56,351 bases of DNA. Origin: an uncultured Opitutia bacterium. GTDB lineage: Bacteria > Verrucomicrobiota > Verrucomicrobiia > Opitutales > Opitutaceae. Shown one piece after another: positions 1 through 56,351 of the stretch; the stretch's first letter is position 1; the number at the start of each line of letters is the position of its first letter. The notes beneath the pieces are model-generated. The model had not been told where the DNA came from. It saw only the letters and a list, made by a program, of their open reading frames with translations, and made no database searches. Location: NCBI GenBank assembly GCA_903902745.1, contig CAIUWA010000049.1, positions 1 to 56,351 on the forward strand, in the 5' to 3' direction. The position numbers and the translations under genes are program-made.

Positions 1-1704
1 GCCGGGTTTTTCCGCGATAAAAACGTAACCCGGCGACGACAGCACCGCCGTGTAGCCAGCGATCATCGAGCCGGCAAAGCCGAGGCCGGCCTCCATCCGC
101 TGGTTGATCAAGCCCAGGAATAGCTGCACATCCGCCTCATCCACTGGCCCGCGATACGCGCGCCGCATAAATGTCCGCAGCAACCGCTCGGCGTCCTGCT
201 TGGGCTGGGCCGAGACGACTTCAACCTTGGCCGTCGTGGTCCCACCGCCGCGGCCAAATCCTCCTCCCCCACCTCTCTGTCCACCACGGACTCCTCCAGC
301 CCCCGCCTCGGCAATCACATCGATGGCCACTCCGGGTGCGCCGGGCTCTACCTTCTTCATCGGCAGATCCCCGAAAAGCAGGCGGTAGCCGGCGGCCGAC
401 GGCTCGTCGTAGAGCGGGCCTTCCACTTCCATCCATTGAAACGCGGCGCCGGGCATCCCGTCCCGCTGCGCCAGTGGATTCGTGTAGCCGTCCGGAATGC
501 CCGTGGGCCGGGAGCGGAAGAAGCGCGAGGCATCGGTCGCGATGACATCGTTCGCCACGAGCCAGACATCGTTGAGCGTGCTTACGCTCGGCTCCGGCGT
601 GATGTCGAACGCACCCACCCGCCGGTTGAGCGTCCCGCCCTTCGCGTAAATCGTGATAGGCTCGTAGCGCCGGCCCAGGGAAACATCCGCGAAGTTCGGC
701 CGGTGCCACTCGGGCGGCAGCACCGCGATGGCCGTGGGATCCCCGCCCTTGGGCGTCTTGCCGATGAACGAGACCGTCGGATGTCGTGTCCCGCCCGGAC
801 CGACCCACACGCTGTATCCCTTGAAGGTCAGCCGGTATCGCCCGGCGACGGGCGCGCGAAACGCACTCCACGTCGAACCGAAGCCCGTCGAGTAGTTGCT
901 CGAGGTCCAGCCCATGGCCTCCCGCTCGCGCGTGACCGGATCCGCCTCGCCCACCGTGAACGGCGCCTTGCCCGCGAGGATTTCCGGCTGCGGCTTTGAA
1001 TCCAGCACGGGGAATTTCTGGCGGTCGGGATTCCCGTCATCTCCGCCGCCGCGCATCGTAAAGCTCTCGCGGGAATAATAACGCCGGATCGTCGTGGGCG
1101 GGCGTGTAAACTGCACGCTCATCGCCTGGCGCAGTGCGTAGTCGGCCGCGCTCATATAGCGCGCCATGTGCACGTAGGAAACATCAAGCGCCTCGCTCAC
1201 CTTGTTGAAGCGATAGGCCTCACCGTCCTCGGGCAGCTGGTCCTTCACCTGCAGCCACGGCGCCTGCAGCAGGTCGCGCAGGGCGTTCTCGTATTCGCTG
1301 CGGTTGAGTCGGCGCTCCGTGGCCCGGCCTTCGCGCGTCGCAACGTCCTTCTCGTAGCTGATCAGGGAGGACTCAACCCCCTTGAGAAATGCGGCCTGCT
1401 CGGCGGCATCCGGACGCTTCTTCTCCTTCGGCGGCATCTCCCCCGACTGCAGGCGGTCATGCACCTTCACCCAGGTAAGAAAATTGGCCCGGTCATCCGG
1501 GACATACTTGAGCGCCGTCAAATCGAGGCCGCCCTCCAGATCGACGTCGTTGTGGCATGTCGCGCAATACTTCTCCGTGAACGCCTCCGCCCCCGGAAAC
1601 ACCGGCGCCGCGCGCAGCGGTTGAGCGCACAGGATTACGATAGCCGCGGCCATGGTCGCAAACGCGCCGCAGCGCAGGGGAAATGAATTAGGGGAAGGAC
1701 TCAT
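1..1704 (-). CDS. DUF1587/DUF1592-type planctomycete cytochrome c protein (C-terminus beyond window)
   Basis: The minus-strand frame is open from ATG at 1704 to the window edge (568 codons, no stop), so the C-terminus is missing. Residues 1-32 look like a signal peptide ending near LRAAP. A class-I haem motif CATCH lies near residue 47, followed by MPPKEKKRP and the DUF1587-type stretch RRLNRSEYENALRDLL near residue 130. A central beta-rich, carbohydrate-binding-like part and a region resembling the start of DUF1592 (RRAYRGPVDEADV) follow. Family members are secreted haem-motif proteins of Planctomycetes and Verrucomicrobia, often encoded with DUF1501 and DUF1549 proteins; their biochemical role is not established. 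It is the last gene seen of the leftward group. The family call is solid, the function unknown. Confidence 0.85.
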   Translation of the reverse strand, partial: MSPSPNSFPLRCGAFATMAAAIVILCAQPLRAAPVFPGAEAFTEKYCATCHNDVDLEGGLDLTALKYVPDDRANFLTWVKVHDRLQSGEMPPKEKKRPDAAEQAAFLKGVESSLISYEKDVATREGRATERRLNRSEYENALRDLLQAPWLQVKDQLPEDGEAYRFNKVSEALDVSYVHMARYMSAADYALRQAMSVQFTRPPTTIRRYYSRESFTMRGGGDDGNPDRQKFPVLDSKPQPEILAGKAPFTVGEADPVTREREAMGWTSSNYSTGFGSTWSAFRAPVAGRYRLTFKGYSVWVGPGGTRHPTVSFIGKTPKGGDPTAIAVLPPEWHRPNFADVSLGRRYEPITIYAKGGTLNRRVGAFDITPEPSVSTLNDVWLVANDVIATDASRFFRSRPTGIPDGYTNPLAQRDGMPGAAFQWMEVEGPLYDEPSAAGYRLLFGDLPMKKVEPGAPGVAIDVIAEAGAGGVRGGQRGGGGGFGRGGGTTTAKVEVVSAQPKQDAERLLRTFMRRAYRGPVDEADVQLFLGLINQRMEAGLGFAGSMIAGYTAVLSSPGYVFIAEKPG

Positions 1705-1810
1705 GGAACTCAAACGGGGGCTATCCGGAGAGCCTGACGCAAAAGAGCTAGGTCAGGATTCATCCCAAGTGAAGACTCTTTCTCACCCGAAGCCTTAAAC
1801 AAAGGCTTCC

Positions 1811-1905
1811 AATCCGATTTTACAGGAGGAATGCCGAGGACGATCCCAGGAGGCAGAACCCAATCTCGGTTCGACCTCGGTATTCCTCCTGTAAAAAATC
1901 GAATC
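1811..1905. repeat. Imperfect inverted repeat
   Basis: Arms at 1818-1839 and 1875-1896 (ttttacaggaggaat at the left end) are complementary over 22 nt with one mismatch, and the similarity extends several bases outward. It fills the gap between two genes of the leftward group. The arms contain acaggagg-type words, like the other word-built palindromes in the left part of the window. A short open frame across it (1710-1910) is not credible as a gene. Confidence 0.75.
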
Positions 1906-1910
1906 GCCAC

Positions 1911-3479
1911 CTATTTGCCCACATAGCCTGCAGCAGTCTTAAAACCAGGAGCAGCAGTGAAAGTCGCGAGGCAGGTGCCGGTGGTGGTGTCCCAGATGCG
2001 GACTTCGCCGTCGTAGCCGCCGGTCGCGAGGCGGTTTTCCGCGGCGTCGTAGTCGAGGGCGTAGACCCAGTCGTGGTGGCCGGCGTAGGGGCGCACTTCC
2101 TTCAGGGTCGCGAGGTCGAACTGCTTCACCAGGCCGTCGGCCGACGCGGCAAACACCTGGCCGCTGCTCACAGCGAGGGAAAAGACTTCCTGCTGAAATC
2201 CGTGCGCGAGATAGCGGGCGTGGCCAACCTTCTTGAAGCGATCTTCCATGTCGGCGGCCGTGCCGTTCTCGTCGCGCGCCTTCTCCGGCTCCCAGAGCTG
2301 GATCCAGGCGCCGCGGCCGGCGCTCAGCGCCACTGGCGAATCCGCCGTGAACTTCACGTTGTAGACCGGATTCTGCCCGGCGTACGTGCCGATCATCTGG
2401 TTGTGCCCGTTGTAGGTGGTGAAGAGCGTGCCGGTCTCGGCTTCGTAGATCTTGACGGTCTTGTCCTTGCTCGAACTCGCGAGGTAGCGGTGGTCGGAAC
2501 TAAAGCTCACTCCCGTCACCCAGTCGGCGTGCAGTTTCATGTTCCAGAGCCGGTGGCCGTCGGCCGCGTCATAAACCCGCACGGATTGATCGGCGGATCC
2601 GGCCGCGATGCGCTGGCCGTCGTCTCGGAAACAGGCGGACAGCACCACGTCGCCAAAGGTGTCGAGCACGCGGAGCCGCTTGCCCGTCGCGGCGTCCACC
2701 AGGGCAAGCTCGCCATAGTCGCCCGGCGTGCCGCCGCCGACCAGCAGCTGGCTGCCATCGTGGTTGTACGCGAGGCTCTGGATGCGCTGGGGCAAATGGT
2801 CCAGCCGGCGCGCCAGTTTCCCGGTGGCCGTGTTCCAAACCGTCACTTCATGATAGCCCCCGACGGCAACTTCCTTTCCCCCCGGCGCGATCGCCAGCGC
2901 CAGCACCGGCACCGACATGCGGTACACCGCGGGCGCTGCGGGGTGATCGCGCGGGCCGAAAAGTGTCTTCAACGACACCTTAGTGTCCGCCCCGTCGAAC
3001 TTCGCGCCCTGTACGATCCAGGTGCGGAAAAGCTCGATCTGCGCCGGCGTCAGGGCGTCGTCCTGCTGCGGCATGCGGTTGTCCTCGTCGGACTCGGTGA
3101 TGCGGGAGAAAAGCTCCGATTTCGCCGGATCACCCGGCACCACCGCCGGAAGGCCCGAAGAACCGCCATGCATCAGCTGCTCGTAAGTATGGAGACGGTA
3201 ACCGCCCGAGTCCTTCCGCTCGCCGTGGCAGCCGGTGCAGCGCTTCACGATCAACGGCGCGAGATCGCGGACAAAATTTACTTCTGCGCCGGCGGCGGCC
3301 GGAAGCCCGGCGAGCAATAAGGCGGCGATCGTGATCGAATGTAGGAGCGGCTTTATGCCGCGATGCTTGAGCCTGTTGAGCGAATCATCGCGGCGTAAAG
3401 CCGCTCCTACAGTTGGCGGGCCATGATCGGAAAATCGGTCGATAAAGATCATGGACTCAATGCTGGAAGAGGAACTCAC
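1911..3479 (-). CDS. Secreted c-type cytochrome domain-WD40 repeat protein
   Basis: The protein begins, after a hydrophobic signal (SITIAALLLAGLPAAAGA), with a PSCyt1-type cytochrome domain: haem motif CTGCH near residue 82 and the distal region NRMPQQDDALT. From about residue 190 it has WD40 repeats (for example VTGVSFSSDHRYLASSSKD, WDTTTGTCLATF), enough for a propeller. The start is unresolved. The furthest start (GTG at 3479) overlaps the end of the upstream gene, and an ATG lies at 3452, but a REP palindrome (3341-3410) sits in frame between these and the signal peptide, and no ordinary start lies between REP and signal. The REP may be translated as an N-terminal tail, or it may have cut off the original start. 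The substrate is unknown. Confidence 0.8.
   Translation of the reverse strand: MSSSSSIESMIFIDRFSDHGPPTVGAALRRDDSLNRLKHRGIKPLLHSITIAALLLAGLPAAAGAEVNFVRDLAPLIVKRCTGCHGERKDSGGYRLHTYEQLMHGGSSGLPAVVPGDPAKSELFSRITESDEDNRMPQQDDALTPAQIELFRTWIVQGAKFDGADTKVSLKTLFGPRDHPAAPAVYRMSVPVLALAIAPGGKEVAVGGYHEVTVWNTATGKLARRLDHLPQRIQSLAYNHDGSQLLVGGGTPGDYGELALVDAATGKRLRVLDTFGDVVLSACFRDDGQRIAAGSADQSVRVYDAADGHRLWNMKLHADWVTGVSFSSDHRYLASSSKDKTVKIYEAETGTLFTTYNGHNQMIGTYAGQNPVYNVKFTADSPVALSAGRGAWIQLWEPEKARDENGTAADMEDRFKKVGHARYLAHGFQQEVFSLAVSSGQVFAASADGLVKQFDLATLKEVRPYAGHHDWVYALDYDAAENRLATGGYDGEVRIWDTTTGTCLATFTAAPGFKTAAGYVGK
3341..3410. repeat. REP-type inverted pair (GTAG foot), type 1
   Basis: The 25-nt arms 3341-3365 and 3386-3410 match with one mismatch. 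Each arm starts with GTAG followed by a small hairpin (GCGGC-loop-GCCGC), the architecture of REP sequences handled by RAYT (TnpA-REP) enzymes. It lies inside the 5' part of the cytochrome-WD40 open frame. Confidence 0.8.
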
Positions 3480-6400
3480 GCGTGTTGAGGACCGACCAGA
3501 GCAGGTCCATCACGGCCTCGTCGCGCTTTGGCGCCTGCGCGAGAAACTGGCCGCCGGCCGAGCGCTCCGCCGCGGTCGGGAAGCGCGAGAGAGCGGTGAG
3601 ATAAAGCTCGGCGATCAGTTTTTCATTATCCATCGACGCGTAGTGCGCGGTGCCCTTCTGCACGGCCTGGTGCATCATCGTGCCGTTGAGCAACTCCAGC
3701 GCCTGCAGCAGGGTCGGTGAATTCACGCGTTCGCAGGTGCAGGCCGTCTCCCGCTTGGGCTGGCCGAAGGCGACCATGAAGGGCATCGCCTCCGGATACG
3801 GCCGCTGCGTCGCATACTCCATGTGCTGCTGCTGGCCCGTCAGGCGGGCTTGGATTTTCCGGTAGGCCTCATCCATCTGCGGATATATCTCGTGGATGGC
3901 CTGACGGTCATCGGTGGAAAGCTGGCCCACTGATTTCGCGAGCAGGCCGATCACCTGCGGCGGGAGCGGAAGCCGGGCAGCCGCGGCGCCGTCGGCCGGT
4001 TTCGGGTCGTCCACCCGGAAGCGGAACTGCGCCTCGTCCTGCCGGCTCGTGAACTTCATGACGAGCTGATTAATGCCGGCTGCGAGCTCAATCGAGATGC
4101 GCTTCTCGCCCGTCAGCGCCTGCTTGAGGGCGGGCTTGCCGTTGCACCAGATCATCCCGCTGCCGCGCGCGGTGACCTGGATCGTTCGGGCTTCGCGCGA
4201 GTAGATTTCGCGGGCGAGATAGACGGCCGATTCCTTCGGGCAGTCGATCGTGTAGATCGGCTCGGGGTCGTTCCATTCCGGATGCGACCGCCAATGGCGC
4301 CTGCCCCCGTCAAACGTGGCCGTGAAATCCAGCGCCCCCTTCTCAGGCCCGAAATCCTCCTCGCGGACTTCCCCGCGATTGGCACCCGCGAACGGGCCGA
4401 CCGCATACCACACGCCCATCCAAAAATCACGGGAGGCCACGTCGGCCGCCGCCCGGTCCATCCAGGCCGCAAAGTCCGGCTCCAGCTCGGCGCGGCGTTT
4501 TTCGAGTTCGGCGCGGTTCCGGTCGATCTGTTCGGGCAGCGCCTCCACCGGCGCCAGCGTGCCCGCGGCGAGGCCGACGGCATCCTTCAACTGCTCCGCG
4601 GTCAGCAGGCGTGGCCGCGCGTGAGAAAAAAGGAGCTCATCCGACTCGTTGAACGCCGTGGTCTCCAGCGAGCGCTGGTAGGTCTGGCTGTTGCAGATCA
4701 GCCGGATGATCTGCTTGCTCCGGTAGCCGCCCTTGACGAATTCCCGCGCGAGCGCGTCCAGCAGCGGCACGTTCGCCGGCGGGTTCGATGAGCGGAAATC
4801 ATCCACCGGATCCACGATGCCGCGACCGAGCAGGTGCGCCCAGATCCGGTTCACCGCCACGCGCGCAAAGAAGGGATTGTCCGGCTGCGTCAGCCACGAA
4901 ACAAACGGCTCGCGCCGATCCACACCGTCGGGCGCGTCCACCCCACCCCACGGTTTCATGGTCGCCTTCGTGACGGGATGCACGGTCTCTCCCGTCGAGG
5001 CCATTTGCACGACGCCCTGGTCCACCACGGTGCGGGCAAACACCGCGCCGAGGCTGTAATAATCCTTCATCGTCCACTTCTCGTAGGGATGGTTGTGGCA
5101 CTTGGCGCACTCCAGTCGGGAGCCGAGGAAAAGCTGCGCGGTCATCTCGGTCCGCTCTTCCGGCCCCGCGATCGCGAGGAAGAAATTCGCCTCGGGCACC
5201 TGCCGGGTGTCGCCGCTCGCCGTGAGCAGCTTCCGGGCAAACTCCGTATAGGGCATGTCCTGGCGCTGCGCCTCGACCAGCCAGGCCGAGAAGGCCTCCG
5301 CGCGGCCGTCCTTCAGCCGGGTCTTCGAGACGCGCATCAGGTCCGCCTGCTTGAGTGCCCAGAAATGCGCATAGGCATCGCCCGCCAGCAGCTCGTCGAT
5401 GAGCTGGCTGCGCTTGTCCGGAGACTTCCTTTCGATAAACCGCCGGGCCTGCTCCCCGGTCGGGATCAGGCCGGTCAGATCGAGATACAAGCGGCGGACA
5501 AACGTCGCGTCGTCGCAGGTTCCCGCCGGCAGATATTGGAGCTGCTTCAGCTTCGCGTTGACCAGCGTGTCGACGAAATTGACCTCGGCCGGCGCCTGCC
5601 AGGCGAAGTCCGGCACGTCCTCGATCGTCGTGATGTACACCGACTGGACCTGCGAGAGGTAGCGGACGCTGATGGCGACCTGGCCGCGATGCTTGCCCGT
5701 GACGCGGCCGTTGGCGTCGACCACCGCGAGATCCGCATTCGAGGTGTCGTAGGTGGCGATCGTCGAGACGTCGCGCACGCTGCCATCCGTGTAGTAGGCC
5801 AGCACGCTGAGTTGCTGAGTGAGATAGGGTGCCTTGAGCACGCGGTCAGGGCCGGGATAGACCACGATGTGGTCGCACTCGACGGCGGGAAGGTCGATGT
5901 TCGCCCCTTCCGCGATCCAGTTCAGCAACGTGACGTACGGCGTTTCGCCGCGGCGCAGGCGCTTGCCGCCCACGTGATCGAGTTCCATGAGCGGCTTCCG
6001 CAACATGAGGCTTTCCTCCGGTTCCACGGTGTCGATCCGGCGGTTGAATCCGTCGCGCGTCAGCGAGCGGCGGTCGATGGTCGGGTCGTAGCCGAACAGC
6101 GAGAGGGAGAATCCCGCCTTGCCCTGGGGCGAGCCATGGCACGAGCCGGTCGAGCAGCTCTGCTTGGTCAGGATCGCCATCGTCTCGAACTTGAACCGGA
6201 TTGGATCCGGCTGCGCATAATTCACCACCGTCACCGGCACTGAAAGGGTTTTGCCCAGCCACTTGACCGTCAACGCCGCCGCGCCGTCGCCCGCCGCCGT
6301 CACGTAGCCATGGTCGCTTTTCACCACACGCTCGTTGCTGCTGAGAATCTGGGCGAGATGCGTCACGTCGTGCGGCTCGCCGTCCACGTAGGCCGTGACG

Positions 6401-6558
6401 ACCAGCTGCCGGGCCGCGCGGCGGCTCTCAAACTTCAGCTCGGTCAGGTTGGCCTCGAGCCGAACCTCCGACGTTGCCTTCCGCTGAGTCACGGCCGCGA
6501 ATACTGAACCCACGCAGAAAACCCCAATCAGAAGCAAACGCAGGTGGAGTGGTCGCAT
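3457..6558 (-). CDS. DUF1549/DUF1553 protein with bacterial Ig-like and CX4CH motif
   Basis: This is a 1033-residue secreted protein. I place the start at ATG 6558 (MRPLHLRLLLIGVFCVGSVF, a clear signal peptide), because the frame upstream of it only shadows the DUF1501 gene. A beta-rich part precedes the motif CSTGSCHG, of the CX4CH type usual in this family. An Ig-like (Big_2-type) segment follows, then DUF1549 (LYLDLTGLIPTGEQARRF) and DUF1553 with ECAKCHNHPYEKWTMKDY and NRIWAHLLGRGIVDPVDDF. Genes of this kind are usually paired with DUF1501 genes, as here, where the gap is 19 bp. The biochemical role is unproven; links to polysaccharide use in planctomycetes are proposals. Family assignment is firm. 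Confidence 0.88.
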   Translation of the reverse strand: MRPLHLRLLLIGVFCVGSVFAAVTQRKATSEVRLEANLTELKFESRRAARQLVVTAYVDGEPHDVTHLAQILSSNERVVKSDHGYVTAAGDGAAALTVKWLGKTLSVPVTVVNYAQPDPIRFKFETMAILTKQSCSTGSCHGSPQGKAGFSLSLFGYDPTIDRRSLTRDGFNRRIDTVEPEESLMLRKPLMELDHVGGKRLRRGETPYVTLLNWIAEGANIDLPAVECDHIVVYPGPDRVLKAPYLTQQLSVLAYYTDGSVRDVSTIATYDTSNADLAVVDANGRVTGKHRGQVAISVRYLSQVQSVYITTIEDVPDFAWQAPAEVNFVDTLVNAKLKQLQYLPAGTCDDATFVRRLYLDLTGLIPTGEQARRFIERKSPDKRSQLIDELLAGDAYAHFWALKQADLMRVSKTRLKDGRAEAFSAWLVEAQRQDMPYTEFARKLLTASGDTRQVPEANFFLAIAGPEERTEMTAQLFLGSRLECAKCHNHPYEKWTMKDYYSLGAVFARTVVDQGVVQMASTGETVHPVTKATMKPWGGVDAPDGVDRREPFVSWLTQPDNPFFARVAVNRIWAHLLGRGIVDPVDDFRSSNPPANVPLLDALAREFVKGGYRSKQIIRLICNSQTYQRSLETTAFNESDELLFSHARPRLLTAEQLKDAVGLAAGTLAPVEALPEQIDRNRAELEKRRAELEPDFAAWMDRAAADVASRDFWMGVWYAVGPFAGANRGEVREEDFGPEKGALDFTATFDGGRRHWRSHPEWNDPEPIYTIDCPKESAVYLAREIYSREARTIQVTARGSGMIWCNGKPALKQALTGEKRISIELAAGINQLVMKFTSRQDEAQFRFRVDDPKPADGAAAARLPLPPQVIGLLAKSVGQLSTDDRQAIHEIYPQMDEAYRKIQARLTGQQQHMEYATQRPYPEAMPFMVAFGQPKRETACTCERVNSPTLLQALELLNGTMMHQAVQKGTAHYASMDNEKLIAELYLTALSRFPTAAERSAGGQFLAQAPKRDEAVMDLLWSVLNTREFLFQH

Positions 6559-6577
6559 CGGGAAAAATGAGCTGACC

Positions 6578-8020
6578 TCAAACGAACAGCTCCGGGATTG
6601 GCCGGCCCTTGGAGGCCAGCATGATCGGCCGGTTGGCCGCTGTATGCAGCGGCTTGGTCCGGTCGATCCCGAGCTTTTCGTAGATCGTGGCCGCGTAATC
6701 CTCGATCGTGTAGGCCATCGAGCTGGTGATGTAGCCGCCGTCGCGGTCCGTGGAGCCGACGAGCTGCCCGCGGGGGACGCCGGCCCCGGCGAAGGCAAAG
6801 CTGAAGGAGTGGGTCCAGTGGTCGCGGCCCTGGCGGTCGTTGACCTTCGGGGTGCGGCCGAACTCCGTGACGAAACAAACCAGCGTCTCGTCGAGCAGCC
6901 CGCGTTGGTCCATGTCCTCGATCAGCGCCGAGAAGGCCTGGTCAGTCGAACCCATCATCGGCCACGTCCCGATGCCCCAGCGGCCGGCGCCGGGTCCGCC
7001 ATTCGGGATGTTCGTGTGGCTGGTCGAGTAGATCGCATCGTGGTGGTCCCAGTTCATGTTGGTGCCGCCATCATAGGAGGTGTCCTTGCCGTCGACCCAC
7101 GACTGGCGCGGCTCGCGCACGTCCACCGTCACGAAGCGCACACCCGACTCGATGAGCTTCCGGCCCAGCAAATAGCACTGGCCGCGATGACCCATGCCGT
7201 AGCGGGTGCGCATCGACTCCGGCTCGCGCGCGAGATCGAAGGCCTCGCGCGTGCGCGGGTTGGTCAGCATGTTCTCCGCCTGCTGCAGGAGGGCGTGCAT
7301 CGCGTCGATATCCTTCACGTTGCCGCTGTGCGCGAAGCCGACGTCGAGGTTGCTCAGCAGGTCGCGCCGCTGCTTGAAGCGCTCCGGGGCGATATCGGCC
7401 ATCAGGCCGAGATTCGGCACCTGCCACTTCGGGTCGGCCAGGTTGCCGCCGGTCTTGAACACCGCATAGCCCGGCGGCAGGAAGCCGACATGTGAGGTGG
7501 CCGCCTGCTCGCTCGTGCCGGGCACGAGAATGTTGCTGGGCAGAAATTCGGCCTGCGTGCCCAGGATCGAGGCCACCACGGAACTGATGTCCGGCATCTC
7601 GACCGCGCCGCCGGGCGCCTCGCCGGAGAAAATATACTGCGAGCCCTTCGGGTGGGAGTCGCCGATGCCCGGCGTTGGCTGCGTCATGCACCGGACGACG
7701 GTCAGGCGATCCGCCACCTTGGCCGTCTTGCTCAGCAACTCGGTGAACTGCATCCCCGGCACCACCGTGGAGATGGGTTTGAAAGGGCTGCGGTGCTCCG
7801 TCGGAGCGTCCGGTTTCGGATCCCAAGTGTCGATTTGCGACACCCCGCCCTGCTCAAAAATCACCAGCACCTGCTTGGCCCGGCCCTTCCGGCTGGGCGT
7901 GGCGGCGGCCGCGAGCGCGGTCGGCAGGCTGCCGAAACCCGCGAGATGCGCCAGCCCGCCGAGCCCGAGGCCGATAAAACTCCGACGGCGCAACAAGGGG
8001 ACATGGCTGTGGCTGTGCAT
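6578..8020 (-). CDS. DUF1501 family protein, Tat-exported
   Basis: A 480-residue protein starting at ATG 8020 (MHSHSHVPLLRRRSFIGLGL). The twin-arginine motif RRRSF and the following hydrophobic stretch mark a Tat signal; an upstream in-frame ATG at 8101 would spoil it. The body shows DUF1501 features related to the alkaline-phosphatase/sulfatase fold: VLVIFEQGGVSQIDTWDPKP near the N-terminus, FVTEFGRTPKVNDRQGRDHW late in the protein, and a closing MLASKGRPIPELF. It is the first gene of the group continuing with DUF1549/DUF1553. No enzymatic activity is established for the family, so function is left open. Confidence 0.9.
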   Translation of the reverse strand: MHSHSHVPLLRRRSFIGLGLGGLAHLAGFGSLPTALAAAATPSRKGRAKQVLVIFEQGGVSQIDTWDPKPDAPTEHRSPFKPISTVVPGMQFTELLSKTAKVADRLTVVRCMTQPTPGIGDSHPKGSQYIFSGEAPGGAVEMPDISSVVASILGTQAEFLPSNILVPGTSEQAATSHVGFLPPGYAVFKTGGNLADPKWQVPNLGLMADIAPERFKQRRDLLSNLDVGFAHSGNVKDIDAMHALLQQAENMLTNPRTREAFDLAREPESMRTRYGMGHRGQCYLLGRKLIESGVRFVTVDVREPRQSWVDGKDTSYDGGTNMNWDHHDAIYSTSHTNIPNGGPGAGRWGIGTWPMMGSTDQAFSALIEDMDQRGLLDETLVCFVTEFGRTPKVNDRQGRDHWTHSFSFAFAGAGVPRGQLVGSTDRDGGYITSSMAYTIEDYAATIYEKLGIDRTKPLHTAANRPIMLASKGRPIPELFV

Positions 8021-8110
8021 CAGACGGCGGGGCGGGTATAACACACGGGGGTGACCCGTAATTTTCCCCTCCCGCCACTCAACGCAAGCGGAATGATCCA
8101 CCGACTATTT

Positions 8111-8252
8111 TAACCACGAAGGTACGGCCACCTTCGCAGATGCTTCCGCCGTCGCCCAGCCTTTGGCGTGACAAGACGGCGCGCCAAGAAGCCACGAAGA
8201 AAACCTCGGACGATCGGTCTGCCCTACTTCGTGCCTTCGTGGCAAATCACCC
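8111..8252. repeat. Composite palindromic repeat with cacgaag words
   Basis: The outer arms are ccacgaaggtacg near 8116 and the complement of cttcgtgccttcgtgg near 8226-8242. An inner copy gccacgaagaaaacc lies at about 8190. The middle (about 8145-8180) resembles the tccgcc...ggcggacaag repeat at 22951-23137. It fills the gap between the sigma-factor frame and the DUF1501 gene. Confidence 0.6.
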
Positions 8253-8280
8253 GCCTTGCTGCGCTCGTCGGCCTATACGG

Positions 8281-9900
8281 TCAGTCGTGCGGGGAGTGCA
8301 GATTATTGGGGAGTCCGCTGGCCGTCCAAAATCCCTGCAACCGGGCGGGATCAATCGGCGCCGCGAGGTAAGGCTGAAGCTGCGCCGGATCGGTCAGAGG
8401 CTCGTCCCGGGTCTTGATAAAATCCGCCATGGCCCGCAGCACCGTGCCGCTCATATCGCTGTAAGAACCGGAATGAATGCTGAGGTTACCCTCGTTCATC
8501 TGCCTGCGCGGTCCGCTCATGTAGAGGGTCGAATCCTGCTTCCCCTCCACCGAGGCAACTTCGGCGATGACGACGGCATCAGACGGCACCTCTCGCATCC
8601 GGCCGGTGCGCACCATGCCATACCGCGCCAGCAACTCGCTGTCGCCGGGAGCTTCGAGAAAGGCGGCGAGTTGCATTATATCCGTGGGCAACTGGCCTTC
8701 GTTCGCCTGAGCGTATTTCCACAGAGCCCTGGACATGAGATCGGAGAAATTAACCTTGGCGTTGTTGCGGAGGTCCTGGAATGCGTCCCGCATATCTCCT
8801 TCGGAGTCCAATTTGTGCTTCGTCGCCGTGGTGATCCAATCCTGGTCCTTCAACAGGCGAAGCTCGGGGATCTGCTGCCGCGTCTCCTGCGCCATTTTTT
8901 CCTTCAGGAAATTCACCCGTTCGGACACGACCTTCAACTCGGCATCCAACACGTTGTCGCCGTTCGCCGGCCCGCGTTCATCCGCGACGCTCTTCGTCCG
9001 TCCGGCCGCCACCTCCTGCTGGGCAGCCGCCAGTCGGCCCGCAAGTTCATCATTCTCCTGCTGACGCCGGCGATTCTCGCCGCGCCCCCGTTCCGCCTGC
9101 TGCTGCAGTTCTAGGATTTGATCATCGCGCCGGATGACAAGGTGATGCTCATAAAGGGCCGCACCGAGCAGGGCGGCGACGGTGGTGACGAGGAGGGTTT
9201 TTTGAATCGTGGTCATGGCAATAGTCTTGGCGGCCTCGATGGCGGCGACGTGACCGGCCGCGCCGGTGAGGACCGCGGCGGACGAAAACGAGAGGCCCAG
9301 CCCGATGGGCGCAGTCTGGACCGCGCCGGCGGCCAGATCGGCAGCGAGCGCCGTCGCCCCGATCGCCACGCCGCGCTTGGAAAAATAGCCCCGCAGTTGC
9401 TCGAGAGCGCGGCTCACGCGCTTCTGCGCCGCATCCTCGGACGTGCCGAGCAGCCGGCCGACTTCGCGCAGGCTCTTGTTTTCAAAGTAACGCAGCAGAA
9501 TGGCGCTGCGATCGGTCTCGGCCAGAGTTTCCATCGCCTCGTCCAGCAGGGGCTCGACCTGCGGCCATCCGGGGGAATTCGAATTCATGGCGGCAATTTC
9601 ATAGGCGGTTTGTTCGCGGGCCTGGCGGCGCGATTCGCGCCGGATGACATCGATCGCCGCCCGGCGCGTGGTGAGGTAGAGCCACGCGGTCAGAGGCGCA
9701 TCAGGCTTCATCTGGTGCCCGTGACGGGCCAGCGCGACGAAGACCGTCTACGTGACTTCCTCCGCCAGGTCGGGCGATCGCAGCTGGCGGCGGGCCGCCG
9801 AATAAACCAGGTCGACATGCCGGCTCACCAGCGTCGCGAAGGCCGCCTGCGAGCCTTCCGCCGCATAGTCCCGGATCAACTGCTGGTCATCCGTGCTCAT
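8281..9900 (-). pseudogene. ECF sigma factor with membrane-anchored C-terminal extension, interrupted by an amber codon
   Basis: From ATG 9900 the frame reads MSTDDQQLIRDYAAEGSQAA and then sigma region 2 (AEEVT). It meets TAG at 9750-9748 and continues in the same frame with TVFVALARHG, region 2.3-2.4 (WLYLTTRRAAIDVIRRE) and region 4 (DRSAILLRYFENKSLREVG, TSEDAAQKRVSRALEQLR). The stop stands where relatives have Gln (AEEVTQ-VF-ALA), so one C-to-T change (CAG to TAG) explains it. After region 4 come a membrane segment (LLVTTVAALLGAALY), a coiled coil rich in Gln/Glu/Arg, and a ~200-residue C-terminal domain. This layout is familiar in Verrucomicrobia. Reinitiation at ATG 9711 would lose most of region 2. 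The 3' two-thirds remain fully open, so the lesion is recent, suppressed, or a sequencing error. Confidence 0.85.
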
Positions 9901-9990
9901 TTACCTGAGATAACGCCACTGCTCCCGGAAATCCGACATAAAATCCAGACAGTCCCAAAAAATTCCTCGCCGACATCCTCCGATCTGTTT

Positions 9991-10052
9991 TGAACCACGA
10001 AGAAAACCACCCGGAGGATCGACCTTCGTGACTTCGTGCCTCTGTCGTAAAA
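9991..10052. repeat. Palindromic repeat with cacgaag words
   Basis: Left arm gaaccacgaagaaaacc near 9992-10008, right arm ttcgtgacttcgtgcctct near 10024-10042. It lies between the divergent sigma-factor frame and the MBL hydrolase gene. The start of the longest MBL frame falls inside it, which argues for the later start. Confidence 0.6.
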
Positions 10053-10060
10053 CCCTCCGT

Positions 10061-10987
10061 ATGAAATTCCCCTGCCCCACCATGTCCGTTATTTTGTTCG
10101 CCGCGGCCGCGCTCGCCGCCCTGCCCGCGGCGGCCCAGCCGGTGAACCCGCTCGTGCGGGAGGGCGTGACGGAAAAAATCTCCGAGCACGTGTATGTCAT
10201 ACCCGACGCCAGTATGCCGATGGTGCCCAATGTCGGCATCATTGTCGGGGCCCATGGGACGTTCGTGGTCGACACCGGCATGGGCGTGCGCAACGGGCAA
10301 ACCGTACTGCGCGAGACGGGCAAGGTGAGCAAAAATGCCGAACTGCATCTCGCGACGACTCATTTCCACCCCGAGCATGATCTCGGCGCGATGGCGTTTC
10401 CCCCCGGCACGGAGATGCTGCGCTCGCGCGACCAGCAGAAGGACATCGAGGAATTCGGCCTGCAAGTGGCCCAGTCCTTCAGCAGCCGCTCGCCGTTCTC
10501 GGCCGAACTCCTGAAGGGCGCCGAGTTTCGCAAGGCCGACACCTTCTTCGAGCGCGAGCACACCGTCGATCTCGGCGGCGTCCGCGTGCGCCTGATTGCC
10601 ATGGGCGCCAACCACACCCGCGGGGACACGGCCTTCTGGGTCGAACCGGATGGCATCCTCTTCTCCGGTGACATCGTCATGAAGCCTCAGCCCTCCTTCG
10701 CCAGCCCCTACTCCAGCCTGAAGCACTGGCAGGCCAGCCTGGATATCCTCGAGCAGCTGCACCCGAAACGCATTGTGCCCAGCCATGGCCCGATGGGCGA
10801 CGCGGCCTTCATCACCGCCTACCGGGCGCTTTTTAGCACGGTGCAATCGCGCGCCGCCGAATTGAAGAAGCAAGGCAAGACAGCCGATGAGGCCGTGCAA
10901 GCCCTCACCGCCGAAATGAAGACCCAGTATCCCGACCAGGGCCGCCTAACCGGCGCCATCCGGTCGGCCTACAGCGAAGCGCCGTAA
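10061..10987 (+). CDS. Secreted MBL-fold metallohydrolase
   Basis: A 308-residue protein. ATG 10061 gives a signal peptide (MSVILFAAAALAALPAAAQP) and lies outside the upstream palindrome, so it is preferred over the frame opening at 10028. Metallo-beta-lactamase motifs appear in order: THFHPEHD (HxHxxHD dinuclear metal site), HTRGDT, FSGD and PSHG. The spacing fits the general MBL hydrolase fold (beta-lactamase B3, lactonase and similar groups) but does not fix a substrate. The gene stands alone between two palindromes, diverging from the sigma factor and converging with the esterase gene. Export to the periplasm is inferred from the signal peptide. Confidence 0.88.
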   Translation: MKFPCPTMSVILFAAAALAALPAAAQPVNPLVREGVTEKISEHVYVIPDASMPMVPNVGIIVGAHGTFVVDTGMGVRNGQTVLRETGKVSKNAELHLATTHFHPEHDLGAMAFPPGTEMLRSRDQQKDIEEFGLQVAQSFSSRSPFSAELLKGAEFRKADTFFEREHTVDLGGVRVRLIAMGANHTRGDTAFWVEPDGILFSGDIVMKPQPSFASPYSSLKHWQASLDILEQLHPKRIVPSHGPMGDAAFITAYRALFSTVQSRAAELKKQGKTADEAVQALTAEMKTQYPDQGRLTGAIRSAYSEAP

Positions 10988-10995
10988 GCCAAACT

Positions 10996-11077
10996 GAATT
11001 AGCCACAATGACACGGAGCCACAGCGAAAACTCCGATCGGATTGATCTTTGTCACTCCGTGTCTTTGTGGCCAATTC
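10996..11077. repeat. Palindromic repeat between convergent genes
   Basis: The 23-nt arms 10996-11018 and 11055-11077 pair with two mismatches (gaattagccacaatgacac against its complement). Words ccacaatg, acacggag and ccacagcg follow one another at 8-nt spacing. It sits between the stops of the MBL hydrolase and esterase genes and could also act as a transcription terminator. Confidence 0.8.
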
Positions 11078-11092
11078 GGCCGAGACGGCTGC

Positions 11093-12484
11093 TTATTTTT
11101 TAGCGGCCGGGCGCGGCTGGTCGTCTCCCCGAGGGGCGCCCCGCGGCTCGACCGGGATTTTGTAATCATCGGGCATCGGCGCCGGATGCTTCGGATCAAA
11201 ACTGCCGGCATCATCCACAATATAGTCAGCGAGGCCGAGCTTCGCCTTGCGGATGCCCTCGACGATACAGCGGGACAGCATGTAGCCGCCGTACTGGCTG
11301 CTGTGCGTGCCGTCCCCGGAGGTCCGCGGCGCGAGCTTCGGGCCGAGGGTGTTGATAAGGTCGACGCTCATGGAGTAGAGATCGATCGAGGCGACTCCGG
11401 CCAGCTGGGCCGCGGCGATCGCCGCCTGCGGAAACTCGCCAAGGCTGTCGGTCGGCAGGCCGGTGGTCATGTTGATCCGGGTCATGGGTGAGACGATCAC
11501 CGGGATGCCGCCGCGGCGCCGCACTTCGACGGCGTAGGAGGCCAGCAGCCACTTGTAGTCGGTGTTCGCCTCGACACCGGTGTTGACCCAGTCGCCCTGC
11601 GTATCCTCGACCGGCCAGATGCGGTTGTGGAGCGAGGTCTTGGGGTCGTTGTGGCCGAACTGCATGAAGACATAGTCGCCCGGCTTCATCTCGCTCATGA
11701 CCTTGAACCAGCGGTTTTCCATGCGGAACGCCTTCATCGTCTCGCCCGACTCGGCATGGTTGGCCACCGCCACCGGGGCCTTGAGCCAGCGCGGCAGCAT
11801 CTGCGCCCAAGTGCCGAGCTCGCCACCCTGGTCCGTGACCGTGGAGTCGCCGATGACGAAGACCGTGATGGCGTTGTCCACCTTCTCCAGCTCGAGGGCA
11901 CAGACCGCAGGTTTCGCGTCGCTAAACTGGAAGGTGAGCTTGTCGTCCCACGTCGCGGTGAGAGCCTCGTGCGTCAGCGGGTTGATCTCCCGCGAGTCGA
12001 GCTTCATCACGTTGCCCGGCGAAAGTTCCGGCGTGCGGGTGTTGACGATGAACGAGCGGGTCACGAACTCACCTGCCTTCGTATGCACGCGCTCGAAGAT
12101 CAGCCGGCGGGTCTCGGCCTTCACCGTGGTCGTCGTTTCCTCCTTCGCGTCGCCCAGGGTGAGCGTCACACGGTAATTGCCCGGCGGCACGAACACCGAG
12201 AACTTGAACAGCGGGTCCGCCGTGGCAAAGCCGGCGTGCAGCGGATCGCTGCCGCCGCGGTCCACCGCCTTGACCGTCGCGCCTGGCTCGAAACCGTAAC
12301 CGCGGTCCCGGCTGTAAACCATGTCCGGCTTCACCGACGTGAACCCGGGCGCCACGGCGCCGGGGCCGAAGGCGAACTTCATCCGGATCGTGCGGGCTTC
12401 CTCGGCCGAGGCCGGAGCGGAGCCGAGTGCCATCGCAATGGCCGCGATTGCAAAACCACGGGGATCAAACAGGGGAATTTTCAT
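11093..12484 (-). CDS. SGNH hydrolase, rhamnogalacturonan acetylesterase-like (CE12 type)
   Basis: A 463-residue secreted protein from ATG 12484, with signal peptide MKIPLFDPRGFAIAAIAM. Residues ~30-200 form a beta-rich N-terminal module with the YSRDRGYGFEPG motif found in front of many rhamnogalacturonan acetylesterases. The SGNH domain follows: block I VIGDSTVTD with the nucleophile Ser, block III-type FGHNDPK, and block V DGTHSSQYGG with the Asp/His pair. CE12 enzymes remove acetyl groups from the rhamnogalacturonan backbone of pectin. Together with the arabinose locus at 28-38 kb this supports pectin use; the substrate is inferred from family and module order. The C-terminus is Pro/Arg/Asp-rich. 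It converges with the MBL hydrolase. Confidence 0.85.
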   Translation of the reverse strand: MKIPLFDPRGFAIAAIAMALGSAPASAEEARTIRMKFAFGPGAVAPGFTSVKPDMVYSRDRGYGFEPGATVKAVDRGGSDPLHAGFATADPLFKFSVFVPPGNYRVTLTLGDAKEETTTTVKAETRRLIFERVHTKAGEFVTRSFIVNTRTPELSPGNVMKLDSREINPLTHEALTATWDDKLTFQFSDAKPAVCALELEKVDNAITVFVIGDSTVTDQGGELGTWAQMLPRWLKAPVAVANHAESGETMKAFRMENRWFKVMSEMKPGDYVFMQFGHNDPKTSLHNRIWPVEDTQGDWVNTGVEANTDYKWLLASYAVEVRRRGGIPVIVSPMTRINMTTGLPTDSLGEFPQAAIAAAQLAGVASIDLYSMSVDLINTLGPKLAPRTSGDGTHSSQYGGYMLSRCIVEGIRKAKLGLADYIVDDAGSFDPKHPAPMPDDYKIPVEPRGAPRGDDQPRPAAKK

Positions 12485-12603
12485 GGGGAGCAAAACGGGG
12501 GTGAAGGGGTGAATCCGGTTCCGGCCTTGGGCGCCGATGAGGGTTCCGTGCAGCCTGACGCCCGTCGCGGGAAAAAGTGTCTCCAGTCATGAATCCAATC
12601 GTG

Positions 12604-12681
12604 TCACGCGAAGGCGCGAAGCCGAACCAAGGGGATCGGGTCCGGACTTCGTGCTCTTCGCGCCTTCGCGCCTTCGCGTGA
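12604..12681. repeat. Palindromic repeat with cgcgaag words
   Basis: Perfect 18-bp arms (tcacgcgaaggcgcgaag at 12604-12621, complement at 12664-12681). The extra cttcgcgcc on the right arm shows the same word repeated. It lies between the divergent esterase and lipoprotein genes. Confidence 0.85.
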
Positions 12682-12768
12682 GACCTGCCGCCGCAAGAGA
12701 GAGGATCTACCCGCGGTATGTTTGACTCACCGGCGGCACCGTGACTCGCTCCTTCCACCCCAAGGTTC

Positions 12769-13470
12769 ATGAAGCCTTCCCCGCGATTGTCCGTTCCTTC
12801 AGTCCTTTTGTTCGCGGTCCTGCTGCTTTCGTTCTCCGGCTGCGCTCAGGTTTACCGGATGCAGGTCGATGCCGGCGCCCGTCCGGGCAAGGACGCCCCC
12901 GTTTCTTACGCCGTCCACGAAGCCGGCCTCGTGGAAACTTCGCTGGCCAATCAAACCGCCGCGGCGAAGTTCGTTAACACCGCGCTGTCCGCCAAGGGCA
13001 TGTTCGAGGCGCCCAACCCGGAAACGGCGGACATGGACGTGACCTACTCCTACGAGATCAAGCAGCAGCGGCGCGTGCGCGAATGGGACGAGTCCATTTA
13101 TCAGATCAAGCGGGGCGGAGGCGACCACGTGGGTGGCAGCGTGGGCGAGGGCCCCCTTGGAAAACCCATTTATATCGATCCGCCGGCCGAATTGGATGTC
13201 GAGCAGGTCCATCACACGGCCGACGAGATCGTCTACCTGAAGGAACTCCACCTCGTCGCCACCGAGCGCAAGCCCGCGACGACCGATACTCCGGCCCGGG
13301 TCTGGGATATTTCGATCGGATACGAGGACGCTGATCCAAACCTGGAAAAGTCCATGCCGCTCCTCGCAGCTGCTGGCTGTGATCACATCGGCACCAACAC
13401 CAACGGCCCGATCATTATCCGCCTGCGCGACAAGGACGAGGTCGTGGCCTTCATCAAGCGCGGCCTGTAA
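12769..13470 (+). CDS. Putative outer-membrane or periplasmic lipoprotein
   Basis: A 233-residue protein of unknown function. The N-terminus MKPSPRLSVPSVLLFAVLLL ends in lipobox LSFSGC, with the acylated Cys at about residue 26. The rest is soluble and mixed alpha/beta, resembling in style the DUF4136-type lipoproteins (VDAGARPGKDAPVSYAV early, repeated segments concerned with ageing of peptides absent), but I cannot assign a family. The gene stands between two palindromic repeats and is probably transcribed alone. Confidence 0.8.
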   Translation: MKPSPRLSVPSVLLFAVLLLSFSGCAQVYRMQVDAGARPGKDAPVSYAVHEAGLVETSLANQTAAAKFVNTALSAKGMFEAPNPETADMDVTYSYEIKQQRRVREWDESIYQIKRGGGDHVGGSVGEGPLGKPIYIDPPAELDVEQVHHTADEIVYLKELHLVATERKPATTDTPARVWDISIGYEDADPNLEKSMPLLAAAGCDHIGTNTNGPIIIRLRDKDEVVAFIKRGL

Positions 13471-13506
13471 TCTCAGGGACAGGCGCCGCCAGAAAAGCCC
13501 CTGAAA

Positions 13507-13587
13507 GTTTCACGAAGAGGCGCAGTGGTCGCGGAGAAAAACTGGCTTGAGGTATCTCTCTGCGGCCACTGCGCCTCTGCGGGAAAC
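13507..13587. repeat. Palindromic repeat between convergent genes
   Basis: The 26-nt arms 13507-13532 and 13562-13587 pair with three mismatches (left arm begins gtttcacgaagaggcgcag). It separates the stops of the lipoprotein gene and priA. Confidence 0.8.
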
Positions 13588-13604
13588 CAATCTGATGCTC
13601 GTTC

Positions 13605-15872
13605 CTAACCCAGGTTCACCGGGTCCACGTCGAGCACCTGCGTCATGTCGTCGGGCCAGGCGAAGGCGGCGCGCAGTTCCGCAAGGCGGGGCACCACCTT
13701 GGTTGCCGAGGCGCAGAAATACCAGAGCTGCCAGCGGTACTCGTCCTTGATCTTCTCGATCGGCGACGGCGACGGGCCGCGCAGTTCCAGGCGGTCGCCG
13801 AATTCCTTCTCCACGGTTTTCGCCCATTGCTCGGCGAAGAACTTCAGCTTCTCGGGGTTCGGTCCGCGGAAGAGATGGTGAATCAGGTGACGGTAAGGCG
13901 GATAATGAAACTCCCGCCGGATCTGCAGCTCCGCCGCGGCAAAGCCGGCATAGTCGGCATGGCGCGAGAACTGGATCGCGCCGGCCTGCGGCGTGAAGGT
14001 CTGCACGATGACCTCGCCCGCCCGGTCGCCGCGGCCGGCCCGGCCCGCCACCTGCACGAGGAGCTGGAAGGTCCGCTCGTTGGCCCGGAAATCCGGGATG
14101 TGCATCGAAATGTCGGCGTCGACCAGGCCGACGAGCGTGACGTTCGGAAAGTCCAGGCCCTTGCCGATCATCTGGGTGCCGACGAGAATATCGATCTTGC
14201 CCGCCCGGAAATCGGCGAGGATCTCGCGGAAACGGTTTTTCTTCGCCATCGCGTCGGTGTCCATGCGCTCGATCCGCGCCCGCGGCAGTGCACGGCGCAC
14301 GGCCTCCTCGACGCGCTGCGTGCCGAGGCCCCGCCAGCGGATGTCGGGCGCGGCGCACTGCGGGCAGCGCAGCGGCGCGGGCCGCGTCTCGCCGCAGAGG
14401 TGGCAGCGCAGCGTTTCGTCGGTGCGGTGGTAGGTCAGAGCGATACTGCAGTGCGGGCACTCCTCCACGTGGCCGCACTTGGTGCAGAGCATGGACGACG
14501 AGTAGCCGCGACGGTTGATGAAGAGGATCGTCTGTTCGCGCCGGTCGAGGCGGCCGCGCATGGCGTCGACCAGCTTGCGGGAAAGCGCCGGCAGCGTGCG
14601 CTGGCGCATCGCCTCGATGCGGAGGTCGACGATGTCGATGTGCGGCAGCTTGCGGTCGTCCACGCGCTGGAGGAGCTGGATCAACCGGTATTTTCCCGCC
14701 TGGGCGTTGGCGTAGCTCTCCAGCGACGGCGTGGCCGAGCCAAGCAGGCAGACGGCGCCGTTGAGCTTCGCGCGCATGACCGCGACATCGCGGCCGTGGT
14801 AGCGCGGTGTCTCGTCCTGCTTGTACGCCGGCTCGTGTTCCTCATCCACGACGATGAGCCCGAGATTCTGCACCGGGGCGAAGACCGCGGAGCGCGCGCC
14901 GACCACCACCCTCGCCTCGCCCGTCGCCAGCGCCAGCCAGCCATCCAGCCGCTCGCCCTCGCTCAGATGACTGTGCCAGACCACCACGCGGTGGCCGGGC
15001 GCTATCGCCTCGAGCCGCGAACGCAGGCGCGCGACCGTCTGCGGCGTGAGCGCCACTTCCGGCACGAGGAAAATCACGCCCGTGCCTGCCTTCAGCGCGG
15101 TGTCGATCGCACGCAGGTAAACCTCGGTCTTGCCCGAGCCGGTGACGCCGTGGAGGAGCGAGACGCTGAATTTCTTCGCCGCGAGGCCCGCCGTGACCGT
15201 GGCCACGGCGGCCGCCTGCTCGCCATTCAGCACATGCGGCTGGGAGGCGACGAGTTCGCCGTGCGCCCAGTCGTCGGCGTAGGCCACGCGCTCGACGCGG
15301 CGCGTTTCCTCGCGCAGCACGCCCCGCTTCACCAGCGCGCTGCTCACGGCAGCGGTGAGGCCGAGGCGCTTGAGCACCAGCGCCCTTCCCTGCGGCTTGA
15401 ACTGCTGCTCGAGAAACCGGTACAGCCGCGCCTGCTGCGGGGCGCGCTTGGCCAGCGCGGCCAGTTCGTCGGCGGACAGGCGCTGCGCCACCGTGAGCAG
15501 CTTCTCCTGCTTCAAGCCGGCGCCGTTGCGCACCGCCGCGGGAATCATCGTCTCGATGATGCTGTCGAGCCCGCACGCGTAGTAGCCGGCCATCCAACGG
15601 GCGAGCCCGAGCAGGTCGGGCGGCAACGCGGGAAACGGGTGGACGACCTGCACGATGGATTTGAGCCGGTCGACGGGAAAATCCCGCGGTGCGCCAATCT
15701 CGCCGATGATCCCCAGGCGGATGGTGTTGAGCAGCGGCACGCGCACGAGAGCGCCGACGCCGGCACCCGCCCGCAGCGACTCCGGCACGCGGTAGTGCAG
15801 GAGCTTGTCAAAACCCGCGAGCGGGTGGACGCCGACAATCATGGCCGGATGACGGAGCGCGTTCCGCGGCAT
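13605..15872 (-). CDS. priA: Primosomal protein N' (replication restart helicase PriA)
   Basis: 755 residues, close to the usual PriA length. Motifs in order: N-terminal DNA-binding domain (VRVPLLNTIRLGII), helicase motif I GVTGSGKTEVYL, motif II DEEHEPAYKQDE followed by YHGRDVAVMRA, then the zinc-binding insertion with paired cysteines (CTKCG, CPHC, CHLCG, CPQC), motif V GTQMIGKGLDFPNV and motif VI QVAGRAGRGDRAGEV. PriA rebuilds replication forks at stalled or recombined structures by loading the replicative helicase. The start is ATG 15872 or ATG 15842, the second beginning directly at MIVGVHPLAGF. It diverges from fur, with a ~120-bp repeat element between. Confidence 0.95.
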   Translation of the reverse strand: MPRNALRHPAMIVGVHPLAGFDKLLHYRVPESLRAGAGVGALVRVPLLNTIRLGIIGEIGAPRDFPVDRLKSIVQVVHPFPALPPDLLGLARWMAGYYACGLDSIIETMIPAAVRNGAGLKQEKLLTVAQRLSADELAALAKRAPQQARLYRFLEQQFKPQGRALVLKRLGLTAAVSSALVKRGVLREETRRVERVAYADDWAHGELVASQPHVLNGEQAAAVATVTAGLAAKKFSVSLLHGVTGSGKTEVYLRAIDTALKAGTGVIFLVPEVALTPQTVARLRSRLEAIAPGHRVVVWHSHLSEGERLDGWLALATGEARVVVGARSAVFAPVQNLGLIVVDEEHEPAYKQDETPRYHGRDVAVMRAKLNGAVCLLGSATPSLESYANAQAGKYRLIQLLQRVDDRKLPHIDIVDLRIEAMRQRTLPALSRKLVDAMRGRLDRREQTILFINRRGYSSSMLCTKCGHVEECPHCSIALTYHRTDETLRCHLCGETRPAPLRCPQCAAPDIRWRGLGTQRVEEAVRRALPRARIERMDTDAMAKKNRFREILADFRAGKIDILVGTQMIGKGLDFPNVTLVGLVDADISMHIPDFRANERTFQLLVQVAGRAGRGDRAGEVIVQTFTPQAGAIQFSRHADYAGFAAAELQIRREFHYPPYRHLIHHLFRGPNPEKLKFFAEQWAKTVEKEFGDRLELRGPSPSPIEKIKDEYRWQLWYFCASATKVVPRLAELRAAFAWPDDMTQVLDVDPVNLG

Positions 15873-15932
15873 GGCAAACCTGAAGGGGCCGCGCGGCAGG
15901 CAGACGCCGGAGGACAGAAGCCGGAGGCCGGA

Positions 15933-16055
15933 TTTTTAGCCGCTAAGAGGCGCAAAATGTATCCGGAACTACGACTCGAATCTCCCGCGCGCCTATAGGC
16001 GCAATGTGGATATGGCCGCAGCCCCGGAATTTTTGCGCCTCTTTGCGGCCAAACT
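15933..16055. repeat. ~120-bp palindromic element, copy A (inverted orientation)
   Basis: Ends ccgctaagaggcgcaaaa and the complement of gcgcctctttgcggcc are inverted repeats. The core gcgcctataggcgc carries an asymmetric cgcggg/aatg context that matches, on the opposite strand, the cores at 29743-29868 and 32610-32735. It covers the priA-fur promoter gap and runs into the longest open frame of fur. Confidence 0.85.
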
Positions 16056-16116
16056 AGCTGCTAGGTTGGCGGCAAACGCATTGACACCCGCCGCGCTCGC
16101 GGAAAACAGTCGCGGC

Positions 16117-16581
16117 GTGAGCATCCCTGCGGCCCTGGAGAAATTTCGAAAGTTTCTGACTCAAAAGGGACTGCGCGTGACCAACCAGCGGCTGGCGATC
16201 TTTGACGCCGCCTTCTCGCAGAAGGACCACTTCACCGCCGAGCAGCTGCTCGACTATGCCCGGACGATCGACGACTCCGTCTCGCGCGCCACGGTTTACC
16301 GGACGCTGCCCATCATGACCGAGAGCGCGCTGCTGCGCGAGGTCGACATCGGGTCGGGCGAGAAATTCTACACACCGAACCAGACGGGCGGTTCCACCCA
16401 GGTGGCGCAGGTCGTCTGCCTCGATTGCGACCGGATCTTCGAGATCAGCGCGCCCTTCATGGAATGGTACGGCAGCACGGTGTCATCGAAACTTGGCCTC
16501 ACCCCGGTGTCCCAGCGGCTGCAGGTGAGCGCGAACTGCAACCAGTTCCGCCAGACCGGCACGTGCCCGCGCCACGGTTGA
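16117..16581 (+). CDS. fur: Fur family transcriptional regulator
   Basis: About 154 residues from GTG 16117. The longer frame from 16006 would translate the repeat element at 15933-16055, so I reject its first residues; TTG 16081 is a second option. The winged helix carries [17 protein letters not shown] and [12 protein letters not shown]. Metal sites include the CLDC pair and a second C-terminal pair CNQF...CPRHG, which fits a structural zinc. Fur-type proteins sense iron, zinc or peroxide; which applies here cannot be read from sequence. The next gene, a TPR protein, begins 15 bp after the stop. Confidence 0.88.
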
Positions 16582-16596
16582 ACCACCGACCATCGC

Positions 16597-16986
16597 ATGT
16601 CAGCCAAGGACAAAACCCACGATCCCACGTTTGAAATCGGGTTCTTCGAGTCGGTGCTCCGCCGCGAGCCGGGCTACGTGGACGTGGTGGAAATCCTCGG
16701 CGGGCTCTACACCCGCCAGGGCCGCATCGCCGACGGGCTGAAGATGGACCGCAAGCTCGTGAAGCTGCAGCCGCGCAACGCCACTGCGCATTACAATCTC
16801 GCCTGCAGCCTCGCCCTTTCCAGCCGCAAGACCGACGCCCTCCGCTCGCTGCGCCAGGCCGTGCAGTTTGGCTACCGGGACTTTGATTGGATGCAGCAGG
16901 ACCCCGACCTCGAGAAGCTGAAGCAGCACCCGGAGTTCCGCTCGCTGCTGGCGCAACTGAAGGCACCGGCGAAGCCGCAGAGCTGA
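16597..16986 (+). CDS. Small tetratricopeptide-repeat protein
   Basis: A 129-residue soluble protein with two or three TPR-like helical pairs (YVDVVEILGGLYTRQGRIAD, NATAHYNLACSLALSSRKTD), then DFDWMQQDPDLEKLKQHPEF, a closing motif common in small bacterial TPR proteins. No signal peptide or catalytic motif is seen. It follows fur by 15 bp and probably shares its transcript. TPRs mediate protein contacts; the partner is unknown. Confidence 0.8.
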   Translation: MSAKDKTHDPTFEIGFFESVLRREPGYVDVVEILGGLYTRQGRIADGLKMDRKLVKLQPRNATAHYNLACSLALSSRKTDALRSLRQAVQFGYRDFDWMQQDPDLEKLKQHPEFRSLLAQLKAPAKPQS

Positions 16987-17014
16987 GCCTTGATCTCCCC
17001 GGCGCCTTGACCCT

Positions 17015-18682
17015 GTGAACAAGCCGCCCGGCAGGATGGCCCATTGGCTGCTCGAGACTCCCCTGCTCTGGGGCGTGGGCGGCTTTGCCGGCTATTTTTA
17101 CTACACCCAGTTCATCAAGCAGATTTCCTGGAACACCATCGAGCTGCTCATTGCGCAGCACGTGCTCCAATACGGCACCTATGTCACGAGCCTGGATTAT
17201 CCCTCGGCCCTGACCTGGCGGCCGGTGGTGCCGACGCTCATCGTCGCGTTCGTCCGGATCTGGACGGCCGACCCCATGCTGATCTACCAGATCATCTGCG
17301 GCGCCACCCTCGCCGGCCTGGCCGTGATGATGTTCCTGGCCGCGCGATTGCTGTGGGGCAACGTGGCCGGGCATCTGGCCGCGTTTTTCACGCTGACCTG
17401 CCCGGCGATCACGACGGGACTGATCAACCACTTCCACTCCTACTCGCATCTCGGCGCCCTGATCGTGCTGGGACCTGCCCTCTATTGCGCGCTGCTTCTG
17501 CTGCAGGATCGCCCGCCCGGGATGGCGCCGACCTGGCGACTCCACGCCCTTTCGGGGCTGCTTTGGGGTCTGGCCTACCTGAGCCGCAGCGAATTGATGC
17601 TCTTCGCCGGGGGACATTTTTTGCTGATGCTCTGGCTGCATCGGCGGCGCCGACTCCCCCTCGCCCCGCTGGCCGCCTGGTGGCTGATGTTTCTGGTCTG
17701 CTTCATTCCGTACAATGCGTATGCCGACCATGTCGCCACCCGCGACGGCCTGCTCGCCCGCAAAAGCATCTACACCCTTTACATGAGCCAGGGTTGGGCG
17801 GACCCGCCGCCCGACGCCGTGGCGGATACCGAGGGCAGTGGTTACGCCTATGCCATCAAGCTGTATGGCGATCCGCTGGCCAACGGCGAAAGCGCCATCC
17901 GGGCCTTCCGCAACAATCTTCCCGCCTTCGAACGGCGCGTGCGCCTGAACACGGAGGCCTTCTACCTGAGTTTCCATGACCCCGATTTTTTTCCGCCCGT
18001 GTGGGCCGCAGCGGCGCTGCTGACCGCGGGGATGTTCGTCACCGGCCTGATCCCGCCGGCGCAGCGCCTCTCTGTCTGCCTGCTGCTCGGCTGCTTCGTC
18101 GCGATCCACTTCATCCTGATCTACCATATCGACCGCCGCTATCTGACGGTGGCAATTCCCGCACTGATCCTGCTCGCCAGCGGCGGCGTGCATTACCTGT
18201 TGCACGGGATCGGGCGCCTGCCGCGTCCGCTGGCGGTGGGGCTAAATGTGGCCGTTTTCGCCGGCCTGATTTTTGCGTCCCGGGCTGAGTTCAGGACTCT
18301 GCACGATCATCTGCCCAGAAACCGGCAGAGCCTCGCGGCCATGGATTCGCTGGGAACGCACTTTCGCTCGTTGGTGCCACACCCGCACCTGGCCGGTAAC
18401 CGGGAGCCGCACATCGGATTTGTCGCACCGGCCAACTCGCCGATCTATCCCGAGGACCCCACGCTGCTCGCCTATTTCTCCCGCACTGCCTGGGTGAATC
18501 ACGGAGCGGAAGGCACGTTTCCCCGCGGCCGGTTCTACTCCTTTCGCGAATGCGCAGACGACTATCGCTATGTGCCCGCCGAGCAGCTCGCGGCCCAAAC
18601 CGCCGACCCCTCCATCAAGGTCATTGCCGACTATGTGAACCCCGTGCTCGGCCGGTACTATCTTTTGCAGCTGAATCCGTAG
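17015..18682 (+). CDS. Polytopic membrane protein, PMT/GT39-like
   Basis: A 555-residue protein with about ten hydrophobic segments (for example GLAVMMFLAARLLW, LGALIVLGPALYCALLLL) and a soluble C-terminal part of ~130 residues. The pattern of an early periplasmic loop followed by many helices fits dolichyl-/undecaprenyl-phosphate-sugar mannosyltransferases and related GT-C enzymes. I do not see an unambiguous catalytic DE motif, so the call stays at fold level. The start is GTG 17015 or ATG 17036, seven codons later. It follows the TPR gene by 28 bp and converges with the M23 gene. Confidence 0.65.
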   Translation: MNKPPGRMAHWLLETPLLWGVGGFAGYFYYTQFIKQISWNTIELLIAQHVLQYGTYVTSLDYPSALTWRPVVPTLIVAFVRIWTADPMLIYQIICGATLAGLAVMMFLAARLLWGNVAGHLAAFFTLTCPAITTGLINHFHSYSHLGALIVLGPALYCALLLLQDRPPGMAPTWRLHALSGLLWGLAYLSRSELMLFAGGHFLLMLWLHRRRRLPLAPLAAWWLMFLVCFIPYNAYADHVATRDGLLARKSIYTLYMSQGWADPPPDAVADTEGSGYAYAIKLYGDPLANGESAIRAFRNNLPAFERRVRLNTEAFYLSFHDPDFFPPVWAAAALLTAGMFVTGLIPPAQRLSVCLLLGCFVAIHFILIYHIDRRYLTVAIPALILLASGGVHYLLHGIGRLPRPLAVGLNVAVFAGLIFASRAEFRTLHDHLPRNRQSLAAMDSLGTHFRSLVPHPHLAGNREPHIGFVAPANSPIYPEDPTLLAYFSRTAWVNHGAEGTFPRGRFYSFRECADDYRYVPAEQLAAQTADPSIKVIADYVNPVLGRYYLLQLNP

Positions 18683-18808
18683 CCGCCTCGGAATTTTTGG
18701 TGCCGTCGCCGTTCGGAGAAAAAAATCGAATGCGTTGTATGGCACAGTCGGCGATCCAGGCAGGCAGGCGTTTTTAGCGCGTTGGGGACAACACGCTCCA
18801 CCTTCGCA

Positions 18809-19819
18809 TCACTTGATGCCGAACATCTGCTGCAGGACGGTCTCGAGATCCTTGCCCGCCGTCCAGCCGGTCCGGTGAGACACCACGAGGGTCTTGCACC
18901 GGTTCTGCCGCTCGATGCCCACGTTCACGTCCAGGAGCACCGGCTTGTTCGGGGCGAGCCCGAGCACTTCCATCGCCGTCAGCGGGGTCAGGGCGACCGG
19001 CAGTCCGGTCCAGTTGAATTTCACATCCCAGCCGTCCACGGTCAGCGGCATCGGCTTGGTGAGCAGCCCCGGATAGCGCTGGGCAAAATCGGGCACGCGG
19101 TGCGTCGCGATTCGGACCCGCACCGCTATTTCCTGCCGGGCGAGATATTCCTGGAAATTGTCCACGCGGCGGGCGCGGTACTGCCGCAGGAAGTCCAGCG
19201 CATCAAAGCCCATCAGATTCATGCCGTTCCAGACGCCATGCTCATTGTGACTCCCGAATTTCCGCATGTCATACCAGGCTTGAAAATCCCGCGTGACCCA
19301 GAGCCCGATTTCAAAATGAAGGTGCGCGCGGTCCCGTGGGATCGCATAGCCGCCGGCGGAATGGCCCATCGTGGCGATCACCTGGCCGCGGGCGACCCGG
19401 GTGCCGACACCGACCCCGGGCGCCACGCGGGTGAGATGAGCGTAGAGGGTGTAGACCGCCGGGGTCAGATCCGGATGCTCGATCACGATGTAACGGCCAT
19501 AACTGCTATCGCCGGCCTTCGGGTTGATGTAGCGCACCACGCCGTCCATCGCCGCATAGATGTCGTCGATCGGCTCGCCGCTGCGGTCGCGGGTGAGGGC
19601 CTTGATGTCGATGCCCTCGTGAAACTGTCCGCCGCTGCTGCGCACGCAGCCGAATCCCCCGGACTCCGGATCGCCCGAGCCCGCGTCCTGCAGGAACGCC
19701 GTGATGGCCTTGCCCTGCGCGAACGCCTCGTTGGGCGTGGGCCACACGATGGCGATGCGGTCGGCGGCGCGAAGGCCGGAGGCAAACAGCAGCGTGAGGA
19801 CGACCAGTGCCGTCCTCAT
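18809..19819 (-). CDS. M23 family (LytM-like) metallopeptidase
   Basis: A 336-residue secreted protein with signal peptide MRTALVVLTLLFASGLRAAD. The M23 metal site is complete: HEGIDIK (HxxxD) near residue 70, and HLHFEIG with an upstream H in YTLYAHL. These enzymes cut peptidoglycan cross-links or act as inactive activators; the intact site suggests activity. The C-terminal ~130 residues are a separate domain of unknown role. Its ATG overlaps the stop of the DUF62 gene by 4 bp (ATGA), indicating translational coupling in a hemW-DUF62-M23 operon. Confidence 0.88.
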   Translation of the reverse strand: MRTALVVLTLLFASGLRAADRIAIVWPTPNEAFAQGKAITAFLQDAGSGDPESGGFGCVRSSGGQFHEGIDIKALTRDRSGEPIDDIYAAMDGVVRYINPKAGDSSYGRYIVIEHPDLTPAVYTLYAHLTRVAPGVGVGTRVARGQVIATMGHSAGGYAIPRDRAHLHFEIGLWVTRDFQAWYDMRKFGSHNEHGVWNGMNLMGFDALDFLRQYRARRVDNFQEYLARQEIAVRVRIATHRVPDFAQRYPGLLTKPMPLTVDGWDVKFNWTGLPVALTPLTAMEVLGLAPNKPVLLDVNVGIERQNRCKTLVVSHRTGWTAGKDLETVLQQMFGIK

Positions 19820-20727
19820 GGCTTGATCTTCTCCACCCGGACGCTCCAGTCCGCGCCATAGCTGATCCCGTGCTTCCGGGCGAAATCGCCCTGGTTCAAG
19901 GCCAGGGCGACATTCATCAGGCTGTTGAGGTAAAGCAGCGGCGCCCCCTCCGGCACGTCGCCAAACGTCCGGGCGTAGGGAATTTCACCCGTGTAAATGG
20001 TTTTGCCCGCCTGAATGATCCTGACGTGAAAGCGGTCGCCATACTTCGGCTGCAGCCGCGCGAAGAGGGTGTCGTCCAGGTTCGTCCAGATGTTGCCATA
20101 CTGGAAATCGAGATAGGGAATCGTGCCGACGAGTTCCGCGCCTTCCAGGCGCGGGCGTTCATAGGGCAGCATCACGACCGTCGCCGGCAGCACCGGCCCG
20201 ACCTCCGCGTAGGTGATCACCTCGGCGGCAAGCCGCGCGCCGACGTAGGCGTAAACATCGCGGCCATGGAAGGTGTAGGATTTCTCCGAGCCGGGCCGGC
20301 GGTTTTTGGTTTCGTCGATCTCCCGCACCGTCTCGATGCCGAGTTCCTCGGCGACCAGGGTCAGCGTGCCATTGTCCGGGCTGACAAAGAAATGGCCGCT
20401 CTTGGTTTTGAGCACCACGGATTTTCGTTCGGTGCCGACCCCGGGGTCGATCACCGAGACAAACACCGTGCCGGCCGGCCAGAAGGACGCCGTCTGCTTC
20501 AGCCGGTAGGCGGCCTCCCAGATGTTGTAGGGCGTGTTCTCATGGCTCAGGTCATGGATCGGAATCTTCGCGCTCACGCCAAAGGCCACGCCGTGCATGG
20601 CGGCCACCGCGCCGTCCTTCGTGCCGAAATCAGTCTGCAGCACGAGCGCGTGCTCGGCGGCATGAGCGGGGAACGCGGAAAATACAGCGCACAATATCAG
20701 CAGCGCAGAGACATACCTGTTATTCAT
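19816..20727 (-). CDS. SAM hydrolase/adenosyltransferase (DUF62) with signal peptide
   Basis: 303 residues with the complete DUF62 signature: LQTDFGTKDG, DPGVGTERK (Asp and Arg of the catalytic triad), SPDNGTLT, FHGRDVYAYVGA (His) and YLDFQYGNIWTN. Cytoplasmic members convert S-adenosylmethionine to adenosine and methionine using hydroxide, and relatives are chlorinase and fluorinase. Oddly, the protein starts with MNNRYVSALLILCAVFSAFP-AHAAEH, a convincing Sec signal peptide, so it should act outside the cytoplasm. It overlaps hemW and M23 by 4 bp on each side. The family is certain; the export and physiological substrate are inferences. Confidence 0.88.
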   Translation of the reverse strand: MNNRYVSALLILCAVFSAFPAHAAEHALVLQTDFGTKDGAVAAMHGVAFGVSAKIPIHDLSHENTPYNIWEAAYRLKQTASFWPAGTVFVSVIDPGVGTERKSVVLKTKSGHFFVSPDNGTLTLVAEELGIETVREIDETKNRRPGSEKSYTFHGRDVYAYVGARLAAEVITYAEVGPVLPATVVMLPYERPRLEGAELVGTIPYLDFQYGNIWTNLDDTLFARLQPKYGDRFHVRIIQAGKTIYTGEIPYARTFGDVPEGAPLLYLNSLMNVALALNQGDFARKHGISYGADWSVRVEKIKP

Positions 20728-21917
20728 AAAGTCATCGCTTCCTCTTCGGCAAATGCTGCCATCACTTCAGCGCCCACCGAGTCAGCCAGCAACCGGCCAC
20801 GATCGGTCAGACGCACCACACTGCCCGCACGCAAGGCCAGCCCGTCGTCGACGAGCCGCTGCAGCAGGGCCTCGACCGCAACCCAGGGCGCTCCGGGACA
20901 GCGTTCACGCCAGGCGGAGACATCAACCCCGGCATTCACGCGCAGCCCGAAGATCAGGGCATCCTCCGCCAGCAACGCAGGCGTGAGGGCCACGCGATCT
21001 TCCGTCACGCGTTCGCCATCGGCAACGTGTGCGAGCCAGAGGTCGAGGTCGGCGATATTCGCGCCGCGCCAGCCGGCCTGCTGCGAGGCCGCCGACGGGC
21101 CGAGGCCGACCCACTCGTGCATGCGCCAGGTGTTGAGGTTGTGCCGGCAGGCGTGGCCGGGCCGCGCGAAATTGGAGACTTCATACTGGGCATAGCCGGC
21201 CGCCGCGAGCTGGGCCCAAGTCGCCTCGTACAGGCGCGCCTCGTTCTCCGGGTCGAGTTTCACCCGGCCCTCGGACAGCTTCACCCACAACTTTGTGTCC
21301 TCCTCGAAGGTGAGGCAATACGTGGAGATGTGATCCGGCGCCAGCGCCACGGCGGTGCGCACATCAGCGGCCCACTCCTCCGCGGTCTGGCCCGGGAGCG
21401 CAAACATCAGGTCCAGGTTCACGCTCGCAAACCCCGCCGCGCGGATGCGCTCGTACGCGCGGTCCACCTGCGCGCGGGTGTGCTGCCGGCCGAGCGCGTC
21501 TAGCAACGACGGCTGAAAGCTCTGCACCCCGAGCGAAACGCGCGTGACGCCGATTTCGCGCAGGGCCGCCAGGCGCTCCGCCGTGACCGAGGCCGGCGCC
21601 AGTTCCACGGTCCATTCCGCCGGCCCGCCCCCGCCCAGCACGGAGCGAACTGTCGTCCCCAGGCGCCGCAAATCATCCGGCGCCAGCAGCCCCGGCGTGC
21701 CGCCACCCCAGAAAACCGTGGTCACCGGCCGAGGCCAAACGACCAGATTCGCCTCCCGTTTGATGCCGGCGAGGAAACTTTCCACCGTCTTCGCGGTCGG
21801 CGTGGTCTGATAAAACGCGCAGAAATCGCACGTCGAGGCGCAGAACGGCACATGCAGATAGAGGCCCAGCGGGGCCGCTGTTTCAGCTTTGGCTTGCTCT
21901 GTTGCTAAGTGACTCAT
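20724..21917 (-). CDS. hemW: Radical SAM haem chaperone HemW-like
   Basis: 397 residues. The radical SAM cluster motif CASTCDFCAF (CxxxCxxC plus extra Cys region) follows GLYLHVPF, and FWGGGTPGLLAPDDL, GVQSFQPSLLDALGR, NLDLMFALPGQT and the C-terminal winged-helix HemW domain (ARPGHACRHNLNTW) are present. HemW was long annotated as oxygen-independent coproporphyrinogen oxidase but is a haem-binding chaperone; true HemN has a longer N-terminus. First gene of an operon with DUF62 and M23; diverges from the lipoprotein gene with a 44-bp gap. Confidence 0.9.
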   Translation of the reverse strand: MSHLATEQAKAETAAPLGLYLHVPFCASTCDFCAFYQTTPTAKTVESFLAGIKREANLVVWPRPVTTVFWGGGTPGLLAPDDLRRLGTTVRSVLGGGGPAEWTVELAPASVTAERLAALREIGVTRVSLGVQSFQPSLLDALGRQHTRAQVDRAYERIRAAGFASVNLDLMFALPGQTAEEWAADVRTAVALAPDHISTYCLTFEEDTKLWVKLSEGRVKLDPENEARLYEATWAQLAAAGYAQYEVSNFARPGHACRHNLNTWRMHEWVGLGPSAASQQAGWRGANIADLDLWLAHVADGERVTEDRVALTPALLAEDALIFGLRVNAGVDVSAWRERCPGAPWVAVEALLQRLVDDGLALRAGSVVRLTDRGRLLADSVGAEVMAAFAEEEAMTL

Positions 21918-21961
21918 TACTAGCGCGCATCAATCCCACCCGGTTTTCCTCCCAAGACCCA

Positions 21962-22882
21962 ATGCATACCAACCGAATTTCTCTCGCGAGAAAAATCCTC
22001 CTCGGGCTCGGCGCCGCGCTTGGCCTCGTGTTCGTCACGGGTTGCGAGTTCCAGCTCACCAACCTCACGCCCAACACGCTCCCGGAGAACCCCTCCCAGA
22101 TCTACACGCTCTCGCTGCGCGTCACCCAGAAGGCCACGGCGATCGTGCCCGAGAGCATCGATCCGCACATCATCATCGACGGACAGAACCTGAAGATGAC
22201 GAAGAGCGCCCTGGGCACCGACATCTACGAGCTTGAATACCAGCTCCCCGCTGGCCGTGACGAGGTGGCCTACTACTACCTCCTGACCTACAAGGTCGAG
22301 GCCAGTGGACAGGAACGCGAGCGCGAGTCCTACACCGAGGTCTTTCACACCAAGATCGTGCGCCGCAACGTGCTGGCGCTTCTGGCCAATCGCGGCCCCG
22401 TCGGCGCCCGCATCAGCGTGCTCGGACGCGGCTTCACGCCGCAGGACGTGCTCTACGTCGACAACACCGCGGCCCGCACCGTCTTTGAATCGCCCAATGC
22501 GCTGAGCTTCTATGTCCCGGCCCTCGACGCCAACAAGAACTACAAGATCGCGATCAACGGCGCCACGGGTAATTCGCCCGTCGGCACCTTCCGCATCGAT
22601 CCGAGCACCCTGCAGGTTTCCCCCGCCTCGCTCAGCTTGCGCACGGGCGAACGCCAGGTCCTGACCTTCACCGTGCCCAACGCCGCGCCCGCCGGCGGCC
22701 TCCTGCTCGACGTCACGACCGATGTCCCCGACGCCGTGATCATGCCTGAGGTGGTGGTCCCTCCCGGCTCGACGTCCGTCAGCGTCACCGTCGAGGGCGG
22801 CAAGGCCGGCAGCGGCAGTCTCTTCCTCAAGGGCTACGGCTCCGGCGAAGTCACCATCCCGGTGACTGTGACGGCAAAGTAA
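21962..22882 (+). CDS. Lipoprotein with IPT/TIG-like and Ig-like domains
   Basis: 306 residues from ATG 21962, giving a lipoprotein signal (ILLGLGAALGLVFVTGC) with Cys near residue 28; the upstream ATG at 21902 would place the signal internally. A beta-rich N-terminal domain (~40-140) is followed by an IPT/TIG-like fold (GARISVLGRGFTPQDVLYVD) and a C-terminal Ig-like domain with repeated beta strands. Such lipoproteins are surface adhesion or carbohydrate-binding scaffolds; nothing here fixes a ligand. A strong terminator follows 25 bp after the stop. Confidence 0.82.
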   Translation: MHTNRISLARKILLGLGAALGLVFVTGCEFQLTNLTPNTLPENPSQIYTLSLRVTQKATAIVPESIDPHIIIDGQNLKMTKSALGTDIYELEYQLPAGRDEVAYYYLLTYKVEASGQERERESYTEVFHTKIVRRNVLALLANRGPVGARISVLGRGFTPQDVLYVDNTAARTVFESPNALSFYVPALDANKNYKIAINGATGNSPVGTFRIDPSTLQVSPASLSLRTGERQVLTFTVPNAAPAGGLLLDVTTDVPDAVIMPEVVVPPGSTSVSVTVEGGKAGSGSLFLKGYGSGEVTIPVTVTAK

Positions 22883-22907
22883 GCCGCCCGCGCAAAAATT
22901 TCATCTC

Positions 22908-22936
22908 GGCCGGCGCCGCAAGGCGCCGGCCTTTTT
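22908..22936 (+). terminator. Rho-independent terminator
   Basis: Perfect 10-bp stem GGCCGGCGCC / GGCGCCGGCC (22908-22917, 22922-22931) with GCAA tetraloop, followed by TTTTT. It lies 25 bp after the lipoprotein stop. Confidence 0.93.
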
Positions 22937-22950
22937 GTTGTAGCGAGACT

Positions 22951-23137
22951 CTACTTGTCCGCCATAGCTAGAGCCACGGTGGATGAGCGCCGACGGCAAG
23001 GACGGACGGCCCGCGCGTCCGATTCGGGCCATCCGGCTTCGGCGACGTCGCAAGTCTGCCCGGACGAGTGGGCCACTCGTCCCTACCCTTCGATCCCGGC
23101 GGTCATCCCCGTCGTTATAGCTATGGCGGACAAGTAG
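22951..23137. repeat. 187-bp element bounded by perfect 19-bp inverted repeats
   Basis: ctacttgtccgccatagct (22951-22969) is the exact inverse complement of 23119-23137. The 149-bp interior has no gene and contains the hairpin ggacgagtgggccactcgtcc-like motif near 23069-23090, which resembles a GTAG-foot REP read on the minus strand. It sits between the convergent lipoprotein and EEP nuclease genes. Confidence 0.85.
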
Positions 23138-23155
23138 ACCGCCGCTAAATTTTTC

Positions 23156-24088
23156 CTACGGCTTCTCCAGCTTCAGCGTCACCACCACCGGCCGGTGGTC
23201 GCTGGCCGCGCGCGTATCCGGGCCGTCATAAATTCTGGCCGACCCATTCGCCACCGCGGCGTGCAGCGCAGGCGAAGCCAGGATGTGGTCCACCCGCGAA
23301 TAGCTGTCATCCTTGTGATAGGAATACGTCCAACTCTCCCCGCGCGTGTCCGTCGCAGGCAGCAATTCAGCCAGGGTGGTCTTGCCCCGCTGCAACAGCG
23401 ACTGCACCGGTTTGCTGTCCTTGCTGTCGTTGCAATCGCCGAGGATGAGGAAACGTGCCGCGGCCGGATCAGGGAAGCGCTTGAGCACAGCCTCGCGCAC
23501 GGCCAGCGCCTCCGCTCCCCGGCGGATCGCCGACTCCGGGTCATCAGGCCGGTCGGTGAAGCGGCTCTTGAGATGAACTGCAAACACCGTCACGTCGCCC
23601 ACCTCCGTCGCAAAGGTCGCCTCGAGCAGGCCACGCTTCACCTTTTCCCGCGCGCCAAAATAGGTGAACCCAAGGTCGGCATGCTGCTTCACCGCCTTGG
23701 GCGGCCGCCGCGCCAGCAGCGCCACGTGTCGGTCGACATCCGGTCCCTCAAGCAGGACGGCGAATGGATAGTCGAGGCCCTCCGCCTTGAGATCCCGGCG
23801 CAATTCATCGAGGTAGGGACCCGGGCCCATCTCCTGCAGGGCGAGGACATCCGGCTTCAAGCCTAGGATCACCTTGCGCAATGCCTGCTTCTCCACCTCG
23901 GGCTTGGGATAATCCTTGCGATACCCGGCCTCGGTCATCCGGTCGGCCGCGACATAGTTTTCAATGTTGTACGTCGCCACCGTCAGCGTCTCCGCCCGGA
24001 CCGCCGCGAGTCCGACCAACAGGCTGAGTCCAATTTTTCCCGCGGAGAGCGCGGATTTCACGGATATCTGCCGGGATGATTTCATCAC
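23156..24088 (-). CDS. Secreted endonuclease/exonuclease/phosphatase-family protein
   Basis: 310 residues. The EEP fold motifs are present in order: TVATYNIENYV (Asn), LALQEMG (catalytic Glu), VFAVHLKSR, LGDCND (Asp/Asn), and the C-terminal SDHRPV with Asp-His. Residues 18-32 (GLSLLVGLAAVRAE) form a signal peptide. The N-region (SSRQISVKSALSAG) is encoded by DNA that looks like a common intergenic word repeat (gcggatttcacgg), so the native start may be uncertain. EEP members cleave DNA, RNA or phosphoesters; the substrate is unknown. It follows the Ste24-like gene by 26 bp on the same strand. Confidence 0.87.
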   Translation of the reverse strand: MMKSSRQISVKSALSAGKIGLSLLVGLAAVRAETLTVATYNIENYVAADRMTEAGYRKDYPKPEVEKQALRKVILGLKPDVLALQEMGPGPYLDELRRDLKAEGLDYPFAVLLEGPDVDRHVALLARRPPKAVKQHADLGFTYFGAREKVKRGLLEATFATEVGDVTVFAVHLKSRFTDRPDDPESAIRRGAEALAVREAVLKRFPDPAAARFLILGDCNDSKDSKPVQSLLQRGKTTLAELLPATDTRGESWTYSYHKDDSYSRVDHILASPALHAAVANGSARIYDGPDTRAASDHRPVVVTLKLEKP

Positions 24089-24114
24089 TCCGCGCGCATC
24101 TACATCATCCGCGG

Positions 24115-25356
24115 TTACGCCCGGGCTGCCAGCGCCTGTTCGCGCTCGACCAGGGTCGGGTGCGAATAGAAGAACGCGCTGAACCAGGGATGTGGCGTGA
24201 GGTTCGTGAGGTTCTTCTGGGCGAGCTTGCGGAGCGCCCCCGTCATCGCCTCCGCCCCGCCCATGGCGTCGCGGGCAAAGGCGTCGGCCTCATACTCGTG
24301 CTTCCGCGAGAAGAGGTTCATCACCGGCGAGAACCAGAATGTCACCAATCCGCTCAGCAGGCCGAAGAGCAGAAAGGCCGGCGCGATCTCCCCCGCGGGA
24401 AAGCCGAAGGCGGTGTCAAACCACGCGCTCTGCGCGAGCCAGGCGATGACCGCGAATCCGCCCAGCAGCATCGCGGCCGAGAGCGCGATCATCTTCGGGA
24501 TGTGCCCGCGGCGGTAATGCCCGATCTCATGCGCCAGCACGGCCGCGAGTTCCTCCGGTGTGAGCTGGGAGATGAGCGTGTCGAAGAGCACGATACGGCG
24601 GAACCGGCCAAAGCCGGTGAAATACGCGTTCGAGTGGCCGGAACGCTTCGAGCCGTCGATCACCTCGATAGTCTGCGCGCGAAACCCCGTGCGGTCCGCC
24701 AGCGCCATGAGCTGCGCGCGCAACGGGCCCTCGGGCAGCGGCGTGAGCTTGTTGAAGAGCGGCAGGATCAACTTGGGATAGAGCACCATCATCAGCAGCT
24801 GAAAGCCGAACATCAGCGCGAAGCCCCACACCCACCAGGCCGCGCCCGCCAGGCGGACCAGCGAGAGCAGCGCCCACAGCAGTGGGAAGCCGATGGCGAA
24901 CAGGAGCGCCACGCCCTTCAGCTTGTCGGTCAGCCACAGGCCCACGGTGCTCTTGTTGAAGCCGAACTTCTCCTCGAGACGAAACTGTGCCCACCATTCA
25001 AACGGCAGCCCGGGAATCGAGAGCAGGCCGCCGGCAATGAGGATGAAGAGCGCGTCATCCCACACCGCACCCGGCGCACCCCAGGCCGCCACGTGCGCAA
25101 AAAGCACCGGCAGGACGCCGCCGAAGAGCACGAGCGCCAGCACCAAGGTGTCGAAAACTTCCGTCAGGACGCCAAAGCGCGATTTCTCCAGAGTGTAGGC
25201 CACGGCCTTGGCGTAGGTCGGCGGATCCATGATGGCCGCGGCGGCGGGCGGCGGCGCCGCGGCATGGCGGCGCACCTCCGCGCGGTTAAGGGCGGAGAGC
25301 ACCAGCTCGCCCGCAAGGCGCAATCCCATCAGCACCGCCACGATCATCAGAACCAT
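24115..25356 (-). CDS. M48 family metallopeptidase, Ste24/CAAX protease 1-like
   Basis: 413 residues with several membrane helices (residues ~1-20, 65-90, 100-125, 150-185) and the zinc motif HEIGHYRRGH (HExxH) near residue 275. The third zinc ligand is likely in EYEADAFARDAMGG. The N-terminal half and length match Ste24/CAAX prenyl protease 1 rather than the shorter HtpX. In bacteria such proteins act in membrane protein quality control. The gene leads a two-gene unit with the EEP protein. ATG 25356 or one of the two following ATGs could start it. Confidence 0.88.
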   Translation of the reverse strand: MVLMIVAVLMGLRLAGELVLSALNRAEVRRHAAAPPPAAAAIMDPPTYAKAVAYTLEKSRFGVLTEVFDTLVLALVLFGGVLPVLFAHVAAWGAPGAVWDDALFILIAGGLLSIPGLPFEWWAQFRLEEKFGFNKSTVGLWLTDKLKGVALLFAIGFPLLWALLSLVRLAGAAWWVWGFALMFGFQLLMMVLYPKLILPLFNKLTPLPEGPLRAQLMALADRTGFRAQTIEVIDGSKRSGHSNAYFTGFGRFRRIVLFDTLISQLTPEELAAVLAHEIGHYRRGHIPKMIALSAAMLLGGFAVIAWLAQSAWFDTAFGFPAGEIAPAFLLFGLLSGLVTFWFSPVMNLFSRKHEYEADAFARDAMGGAEAMTGALRKLAQKNLTNLTPHPWFSAFFYSHPTLVEREQALAARA

Positions 25357-25399
25357 GCCGTCAATCCAACGGGTTTTCCGCCCGGGCCAATGCTAATGT

Positions 25400-25459
25400 T
25401 GTAGCGGCGGTCTATGACCGTCGGGATCGTCGCCACGGCGGTCATAGACCGCCGCTACA
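25400..25459. repeat. REP-type inverted pair (GTAG foot), type 2
   Basis: Perfect 21-bp arms tgtagcggcggtctatgacc (25400-25420, plus g) and complement at 25439-25459. Each arm holds GTAG and the hairpin CGGTC-TAT-GACCG. It lies in the divergent gap between the Ste24-like gene and xseB. Confidence 0.85.
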
Positions 25460-25500
25460 GTTTTGGTTGAAAACCCAATTACCCCCCGCATCTTGGCGGC

Positions 25501-25746
25501 GTGGAAGCCAAATCAACCGCCAAGCTGTCCTTCGAGGATGCCCTCACCCAGCTCGAGCAGATCGTCGAGACCATGGAGTCGGGCGAAGTGCCCCTCGCCG
25601 AGCTCCTCGCGAAATTCGAGGACGGCAACAAGCTGCTCAAGGTCTGCGAGTCGCGCCTCAAGGATGCCGAGCTGAAGATCGAGCAGCTCAAGAAGCAGAA
25701 GGACGGCGTCGTGTTTGAAAAATTCTCCACCGGGCGCGAGGCCTGA
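25501..25746 (+). CDS. xseB: Exodeoxyribonuclease VII small subunit
   Basis: 81 residues from GTG 25501. The helical XseB signature is clear: LSFEDALTQLEQIVETMESG, PLAELLAKFEDGNKLLKVC and a coiled C-terminal helix with EQLKKQKDG. It is the small subunit that oligomerizes on XseA in the exonuclease that degrades single-stranded DNA. xseA is not in the window. The pairing with dxs downstream (26 bp) is common in bacteria. Confidence 0.93.
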   Translation: MEAKSTAKLSFEDALTQLEQIVETMESGEVPLAELLAKFEDGNKLLKVCESRLKDAELKIEQLKKQKDGVVFEKFSTGREA

Positions 25747-25772
25747 CCCGCTGCCCGCCGATTCCGCCCACG

Positions 25773-27719
25773 ATGAGTGACTCCCTTCCCGTTCCCTCCA
25801 CCCCTCCCCCCCACCTGCTCGGGGCCATCCGCGGCCCGGCCGACGTCAAGGCCCTCACCCCGGCCCAGCTGCCGCAGCTCGCCCAGGAAATCCGCGACGA
25901 GCTGATTGCCGTCACGGCCAAGAACGGCGGCCACATCGGCCCGAATCTCGGCGTGGTCGAGCTGACCATCGCCCTCCACCGCTGCTTCACCACCCCCGAG
26001 GACCAGCTCGTGTTCGATGTCGCGCACCAGGGCTACGTCCACAAGCTGCTGACCGGACGCGGCGGCGAATTCTTCCGGAAGCTGCGCCAGACCGACGGGG
26101 CGAGTGGCTTTCTCTACCGTCCGGAAAGCGTGCATGATGCGTTCGGTGCCGGTCATGCCGGCACCGCCCTTAGCGCCGCGCTCGGCATGGCCACTGCCCG
26201 CGACCTGCGCGGCTCCCATGAACACGTCGTGGCCGTCTGCGGCGATGCGGCGTTCACCTGCGGCATCACCCTCGAGGCGCTCAACAACGTGGTCTCTTCC
26301 ACCAAGCGCCTCATCGTCATCCTCAACGACAACGAGTGGTCGATCGCCAAGAACGTCGGCGCCATCTCGGGCTACCTCAACCGCCTCAGCACCAGCCCGA
26401 CCTACAACAAGCTGCACCACGATATCGAGGCGTTCTTCCGCAGCTTCCCCACCGGCGTCGAGATGAACCGCGTCTACATGAAGTGGAAGCGCGAGACGAA
26501 GGACTTCTTCGTCGAGTCGTCCCTCTTCGAGAAGTTCGGCCTGCGCTATCTCGGCCCGGTCGACGGCCACAATATCGATGCCCTCGTCAAGAATCTCGAT
26601 TTCGCCAAGCACTGCGACGTACCCGTGCTCATCCATGTGCTGACCAAGAAGGGCAAGGGGCTCGATCCCGCGGTCAATTCACCCGAGAAATTCCACGGCG
26701 CGGGCCCCTTCGATCCCGTCACCGGCGAAAGCCTGAAGTCCACCCCGGGTGCGGCGCCGGCCTACCAGGAGGTGTTCGGCCGGACGCTGGTGCGCTACGC
26801 CCAGGCCGACCCGCGCATCGTCGGCATCACGGGCGCGATGCCCAGCGGCACCGGCCTCTCCCACCTCGCCGCCGAGGTGCCGAGGCAGTTCTTCGATGTC
26901 GGCATCGCCGAGGAGCATGCGGTACTGTTTGCCGCCGGCATGGCGACCAAGGGCTTCCGGCCGGTCGTTGCGATCTACTCCACCTTCCTTCAGCGGGCCT
27001 ACGACCAGATCATCCACGATGTCGCACTGCAGAACCTGCCGGTGACATTTTGCATGGACCGCGCCGGCCTGTCGCCGAACGACGGCCCCACCCACCACGG
27101 CCTGTTCGATCTCGCCTACCTGCGCTGCGTGCCGAACACGGTCGTCATGCAGCCGAAGGACGAGGACGAACTCGTCGACATGCTGCACACCAGCCTGCAA
27201 CACGACGGCCCGGCCTTCATCCGTTATCCGCGCGGCCCCGGCGTCGGTGTCAAAATCAAGGACCAGCCCGCCCTCGTGCCCATCGGCCATGCCGAGGTGT
27301 TGCGCGACGGCTCCAACATCATGATCTGGGCGCTGGGCAACATGGTGGCCGACGCCCTCCGGATTGCCGCGCGCCTCTCGGTCGAGGAAAACCTTTCCGT
27401 CGGCGTCGTGAACGCCCGCTTCGTCAAGCCGCTCGACCGCACGCTCCTGCTCAGCCACGCCGCGTGCATCCCGCTGCTCGTCACGATGGAGGACCATGTC
27501 CTCGCCGGCGGCTTCGGCAGCGCGGTGCTGGAGGCGCTGCAGGAGGCGGACTGCCCCGCCGCGGTCGAGCGCATCGGCTGGCCGGATAAATTTGTGGAGC
27601 ACGGCAACAACGTCGAACAGCTCCGCGCCACCTGCGGCCTCGCGGCCGACGACCTGTACCGCCGGGTGCTCGAGCGCTGGCGTAATCTCAGCGCCCAGCA
27701 GGTCGAGGCCGACGCGTAA
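25773..27719 (+). CDS. dxs: 1-deoxy-D-xylulose-5-phosphate synthase
   Basis: 648 residues, typical length. It makes DXP from pyruvate and glyceraldehyde 3-phosphate, the first step of the MEP isoprenoid pathway. Seen: GGHIGPNLGVVELTIALH, VFDVAHQGYVHKLLTGR, the thiamine-diphosphate region GDAAFTCGITLEALNN...LNDNEWSI, DVGIAEEHAVLFAAGMA with the catalytic Glu, and DRAGLSPNDGPTHHG in the second domain. The usual GDG of the cofactor motif reads GDA. It follows xseB by 26 bp. Because the fold also includes transketolases, Dxs rests on the EEHAV and DRAG motifs; confidence is high. Confidence 0.93.
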   Translation: MSDSLPVPSTPPPHLLGAIRGPADVKALTPAQLPQLAQEIRDELIAVTAKNGGHIGPNLGVVELTIALHRCFTTPEDQLVFDVAHQGYVHKLLTGRGGEFFRKLRQTDGASGFLYRPESVHDAFGAGHAGTALSAALGMATARDLRGSHEHVVAVCGDAAFTCGITLEALNNVVSSTKRLIVILNDNEWSIAKNVGAISGYLNRLSTSPTYNKLHHDIEAFFRSFPTGVEMNRVYMKWKRETKDFFVESSLFEKFGLRYLGPVDGHNIDALVKNLDFAKHCDVPVLIHVLTKKGKGLDPAVNSPEKFHGAGPFDPVTGESLKSTPGAAPAYQEVFGRTLVRYAQADPRIVGITGAMPSGTGLSHLAAEVPRQFFDVGIAEEHAVLFAAGMATKGFRPVVAIYSTFLQRAYDQIIHDVALQNLPVTFCMDRAGLSPNDGPTHHGLFDLAYLRCVPNTVVMQPKDEDELVDMLHTSLQHDGPAFIRYPRGPGVGVKIKDQPALVPIGHAEVLRDGSNIMIWALGNMVADALRIAARLSVEENLSVGVVNARFVKPLDRTLLLSHAACIPLLVTMEDHVLAGGFGSAVLEALQEADCPAAVERIGWPDKFVEHGNNVEQLRATCGLAADDLYRRVLERWRNLSAQQVEADA

Positions 27720-27733
27720 GGACGATCAGACAT

Positions 27734-27788
27734 GGTAGGGCGAGGCGTCCCCGCCGAGTCACGGCTCACCCAGAGGGTTCGCCCTACC
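27734..27788. repeat. REP-type element pair (GTAG foot), type 3
   Basis: ggtagggcga (27734-27743) and tcgccctacc (27779-27788) are complementary. The left arm has GTAG followed by hairpin GGCG-TCCC-CGCC. It lies between the convergent dxs and lectin-like genes. Confidence 0.7.
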
Positions 27789-27811
27789 CCATAAGCCGCT
27801 GACCTGCGCCC

Positions 27812-28594
27812 TTACTTCACCGCGCCGATCCGCTCGGAACCGATCGCGACGTCGTCGTAATAGATGTCGAAGTTTTCCTTCGCCGCGCCGAAAGAGCGGA
27901 AGCCGAAGGCAAACTCCGCGAAATTCCCGACGAGGCCGCTGCTCGTGCCGTCCTTGGGGTCCACTTCCTTGAGCGCGTCCTCCTTGGGATTATTGCTGAG
28001 GACGAACGCCTTCTCCTTCGCCAGCTCGCCGTCGATCCAGATCGTCGTCTTGTCGGGCTGGTCATTGAACTCCCACTCCAACAGGAACCAGCGACCGACC
28101 GGATACGGGCCGCCGCGCGCCATCGTTTCCTGCGTCTGCGCCCCCGGCGCGTGGCGCTGGTAGGACAGGAAGATGTTCTTGCCGCCCGAGACGCCGACCT
28201 CGAGGTAATTGGACTGCGGAAACCCGGCCGACCCGCCGGTGACCAGCACGCCATGGCCCGCCGGCATGCCGGGGCTGATGTACATGTAGACGCGCCCAAA
28301 ATTATGCTGCTGCAGGGCTGCCGGCAGGTTGCCGACAACCGCAAAACCCAAAGGACGGCTGCCCCCCATCGGATAGTGCACCTTCAGCGCGGATTTGCCG
28401 TGGGCGGCCAGTTCCTGCTGCACGGTGACCTCCGCCATGCCTCCGGTTTTCGTCTGCCAGACCTTTTCATTGAGCACCCCGGATTCGAAATCCTCCGTGA
28501 AGAGGGGTTTGGCCGCCTGCGCCCACAGGCCGGAGGCAGCGGTCGCGAAGAGAGAGAGCGTGACGGCGGAGAGCAAACACTTGGAGGTAGTCAT
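27812..28594 (-). CDS. Secreted concanavalin A-like (lectin/glucanase-fold) protein
   Basis: 260 residues from ATG 28594, with signal peptide MTTSKCLLSAVTLSLFATAA. The rest is one beta-sandwich-like domain: FTEDFESGVLNEKVW near the start, GRVYMYISPGMPAGHG in the middle, RWFLLEWEFNDQPDKTTIW later and a closing FDIYYDDVAIGSERIG, typical of Cip1/PL14-like and other ConA-like secreted proteins. No catalytic residues can be assigned. As last gene of the furanose ABC transporter unit, 141 bp after yjfF, it probably binds or trims an arabinose-containing glycan. The frame continues far upstream as a shadow of yjfF. Confidence 0.78.
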   Translation of the reverse strand: MTTSKCLLSAVTLSLFATAASGLWAQAAKPLFTEDFESGVLNEKVWQTKTGGMAEVTVQQELAAHGKSALKVHYPMGGSRPLGFAVVGNLPAALQQHNFGRVYMYISPGMPAGHGVLVTGGSAGFPQSNYLEVGVSGGKNIFLSYQRHAPGAQTQETMARGGPYPVGRWFLLEWEFNDQPDKTTIWIDGELAKEKAFVLSNNPKEDALKEVDPKDGTSSGLVGNFAEFAFGFRSFGAAKENFDIYYDDVAIGSERIGAVK

Positions 28595-28691
28595 GATGAT
28601 GAGGGTATGGGGGATATGGAAATGACGGATCACCCGATGAATAGGTGCGGATTTTTTGGGAAAACCAGCGGAAAGGGAGCCGTCGCCGAAC

Positions 28692-28739
28692 TGTAGGCCA
28701 GGTCGTTGACCCGGCGCCACCTCAGCGAGGTGGCCTACA
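28692..28739. repeat. REP-type element pair (GTAG foot), type 4
   Basis: tgtaggcca (28692-28700) pairs with tggcctaca (28731-28739). The left arm continues with hairpin GGTC-GTT-GACC, the right with gccacctc-agc-gaggtggc (28716-28734). The right GTAG provides the TAG stop of yjfF. Confidence 0.75.
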
Positions 28740-29727
28740 ATTTCAGAAACGATCCTCCATCTCCTCGCCGGCTGACGCCGCGGAGCATGATCCGTTGCAG
28801 CAGTATAAACCCCAGCAGCAGCAGGCCCACCACGATGCGGCCCCAGGCGGGGCTGAGTCGGCCATCGAAGAGCAACGCCGACTGGATCGTGCCAAAGATC
28901 AGGATGCCAAAGAAAGTCCCGAGCATGTGCCCGCGCCCGCCTGACAAGAGCGTGCCGCCAATGACGACGATGGCGATGGCATCGAGTTCGAGCCCGACTC
29001 CCTGACTGGGGTTGCCGGAACCGGAATAGATCGCCGCCACGATTCCCGCCAGCGCTGCCCCGGCACTGTTCAGCGTGTACACGCCGATCCTCGTCGCACC
29101 CACGGGCAGGCCCATGAGCAATGCGGACTGCTCGCTGCCGCCCAGCGCGAGCAGATTGCGGCCAAACCGCGTGTGTTGGGCGATGACGTAGCCGACGGCC
29201 AGCGCCGCAAATACCGCCAGGGCCGCGACCGTCAGCCGCAGACCTCCACCGGGCTCCCACGCGTAGCCCGACAAGTGGACAAAAAACGGATGCGTGATCT
29301 CGGTCGACTCCGTGCTGATCCACCACGCCGCGCCCCGCGCGAGGAACATACCGGCCAGCGTGACAAGAAACGGCGGCTGCTTGAATACCTGGATCAGCGT
29401 CCCCATGAACGCGCCGAGGGCCGCACCCAGCGCCACTGCCGAGGCCGCGGCGAGCACGGGATGCACGCCGTGCTTCTGGATCAGCGTGGCTGTGAAGATC
29501 GTCGTGAAACCGACCACCGCGCCGACCGAGAGATCGATGCCGCCGGAAAAAATCACGAGCGTCATGCCGACGGCGGTGATGCCTGTCACCGCGGTGTCCG
29601 TGAACAGGTTCACCAAAACCCGCGTGGAGAAGAACCCGTCGTACATGACGCCCGCGCACACGAACAGCACGGCAAAGATGACCGCGGTGGCGAAGAGTGG
29701 CAGGTTTCTCCGGCTCGAGGTCTTCAT
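28735..29727 (-). CDS. yjfF: Furanose-type ABC transporter permease YjfF
   Basis: 330 residues, mostly membrane helices. Long stretches match E. coli YjfF: AVGMTLVIFSGGIDLSVGAV, VTLAGMFLARG, THPFFVHLSGYAWE, GVGLELDAIAIVVIGGTLLS. YtfQRT-YjfF imports galactofuranose in E. coli; related systems beside arabinose genes are annotated as arabinose importers. Second permease of the leftward unit ytfQ-R-T-yjfF. Its stop codon TAG (28737-28735) lies in the foot of a REP element. Confidence 0.92.
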   Translation of the reverse strand: MKTSSRRNLPLFATAVIFAVLFVCAGVMYDGFFSTRVLVNLFTDTAVTGITAVGMTLVIFSGGIDLSVGAVVGFTTIFTATLIQKHGVHPVLAAASAVALGAALGAFMGTLIQVFKQPPFLVTLAGMFLARGAAWWISTESTEITHPFFVHLSGYAWEPGGGLRLTVAALAVFAALAVGYVIAQHTRFGRNLLALGGSEQSALLMGLPVGATRIGVYTLNSAGAALAGIVAAIYSGSGNPSQGVGLELDAIAIVVIGGTLLSGGRGHMLGTFFGILIFGTIQSALLFDGRLSPAWGRIVVGLLLLGFILLQRIMLRGVSRRGDGGSFLKL

Positions 29728-29742
29728 CCTCGTACCTCCGGA

Positions 29743-29868
29743 TTTTTAACCGCAAAAAGACGCAAGGTCCCTAAGGTTGCACCGATGTCTCCATTGCGCC
29801 TATAGGCGCGCGGGGGCTTCGAGTCGAAGCCAGGGTAATTTTTGCGCCTTTTTGCGGCTAAAGAATTC
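29743..29868. repeat. ~120-bp palindromic element, copy B
   Basis: Outer arms ccgcaaaaagacgcaagg and the complement of gcgcctttttgcggcta, core gcgcctataggcgcgcgggg, and the hairpin gcttcgagtcgaagc. Same orientation as copy C, opposite to copy A. It fills the 163-bp gap between ytfT and yjfF. Confidence 0.88.
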
Positions 29869-29890
29869 AGAGATCCGGATCCGTGTCCAT

Positions 29891-30901
29891 TCATACCGGT
29901 TTCCTCCACAGGCCGCCGAGCCAGCGGCGGGATTTTTCGGACTGCAGCAGGCACACGCCGATGATCAGCAGCGCCTTCGGCACCGGCGCGACCGCCGGCG
30001 CCACGCCAAGATTGTACATCGTCACGGTCAGCGTCTGCAGCAGTAGCGCCCCGATCCATGAGCCGAGCAGCGAAAAACGCCCGCCCGTCAGCGCGGTGCC
30101 GCCGACCACCACGGCAAAGATCGCATCGAGCTCCATGTTGGTGCCGGACGTCAGCGGGTCGGCCGCGCGGATATTGGACGCGGCCAGCAAGCCCGCGAGA
30201 CCCGCACAGAAGCCGCTGGCCACATACGCGAGGCACTTCACGCGAGCCACGGCAAGGCCGGCAAACCGGCTGGCCGTCTCGTTGTCGCCCGCCGCCTCGA
30301 TGAAAAGCCCGAGCGCCGAGCGGCGCAGCACGGTGTTGACGATGAGGTAAAGTACCGCGACCAGCACCGCGGAAAACGGCAGGCCGATCAGGTAGCCGTT
30401 CCCGAGGAATTCAAAACCCGGGCGCTGGATCGTGACAACGTTGCCGTCCGTGATGAGCTGCGCCACCCCGCGCCCGGCCACCATCAGGATCAGCGTGGCG
30501 ACAATCGGTTGCAGCCGCAGCCCGGCCACGAGCAGGCCGCTGGTCAACCCCGCCGCCGCCGTGACCGCCAGCGCCGCGGCCACGGCGAGAACCAGCGGCG
30601 CCGAATGCTGCGTCAGCAGGATCGCCGCCAGCGCGCCGCCGATGGCCATGATCGAGCCCACCGCGAGGTCGACGCCACTGACGGCAATGACGAGCGTCAT
30701 GCCCAGCGCCACCAGCATGCAGCGCGATCCCTGGCTGAAGATGTCGATCAGCGAGCCGTAAAGATGGCCGTCCGACACCGTGACCGACAAAAACGCCACG
30801 CTGCGATCATGTAGAAGATTGGCCAGTACGAGGGCCAAAATGCCCGCGAGCGGCCAGATCACCGGCGAACGCCAGAAGGAATGTGCCTGCGCTTCACTCA
30901 T
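29891..30901 (-). CDS. ytfT: Furanose-type ABC transporter permease YtfT
   Basis: 336 residues from ATG 30901. AAGGTG lies 8 nt upstream as a fair ribosome binding site, and the GTG at 30934 touches the neighbouring repeat, so 30901 is preferred. About eight to ten membrane helices, with the RbsC-family loop LGMTLVIAVSGVDLAVGSI and TNMELDAIFAVVVGGTALTGG. It is the first permease partner of YjfF and belongs to the same leftward unit. Confidence 0.92.
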   Translation of the reverse strand: MSEAQAHSFWRSPVIWPLAGILALVLANLLHDRSVAFLSVTVSDGHLYGSLIDIFSQGSRCMLVALGMTLVIAVSGVDLAVGSIMAIGGALAAILLTQHSAPLVLAVAAALAVTAAAGLTSGLLVAGLRLQPIVATLILMVAGRGVAQLITDGNVVTIQRPGFEFLGNGYLIGLPFSAVLVAVLYLIVNTVLRRSALGLFIEAAGDNETASRFAGLAVARVKCLAYVASGFCAGLAGLLAASNIRAADPLTSGTNMELDAIFAVVVGGTALTGGRFSLLGSWIGALLLQTLTVTMYNLGVAPAVAPVPKALLIIGVCLLQSEKSRRWLGGLWRKPV

Positions 30902-30930
30902 TGGCCGCACACCTTTCGGAAGGGATTGTT

Positions 30931-31012
30931 TCACGCAGAGGCGCAGAGTACGCAGAGCTCGATCCTTGTTTTTTAGTTTCCGAACCTCTGCGCTCTCTGC
31001 GCCTCTGCGTGA
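30931..31012. repeat. Palindromic repeat with cgcagag words
   Basis: The 27-nt arms 30931-30957 and 30986-31012 pair with two mismatches. The arm is three words: cacgcagag, gcgcagag, tacgcagag. It sits between ytfR and ytfT, and further ccacgacgag/acacgaaa-type words on the minus strand at 31018-31050 code for the last residues of YtfR. Confidence 0.9.
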
Positions 31013-31030
31013 GAATGGATCGTGTTCGTG

Positions 31031-32590
31031 TCATTTCGTGTCTCGTCGTGGCGAAAAATCCGAATCCGGCGGCTCGTGTTCGATATGCCCGCCCGCCATT
31101 GCCGCCATGAGTTTGTCCGCGGTGGCCTCCCCTGCCGCGAACTCGCCGACCCGACGGCGCTCGCGGAGCACAACGACGCGCGTGCTATTGCGGACGACCT
31201 CCTCGATTTCCGACGAGATGAAAAGCACCGCCAGCCCGTCGGCGCGCAGCTTGGCGATGATCTGCTCAATCTCGGCCTTCGCGCCGACATCGATGCCGCG
31301 CGTGGGCTCATCGAGGATGATCAGCTCCGGCTGCGTCGCCAGCCAGCGGGCGAGCAGCACCTTCTGCTGGTTGCCGCCCGAAAGATTCCGGATGGGCGCA
31401 TCCGGCCCGGGCGTCTTGATGCGCAGGGCCGTGATGTAGTGGTCGCACAGCCGCAGCTGCTCCGCCCGGCCGAGCACGCGCCATGCGCCCTGCTTTGCCT
31501 GCAGGGCAAAGACGAGGTTCTCACGCACCGAGAGGTTCGGCAGAATCCCCTCGATCTTCCGGTCCTCCGAGCAAAACGCAAAACCCTGTCGGGCGGCATC
31601 CCGCGCTGAAGCCAGTTTCACTGACGTTCCCCTCACCCGGACTTCGCCGGCGTCGGCGCGGTCGATCCCGAAAATCAGCCGCGCGGTTTCGGTGCGCCCC
31701 GATCCGAGCAGACCTGCGAGTCCGACGATTTCCCCGCGGCGCAAATCCAGATCCAGGGGGTGGATCCCACCGCGCCGCGCCAACCCGCGGGCCGCGAACA
31801 GCGGAGGACCGACCTGCTCCACCGATCCTGTCTTTGCGCCGATCGGCGGCGCGGGCTCGGCGACGATCTCGCGGCCGAGCATCTTGCCCACGAGCGAAAG
31901 GCGCGGCAGGCCCGTGGTGGCATATTCGCCCACGAGCTCGCCGTTGCGCAGCACAGTGATCCGGTCCGTGACGGCGTAGACCTGCTCGAGGAAGTGCGTG
32001 ACGAACACGATGCCGAGCCCCTCCCCGCGCAGGCGGCGCATCACGGCAAAAAGCTCCGCGACCTCCTTTTCGTCCAGACTGGCGGTCGGTTCGTCCAGCA
32101 CCAGCAGCCGCGCGCGCAGATCAAGCGCCCGGGCGATGGCGACCATTTGCTGCAGCGCGACCGACAGCGAACCGAGTTCGGCGTCGATATCGCAGTCGAT
32201 CTCCAGCCGGGCCAGCGCCGCCCGGGCGTGTTGCCGCAGCGCCCGCCAGTTCAGGAAACCGAGGCGTCCGGGCTGGCGGCCGAGCATGATATTCTCCGCC
32301 ACGGAAAGCGATGGGACAAGGTTCACCTCCTGGTAAACCGTGCTGATGCCGCAATGCTCGGCGTCCTTGGGAGTGGCCGGCGCGATCCGCCGCCCGGCGA
32401 GCGAGATCGCGCCCGCGTCGGACTCATACACGCCGGTCAGTACTTTGATCAGCGTGGACTTTCCCGCCCCGTTCTCCCCCAGCAGCGCGTGGATCTCGCC
32501 GGCGCGGACGCTGAAATCCACCCCGTTGAGCGCCACGACTCCCGGAAAACGCTTCCCGATGCCGCGCATGGCCAGCAGCGGTTCAGTCAT
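31031..32590 (-). CDS. ytfR: Furanose-type ABC transporter ATP-binding protein YtfR
   Basis: 519 residues with two nucleotide-binding domains. First: Walker A GENGAGKST, Walker B LLVLDEPTASLD, signature shifted to LSVALQQMVAIARAL. Second: LLGSGRTET in place of Walker A, signature LSGGNQQKVLLARWL, Walker B IILDEPTRGIDVG. The degenerate second Walker A is normal for RbsA/AraG-type subunits. It powers YtfT-YjfF. The final residues SPRRDTK are encoded by repeat-like DNA, so the native C-terminus may have been slightly altered by repeat insertion. Confidence 0.94.
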   Translation of the reverse strand: MTEPLLAMRGIGKRFPGVVALNGVDFSVRAGEIHALLGENGAGKSTLIKVLTGVYESDAGAISLAGRRIAPATPKDAEHCGISTVYQEVNLVPSLSVAENIMLGRQPGRLGFLNWRALRQHARAALARLEIDCDIDAELGSLSVALQQMVAIARALDLRARLLVLDEPTASLDEKEVAELFAVMRRLRGEGLGIVFVTHFLEQVYAVTDRITVLRNGELVGEYATTGLPRLSLVGKMLGREIVAEPAPPIGAKTGSVEQVGPPLFAARGLARRGGIHPLDLDLRRGEIVGLAGLLGSGRTETARLIFGIDRADAGEVRVRGTSVKLASARDAARQGFAFCSEDRKIEGILPNLSVRENLVFALQAKQGAWRVLGRAEQLRLCDHYITALRIKTPGPDAPIRNLSGGNQQKVLLARWLATQPELIILDEPTRGIDVGAKAEIEQIIAKLRADGLAVLFISSEIEEVVRNSTRVVVLRERRRVGEFAAGEATADKLMAAMAGGHIEHEPPDSDFSPRRDTK

Positions 32591-32609
32591 GCAGCAGGCC
32601 CTCCGAGTC

Positions 32610-32735
32610 GGAATTTATTGCCACAAAAAGGCACGAAGATTTCAGGGCTGCGGCAACCTCTCCATTGCGCTCATAAGCGCGCGGGAAATTTGAGCCGGAG
32701 CCATGGAAATTCTTGTGCCTCCTTGTGGCTAAACT
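32610..32735. repeat. ~120-bp palindromic element, copy C
   Basis: Arms gccacaaaaaggcacgaag and the complement of cttgtgcctccttgtggc; core tctccattgcgctcataagc then gcgcggg, matching copy B over most of its length. It fills the gap between ytfQ and ytfR. Confidence 0.85.
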
Positions 32736-32739
32736 TCGA

Positions 32740-33702
32740 TCAGTACTTCCGGATCGGCAGGGCCGCGGCGGCGTTGGTGGCGTCGAAGAGCTCGTCCTTG
32801 TTGAACTGCTTGCGCGGCAGCACCGGTTGGCCGGCGGCGAGTTTCGCCGCGGCGTCGTAGGCCTTGGGCCCGAAGAGCGGGTTGCACTCCACCGTGCAGT
32901 TGATCTTGCCGGCGACGACCGCCTCAACGCCCTCGCGGACGGCATCAATCGAGACGATCATCACATCCTTGCCCGGCTTCAGGCCCGCCGCCTCGATCGC
33001 CTGGATGGCGCCGAGCGCCATGTCGTCGTTGTGCGCGTAAACAATGTCGAAGTTGCGGCCATGCTTCTTGAGGAAAGCTTCCATAACCTGTTTGCCGAGC
33101 TCGCGGCCGAAATTGCCGCTCTGAGAGTCGATGACCTTGAGGTCGGGATATTTCGCGATGCCTTCCGCAAAGGCCCGCTTGCGTTCGCCGGCGGCGGAAG
33201 AGCCCGTCGTGCCCTGGAGTTCAAGGATGCGCCCCTTGCCGTTCGTGTGCTTGGCGAGCCAGTCGGCGGCCATGCGGCCTTCCTCGGCAAAATCGGAACC
33301 GATGAAGCAGGCATAGAGCGACTCGTCGCTGACGTCGATCGAGCGGTCCATCACGATGACCGGGATCTTCGCCGCCTTGGCCTCACGCAGGACCGGCTCC
33401 CAGCCGGTGGTTTCAATGGGCGCGATGATGATGACATCCACGCCCTGGGCCACGAAGGAACGCACGGCACGGATCTGGTTCTCCGGCTTGCCCTGCCCGT
33501 CGGCGAACTTGAGATCGATGCCGCGCTTGGCAGCCTCCGACTTCATCGACTCGGTGTTCGCGGTTCGCCAGGCGCTCTCGGCGCCGGTCTGGGCGAAACC
33601 GATCTTGAGCGGTTTGGTCGCTGCCGAGGCCAGGGGGGCCAGGATCAGCGCGGACAGGGCGAGGCAGGTGCGAAGGAACATGCGGGGAGCGTAGATTTTC
33701 AT
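32740..33702 (-). CDS. ytfQ: Periplasmic furanose-binding protein YtfQ
   Basis: 320 residues from ATG 33702 (signal peptide MFLRTCLALSALILAPLASA after a short N-region). A type-I periplasmic binding protein with close matches to E. coli YtfQ: IIIAPIETTGWEPVLREAK, VIVMDRSIDVSDESLY, VYAHNDDMALGAIQAIEAAG, LKPGKDVMIVSIDAVREGV. In E. coli YtfQ prefers galactofuranose. Next to araBAD the likely ligand is an arabinose form, an inference. First gene of the leftward unit, divergent from araB. The upstream in-frame extension to 33867 is not credible. Confidence 0.93.
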   Translation of the reverse strand: MKIYAPRMFLRTCLALSALILAPLASAATKPLKIGFAQTGAESAWRTANTESMKSEAAKRGIDLKFADGQGKPENQIRAVRSFVAQGVDVIIIAPIETTGWEPVLREAKAAKIPVIVMDRSIDVSDESLYACFIGSDFAEEGRMAADWLAKHTNGKGRILELQGTTGSSAAGERKRAFAEGIAKYPDLKVIDSQSGNFGRELGKQVMEAFLKKHGRNFDIVYAHNDDMALGAIQAIEAAGLKPGKDVMIVSIDAVREGVEAVVAGKINCTVECNPLFGPKAYDAAAKLAAGQPVLPRKQFNKDELFDATNAAAALPIRKY

Positions 33703-33776
33703 GGGGTGCGAGGGGGAGCCTGCGAGCGAAACGGTGCCCCTTCCCCGGCGCAATCCGGATTTCACTCTGATCCATC

Positions 33777-33884
33777 GTAGGGGCGCGCCTTGCCCGTTCG
33801 ACAAGCTCAGGGCCCCGAGCCTGCCGCGGGGTGCGCACCCAGTTTGCGATCGTCGAGCCGGGCGCAAACGAGGTGCGCCCCTAC
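33777..33884. repeat. REP-type element pair (GTAG foot), type 5, in ytfQ-araB promoter gap
   Basis: gtaggggcgc (33777-33786) and gcgcccctac (33875-33884) are complementary. Read on the minus strand the right arm is GTAGGGGCGCACCTC followed by the hairpin GGGCGCA-loop-TGCGCCC. A ttcgacaagctcagggc motif, widespread in bacterial intergenic DNA, lies inside. It occupies over a third of the 293-bp divergent promoter region. I recognise no regulator binding site in the remainder. Confidence 0.75.
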
Positions 33885-33995
33885 ATCGGAAGGGAAATCC
33901 AAAGACGGTTGAATGCCGCCGCAGCTCGCGCTTGCCGAAATCGGGCCCGCCCCCTACACACCAACCTCTTTCCGATCTGCCCCGCCGGCTCCCCC

Positions 33996-35663
33996 ATGAA
34001 AGACACGTTTACCCTCGGCATTGACTACGGCACGAACTCCGTGCGCTGCCTGATCGTCCGGTGCGCCGACGGCGCAGAGATTGCCAGTTGCGTGGTAAAT
34101 TATCCCGGCGGCCGCCAAGGCGTAATCCTCGACCCCAAGGACCACCACCTCGCCCGTCAGCATCCGGGCGACTACCTATATGGACTCGAGAAGAGCGTGC
34201 GCGGCGCGCTCGCCACGGCCAAGAAGCAGCGCGGTTTCAAGGCGGAGTGCGTGATCGGCATCGGCGTCGACTCCACCGGCTCAAGCCCGCTGCCCGTGGA
34301 TGCACAAAACCGGCCGCTCGCCCTGGATAGGAAATGGCGGAAGCATCCCGCCGCCCAGTGCTGGCTCTGGAAGGATCACACCGGCTGGCGCGAGGCCGCA
34401 GAAATCACCCGGCTCGCCGCGCAGCACCGCCCACACTTCATCGCCAAGTGCGGCAACATCTACTCTTCCGAATGGTGGTGGTCCAAGATCTGGCACTGCC
34501 TCGCCACCGCCCCCGCGGTCTTCAACGCCGCCTACTCCTGGGTCGAGCTCGCCGACTGGGTGCCGTCCGTGCTCGCCGGCGTGACCGATCCGCGCGCGAT
34601 CAAGCGCGGCATCTGCGCCGCCGGCCACAAGGCGCTGTTCTGCGACGAATGGGGCGGCCTGCCCGACAAGGAATTTCTCGCCCTGCTCCACCCCAAGCTC
34701 GCCGACCTGCGCGACCGACTCTACCAACACGCCTACGACGCCACCGAGCCCGCCGGCCGGCTTTCACCGGAATGGGCCGTGAAACTTGGCCTGCCCGCGG
34801 GCATCGTGATCGCGATCGGCGAATTTGACGTGCACTACGGCGCCATCGGCTGCGGCGTCACGGAAGGCACACTCGTCAAAGTCATTGGCACTTCCACCTG
34901 CGACTGCGGCGTGGTCTCTGCAGACAAGCAGGTGCCCGACATCCCCGGCATCTGCGGGATCGTGAAGGGCGCAATCCTCCCTGGTTTCTACGGGATCGAG
35001 GCCGGCCAGTCCGCTGTTGGCGACATTTTCAAGTGGTGGGCCGAGGTCGTCTGCGCGGGCGACGACGCGATGCATGCGAAGCTGACCCGCGAGGCGGCCA
35101 AGCAAAAGCCCGGCCAGTCCGGCCTGCTCGCCCTCGATTGGAACAACGGCAACCGCACCATCCTCGTCGACCAGTTGCTCACCGGCCTGCTCGTCGGTCA
35201 GACGCTCTACACAACACCCGCCGAGATTTACCGCGCCCTCATCGAGGCCACGGCCTACGGGGCCCGGGCCATCATCGAGCGCATCCGCGAATATGGCGTG
35301 CCCATTGACCGCGTCGTCTGCGCCGGCGGCATCGCCGAGAAAAATCCGCTGCTGATGCAAATCTACGCCGATGTCACCGGCTGCACGATGCAGGTCGCCG
35401 GCTCCAGCCAGGCCTGCGCGCTCGGCTCGGCCGTCTCGGCCGCCGTGCTGGCCGGGGCTCACCCGGATTTCCCGACGTCCCAGGCGGCCATGACCTCGAT
35501 CAAGCCGAAGCAATTCCGGCCCAAGACCGCCAACCGCAAAACCTACGAGCAGCTCTACCAGCTCTACCGCCTGCTCCACGACTCCTTCGGCGGCATCAAC
35601 AAATCCGCCGACCTCAGCCCGGTGATGAAAGAGCTGCTCACCATCAAACAGTCCGCCCGGTAG
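33996..35663 (+). CDS. araB: L-ribulokinase
   Basis: 555 residues from ATG 33996, typical AraB length; upstream in-frame extension lies over the REP. FGGY kinase motifs: FTLGIDYGTNSVRCLIV at the N-terminus, GIGVDSTGSSPLPVD, WLWKDHTGWREAAEI, and the C-terminal ATP-binding CAGGIAEKNPLLMQIYAD. It phosphorylates L-ribulose to L-ribulose 5-phosphate. First of three rightward arabinose genes, 63 bp ahead of araA. No araC or other regulator is in the window. Confidence 0.95.
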   Translation: MKDTFTLGIDYGTNSVRCLIVRCADGAEIASCVVNYPGGRQGVILDPKDHHLARQHPGDYLYGLEKSVRGALATAKKQRGFKAECVIGIGVDSTGSSPLPVDAQNRPLALDRKWRKHPAAQCWLWKDHTGWREAAEITRLAAQHRPHFIAKCGNIYSSEWWWSKIWHCLATAPAVFNAAYSWVELADWVPSVLAGVTDPRAIKRGICAAGHKALFCDEWGGLPDKEFLALLHPKLADLRDRLYQHAYDATEPAGRLSPEWAVKLGLPAGIVIAIGEFDVHYGAIGCGVTEGTLVKVIGTSTCDCGVVSADKQVPDIPGICGIVKGAILPGFYGIEAGQSAVGDIFKWWAEVVCAGDDAMHAKLTREAAKQKPGQSGLLALDWNNGNRTILVDQLLTGLLVGQTLYTTPAEIYRALIEATAYGARAIIERIREYGVPIDRVVCAGGIAEKNPLLMQIYADVTGCTMQVAGSSQACALGSAVSAAVLAGAHPDFPTSQAAMTSIKPKQFRPKTANRKTYEQLYQLYRLLHDSFGGINKSADLSPVMKELLTIKQSAR

Positions 35664-35677
35664 GCTTCAGATTCTCA

Positions 35678-35711
35678 TAACTTCGTGTGCTCCGTGCCTC
35701 CGTGGCAAAAT
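35678..35711. repeat. Single arm of a cacggag-word repeat
   Basis: cttcgtgtgctccgtgcctc and tccgtggcaaaat match one arm of the word-built palindromes; no clear partner arm is left. It lies between araB and araA and covers the furthest start of the araA frame. Confidence 0.55.
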
Positions 35712-35726
35712 CTCCCCACCCCTTTC

Positions 35727-37238
35727 ATGATCCAAAACCTCTCCTCCTCCGAAATCTGGTTCGTCACCGGCAGCCAGCACCTCTATGGCGAGGCCGCCCT
35801 CAAACAGGTCGCGGCCAATTCCAAGAAGATCGCCGCCGCCCTTGGCGCCTCGAAGCGCATCCCGCTCAAGGTCGTCTTCAAGGCCCTGCTGACCACCCCC
35901 GATGAAATCCGTGCCCTCTGCCTCGAGGCGGACCACGCCCCGAATTGCGCCGGCCTGATCCTGTGGATGCACACGTTTTCGCCTTCGAAGATGTGGATCG
36001 GCGGGCTGACATCGCTGAAGAAGCCCTTCGTCCATTTCCACACGCAGTTCAACCGCGACCTGCCGTGGGAGGAGATCGACATGGATTTCATGAACCTCAA
36101 CCAGGCCGCGCACGGCGACCGCGAGGCCGGATTCATCCACACGCGCCTGCGGCTCAACCGCAAGGTGATCGTCGGCCACTGGGAGGACCACGAGGTGCAG
36201 GACCGCCTGGCCGCGTGGATGCGCGCCGCCCGCGCCTGGCACGACTGGCAGGGCGCGAAGTTCGCCCGCTTCGGCGACAACATGCGCCAGGTCGCCGTCA
36301 CGGATGGCGACAAGGTTTCCGCCGAGATGAAATTTGGCTTTGCCGTCAACGGCTACGGCGTTGGTGACCTCGTGCAGCATGTCGACGCCGTGAGCGAGTC
36401 GCGCATCACCAAGCTCTGCGCCGAATACGAGGAACTCTACACCGTGGCCCCGGACCTCCGCGCGGGCGGGCCCCGCCACGACTCGCTCCGCTACGGCGCG
36501 CGGCAGGAACTCGGCCTGCGCTCATTCCTCAAGGAGGGCGGCTTCAAGGGATTCACCACCACGTTCGAAGATCTCCACGGGCTGCACCAACTGCCGGGCC
36601 TCGCCGTGCAGCGGCTGATGGCCGAAGGCTATGGCTTCGGTGCCGAGGGTGATTGGAAGACCTGCGCCCTGCTCCGCGCCATGAAAGTCATCGGCGCCGA
36701 CCTCGAGGGCGGCACGTCGTTCATGGAGGACTATACTTATCACCTGCATCCCAAGGGACATCAGGTGCTCGGCGCGCACATGCTCGAGATCTGCCCGTCG
36801 ATTGCCGCCGGCAAGCCCTCGCTCGAGATCCATCCGCTCGGCATCGGCGGCAAGGAGGACCCGGTGCGCCTCGTCTTCGACGCCCCGGCCGGCCCGGCGC
36901 TCAACGCCTCACTGATCGACCTCGGCAACCGTTTTCGCCTGATCGTGAACAAGGTCGACGCCGTGAAGACCCCGAAGCTGCCAAAGCTCCCCGTCGCCCG
37001 CGCCGTCTGGGAATGCCGGCCCGACTTCAAGACCGCCTGCGCCGCGTGGATCCTCGCCGGCGGCGCGCACCACACCGGTTACAGCTACAGTGTCACCGGC
37101 GAGCACCTCGAGGACTTCGCTACCCTCGCCGGCATCGAGCTGGTCATGATCAAGGGCGACACGAAGCTCGCCGAGTTCAAAAAGGAACTCCGCTGGAACG
37201 AACTCTACTACCATCTCGCGCAGGGACTGCGCGCATGA
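35727..37238 (+). CDS. araA: L-arabinose isomerase
   Basis: 503 residues from ATG 35727, near the family norm of about 500; the frame from 35685 would include repeat DNA. AraA converts L-arabinose to L-ribulose with a Mn2+ site. Seen: [47 protein letters not shown], the metal-ligand regions [13 protein letters not shown] and [27 protein letters not shown] and [10 protein letters not shown]. All expected Glu and His positions appear intact. Confidence 0.96.
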
Positions 37239-37239
37239 A

Positions 37240-37349
37240 GGTGAGAGTGAAAATGAAAGTGTGAGAAATCTGACCAAACCCTCGCAATCACCTCCGTCCG
37301 TTTTCAGTTCACCATCCGCCCTTTTCACCCTCACTCTCACTTTCACTCC
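37240..37349. repeat. Inverted repeat with gtgaaa/gtgaga words
   Basis: ggtgagagtgaaaatgaaag at the left and the complement of tcaccctcactctcactttc at the right, around a ~50-bp middle. Six-base words (gtgaga, gtgaaa, atgaaa) repeat within each arm. It fills the araA-araD gap. Confidence 0.75.
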
Positions 37350-37352
37350 CGC

Positions 37353-38051
37353 ATGCTCAAAGAACTCAAACGCGAGGCCTATGAGGCGAACCTGCTGCTG
37401 CCGAAGCACGGGTTGATCAACCTCACCTTTGGCAACGCCAGTGCCATCGACCGTTCGCGAGAGATTTTTGCGATTAAACCGAGTGGCGTGGATTACGATG
37501 AGCTGCAGCCCGAGGACATGGTGCTCGTCGACCTCGAGGGCGAGAAGGTGGAGGGCAAGCTCAAGCCCTCGTCCGACACGGCCACGCACCGCCGGCTTTA
37601 TCTCGGTTTCAAGAAGATCGGCGGCATCGTGCACACGCATTCATCCTGCGCCACCGCGTTCGCCCAGGCCGGGCGGGCGATCCCGTGCCTTGGCACCACG
37701 CACGCCGACTATTTTCATGGCGAGATCCCCGTGACCCGGAAAATGACCGCCACGGAAATTGCCCGGGCCTACGAGTGGGAAACGGGCAGCGTGATTCTCG
37801 AGCGCTTCAAACGGCTCGACCCGCTCGACTCACCCGGGGTCCTCGTAAACCGCCATGCGCCCTTCACCTGGGGTCCGACCGTCGCGAAAGCCGTCGAAGT
37901 GGCCATCGCGGTCGAGTGCTGCGCCTACATGGCCCTGATGTCTCTGGGCTTGGCCCCGAGACTGAAGGGCATCGAACCGGAGCTCCTCCACAAACACTTC
38001 AAGCGCAAGCACGGGCCGGGAGCGTATTACGGACAGAAGAACCGCTCCTGA
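37353..38051 (+). CDS. araD: L-ribulose-5-phosphate 4-epimerase
   Basis: 232 residues, the usual size. Class II aldolase/adducin family: GLINLTFGNASAIDR, IKPSGVDYDELQPEDMVLVD, SDTATHRRLYLGF, the zinc site IVHTHSSCATAFAQAG with a third His in TTHADYFHGEIPV, and NRHAPFTWG. It makes D-xylulose 5-phosphate for the pentose phosphate pathway. Third and last gene of the rightward arabinose unit, separated from araA by a word repeat. Confidence 0.95.
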   Translation: MLKELKREAYEANLLLPKHGLINLTFGNASAIDRSREIFAIKPSGVDYDELQPEDMVLVDLEGEKVEGKLKPSSDTATHRRLYLGFKKIGGIVHTHSSCATAFAQAGRAIPCLGTTHADYFHGEIPVTRKMTATEIARAYEWETGSVILERFKRLDPLDSPGVLVNRHAPFTWGPTVAKAVEVAIAVECCAYMALMSLGLAPRLKGIEPELLHKHFKRKHGPGAYYGQKNRS

Positions 38052-38074
38052 GACGAAGCGCCCGAGCCGATTTT

Positions 38075-38163
38075 TTAAGCGCAAAGACGCCAAGTCGCGA
38101 AGGTGGCAGCAAAGGGAAGAGGAATTAGGCAGGAGCTTCGCATCCTCGCGTCTTTGCGCTTAA
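38075..38163. repeat. Palindromic repeat with cgcaaag words
   Basis: Perfect 16-bp arms ttaagcgcaaagacgc (38075-38090) and complement (38148-38163), with the left arm continuing through caag and tcgcgaag words. Last repeat of this class going rightward; it separates the convergent araD and the 107-aa gene. Confidence 0.88.
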
Positions 38164-38172
38164 TCTCCCCGC

Positions 38173-38496
38173 CTAATCCCGGGAAACAGCGCTGTCGGAG
38201 GCCACTTCCGAGCGCAAAGCCGCCTCGGCCGCCATTTTCGCCTGCGCCTGGGTGGGTTCGGTCCCGCCCTGGATGATAAAGCCGTCGACACTGAGGATCG
38301 CCCAGCGCCAGGCGTCGGGATACTCCTGCTCGACCAGGCTGATGTGCTGGCATTCGGAACAACCGGCGGTCTCCAGCGTCGCGAGGGAAAAGAAGCAGAA
38401 TTTCGAAACCACGGCCGCCTGCGCGTCCGGCAGGAGGGAGAAGGACTGCCACGTCAGCGAGAAGTCGGGAGACTGCAGAAATTGTGGGTGATTCAT
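38173..38496 (-). CDS. Small conserved-looking hypothetical protein
   Basis: 107 residues with no signal peptide or membrane segment. A CSECQH motif in the middle could bind metal. The later part WRWAILSVDGFIIQGGTEPT reads like a small ligand-binding or ferredoxin-like strand pattern, and the protein ends in an Ala-rich helix. Similar short proteins in Opitutaceae come to mind but I cannot name a family. It points away from the tRNA. Confidence 0.55.
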   Translation of the reverse strand: MNHPQFLQSPDFSLTWQSFSLLPDAQAAVVSKFCFFSLATLETAGCSECQHISLVEQEYPDAWRWAILSVDGFIIQGGTEPTQAQAKMAAEAALRSEVASDSAVSRD

Positions 38497-38743
38497 GGGT
38501 GGAGGTGGGCTGGGTGCGAGCGGTTAAAAGCTGCGCCTTGGTTGCCCTTGATAGTGATGGTGTGCGCCGCATTGACCGGGCAGGCGGGCGAAAGTTCGGT
38601 GCCGGTTAAAATTATGTCCCGCGGGTGCCATAGACGTTTACAGTCCACCGGAATGCCTCCGGCTATCATCCCGGCCCGCTGCCCGCTGCAAAGCGGTCTT
38701 GTCAACGCGCCGGCTTTTTGCGCAGATGGGAATCCTGCGCCTT

Positions 38744-38815
38744 GCGGGCGTAGTATAACGGCTATCACGTGTGCTTCCCAAGCATGAAAAGAGGGTTCGA
38801 CTCCCTCCGCCCGCA
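38744..38815 (+). tRNA. tRNA-Gly (anticodon CCC)
   Basis: The acceptor stem GCGGGCG (38744-38750) pairs with CGCCCGC (38808-38814); discriminator A is followed by encoded CCA (38816-38818). The anticodon arm TGTGC-TTCCCAA-GCATG has CCC in the loop centre. The T arm GAGGG-TTCGACT-CCCTC is perfect; the D stem is imperfect, as in other bacterial tRNA-Gly. A TTGTCA at 38699-38704 may be the -35 box. The integrase gene follows 98 bp after the CCA, so this tRNA is the probable attachment site. Confidence 0.95.
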
Positions 38816-38853
38816 CCACCTCTACCAGAGGTAAAACACACTTAGACAACGCT

Positions 38854-38880
38854 ACTCGTGCCAGATTTCCTGGCACGAGT
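38854..38880 (+). repeat. Perfect hairpin between tRNA-Gly and integrase
   Basis: ACTCGTGCCAG / CTGGCACGAGT, 11 bp with a 5-nt loop, no T run. ggcacgagt recurs at 40158-40166, and aagttgacg right after the hairpin (38881-38889) recurs at 40104-40112. This may be an attP/recombinase arm region or a tRNA transcript terminator. Confidence 0.65.
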
Positions 38881-38915
38881 AAGTTGACGATGGCTCCTAG
38901 CCCATGGAGGCCATC

Positions 38916-40070
38916 ATGAAGAACGGCGATTTCGTTATCCGCCCCATCCGCGTCCGGGACCATGGGTTTGACTACGTCACGCATCAGGTGGTCGGCTATC
39001 TGAACGGCCAGCGGGTCCGCCGGAAGTTCAAGACCCGCGATGGTGCCTTGGGCGAGTTGAACCGCCTCCAAGTCGAGGCGGCCAACGGCGCCGGCGCCGT
39101 GCGAGCCGTGAACACCCGGTTGACCCAAGAGCAAATCATGGAGGCCGAAGCCTGTTTTCAGCGGCTGACGGGCAAACCGCTGAGCCTCGCGGTCGATTGG
39201 TTCCTCACCACGTATCGGCCCCCGAACGCCGAGATCGCCTTGGAAACAGCCCGGGATTCGTTCCTGGCCGACCGCGCCCTCCACGTCCGGACATTCGCCC
39301 TACGGGACTACCGGCGCACCCTTGCGGTTTTCTGCGCGGCGTTGCCGGGCCGTCCGGTCCACTCGATCACCACCGGCGAGGTGCAAACCTTCCTGACGGC
39401 ACGCAAGGTCGGTAAGAAAAGATGGAATAACCTTCGCGGGGACTTGCATGCGTTCTTCAATTATTGCATCGCGGCGCCGCGTGGTTGGCTCAGCCAGAAC
39501 CCGGTCAAACCAATTGCAACTTTCGAGATCAACCGGGGCCTTCCTGAAATTCTGGCAGTCGCCAAGGCCGCCGAGTTGATGGAGTACGTCCAAACCTACG
39601 CGGACGGCGCGATTGCGCCCTATTTCGCCTTGTGCTTGTTCGCCGGACTGCGGCCTTGCATCCCCGACGGTGAGGTCTGGAAGCTCGGCAAGCAGAAGGA
39701 CGTTGGGCGATTCATCGACGTTGCGCTGAAGGTCATCCGAATCTCCCCGGAGATCGCCAAGACCAAGGGAGTTAGATCCGTCACGATCCAGTCTAACCTC
39801 GCGTCCTGGTTGAGGCGTTTTCCGCTCGACCGCTTCCCCATCGTTCCCCCCAACATCCGGCGCATGGTCCAGCACGTTCGCGAGAAATTCGCCCTATCCG
39901 ACGACGTATTAAGGCACACCATGATCTCGGCGCACGTCGCCCGCTTTCGCAGCCTTGGCGACACAGCACTCCAAGCCGGAAATTCGGAGGGGATAATCAA
40001 AAAACATTACCTGAACCTACTGAGTGCGGCCGACGCGAAAAAGTTTTGGGCGATTCGGCCGAAGCACTGA
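38916..40070 (+). CDS. int: Tyrosine recombinase (integrase)
   Basis: 384 residues. ATG 38916 has GGAGG (38906-38910) 5 nt upstream and is preferred to ATG 38904. N-terminal SAM-like DNA-binding part, then the catalytic domain: Arg box LFAGLRPCIPDGEVWKL, the Lys strand AKTKGVRSVTIQ, the second box SDDVLRHTMISAH and the nucleophile in GNSEGIIKKHYLNLL. The second box has Asp where HxxR enzymes have His, as in other integrases with an NGLRH-type box. It catalyses insertion at the adjacent tRNA-Gly, inferred from position. Confidence 0.9.
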   Translation: MKNGDFVIRPIRVRDHGFDYVTHQVVGYLNGQRVRRKFKTRDGALGELNRLQVEAANGAGAVRAVNTRLTQEQIMEAEACFQRLTGKPLSLAVDWFLTTYRPPNAEIALETARDSFLADRALHVRTFALRDYRRTLAVFCAALPGRPVHSITTGEVQTFLTARKVGKKRWNNLRGDLHAFFNYCIAAPRGWLSQNPVKPIATFEINRGLPEILAVAKAAELMEYVQTYADGAIAPYFALCLFAGLRPCIPDGEVWKLGKQKDVGRFIDVALKVIRISPEIAKTKGVRSVTIQSNLASWLRRFPLDRFPIVPPNIRRMVQHVREKFALSDDVLRHTMISAHVARFRSLGDTALQAGNSEGIIKKHYLNLLSAADAKKFWAIRPKH

Positions 40071-40184
40071 CGGCGGGCGGCGGGCTTGTGTGGACTTCCC
40101 GACAAGTTGACGGGACCGATTTTGACAGGAAGGGCACGGTTTCAAAGGGCTAGTAGCGGCACGAGTTGACTCTCGTCCTTGGGG

Positions 40185-40430
40185 ATGAACCCACAACTTG
40201 ATACCACCCAATTCGCAGTTCGCATCGTCGATTCCGATGGACTGCTTCAGGCCGTCTTCGACGAAGGCGGTCGTCCCTCCCCGCGTTGGCTCAGGAGCCA
40301 AATGAAGCGCGGGACAATCCCACATCTGAAGATCGGCCGGCTAGTCCGATTCGACATTGATGCGGTGCGTCGGGCGTTGGCAGAAAACTGCACAGTGCAG
40401 GCCAAGACCGCAAAACGGAACGCGGCGTGA
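40185..40430 (+). CDS. Excisionase-like helix-turn-helix protein
   Basis: 81 residues from ATG 40185; TTG 40179 is a less likely start. The core PSPRWLRSQMKRGTIPHLKI followed by GRLVRFDIDAVRRAL is the winged-helix pattern of MerR-like/Xis small DNA-binding proteins that bend attachment-site DNA. It lies 114 bp after the integrase on the same strand, with repeated gttgac motifs in between. A role as recombination directionality factor is inferred. Confidence 0.78.
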   Translation: MNPQLDTTQFAVRIVDSDGLLQAVFDEGGRPSPRWLRSQMKRGTIPHLKIGRLVRFDIDAVRRALAENCTVQAKTAKRNAA

Positions 40431-40638
40431 ACCCACCGACACTCCGTTCCGCCACTCGCCCCCCCAGCGACCCTCATTCCGGCGAGTTCATTACGCCGAT
40501 CCGCACCAAGCTGAGGGTGCCTCTGCGCGGCTGATAGCCGCGTTTCAGACCGATTCGCTCGGATAGCGCCGAGAGAATCTCCCCGACCGAAGGCGCTGGT
40601 TAAGACGGTGGAGCGCGTCCAGCGCGCCGCAATCGTTC

Positions 40639-43464
40639 TCACAGACGCTGCGAGGGGCCGCGCTGGGAATGGGTGTCGATCCGATGATAGGCATCCTCAT
40701 CAAATCCACGCTGTCGGGCACGCGCCTGTCGAACACCGGCTTGATGCCCTATTCGCCCCCGGCTCAATACCCATGCTGCCACCCGCCGCGCAGGTCCAGG
40801 AAGCCCTCCTACCTGGCTCCGGACGGCCTGCACCCAAGCCCGGCTTCGATCCAGAACCTGTCTGGTCAACGAGTGCTCCGATCCCAAGAGATCGAGGGCT
40901 GCCTCCCGGTTCCCATCCGGCAGCCTTTCCAGCAATGCGGTCTTGTCGGGCGTGTGAACCACGCAGGACATCTGGCCACGCGAACATGCGACATAAGCCG
41001 CCTTCGCGTTCAATCGTTCCGCCGCCACGACAACGTGCTGGACGGTCTTGCTCTGCGCCGCATGGCTCGTCACAGCGAATCCGTGGGCAAATTCCCGAAA
41101 CCGCCGCGTGTCGATCCCGCGCCCGTCCGTGGTTTGGATGACGCCGGCTTCGATCCTGTTCACGACCACAATCTCCCCATTGAGGACTCCAGCGTTTCGG
41201 TCATTGGCGCGAATAAGCAGCCGGTCGCCGGCAGCGACATCCAATTGCCGGGGACGGGCGATGGAAAAGGCGCCGCTGCGGAGCGACAGCCGCTGTTCGC
41301 CCGCCGGCGATTGGACAAAAACGTTCCCGTCCGCGACTCGCGTCACCTCGGCGAATTCCCCGGCTTTGAACCCATTCGCAGCCCGGTGGAACGTGGCGAT
41401 CGTTCCGGCCTCGTAATTCCCGGCGTTCCGGGCCTGAGCCAGGGTCCACTTGAGTGGTTCGTGGACCGTGATGCTTTCTCCGGCGCCAAGCAGTCCCATC
41501 GTTTTGAGCTGGTTCCTCAGTTCCGCGGTAAAAGCCCCATGCTCGGCCCAGGTCGGCGTTACCGCCAGCACCTGGCCCACCTGCTTTCCGTCGTCGGAGA
41601 GCCGCAAAAAGTCGGCGACGGCATCGCGCAGGTAGCCGGCGTGGCCTTCCCTGACCCAGCCGAGGGCATCGAGGCGTTCGAGACCCACCCGGGCTGCGCC
41701 CGCCGCCAGGCACCGCACGGCATCCCGGTAGGCCTTATTCTGCTGCCGGCGGATGGCCGTCAGCTCAACCCGGTGGAGCTTGGAATGGGCCTCCAGAACG
41801 CGGAGAAAATCTCCGGCCTCGACTGCAGAGTGCTGCCGGCTGTCGCCGAGGAATAATACCCGGGCCGCATACCGCTCGGCAATGGCCAGCAATTCCGCGC
41901 CCTGATGGCTGGAAGTAAGTCCGGCCTCGTCACAGATTATGACCCCACCGCGGATAACCTTAAGTTCGCCACGGGCGGCGCTTTGCAGGAACCCGCTCAG
42001 GGTCTTCACTGCCAACCCATCCTTCCTCAGGGTATCGGCGGCCGAGCTGGTCGGAGCGCAACAGAGCACCGGCACGCCCGTTTTCGCCAATTCCCGGAAT
42101 ATCTCCAGCAAAACCGTGGACTTCCCGACACCGGCGGCGCCCCTGAGACAGACAACCTGGTCGGATGATGCCAAAACAGCCGCCGCCGCAGTATGCTGCT
42201 CCGGACTCAAATGCGATGACAGTTGGATATCGCCGCCACCCATGGGCTGAAACTTCCCACGGGTGCGGTCCACAAAATCGACCGCCCACTTTTCGAGGGC
42301 GAGGCCCTCAATCGTCGCAAAACGCTGATGGACCCATGGCTCCTCCGTCAGGCCGACCAGCCCCGATTCGTTGGCCCTGACGTGGAGCCGGCGCAGTTCG
42401 ATCCGGCCAAGGTTCTGATTCAAAGCCTCCGCCAGAACCTCGTGCCCAGCCACCACTGACCGCCGCTCGTACAGGTGAGCGATCGCTACGGTGAGGCTTT
42501 CGCGCTCGCGTCCTGAAAGAGTGGTTTTCTGGCCGGTGCGGGTGATGGCTTGGGTTTTTAGGATGCCCAGCTCCTTCAATTCGGCTGGCGATAATTGAGC
42601 CCGCTGCGCGGCCAGGACCTCAGGGGTGGTCGTCTCGGCGAGCTTCGCGTTGCGGCTCTCAGTCGTAATTGAATGAATTTCCGAGGTATTGGGCTCCCGG
42701 CCGTATTTTTCGCTGAATTTGGCGATCCCGGCCTCGACCTCGGCCCGGCGCTTGGAAAACCGATCCCGAATGTTGGCCGAAACTCCCGCCAGCTCGAAGC
42801 CGGTGATCGTTCCGCGAGCGTCGCGGATCTGGACGAGGTCATAACCCAGCCCCTGGCACGACCGCGCCATTTCGTTTTGATAAACCTTCCCGGCGTACCG
42901 GATCGCGGAAACCATCTCGAATTCCGTCAATGCCCTCCAATCCTTGGAGGCCAAGTCCCAGGTCGCGTTGGCCGTGACGAAGTGCGTATGCACCTGGGGA
43001 TCGAGCGCACGGGACGCCGTGTGCCGAAAGGCGGCAGCGACCACGTTTGAGGTTCGGCGGTTGATCCGGGATGAGAGGGTGTTCGCCTGCCTGGCCGCAA
43101 ATTTCTCCAGCTCGCCGAACGCAAGGGCCGCAGCGGCGTCATGCACCGCGAGGAGCCGGGTGTCCCCCATGGTGACCGCCATGACCGAGACCGATTTTTG
43201 GGCGCTGCACTGGAAGTCGAAAAACCTCACCCGGTTGTCCCCGTCGCGGGGCGTCAGCTTGCCCGACCCGCCAGGATGGCGGTTCTTCCTCAAATACTCG
43301 AATGCCGGATCACCCGCGCGAATTTCACCGCGAAGGCCCAGTCGCTCCGTACCCCTGCCGATCCATTGCCCGATCACGGTCTCTTTCGCGCAGTAATAGT
43401 CGTTCGCCGTGAGATGCCGGCGTAAATATGTGCCGCCACTCTTGATTTTTGCCATGGTGAACAT
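40639..43464 (-). CDS. MobF (TrwC/TraI-type) conjugative relaxase-helicase
   Basis: 941 residues, near the length of TrwC (966). AGAGGAAG precedes ATG 43464 at good spacing; ATG 43455 is the alternative. The N-terminal relaxase domain has tyrosines at ~13 and 23-24 (TANDYYCAK) and the metal-site region ALDPQVHTHFVTAN with the paired His. The helicase domain (SF1) has Walker A GAAGVGKST, motif II CDEAG and motif LFLGDSRQHSAVEAGDF, then a C-terminal YVACSRG. It nicks oriT and unwinds DNA for transfer. Neither a coupling protein nor transfer genes are in the window. Confidence 0.93.
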   Translation of the reverse strand: MFTMAKIKSGGTYLRRHLTANDYYCAKETVIGQWIGRGTERLGLRGEIRAGDPAFEYLRKNRHPGGSGKLTPRDGDNRVRFFDFQCSAQKSVSVMAVTMGDTRLLAVHDAAAALAFGELEKFAARQANTLSSRINRRTSNVVAAAFRHTASRALDPQVHTHFVTANATWDLASKDWRALTEFEMVSAIRYAGKVYQNEMARSCQGLGYDLVQIRDARGTITGFELAGVSANIRDRFSKRRAEVEAGIAKFSEKYGREPNTSEIHSITTESRNAKLAETTTPEVLAAQRAQLSPAELKELGILKTQAITRTGQKTTLSGRERESLTVAIAHLYERRSVVAGHEVLAEALNQNLGRIELRRLHVRANESGLVGLTEEPWVHQRFATIEGLALEKWAVDFVDRTRGKFQPMGGGDIQLSSHLSPEQHTAAAAVLASSDQVVCLRGAAGVGKSTVLLEIFRELAKTGVPVLCCAPTSSAADTLRKDGLAVKTLSGFLQSAARGELKVIRGGVIICDEAGLTSSHQGAELLAIAERYAARVLFLGDSRQHSAVEAGDFLRVLEAHSKLHRVELTAIRRQQNKAYRDAVRCLAAGAARVGLERLDALGWVREGHAGYLRDAVADFLRLSDDGKQVGQVLAVTPTWAEHGAFTAELRNQLKTMGLLGAGESITVHEPLKWTLAQARNAGNYEAGTIATFHRAANGFKAGEFAEVTRVADGNVFVQSPAGEQRLSLRSGAFSIARPRQLDVAAGDRLLIRANDRNAGVLNGEIVVVNRIEAGVIQTTDGRGIDTRRFREFAHGFAVTSHAAQSKTVQHVVVAAERLNAKAAYVACSRGQMSCVVHTPDKTALLERLPDGNREAALDLLGSEHSLTRQVLDRSRAWVQAVRSQVGGLPGPARRVAAWVLSRGRIGHQAGVRQARARQRGFDEDAYHRIDTHSQRGPSQRL

Positions 43465-43526
43465 GCGTCGCTTCCTCTTGGGGGCGACGCTGTCAACCGA
43501 GCACTACCCACGCCGTTCGAAATCGA

Positions 43527-44051
43527 TTATTTCGGAAAAAAGTCCCGGGCAATCTTGCGAGGTGACACGATGAGTGGGCAGGCGACATCGTGGGCATCCA
43601 AAAGCAATTTGAGCGGCCCAGCCGGCACGTCCAGCAAGTGGTTGTCGGATGACACCAGCATGGTGCAATTGAGCAGGGAAGCCTCTGCGAGGATCAATGA
43701 GTCATTGACCTCATCGTGAGGCAAATAGCCGCGATCCCGTAATTTCGCGGCGATTTGTTCGACAATGCCATGACCAACGGGCACCAGATCAATGGGCTGA
43801 AACCGCCACTTGGCGCGCAGGCTGGTCAGCGCAATACCGGCCAAACGCTGCTCCTCGGGATCGGCCGGATTGTCGTAGGCGACCGAAAGTTCGTCGATTA
43901 CCGACGGCGGAACAAGAATGATTGGTCCGGGCAAACGCTTGCGAATCGTCTCTAGCGCCTCCCAGGACACCGCAGTGTCGGCAGCCAGATCGAGGAGATA
44001 ATTCGTATCAACGGCTACGAGCGTGGACTTTGTCGCCGCTGCCATTGCCAT
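43527..44051 (-). CDS. PIN-domain toxin-like ribonuclease
   Basis: 174 residues. Acidic PIN residues are visible: VAVDTNYLLDLA near residue 13, VIDELS near 62, and VNDSLILAEASLLNC then SSDNHLLD in the second half, so the active site appears complete. PIN toxins cut RNA in many toxin-antitoxin systems. It starts 43 bp inside the preceding 61-residue gene, a classic coupled arrangement. Origin on the mobile element is inferred from position. Confidence 0.85.
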   Translation of the reverse strand: MAMAAATKSTLVAVDTNYLLDLAADTAVSWEALETIRKRLPGPIILVPPSVIDELSVAYDNPADPEEQRLAGIALTSLRAKWRFQPIDLVPVGHGIVEQIAAKLRDRGYLPHDEVNDSLILAEASLLNCTMLVSSDNHLLDVPAGPLKLLLDAHDVACPLIVSPRKIARDFFPK

Positions 44052-44193
44052 AAATCAATTGCATGCCGCGCAGACGGGCGGCTTCCCGAGCCGAATCCGA
44101 GAGCTTGTTGGCGCGCGCCCGGAGACGGGCGCCGATCTCGGTTCCCTTGGTCATCGGTTCCGGCTTGGTCGCCGCTTTGGACACAGTGGACAT
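44008..44193 (-). CDS. Probable antitoxin of the PIN module
   Basis: 61 residues from ATG 44193; the frame runs much further upstream but without protein-like sequence. It is basic and helical (TEIGARLRARANKLSDSARE, AARLRGMQLIYG) and overlaps the PIN gene by 44 bp. I see no clear AbrB or ribbon-helix-helix fold, so the antitoxin role rests on size and overlap. Confidence 0.6.
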   Translation of the reverse strand: MSTVSKAATKPEPMTKGTEIGARLRARANKLSDSAREAARLRGMQLIYGNGSGDKVHARSR

Positions 44194-44382
44194 GACGCGA
44201 AATTGGTCCACACCTGAGGACCCGTCAAGCCGAGGCTGTGAACGAGCCTTAAACTGCGACTTGAAGAAGAGCGCGCAATGATCGTGACCATCAACGCGAA
44301 TTCGCTGGTCTGCCGGTTCGAGAGCCCTCGCAACTACGTCGCCAATTTTGGCCGAATCCCATGTTATTATTGGAGACGCAAT

Positions 44383-44562
44383 ATGTCTAACGAGCAGTGG
44401 CCGACGCCGGACAAGACCGGACAGCCCCGGACGGCGTCCGGGCTTGTCCGGGTCCATCCGGCCACCGGAGCCGATGCACGCCGGATATCCCCGGATATCT
44501 GCCGGATAAACCCGGTTGAGGCCGCACGGTTGACGCCGCAGCGCTGGCATGAGCCTCGATGA
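44383..44562 (+). CDS. Candidate 59-residue protein of the mobile element
   Basis: ATG 44383 has GGAG (44372-44375) about 8 nt upstream. The product begins MSNEQWPTPDKTGQPRTASG and is Pro/Arg-rich, with no known domain. It overlaps the next gene by 14 bp. The composition partly reflects the CCGG repeats inside it, so it may not be a real gene. Confidence 0.4.
   Translation: MSNEQWPTPDKTGQPRTASGLVRVHPATGADARRISPDICRINPVEAARLTPQRWHEPR
44398..44520. repeat. CCGG-rich nested-repeat patch (possible oriT)
   Basis: About eleven CCGG cores in ~120 bp. Includes the pair ccggacaag ... cttgtccgg, the palindrome cccggacggcgtccggg, and two ggatatc units (ccggatatcc, ccggatatct). The relaxase gene begins ~0.9 kb away on the other strand. 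Nested inverted repeats beside a relaxase suggest a nick region or binding site for an accessory protein, but no nic sequence can be named. Confidence 0.5.
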
Positions 44563-44851
44563 CCAGATCGCCGACTTTCTCGCCAAGGCCGATGGGCGGC
44601 CGCCCCGAAGCCGGCTTGAGCCTTACGCGGAACTGATCCGCGAACTTCGCCAGCGGCGCTGGAGCTACCGGGAGATCGCCGTCGCCCTCCGGGAACGGTT
44701 TAGCGTCCCGACCGGGCCAAGCACGATCAACGACTTCGTCAGAGTCCGAGCCAGGCAGCCTCAAAGGGAGCCGTTGCCGGCAGCCCACGCACTGGAACCG
44801 CCCGAGCAGAGTCCGACCCGGCGCAAACGGCGCTTTCACCTGGAGATGTGA
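44549..44851 (+). CDS. Small helix-turn-helix mobilization-accessory-like protein
   Basis: 100 residues. The middle PYAELIRELRQRRWSYREIA followed by VALRERFSVPTGPSTINDFV is a good helix-turn-helix of the kind found in small plasmid and element proteins next to relaxases (TraK/MobC-like in position, not proven in sequence). The C-terminus is Arg/Pro-rich. Its stop is 4 bp from the convergent neighbour's stop. Confidence 0.6.
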   Translation: MSLDDQIADFLAKADGRPPRSRLEPYAELIRELRQRRWSYREIAVALRERFSVPTGPSTINDFVRVRARQPQREPLPAAHALEPPEQSPTRRKRRFHLEM

Positions 44852-44855
44852 GGTC

Positions 44856-45545
44856 TTACTTCGGTTTGCCGAAGTTGATCTCGATTCCCGCGACCGATCC
44901 GTCGGAGCTGGTAAAGTACGTGGGTGTTTTCAAGTTCGGGCCCGCGACCGAGACCTTGTTCCCGGTCTTCGTCGGTTCGAGCTGCAGCTCAATTCCGGCA
45001 TCAGCCACCCGATCCAGGAAAGACTTTGCCTGCCGCGCCTCATTGTAGGGTTCCCGAAGGAGCCAAACGGAGAAGGCGGCCCCGACGATGAATGCGAGGC
45101 CCATCAAGCAGAGGACCCCGGTCCAGCCATCCGCCTCCGGCTCACTGGCCGGCCGCTTCAATTGCTCAAGAATCACCCGTTGCTTCTCGATCCCCACCGC
45201 GACCTTGTCCAGGTCGAGCGCTTTTGCCCATTCGGCAAATTGCTCGGCCACGAGCTTTTTGAAGCTCGCCTCGCGCCGGCACTCATCTTGCGACTGCTGC
45301 TGAGCCAGCTTGTCGGTCATTCCGGTCATCTCCCGAATGAGCTTCCCGCCGGCGTCAGCCAGATCCTTTGGAATTGTCCTCGCAAAAGCGCTGTTCGCCT
45401 CCAGCACGGCCAATAGTTTGCTCAAATACGAATCGTCGCCCGTCTCCGAAATCTCGGCGAAGGCGCGGCGCGCGGCCTCCCGCTTTTCCGGCGGGAGGGC
45501 CGCGATGCACTGCTCCAGGTAGGTATCGGGATCGCTCACCGGCAT
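44856..45545 (-). CDS. Membrane-anchored protein of the mobile element
   Basis: 229 residues, no recognised family. N-terminal helical domain with PPEKREAARRAFAEISETGD, a long amphipathic or coiled region (MTDKLAQQQSQDECRREASF), one membrane helix (GVLCLMGLAFIVGAAFSVWL, ~145-165) and an exterior or periplasmic C-terminal domain. It is last in a leftward operon; its ATG follows the TGA of the ATPase gene directly (TGAATG), so translation is coupled. Confidence 0.65.
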   Translation of the reverse strand: MPVSDPDTYLEQCIAALPPEKREAARRAFAEISETGDDSYLSKLLAVLEANSAFARTIPKDLADAGGKLIREMTGMTDKLAQQQSQDECRREASFKKLVAEQFAEWAKALDLDKVAVGIEKQRVILEQLKRPASEPEADGWTGVLCLMGLAFIVGAAFSVWLLREPYNEARQAKSFLDRVADAGIELQLEPTKTGNKVSVAGPNLKTPTYFTSSDGSVAGIEINFGKPK

Positions 45546-46370
45546 TCAAAGATTGCCCCGATTGATTTTGGCGCCACGGCGGGCCGGAACGCTCATCAGC
45601 GGCGCCATCGGCTCCGGGTTTATTTTAACCGCCAGATCCGTGGGCAAAAGCTTGCCCGCAATCCGGTCGAGCCGCCGGAAAAGCACCTTCGTCCAGTCTT
45701 CGATGACCATGCGGACAAGGGGATCGAGCGCCAGGTCACCATTTACGACCGCCTCGACATGGGAGATTCCCCGGCCCAGGTCGGCTTCGAGGGCCGCAAG
45801 GTGATTACGGGCCAGCGAAAGCAAAGCCGGCACCTCCAGCACGGCGGCATCCAGCGATTGCAATTCGGCCTCAAGCTCCGATCCGTCGAACATCCGCGTC
45901 CGCGGCGCCCGCCCGCGGTTTTTGACGACAACGTAGTCCACGGCGCCGCCGAGCTGGCTGACCGTCTGATCCAGATCGGTCATGACCTCCAGGTCGTCCG
46001 CCGGGAACAGGAGGACCGTCACCCGTCCCTCGGCTGACCCGTACAGCTCCGGAAACCGGATCATCTCGAAACTGCGAATCAGGAATCCGCTTAAATGCGC
46101 CCGGGGATCGATGAGCGTCACGGGCCGGCCGGTGCAGCCTCGAAGCAGCTTGATCAAATCACCCTCCGGTTCGTCGCCCAGCGGCGCCAACGTGACCATT
46201 TCGGGAAATAGCCGGGCGAAGCTCTGATGGTCAGGGTCGAGATCAAAGCCGCGCCATTCGACCGCATGCTGTTCGAGCCAGCCCGCGAGAGCACCCAGGG
46301 TGGTGCTTTTCCCCACGTTTCCCCGGGCTTGCACGGGAACGATGAGCCGATGGTGGATGGAGGATTTCAT
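45546..46370 (-). CDS. ParA/MinD-like P-loop ATPase (TraL/StbB-like)
   Basis: 274 residues from ATG 46370. The deviant Walker A reads QARGNVGKSTT, near the N-terminus, and the following FDLDPDHQSFA resembles the switch of TraL-like mobilization ATPases. ParA relatives position plasmids or dock transfer complexes at the cell pole. Position among mobilization genes favours such a role over partition. Frame upstream of 46370 is a shadow. Confidence 0.72.
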   Translation of the reverse strand: MKSSIHHRLIVPVQARGNVGKSTTLGALAGWLEQHAVEWRGFDLDPDHQSFARLFPEMVTLAPLGDEPEGDLIKLLRGCTGRPVTLIDPRAHLSGFLIRSFEMIRFPELYGSAEGRVTVLLFPADDLEVMTDLDQTVSQLGGAVDYVVVKNRGRAPRTRMFDGSELEAELQSLDAAVLEVPALLSLARNHLAALEADLGRGISHVEAVVNGDLALDPLVRMVIEDWTKVLFRRLDRIAGKLLPTDLAVKINPEPMAPLMSVPARRGAKINRGNL

Positions 46371-46416
46371 GGGGGATGGTTGCGAGGCGAGGCGCCTCGT
46401 TTCCTTCCGCCCGGTG

Positions 46417-47109
46417 TCAACCGGCCATCGGCAGGCTGGGCCTGCCCACCCTGCGGGCCTGCATCTCCTCAAGAAAATCAAGTATCGGTCGCATCTCCGA
46501 AAGCGCCAGTTCGCACGTCGCAGGCGACCATTCCTGCCAGACCTCGGAGTGATTCTGCACAAATCGTCCCACGGCCCGCAGCTCCCTCAAGAGCGCGAAC
46601 GGCGCCGCCCCACCGGCCGACGCGGCGCCGCCATCCGGCGCGGTTGGGCCGGCGAGATGCTGCCGGATGCGTTTTCTCAATTCGCGGACGGATAAACCCT
46701 CGCGTTCCGCAAGGTTTAGCCAGGCTTCGATTTCAGCCGGCGCCTTGAACGCCTTTCCCACTTCGCAGTGGTGCGACCAGGACAAAGTGTTGTGACGACT
46801 CAACAGAGGAATCCGCGAGCAGACGAGTTTTGCCGCCCGCAGCGTTCCCGGATCGAGTCCCGCCGCTTTCGCATACTCGGAAATTTGCCCGCGATACCTC
46901 CCGGCACCAAACGCGAGCAAGTCCCCGAGCCACGCGGTCAGCGTATCCCGGTTCCGGCTGGCGCGCCCGGTCATCTGGACAAGCTGCGCCACCAGGTTCG
47001 ACCAGTTCGCAAGGTCCAGGCCCGGTTTGAGGGCAAGGCCAAGCCGCGAAGCCTCATCGATGTGCTCCCGCGGCAATCCCTTCAGAAGATCATTGAATTC
47101 AGGCGGCAT
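46417..47109 (-). CDS. Plasmid/element protein with ParB-like helical core
   Basis: 230 residues without signal or membrane segment. The middle part LSWSHHCEVGKAFKAPAEIE followed by AWLNLAEREGLSVRELRKRI follows a pattern seen in ParB/KorB-like and other replicon proteins with a helix-turn-helix core. It overlaps the upstream gene by 11 bp and precedes the ParA-like gene by 46 bp. A partition or control partner of that ATPase is possible, but unproven. Confidence 0.55.
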   Translation of the reverse strand: MPPEFNDLLKGLPREHIDEASRLGLALKPGLDLANWSNLVAQLVQMTGRASRNRDTLTAWLGDLLAFGAGRYRGQISEYAKAAGLDPGTLRAAKLVCSRIPLLSRHNTLSWSHHCEVGKAFKAPAEIEAWLNLAEREGLSVRELRKRIRQHLAGPTAPDGGAASAGGAAPFALLRELRAVGRFVQNHSEVWQEWSPATCELALSEMRPILDFLEEMQARRVGRPSLPMAG

Positions 47110-47554
47110 CGTTGCGTCGGTTGGCCAGGCGATAGACCGCCCGGATCTCTTCGGGCCGCTGCGAGGGCAGGAGCGGCAGATCGAGCCGTTTTCTCATTTT
47201 TTCCGCCTCCCGGCGGAACCATTCATGGGTGCAGCCGTGCTTGGACCCGTATTCCCGCAGGCTGGTCGGTCCGAATTCGGCGATGCCGGTCACGTGAACA
47301 AATAGATCGACCGCAAAATCGCGATTTTTTGCTCCCGCCAGCTCGTACCCAATATCGCGCGCGATTCTCAGCTTGTCGCCGTCGTTATTCTTGCCGGTTC
47401 CGCAAAGCAAACTCCGCAGCTCATCGAGCAGGCCCCAGCTGGCCGCATCGCGAACGATGTCCGCAGCGGAATCGAAACCCGAAAAATCAGGCTCCGCCGT
47501 GCTGAGCGGTGCGTGGCTGGAGGAACGGTCGATGGGGGAAGTGAGTTTGGTCAT
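47099..47554 (-). CDS. Unknown protein, first gene of mobile-element operon
   Basis: 151 residues with no recognised domain. The second half contains TSLREYGSKHGCTHEWFRRE, which could be a helix-turn-helix, then AEKMRKRLDLPLLPSQRPEE. It is the promoter-proximal gene of the leftward four-gene operon and may be a regulator or replication accessory. The next gene overlaps it by 11 bp. Confidence 0.55.
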   Translation of the reverse strand: MTKLTSPIDRSSSHAPLSTAEPDFSGFDSAADIVRDAASWGLLDELRSLLCGTGKNNDGDKLRIARDIGYELAGAKNRDFAVDLFVHVTGIAEFGPTSLREYGSKHGCTHEWFRREAEKMRKRLDLPLLPSQRPEEIRAVYRLANRRNDAA

Positions 47555-47915
47555 GGGCGGATTTTTCTGCCGGCCAGAATAGCGCAGTTCTCGAAAACGA
47601 AATAGGGGCTATCGGCGCTCGGAATTTGCACCAATTATAGGTTGTTGCAGGAGCGCCGCTTGCCAATCTACACGCTCACCGATGGAACGAACGACGGCAG
47701 TAGCTCGCGCGCGGAATGAGGCAGTTCTTGTTTCACCGATTTCATCGGCGCGCACTTTCCCACAATTCGCCAATCCCGGATAGGGGCTAAATGAAGGTCC
47801 AGATTCCCCTAATCTGGGGCGGTTTTCGGGACGAATAATGCTTTGAAACAGTCAGCAGCGGCGGCCGGCCATCTTCACACCATTGATCGAATCGAAATGG
47901 GAGAGAATGAGGGGA
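47555..47915. promoter_or_regulatory. 361-bp control region of the mobile-element operon
   Basis: No gene is seen. It contains a 10-bp direct repeat ataggggcta (47602-47611 and 47780-47789, 178 bp apart), the hairpin ccagatt-cccct-aatctgg (47799-47817), and the small hairpin ccgat-ttc-atcgg near 47736. AT content is higher than around it. Candidates: operator, partition site or replication origin; the sequence alone cannot decide. Confidence 0.5.
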
Positions 47916-48224
47916 CTACCCCGCCCGTTTCCCACGACGCCCCACCCTCCTCAAAACCAGGAACGTCAGGCCGCCCGTCGCGCCGACCAGACAAAGGGGA
48001 CCCACGAAGGGATTGAGGTAGTGTCGCACGAAACTGCGGCGGCGCGGGCGATTGTCATCGGTCGTACGCGCTACGATCACGACGGGGCGGGGATGTTCGC
48101 GCAAGTAGCGCTCGGTGCGCGCACGAATTCCCTCCGCCCACGGCGTCCGACCCAGTTGCGCGCCCGCCAGCGCCATCGCGACGGACGCCAGCACGATCAG
48201 CAACACGCGCCGGAGTTGAATCAT
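47916..48224 (-). CDS. Small two-helix membrane protein
   Basis: 102 residues with an N-terminal helix (VLLIVLASVAMALAGAQLG) and a C-terminal one (GPLCLVGATGGLTFLVL), basic tail RRVGRRGKRAG. Its ATG overlaps the stop of the DUF4405 gene by 4 bp, so they are coupled. Possibly an accessory subunit of that cytochrome-like protein. Confidence 0.65.
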   Translation of the reverse strand: MIQLRRVLLIVLASVAMALAGAQLGRTPWAEGIRARTERYLREHPRPVVIVARTTDDNRPRRRSFVRHYLNPFVGPLCLVGATGGLTFLVLRRVGRRGKRAG

Positions 48225-48751
48225 GAATGCTCCTCCGCGTCGGAGGCCGCTTCGCGCCGGGTCCGCTTCAGCTTGGAGACGATCCAGCGCACGTGCATCC
48301 CGAGATGCACCCCGACCATGCCGATCGTCGCATAGGCAAAGGCACCATGAACGTTGCCCCAGAAGTGATCGGATTTGATGGCGAGCCCCATGGTCGCGAG
48401 CGCCGACTCCGACGACAGCACTCCCGACACCATGGTAAGCGTCATCGCGACGAAGAGCAGCGAGTCCAACAGGTGATTGAAACGCATTTCGCCCGGCAGG
48501 CGGCTAAACACCCGTCGGGTCGTGCCCACGATCCAGTTCCAGTTGAGGACGAGATGAACCACCAGAATGACGATGAGCCCCAGCCCCACCCATTCGTGGA
48601 GCGCGACGCCAGTGGCATTCGGCGCGGTGCTGGCGACGAAGGCGAATAAAAGCAGGACGTCCCACCGGAACTTGAAGGCGTCGGAAATCGGCTGGGTCGC
48701 CGGCGTCTCGGGAAGGCTGGGCTCAGCAGGCTTGATGCCCGAAGCGTAGCG
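48221..48751 (-). CDS. DUF4405 cytochrome b-like membrane protein, start missing
   Basis: The frame is open from 48751 (TGA just above) to 48221 and codes for a four-helix protein: FRWDVLLLFAFVAS, GVALHEWVGLGLIVILVVHL, LLFVAMTLTMVSGVLSSES and FAYATIGMVGVHLGMHVRWI. Paired His in helices 2 and 4 fit haem ligands, as in DUF4405/cytochrome b561-like proteins. No ATG, GTG or TTG occurs before the first helix; the first is GTG 48589, inside helix 2. Either ATT/ATC initiates or a one-base indel separates it from ATG 48755 in another frame. Confidence 0.7.
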   Translation of the reverse strand, partial: RYASGIKPAEPSLPETPATQPISDAFKFRWDVLLLFAFVASTAPNATGVALHEWVGLGLIVILVVHLVLNWNWIVGTTRRVFSRLPGEMRFNHLLDSLLFVAMTLTMVSGVLSSESALATMGLAIKSDHFWGNVHGAFAYATIGMVGVHLGMHVRWIVSKLKRTRREAASDAEEHS

Positions 48752-49128
48752 TCATTCCCCGTCTGCACGGCAATCGGAAAATCATGCCACACCGCTACCG
48801 ATAATTAAATCGCGCGCCACTGCTGCGATTTTCTCGCTCCTACGGGAGCCACTCACTCCGAGGGATACGGAGGCCTGGTTGTTGTTTGATTGTTAGCGGG
48901 ATCCTCCATGCCTAAGAAAGAGTCCCCCGTCGTGTGTAATAGAGCCGCCTCATGCAGAGGAGTTGGCTCTACTACGATAATTGAATTGAACGACCCCAAT
49001 CATTGAAAGGACAAGGCGCCTTGAACGATGTCGCACTACACCCGTTTAAATGATCAGGTTGCATTTTCTCGCTCGGTACCAAGCCGGAAACCACTTTACA
49101 CTGCCATTTAGCAGCATAGGTTCGGCCC
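48752..49128. other. Gene-free stretch before tatA
   Basis: 377 bp of lower-GC DNA with no credible gene. attttctcgctc occurs twice (about 48831 and 49064). The 3' end presumably contains the tatA promoter; no clear -35/-10 pair is seen. No repeats of the classes found left of the tRNA. Confidence 0.6.
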
Positions 49129-49368
49129 ATGGATACACTACATGCACCCCTCGCTGGAATATTGGGCATGGGCGCCCCGGAGTTGATGGTTATTCTGGTG
49201 ATTATGCTTGTTCTTTTCGGCGGGGCCAAGCTTCCCGAACTCGCCAAGGGCCTTGGCCAGTCCATCAAGGAATTTAAAAAGGCCGCCAAGGAGAGTGACG
49301 ACGAAGAAATGAAGCCCACAGAGGCCAAAAAGCCCATCGAGACCGGCAAGACCCACGGCTCAAACTAG
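49129..49368 (+). CDS. tatA: Twin-arginine translocase subunit TatA/E
   Basis: 79 residues. GAPELMVILVIMLVLFGGAK gives the single membrane helix and the FGxxKLPEL hinge (FGGAKLPELAKGLGQSIKEF), followed by the amphipathic helix and an acidic, Lys-rich tail. TatA oligomers form the passage for folded proteins. The tail is short, typical. It lies 3 kb from tatC, with two Tat-signal genes between. Confidence 0.93.
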   Translation: MDTLHAPLAGILGMGAPELMVILVIMLVLFGGAKLPELAKGLGQSIKEFKKAAKESDDEEMKPTEAKKPIETGKTHGSN

Positions 49369-49873
49369 TTCCCGCCGGTTCAACTTCCTTTTTCTCGGGC
49401 AACCGTCCGGCTCACTTTCTTGCTCCTTTGGCTCGGTCCATCAAGCGAACCAACATACCTTTCAATTTGAGGTGATCAGCGTCGGGTCGTCCTTCGGCGG
49501 ACGACCACCCCTGCCCCAATCTGCCAGATCGCTTTTGCGGGCCGCATTAGTTTATTTTTTTAGCCGAATCCAGAGCGGATACGGCTTCTCCATCCGGTTA
49601 TCAAGCAATATAATGCAGCCTTTGAGCCACTCCACTTCCTCGGGTTCCACTAGGTTTGCAAGCACGCCCTAGCTTCGGATTGCACATCTCCCCAGACCGC
49701 ACTCCCGCTCGCTCCCGCTCACATACCTGCTCTCCCCGCTAGCCAGTCTTCACGAGTCTCTTTGGATCGGTTCTTGAGAGTGGCTCAAAACTGACAGATT
49801 TTGAAGACGTACCCAAGAACTTCTGGGTGCCTGCTGAACAGTAGAAGTAAACCCTGAATCCCGCGACACGACT
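49369..49873. other. 505-bp stretch with no clear gene
   Basis: Lower-GC DNA between tatA and the convergent amidohydrolase gene. It has a perfect 8-bp hairpin ggtcgtcc-loop-ggacgacc near 49484-49505 without a T run, and one small candidate ORF (49552-49665). Confidence 0.6.
49552..49665 (-). CDS. Candidate 37-residue small protein
   Basis: GTG 49665 to TAA 49552. The product contains EPEEVEWLKGCIILLDNRME and ends KPYPLWIRLKK, a protein-like composition with alternating helix pattern, unlike random antisense. No strong ribosome binding site (AGGG just upstream). It may be a remnant. Confidence 0.25.
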   Translation of the reverse strand: MLANLVEPEEVEWLKGCIILLDNRMEKPYPLWIRLKK

Positions 49874-50872
49874 CTAGGCCGGAGGATTGGGCACGTCTGC
49901 AAATGGCCAGACCTGCGTGGCGGTGAGGCCGCACATCCAGCGTTTGTCTTCGGCGTTGAGGAATCCGATTCGGGCGTGGGCGATGTCGATGGCCTGCGCG
50001 TAGGTGCAATACTTCTCCACCAAGGGCCAGTCCGTCCCGGCGATCAGCCGCTTGGGTCCGAACGTGTCGTAAAGCCGCCGGATTTGATCCTGGGAATCCA
50101 GATAGGGATACGGCTGCGCGGACAGCGACCAGGAATGGGAAACCTTCACGTACAGCCGGGGAAAGCGCTGGAGCGCGAGGAGCTTCTCCAGTTCCTTCGG
50201 CTGGTTGAGCGGACAATCCGCCATGTGATCGATGACGATCGTCAGGTCGGGAAACTGATCCGCCAGGCGCATGACATCCGGCATCCGCGTCACCGGTGCC
50301 AGGACCGTCATGGGAACTTTCAGGTCGCGGCAGCGCCGCCAAAGCGGGGGCATGAGCGGGCCGTGGAACCAATCGCCCGACGCGTCGCCCGATGGGCTGA
50401 TGCGCACGCCGTGAAACCCGTCCTCCTCAGTCAATCGCGAGAGATGGTCGGGCGCGGCGGGGTCCTCCGGATTCACCCGTGCCACCCCACGGAAATACTG
50501 TGGGTAGCGCTTCAGGACGCTGGCCGCGTAGCGATTGTCCCAGCGGTAATGGATGACCTGGATGATGACCGTTCGGCTCACGCCACTGGCCTTCATCAGG
50601 TCAAGCAATTGCTCGGCTGTAGCGTCGCGATCGGGGGGATTTTTCGTTTCCGGCGCCCAGGGGAATTGCGGGTCTTTCTTCCACACGTGGACGTGCGCAT
50701 CGATGATCGGAGCCACCGAAGCCGGATTTGGGGAGGCGGCCGCGCCGGATTGCACAGCGGGATACGATGCGGCTCGCGCCTCGTTTCCGGTGACTGCTGC
50801 GGCGGCGAGGCCCGACCAAGGCAGTAGGCTGACTCCCTTCAAAAATGTCCGGCGACTGCACGTATCACTCAT
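49874..50872 (-). CDS. Tat-exported amidohydrolase-family TIM-barrel protein
   Basis: 332 residues from ATG 50872 (a TTG at 50881 is less likely). The N-terminus MSDTCSRRTFLKGVSLLPW is a Tat signal. The amidohydrolase-2 motif IIDAHVHVWKKDPQFPW supplies the first metal His pair; later TIVIDHMADCPL, YVKVSHSW and RLIAGTDWPLVE give the other expected His/Asp. Such proteins act on lactones and decarboxylations; related Verrucomicrobia members are often beside sugar genes. The substrate is unknown. Confidence 0.88.
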   Translation of the reverse strand: MSDTCSRRTFLKGVSLLPWSGLAAAAVTGNEARAASYPAVQSGAAASPNPASVAPIIDAHVHVWKKDPQFPWAPETKNPPDRDATAEQLLDLMKASGVSRTVIIQVIHYRWDNRYAASVLKRYPQYFRGVARVNPEDPAAPDHLSRLTEEDGFHGVRISPSGDASGDWFHGPLMPPLWRRCRDLKVPMTVLAPVTRMPDVMRLADQFPDLTIVIDHMADCPLNQPKELEKLLALQRFPRLYVKVSHSWSLSAQPYPYLDSQDQIRRLYDTFGPKRLIAGTDWPLVEKYCTYAQAIDIAHARIGFLNAEDKRWMCGLTATQVWPFADVPNPPA

Positions 50873-50900
50873 GGCGACCAAGCGGGGTTTCAGCGGCTCG

Positions 50901-51881
50901 CTAGACGTAAATCGGCTCCAGTTGGCTCTTGATGTAGGCGCCGCAATGCCGATAGCTGGCCAACGGTCCTTGGCGGGCGGTGTCGAGATCCACGCAGATC
51001 CATCCGCGATAGTTCACGCTTTTCAGCACCCGGTGGCATCCGGGGAAATCGACTTCCCCGTCTCCCAAGTCGTAAATGCTGGAAAAGAACTTCGCAGAGG
51101 CGGAGTCCTTGGGCAGGATGGCCTTCTTCTGACCGACGCCGCTGGCCTGCACCACATCGGCGGTCGGCGTGGTCCACCTGGAGTCCTTGTAGTCGAGAAA
51201 CCGGATCCGGTCCTTGTACCGATCGAGCGTGTCGACGACGTTGCAGCCGGCGAGATTGAGGTGGGCGGTGTCGGGCGAGAAGCCGAAGAGCTTCGGGTCG
51301 GTCATGGCCATGAACCGGTCGACCTCCGCGCGCGACTGGACCATCTGGCCCCAGTGGTTGTGCACCCCGGCGGTAAAACCCAGGCCATGCGCGATCTCGC
51401 CGATCTGATTGCAGCGGTCGCACAGCTCCTTGAATCCCTCGGGGGTGGTCCCGCCGGGTTTTTCGCGGCCAGGGGTGAAGACCACGAGGTGGTTGGCGCC
51501 GAGGTCGGCGAGGAACTGCATGGCCGTGCGCGCGTTGTCGAGGGTCTGCTGCTTCTGGGCGGGATCCTGCAGCGGCCCGTTCCAGGAGATCGTCACCGCC
51601 TGGAGGTCCCGCTTCGAGAGCTCGGCCTGCAGCTGCTCCTTGGTGATTTTGTATTTCTGCAGGAAGCCGGGGAAGCCGGTGAGACGAATGCCGGTGAACC
51701 CCGTCTCCTTCATCAGGTCGAGGATGTCTATGAAGGGGCACGGCGGAAAATAATTCCAGAGTGCCAGGCTCAGGGCCCACTTGATGTTCTTGCTGTGGGG
51801 CAAGCTGTCGGCGGCCCGAAGGAGGGCGGCGGTCAGCGGGGGTAGGGTAGCCAGGAATGCCCGGCGGGTCAGCGCGCGCAT
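50901..51881 (-). CDS. Tat-exported sugar isomerase/epimerase-like TIM barrel
   Basis: 326 residues from ATG 51881 (MRALTRRAFLATLPPLTAAL). RRAFLA is a Tat motif and the extra ~100 upstream residues are unlike protein. AP-endonuclease-2/xylose-isomerase-like fold: GFTGIRLTGFPGFL, LGANHLVVFTPGRE, HNHWGQM, DTAHLNLAG, IRFLDYKDS and WICVDLD, with His/Asp/Glu metal positions. In Bacteroides, similar proteins beside DUF1080 act on 3-keto-glycosides; that role here is an inference. The stop is 28 bp before the amidohydrolase start: same leftward unit. Confidence 0.86.
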   Translation of the reverse strand: MRALTRRAFLATLPPLTAALLRAADSLPHSKNIKWALSLALWNYFPPCPFIDILDLMKETGFTGIRLTGFPGFLQKYKITKEQLQAELSKRDLQAVTISWNGPLQDPAQKQQTLDNARTAMQFLADLGANHLVVFTPGREKPGGTTPEGFKELCDRCNQIGEIAHGLGFTAGVHNHWGQMVQSRAEVDRFMAMTDPKLFGFSPDTAHLNLAGCNVVDTLDRYKDRIRFLDYKDSRWTTPTADVVQASGVGQKKAILPKDSASAKFFSSIYDLGDGEVDFPGCHRVLKSVNYRGWICVDLDTARQGPLASYRHCGAYIKSQLEPIYV

Positions 51882-52420
51882 GAGGCGAGGTTGGATTTTT
51901 TGTTCAGGGTGTCGATCTGCAAACGGTGCCACCGTCAACTTTAGTGCTGGGTGCGCCTGTTGCGCATGACCAAATGAAATGACCGCCGAAGTTTGAAAGT
52001 AGGGCGGCTTTCCAAAGTGGTACCACGCCGATTTCTCGGAAACGTTATAAGCCTCTAAAAATTGGCAAGTTGCCGGGTATATGAAACAGGAAGAAATTAA
52101 ATTGTTCGATGCCCCGAAAAGCATCTGAGTGCGCTTAACGGCACACGCCGGCATTCCGTTTGGCAAGAGTGCAGTCAATTTCTACAACTCACTTTCGAGT
52201 TCAGTAAATATGTTGTGCCCCGCGCCGAGGGGGACCCCAGCGAGTTTGAATCCTGCATTGGAGGTTTCGTAGCCGAGAAGCTGCCCAGTGATGCATTTTC
52301 CAAAAAAAATCTACGCGTTTGGCACATAGCACGCGCCGAGCTACGGTTTGGCATGTGGGTTCGACCGTCGCTCGGTCACCTGGAATAGTGCGGGCGTAAG
52401 CTCTAACGCAGGCCGGCGGC
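51882..52420. other. 539-bp gene-free region between TIM-barrel gene and tatC
   Basis: AT-richer, no credible frame on either strand. A TTGCCA box with TATAAC 13 bp downstream is seen on the minus strand near 52046-52070, but the spacing is too short for a standard promoter. No repeats recognised. Confidence 0.55.
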
Positions 52421-53413
52421 CTACGGCACCACGGCCTTGGCTGCACGGCGCTTCTTCCAGTCCCAATACCACGCGATCCAGATGCAGGCCTCATAGAGCA
52501 GATAGAGCGGTATGCCCATCGCCACCTGCGTGATGACCTCGGGAGTGGTCAGTACCGCACCGAGGAAAAATGCGAGCACGCAGACATGCCGGCGGTAGTG
52601 GGCAAGCTGCCGGTGGGTGAGGATGCCGATCTTCACCAAAAACAGCACGACGATCGGAAACTGAAAGCCCAATCCCATGCCGAAGACGAAGCGGGTGACG
52701 AAACTGATGTAATCATCCGCGCGCCAGTCGTAGGCCTCGAAGCCGAGCAGGTTGGAATACTCCACCGAGGTGCGCAGGGCCACGGGCAGCAACAGAAAAT
52801 ACGTCGCGAGCACGCCCGCAAGAAACAAGCCCAGGCTCCAGCACACCCAGGGGCCGAAGGCGCGGCGCTCGCAGATATTCAGCGCCGGAAAAATAAAGCT
52901 CCCGATAAAATACATCCAAAACGGGGCCGATAGGATCAGCGCGCCGTAAAGCGCGATATGAAACGCCACGGAAAAACCCTCGGCCGGCCCGAAATTGTGC
53001 AGCCGGACTTTCAACGAGCTGGATTCTTCTACCGGCGCGTCCGGCGCCAGCTTGAGCGTGACCACTTGCTCCCCCCCCACTTTCGCCGTGTTCAATTGAA
53101 AGACCACATGGGGCGCCACGCCAGGAGGCAACCCCGCGAATTGCTCGCGCGAAACCACATACGGACCGAGCCGGCTTTCTCCAATTTGAAAGCTCACCGT
53201 GGGTTTCGGTTTTTCGAAAAGATTGATGTGACGCAGGGGATACTCGATCACGCTGGCGAGCTTGTTGGTGAAGGTCATGCACAGCAGCAGCGCCAAGCCG
53301 ACCGCAATCACGGAGCGGATCAGCGCTTTGCGCAGGTCGTCCAAGTGGGCCCACAATGATTTGTGGGCGCCGGACTCCGCGCCGGATTCAATTTCAATGG
53401 GATCGGGACTCAT
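52421..53413 (-). CDS. tatC: Sec-independent protein translocase subunit TatC, with enlarged first periplasmic loop
   Basis: 330 residues against ~250 in E. coli. LWAHLDDLRKALI precedes helix 1, and FIFPALNICERR keeps the conserved Glu of the second cytoplasmic/loop region. Later helices (GLFLAGVLATYFLLLPVAL, FGMGLGFQFPIVVLFL, TTPEVITQVAMGIPLYLLYE) are standard. Between helices 1 and 2 the loop is about 95 residues (E. coli ~50) and beta-rich. TatC recognises twin-arginine signals. Two Tat-signal proteins lie between it and tatA. Confidence 0.92.
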   Translation of the reverse strand: MSPDPIEIESGAESGAHKSLWAHLDDLRKALIRSVIAVGLALLLCMTFTNKLASVIEYPLRHINLFEKPKPTVSFQIGESRLGPYVVSREQFAGLPPGVAPHVVFQLNTAKVGGEQVVTLKLAPDAPVEESSSLKVRLHNFGPAEGFSVAFHIALYGALILSAPFWMYFIGSFIFPALNICERRAFGPWVCWSLGLFLAGVLATYFLLLPVALRTSVEYSNLLGFEAYDWRADDYISFVTRFVFGMGLGFQFPIVVLFLVKIGILTHRQLAHYRRHVCVLAFFLGAVLTTPEVITQVAMGIPLYLLYEACIWIAWYWDWKKRRAAKAVVP

Positions 53414-53906
53414 GCTTTAGGCCAGGGAGGAACATGCTGCGATTGCCTTCGCCGACAATTCAAGCCTTCGCATACACAGAGTGAATCAATTGGTTCTTTA
53501 TGCGGGCTTGCGACAACGTCTGAATAGTGAAGTGACAAAAATATTGGCTGGGGCGAAGTTGGCTGGATTGGAGCAATTCAAGGGTTCTTTCTGCACTTTC
53601 GAGGATTTCCTCGCTCGGGTGCGACGACGTCGACGAGCCTGATTCTTGGTGCAACGAAGACTTCCATAGAAGAATACCGTTTTGCGTTGGCGGTAATCCT
53701 AAGGTGCAGTACTTTCTAATTCCAAATTGGTGACCAGTTTCAATTCAATCGGTTGCGGCGGTGCTGGCCACCGATGTGTGACGCGCGCCTATCGGGTGGC
53801 CTTCAGTTCTCCAGCGGTGTGAGGCAGGAATCTTTTGGCGGACTTCCCGGTCCCACTCGTCGCCATGTTCCAACCCGCCTTCTTGGTCGAACCGATCGGT
53901 AGTGGA
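53414..53906. other. 493-bp region with no confident gene
   Basis: AT-richer. A 64-codon minus-strand frame (53460-53654) and protein-like stretches after the DUF1080 stop do not add up to a recognisable gene. No palindromic repeats of the left-hand classes. Confidence 0.55.
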
Positions 53907-54794
53907 CTATTTCTCGGCGTATTCCGCCGGGATCGCTGTGATCGGCTGGATCTCGATGTCGCGGTAATAGACTTCGCCGCCCTCGGTCTGCAGGCAGATC
54001 TGCCCCGAGTCCAGGGTCACCAGAGCTGAACCGTCGGGAATTTGCGCATGGTACAGCCGATTGACGACCCTTCCGTTGACAATGTGAATGCTGCTGTCGC
54101 CGAGGCAAACGAGGTCGAGGGTGTTCCACTCGCCATGCGGCTGCTCCATGTCCTCAATCCTCCTGAGGCGGTTGCCAATGGGCACTCTGGCGACAAACAC
54201 GGTCGGTGTGCCCTTGGGATCGTAGAAGTAGGATTTAACCTGACGGCCATTGACGGTGTCCGTCACGATCCGGGCAATTCCGGAGACCTCCGTCAGCCCG
54301 AGGGCAAAGAGATCGCCAAAGTCCTTTTCCTGGATCTGAAACTCGAGGCAGCGCGGCCAGGTAAGGTGGTCGATCCCGGCTGGGCCTCGCGAGAAGTAAA
54401 GTAGTCCGGCGTCGAGCGCGGCATGGGTGGTCCGCTTGTAACCCCATTTCTTCTCGCCCCATTTGACCTGCATCCGCAGGTGAAAATTGGCAAAGGTCTC
54501 GTTGGTGGTCAATACGCCGAAGCCGGCTCCGGAGACGTGGATTGCAGGGCGCCCGTCCACCGTCTCGATCATGAAGACGTGCAGCGGATCGCGGTTGAAG
54601 CCGATCGGCTCAAGGTATGCGCCCTTGTCATCGCGCTTGAGGCCGGGGACATCGGTCTCCGGCGGCGGGGCTGCCATAAATGTGCTCCAGCCTTCAAAAT
54701 CCTTACCGTTGAAGAGCGGACGCCAGCCTTCGTCAGCGCGCAGGGCGACGGTCGCCAGAAACATGCCGGAAATCAGATACCGAGAATAATGCAT
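53907..54794 (-). CDS. DUF1080 protein, 3-keto-disaccharide hydrolase-like
   Basis: 295 residues. Signal peptide MHYSRYLISGMFLATVALRA, then WRPLFNGKDFEGWS, the DUF1080 hallmark, FANFHLRMQVKW, SRGPAGIDHLTWPRCLEFQI, HGEWNTLDLVC and a closing GEVYYRDIEIQPI. ConA-like beta sandwich. Members hydrolyse 3-keto-glycosides made by Gfo/Idh/MocA-type dehydrogenases. None of those is in the window. Together with the TIM-barrel proteins it suggests an extracytoplasmic 3-keto-sugar route. Confidence 0.9.
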   Translation of the reverse strand: MHYSRYLISGMFLATVALRADEGWRPLFNGKDFEGWSTFMAAPPPETDVPGLKRDDKGAYLEPIGFNRDPLHVFMIETVDGRPAIHVSGAGFGVLTTNETFANFHLRMQVKWGEKKWGYKRTTHAALDAGLLYFSRGPAGIDHLTWPRCLEFQIQEKDFGDLFALGLTEVSGIARIVTDTVNGRQVKSYFYDPKGTPTVFVARVPIGNRLRRIEDMEQPHGEWNTLDLVCLGDSSIHIVNGRVVNRLYHAQIPDGSALVTLDSGQICLQTEGGEVYYRDIEIQPITAIPAEYAEK

Positions 54795-55271
54795 GCTAGT
54801 AAATCGCTACCTTTTATAATCCGCCGATGCAAACTTGATTTCCCCGAGGGTCGATCCATGATGCCGAACCAGGATGGGCCGAAAAGGCATCAAGCAGATG
54901 ACATCAGATGAGGCCTCGATCCTGCGCTGAAAAGCTGGATCACGTTTCTGGGTTAGGGGATTGGCTACCGGGCGCTTTACTGACTTGCCGGAACATCTGC
55001 CCTCACAGGGAGACAACTTTTTCGCGGGCTCGGCGCGCTGCCGCATGGGGCTCATCTGGTGCCCGGGCCGGACGATTGTGGCCATGGACGAAGTAAACGC
55101 ATGTCTTGGACAAATCCTTGAAAAAGCGGGGATCGTGCGAGAGCGATTTTCGCCTATCGCCCAGCTTCCACTTCGAATTGGGATGTTGCGACGCGCGTTC
55201 CTCCTTCTGACCTCGCATCGACTGGGCGCACCGCTCAATAATCGCGCGTTGGCTTTGTCTTCCCGAATATC
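54795..55271. other. 477-bp region before uppP
   Basis: No recognised gene. A 104-codon frame (TTG 54961 to 55275) touches uppP but has no convincing protein features. A weak promoter for uppP is likely in here. No left-class repeats. Confidence 0.5.
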
Positions 55272-56120
55272 GTGACCTTTCTGCAAATTCTTATTCTCGG
55301 CCTGGTGCAGGGCACCGCGGAGCTCCTGCCAGTCTCCAGTTCCGCGCATGTGATCGTCGTAGAAAAACTCATGGGCCTTGATCCTTCCAGCCCAGAGATG
55401 ACATTCCTCCTCGTCATGCTACACACCGGCACGATGTTCGCCGTGATCACATATTTCTGGCGGACCTGGCGCACCCTGTACCTATCGAGCCAATCCATCT
55501 TTCTCGCGACGATGAAGAATGTCGCCATCGCCACGTTGGCGACGGGCCTAATCGGCCTGGGACTCAAGGCCATAATTGAGAGATTTTTCCTCGATGGCGG
55601 CGATATTGAGCTCCTGTTCGCCAAGCTTCCCGTGATCGTGGCTTCACTCCTTGTCGCCGGCGGCTTGATCCTCGCTTCGAGCCGCCCAACGCGGCGCAAC
55701 GCGACGGACACGGAAATCTCTTCGCGCATTGCTGGAATCGTCGGACTTGCGCAGGGGCTCTGCCTACCTTTTCGGGGGCTCTCCCGTTCGGGTACAACTA
55801 TCTCTACCGGCCTCATGCTCAGGGTTGGCCGCCGTCAAATCGAGGCGTTCAGTTTCGCGCTCGCAGTGGTCCTGACCCCACCAGTGCTATGCCGGACAGT
55901 TCTGCGCCTGCTGAAAGCCCATCCCGAAGTGAAGGAGCCGTCGCATATGGTAGCCCTTCTGAAACCCGGACTGGCGGGCGCGGCTTGCAGCTTCGTTGCC
56001 GGCCTGCTCGCCCTGTGGCTACTGTCTCGTATGTTGGAGTCTGGCCGGTGGAAAGGATTCGGTTATTACTGCCTGGGCTTCGCTGCCTTCGTCGCTGGAC
56101 TGGCCTGGGCAGGATACTAG
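55272..56120 (+). CDS. uppP: Undecaprenyl-diphosphatase (UppP/BacA)
   Basis: 282 residues from GTG 55272, polytopic. Catalytic boxes QGTAELLPVSSSAHVIVVEK (usual QG-TEFLPVSSSGH) and LCLPFRGLSRSGTTIS (usual PGTSRSG) are slightly altered but keep Glu, Ser and Arg. It recycles the undecaprenyl carrier for cell wall synthesis and can give bacitracin resistance. The altered boxes suggest a divergent paralogue or family branch. Confidence 0.9.
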   Translation: MTFLQILILGLVQGTAELLPVSSSAHVIVVEKLMGLDPSSPEMTFLLVMLHTGTMFAVITYFWRTWRTLYLSSQSIFLATMKNVAIATLATGLIGLGLKAIIERFFLDGGDIELLFAKLPVIVASLLVAGGLILASSRPTRRNATDTEISSRIAGIVGLAQGLCLPFRGLSRSGTTISTGLMLRVGRRQIEAFSFALAVVLTPPVLCRTVLRLLKAHPEVKEPSHMVALLKPGLAGAACSFVAGLLALWLLSRMLESGRWKGFGYYCLGFAAFVAGLAWAGY

Positions 56121-56211
56121 GGAGTGTTTTAAACAGCGATGATGACTCGCCATCGACTGACATAAAAAGCTATTCGATCAACATTCCTGACACAGTCCCG
56201 CTGCTGATCTT

Positions 56212-56351
56212 TGAGGTGGACCCCGAAAGTTGGACAGGTCGGATCGTTAACCCAAAGTCAGAAGAACGATCCCAATGTCCAAAAAACGCCGTCAGCACAG
56301 TGCCCAGTTCAAAGCCCAAGTTGGTCTTGATGCCCTGAAGGGCATCGACCC
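56212..56351 (+). mobile_element. IS3-family insertion sequence, left end (cut by window)
   Basis: Terminal sequence TGAGGTGGACCCCGAAAGTT from 56212, followed by a second ggacag motif, is typical of IS3-family ends (TG start, ccga-agttggaca). A transposase orfA begins 63 bp in. The right end is beyond the window. Confidence 0.82.
56275..56351 (+). CDS. IS3-family transposase OrfA (partial, N-terminus)
   Basis: ATG 56275; 25 residues visible, beginning MSKKRRQHSAQFKAQVGLDA and continuing LKGID. This is the start of the OrfA helix-turn-helix (usual pattern KRRxHSxEFKxxVALEAL). It binds the IS ends. The rest is beyond the edge. Confidence 0.88.
   Translation, partial: MSKKRRQHSAQFKAQVGLDALKGID

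Follow-up and report, generated by a model that had tools for sequence, protein, structure and literature searches.

A probable recent nonsense allele of an ECF-type sigma factor gene in an Opitutaceae draft genome

ECF sigma factors (TIGR02937) combine the domains Sigma70_r2 and Sigma70_r4_2, and autoregulation is described as common among them in an excerpt of PMC8103513. The gene under study lies in a window of 56,351 nucleotides (the whole stretch of DNA that was analysed) from an uncultured Opitutaceae bacterium. It resembles these sigma factors in both domains, in having intact orthologs and in being probably autoregulated, but an in-frame TAG codon sets it apart, as does a long extension at the C-terminus that carries a hydrophobic stretch (Table 1). 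In the ECF41 group, a C-terminal regulatory domain is fused to the sigma factor and the target motif is TGTCACA-N16-CGTC (excerpt of PMC3426412). The present gene is similar to ECF41 members in its large C-terminal extension, in a putative -35 element beginning with TGTC, and in that exact matches of the motif were seen at its own locus only. However, the -35 element is TGTCGG instead of TGTCACA, the -10 element is CGTTAT instead of CGTC, and the ECF41 target motif was not found upstream of the gene. The extension also has no match above cut-off in a Pfam scan, and no carboxymuconolactone decarboxylase, oxidoreductase or epimerase family was detected among the neighbour proteins scanned. A last comparison concerns the nonsense alleles of the Shigella diguanylate cyclase genes dgcE, dgcQ, and dgcN, in which one stop likewise precedes the functional domain of an otherwise intact gene. 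These alleles were assayed, and some still gave active products by an unclear mechanism (excerpt of PMC11327459).

Table 1. Features of the sigma factor locus (positions in the window).
Feature	Position	Strand	Remarks
PSCyt1/WD40 gene	1911-3479	minus	planctomycete cytochrome C domain and WD40 repeats; end of the DUF1501/PSD1 gene row
PSCyt2/PSD1 gene	3457-6798	minus	downstream of the sigma factor gene
DUF1501 gene	6578-8101	minus	downstream of the sigma factor gene
ECF-type sigma factor gene, interrupted and C-terminally extended	8281-9900	minus	539 codons and TGA stop; translation, Pfam, orthologs
C-terminal extension beyond the hydrophobic stretch	8284-9141	minus	no Pfam family of its own reaches the cut-off
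Hydrophobic stretch, possible membrane helix	9142-9219	minus	between sigma domains and C-terminal region; about residues 228-253 (near 227-256 by hydropathy)
Internal ATG (Met64), proposed alternative start	9709-9711	minus	Leu in both orthologs
In-frame TAG, codon 51, conserved region-2.2 Gln	9748-9750	minus	translation, ortholog alignment
N-terminal 50 codons, would be translated up to the stop	9751-9900	minus	translation
Putative self-recognised promoter TGTCGG-N17-CGTTAT	9910-9938	minus	ends 9 nt before the ATG; sole exact match in the genome

Translation of the minus strand from ATG 9900 to 8281 gives 539 residues, closed by a TGA codon (8281-8283), with a single internal stop, the amber codon present in the assembled sequence at 9748-9750. 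When this TAG is read as Gln, the frame matches Sigma70_r2 (PF04542; residues 24-92, 51.9 bits for a cut-off of 24) and Sigma70_r4_2 (PF08281; residues 119-169, 45.3 bits for a cut-off of 25.7), and passes the NCBIfam model of the ECF superfamily, TIGR02937 (79.9 bits for a cut-off of 42.9). Its score of 52.1 bits for TIGR02989 (Rhodopirellula/Verrucomicrobium family) is below the curated cut-off of 124.55. The gene possesses the region 2 and region 4 domains of an ECF sigma factor, and its reading frame is interrupted at codon 51. The initial annotation, which had described an ECF sigma factor with TAG as codon 51 of a 539-codon frame and at a conserved Gln motif, was right on codon count, frame and motif, as well as on the identity of the protein. 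The structure model, built from four sequences (mean pLDDT 56.8, pTM 0.31), includes a low-confidence helix at residues 231-304, and Foldseek ranks ECF sigma factors at the top of its matches, with TM-scores that are poor.

The interrupted position is highly conserved, as Gln is found in 52 of the 54 distinct other homologous stretches that cover codon 51 (one Asn and one Ala being the exceptions), down to about 21% identity, and aligns with a Gln in the solved chains of Mycobacterium tuberculosis SigE. We take this residue to be part of the region-2.2 helix that binds core; a literature search found nothing on a core-binding role of the region-2.2 Gln. As the stop falls within region 2.2, neither the 50-residue stub nor the product of a restart at ATG 9711 should bind core polymerase. 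This ATG opens a frame of 476 codons, and translation restarting there could provide a shortened regulator that binds DNA but not core polymerase. Such a product would nevertheless be devoid of regions 2.1-2.2, and the Met is replaced by Leu in the two closest orthologs, so that the start is not conserved. We consider this the least probable of the readings weighed here. A homolog group starting at 9711, which had been put forward as a way to dismiss the interruption, did not materialize, as both orthologs start at the position corresponding to 9900.

These two orthologs were identified in a search of 57 genomes, including the one carrying the gene. Among the matches listed, the closest ones outside this genome belong to the same genus (G002; 65% identity, 541 aa) and to the same family, Opitutaceae (G024; 55% identity, 541 aa); both are full-length and stop-free, and carry Gln at the codon-51 position, so the comparison with close relatives that had been proposed shows an intact frame in both. 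Of the two other same-genus genomes included in the search, only G002 has a close ortholog among the matches listed (G001 is just 72% complete). The sigma factor gene is dispensable, or accessory. An intact twin copy in the same genome was considered and rejected, as the next-best match there, among those listed, is only 39% identical. At the scale of the order (372 genomes, each represented by no more than three scored candidates), 52 matches were listed at E <= 1e-40; our gene is alone in having a stop, and none of the other 51 shows one inside the sigma domains. Neither are stops a habit of the family, as the five listed homologs that carry a TGA have none within regions 2-4 in the alignment (the TGA follows region 4 in three of them, and the other two are stop-free over the stretch aligned to regions 2-4).

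Lineage-specific changes in our gene and in its G002 ortholog were polarized with G024 as outgroup. After the stop, 50 changes are specific to our gene (10 in residues 52-180 and 40 in residues 181-539) and 57 to the G002 ortholog (13 and 44, respectively), which corresponds to a ratio of 0.88 (95% interval 0.59-1.31, over 488 sites); before the stop, the counts are 3 and 5. Between the two genes, dN/dS is about 0.20 for residues 52-180 and about 0.28 for residues 181-539. Relaxed selection or long-standing decay was thus not detected after the stop. Assuming a fivefold higher rate under neutral evolution, the neutral share of the branch since the split would be about 8% at most (13% with a dN/dS of 0.3). 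This bound is rough, given a dS close to 1 and a weaker constraint on the extension than on the sigma domains. With no excess of change after it, the stop either arose very recently, is not real, or does not disable the gene. The initial annotation had viewed the undamaged remainder of the gene as pointing to a very recent loss or a base error, and the orthologs, the change counts and the 52 Gln of 54 all agree with this view.

We favour the first of these options, and assign a probability of about 0.62 to a recent nonsense allele, made null, of an accessory and probably self-activating sigma factor. The gene encodes an ECF-type sigma factor that very probably drives its own transcription, and a single nonsense change would very recently have converted its conserved region-2.2 Gln codon into TAG. 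Provided that the assembled base is also that of the organism, and with TAG acting as a working stop, translation would end after 50 residues, no functional sigma factor would be made, and positive feedback of the protein on its own promoter would be lost. As found, the case has little wider significance, being that of a single nonsense allele in a draft genome, which affects an accessory regulator. Two points count against a null allele: the intact downstream sequence is equally predicted by a base error or by a working recoded gene, and the sampled families offer no other in-frame stop (0 of 18 sigma factor and 0 of 71 ABC matches) and no independent sign of gene decay.

The stop may instead be confined to the draft assembly, as a base-level consensus error or the variant of a minority strain, the gene of the organism being intact. 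A one-base difference from a sense codon in a gene that is otherwise undamaged and under unrelaxed selection would fit such an artefact, and the genome (3,286,904 bases) is a draft in 52 contigs, 98.18% complete, while the relatives G002 and G024 are MAGs. On contig C16 (177358-177782), two overlapping partial ABC_tran matches lie in different open frames, and this ABC gene thus looks split, possibly by a frameshift in the gene or by an indel of the assembly. Yet our gene is the only one of the 19 Sigma70_r2 matches of the genome with an internal stop, and none of the 71 ABC_tran matches has one. Similarly, a codon-usage scan of the window retrieved four stops with coding-like in-frame sequence on both sides, namely the TAG itself, two stops antisense to genes and one normal FUR/TPR gene junction, and hence no other in-frame stop inside a coding frame. 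With no other in-frame stop in these samples, the assembly is not generally error-ridden, and we regard an error or variant as rather unlikely, though it is the most serious competitor of a true nonsense allele.

The same lack of decay after the stop, together with the kept upstream motif, would be expected if TAG were read through, by a near-cognate Gln-tRNA or an unseen suppressor, to give a low level of full-length, self-activating sigma factor. Genes for tRNA-Gln with CTG and TTG anticodons are present, as in any genome, and full-length protein from nonsense-mutated bacterial genes is on record (excerpt of PMC11327459). Although this Shigella precedent exists, nothing in the data on the sigma factor gene points to read-through. 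Indeed, none of the 46 tRNA genes found in its genome with the Rfam model, all typed with ARAGORN, has a CTA anticodon, in a set that is incomplete, as it comprises no Ile-GAT or Ala-TGC gene. Three proteins of the genome have an RF-1 domain, one of them with PVT and another with SPF, which we take to be the marks of RF1 and RF2, respectively. In addition, priA (13605-15872, in the same window) ends in TAG, where the 85% identical protein of G024 ends in TAA, so TAG is used as an ordinary terminator in this genome. Given the presence of an RF1-type factor, the Gln of both orthologs and the 51 order-wide matches devoid of a stop inside the sigma domains (the five TGA cases being outside regions 2-4), a recoded or suppressed amber gene, as initially envisaged, is not supported and read-through is very unlikely; a suppressor tRNA was rejected, as none was seen among the 46 genes. 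Even less probable is that rare amber read-through at the core-binding Gln holds the basal level down, the stop thereby gating a positive feedback loop; a functional stop of this kind would make the gene a rare example of sigma factor expression gated by a stop codon.

The interruption had also been expected to affect the DUF1501 operon located directly downstream, if this operon is the target of the sigma factor. In the regions flanking the orthologs (about 8 kb on each side in G002, 7-8 kb in G024), no homologs of the genes of this row were detected, and the exact TGTCGG-N17-CGTTAT motif, whose single occurrence in the genome precedes the sigma factor gene, is absent from the operon. The operon was therefore discarded as a target, its link with the sigma factor gene being one of physical adjacency only. 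On the other side, priA and the genes beyond are common to G024 and not to the closer G002. As synteny is not kept in G002, orthology to this genome rests on sequence and motif.

The hexamers of the motif, their spacing and their distance to the ATG are identical in G002 and G024. Among six genomes searched for TGTCGG-N17-CGWTAT, one match was found in each of four (the genome of the gene, G002, G024, and G003), always preceding a homolog, two in G001 and none in G031, while a backwards-read control motif had no match in any of the six. A less strict motif, TGT-(N)-CGG-[AT]T, was chosen after inspecting these same sequences, from which it derives. It is present ahead of 25 of 36 distinct homologs, at 31-46 nt before the aligned start, vs in 12 of 720 random stretches from the same loci. 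This enrichment supports self-activation, and the sigma factor apparently activates its own transcription from the putative promoter of Table 1. Further targets are possible, as the genome-wide search took exact matches only. Between 7900 and 11200, a scan for sigma-70 promoters found none (0.7 expected), and seven terminator-like sites were counted (3.1 expected).

The close group of homologs has TGTCGGAT upstream, and more distant copies have TGT[C/T/G]CGGTT, which suggests paralogs with slightly diverged candidate self-promoters. The shared motif suggests a family of self-activating, C-terminally extended sigma factors in Opitutaceae and relatives. Besides the copy at 9910-9938, it was seen upstream at loci L021, L022, L023, L026, L014, L018, L033, and others. 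Finally, G002 harbours a second copy (contig C78, 52008-52343, in L096), 62-64% identical, whose 126-aa open frame ends before region 4; this truncated copy has its own TGTCGGAT motif upstream.
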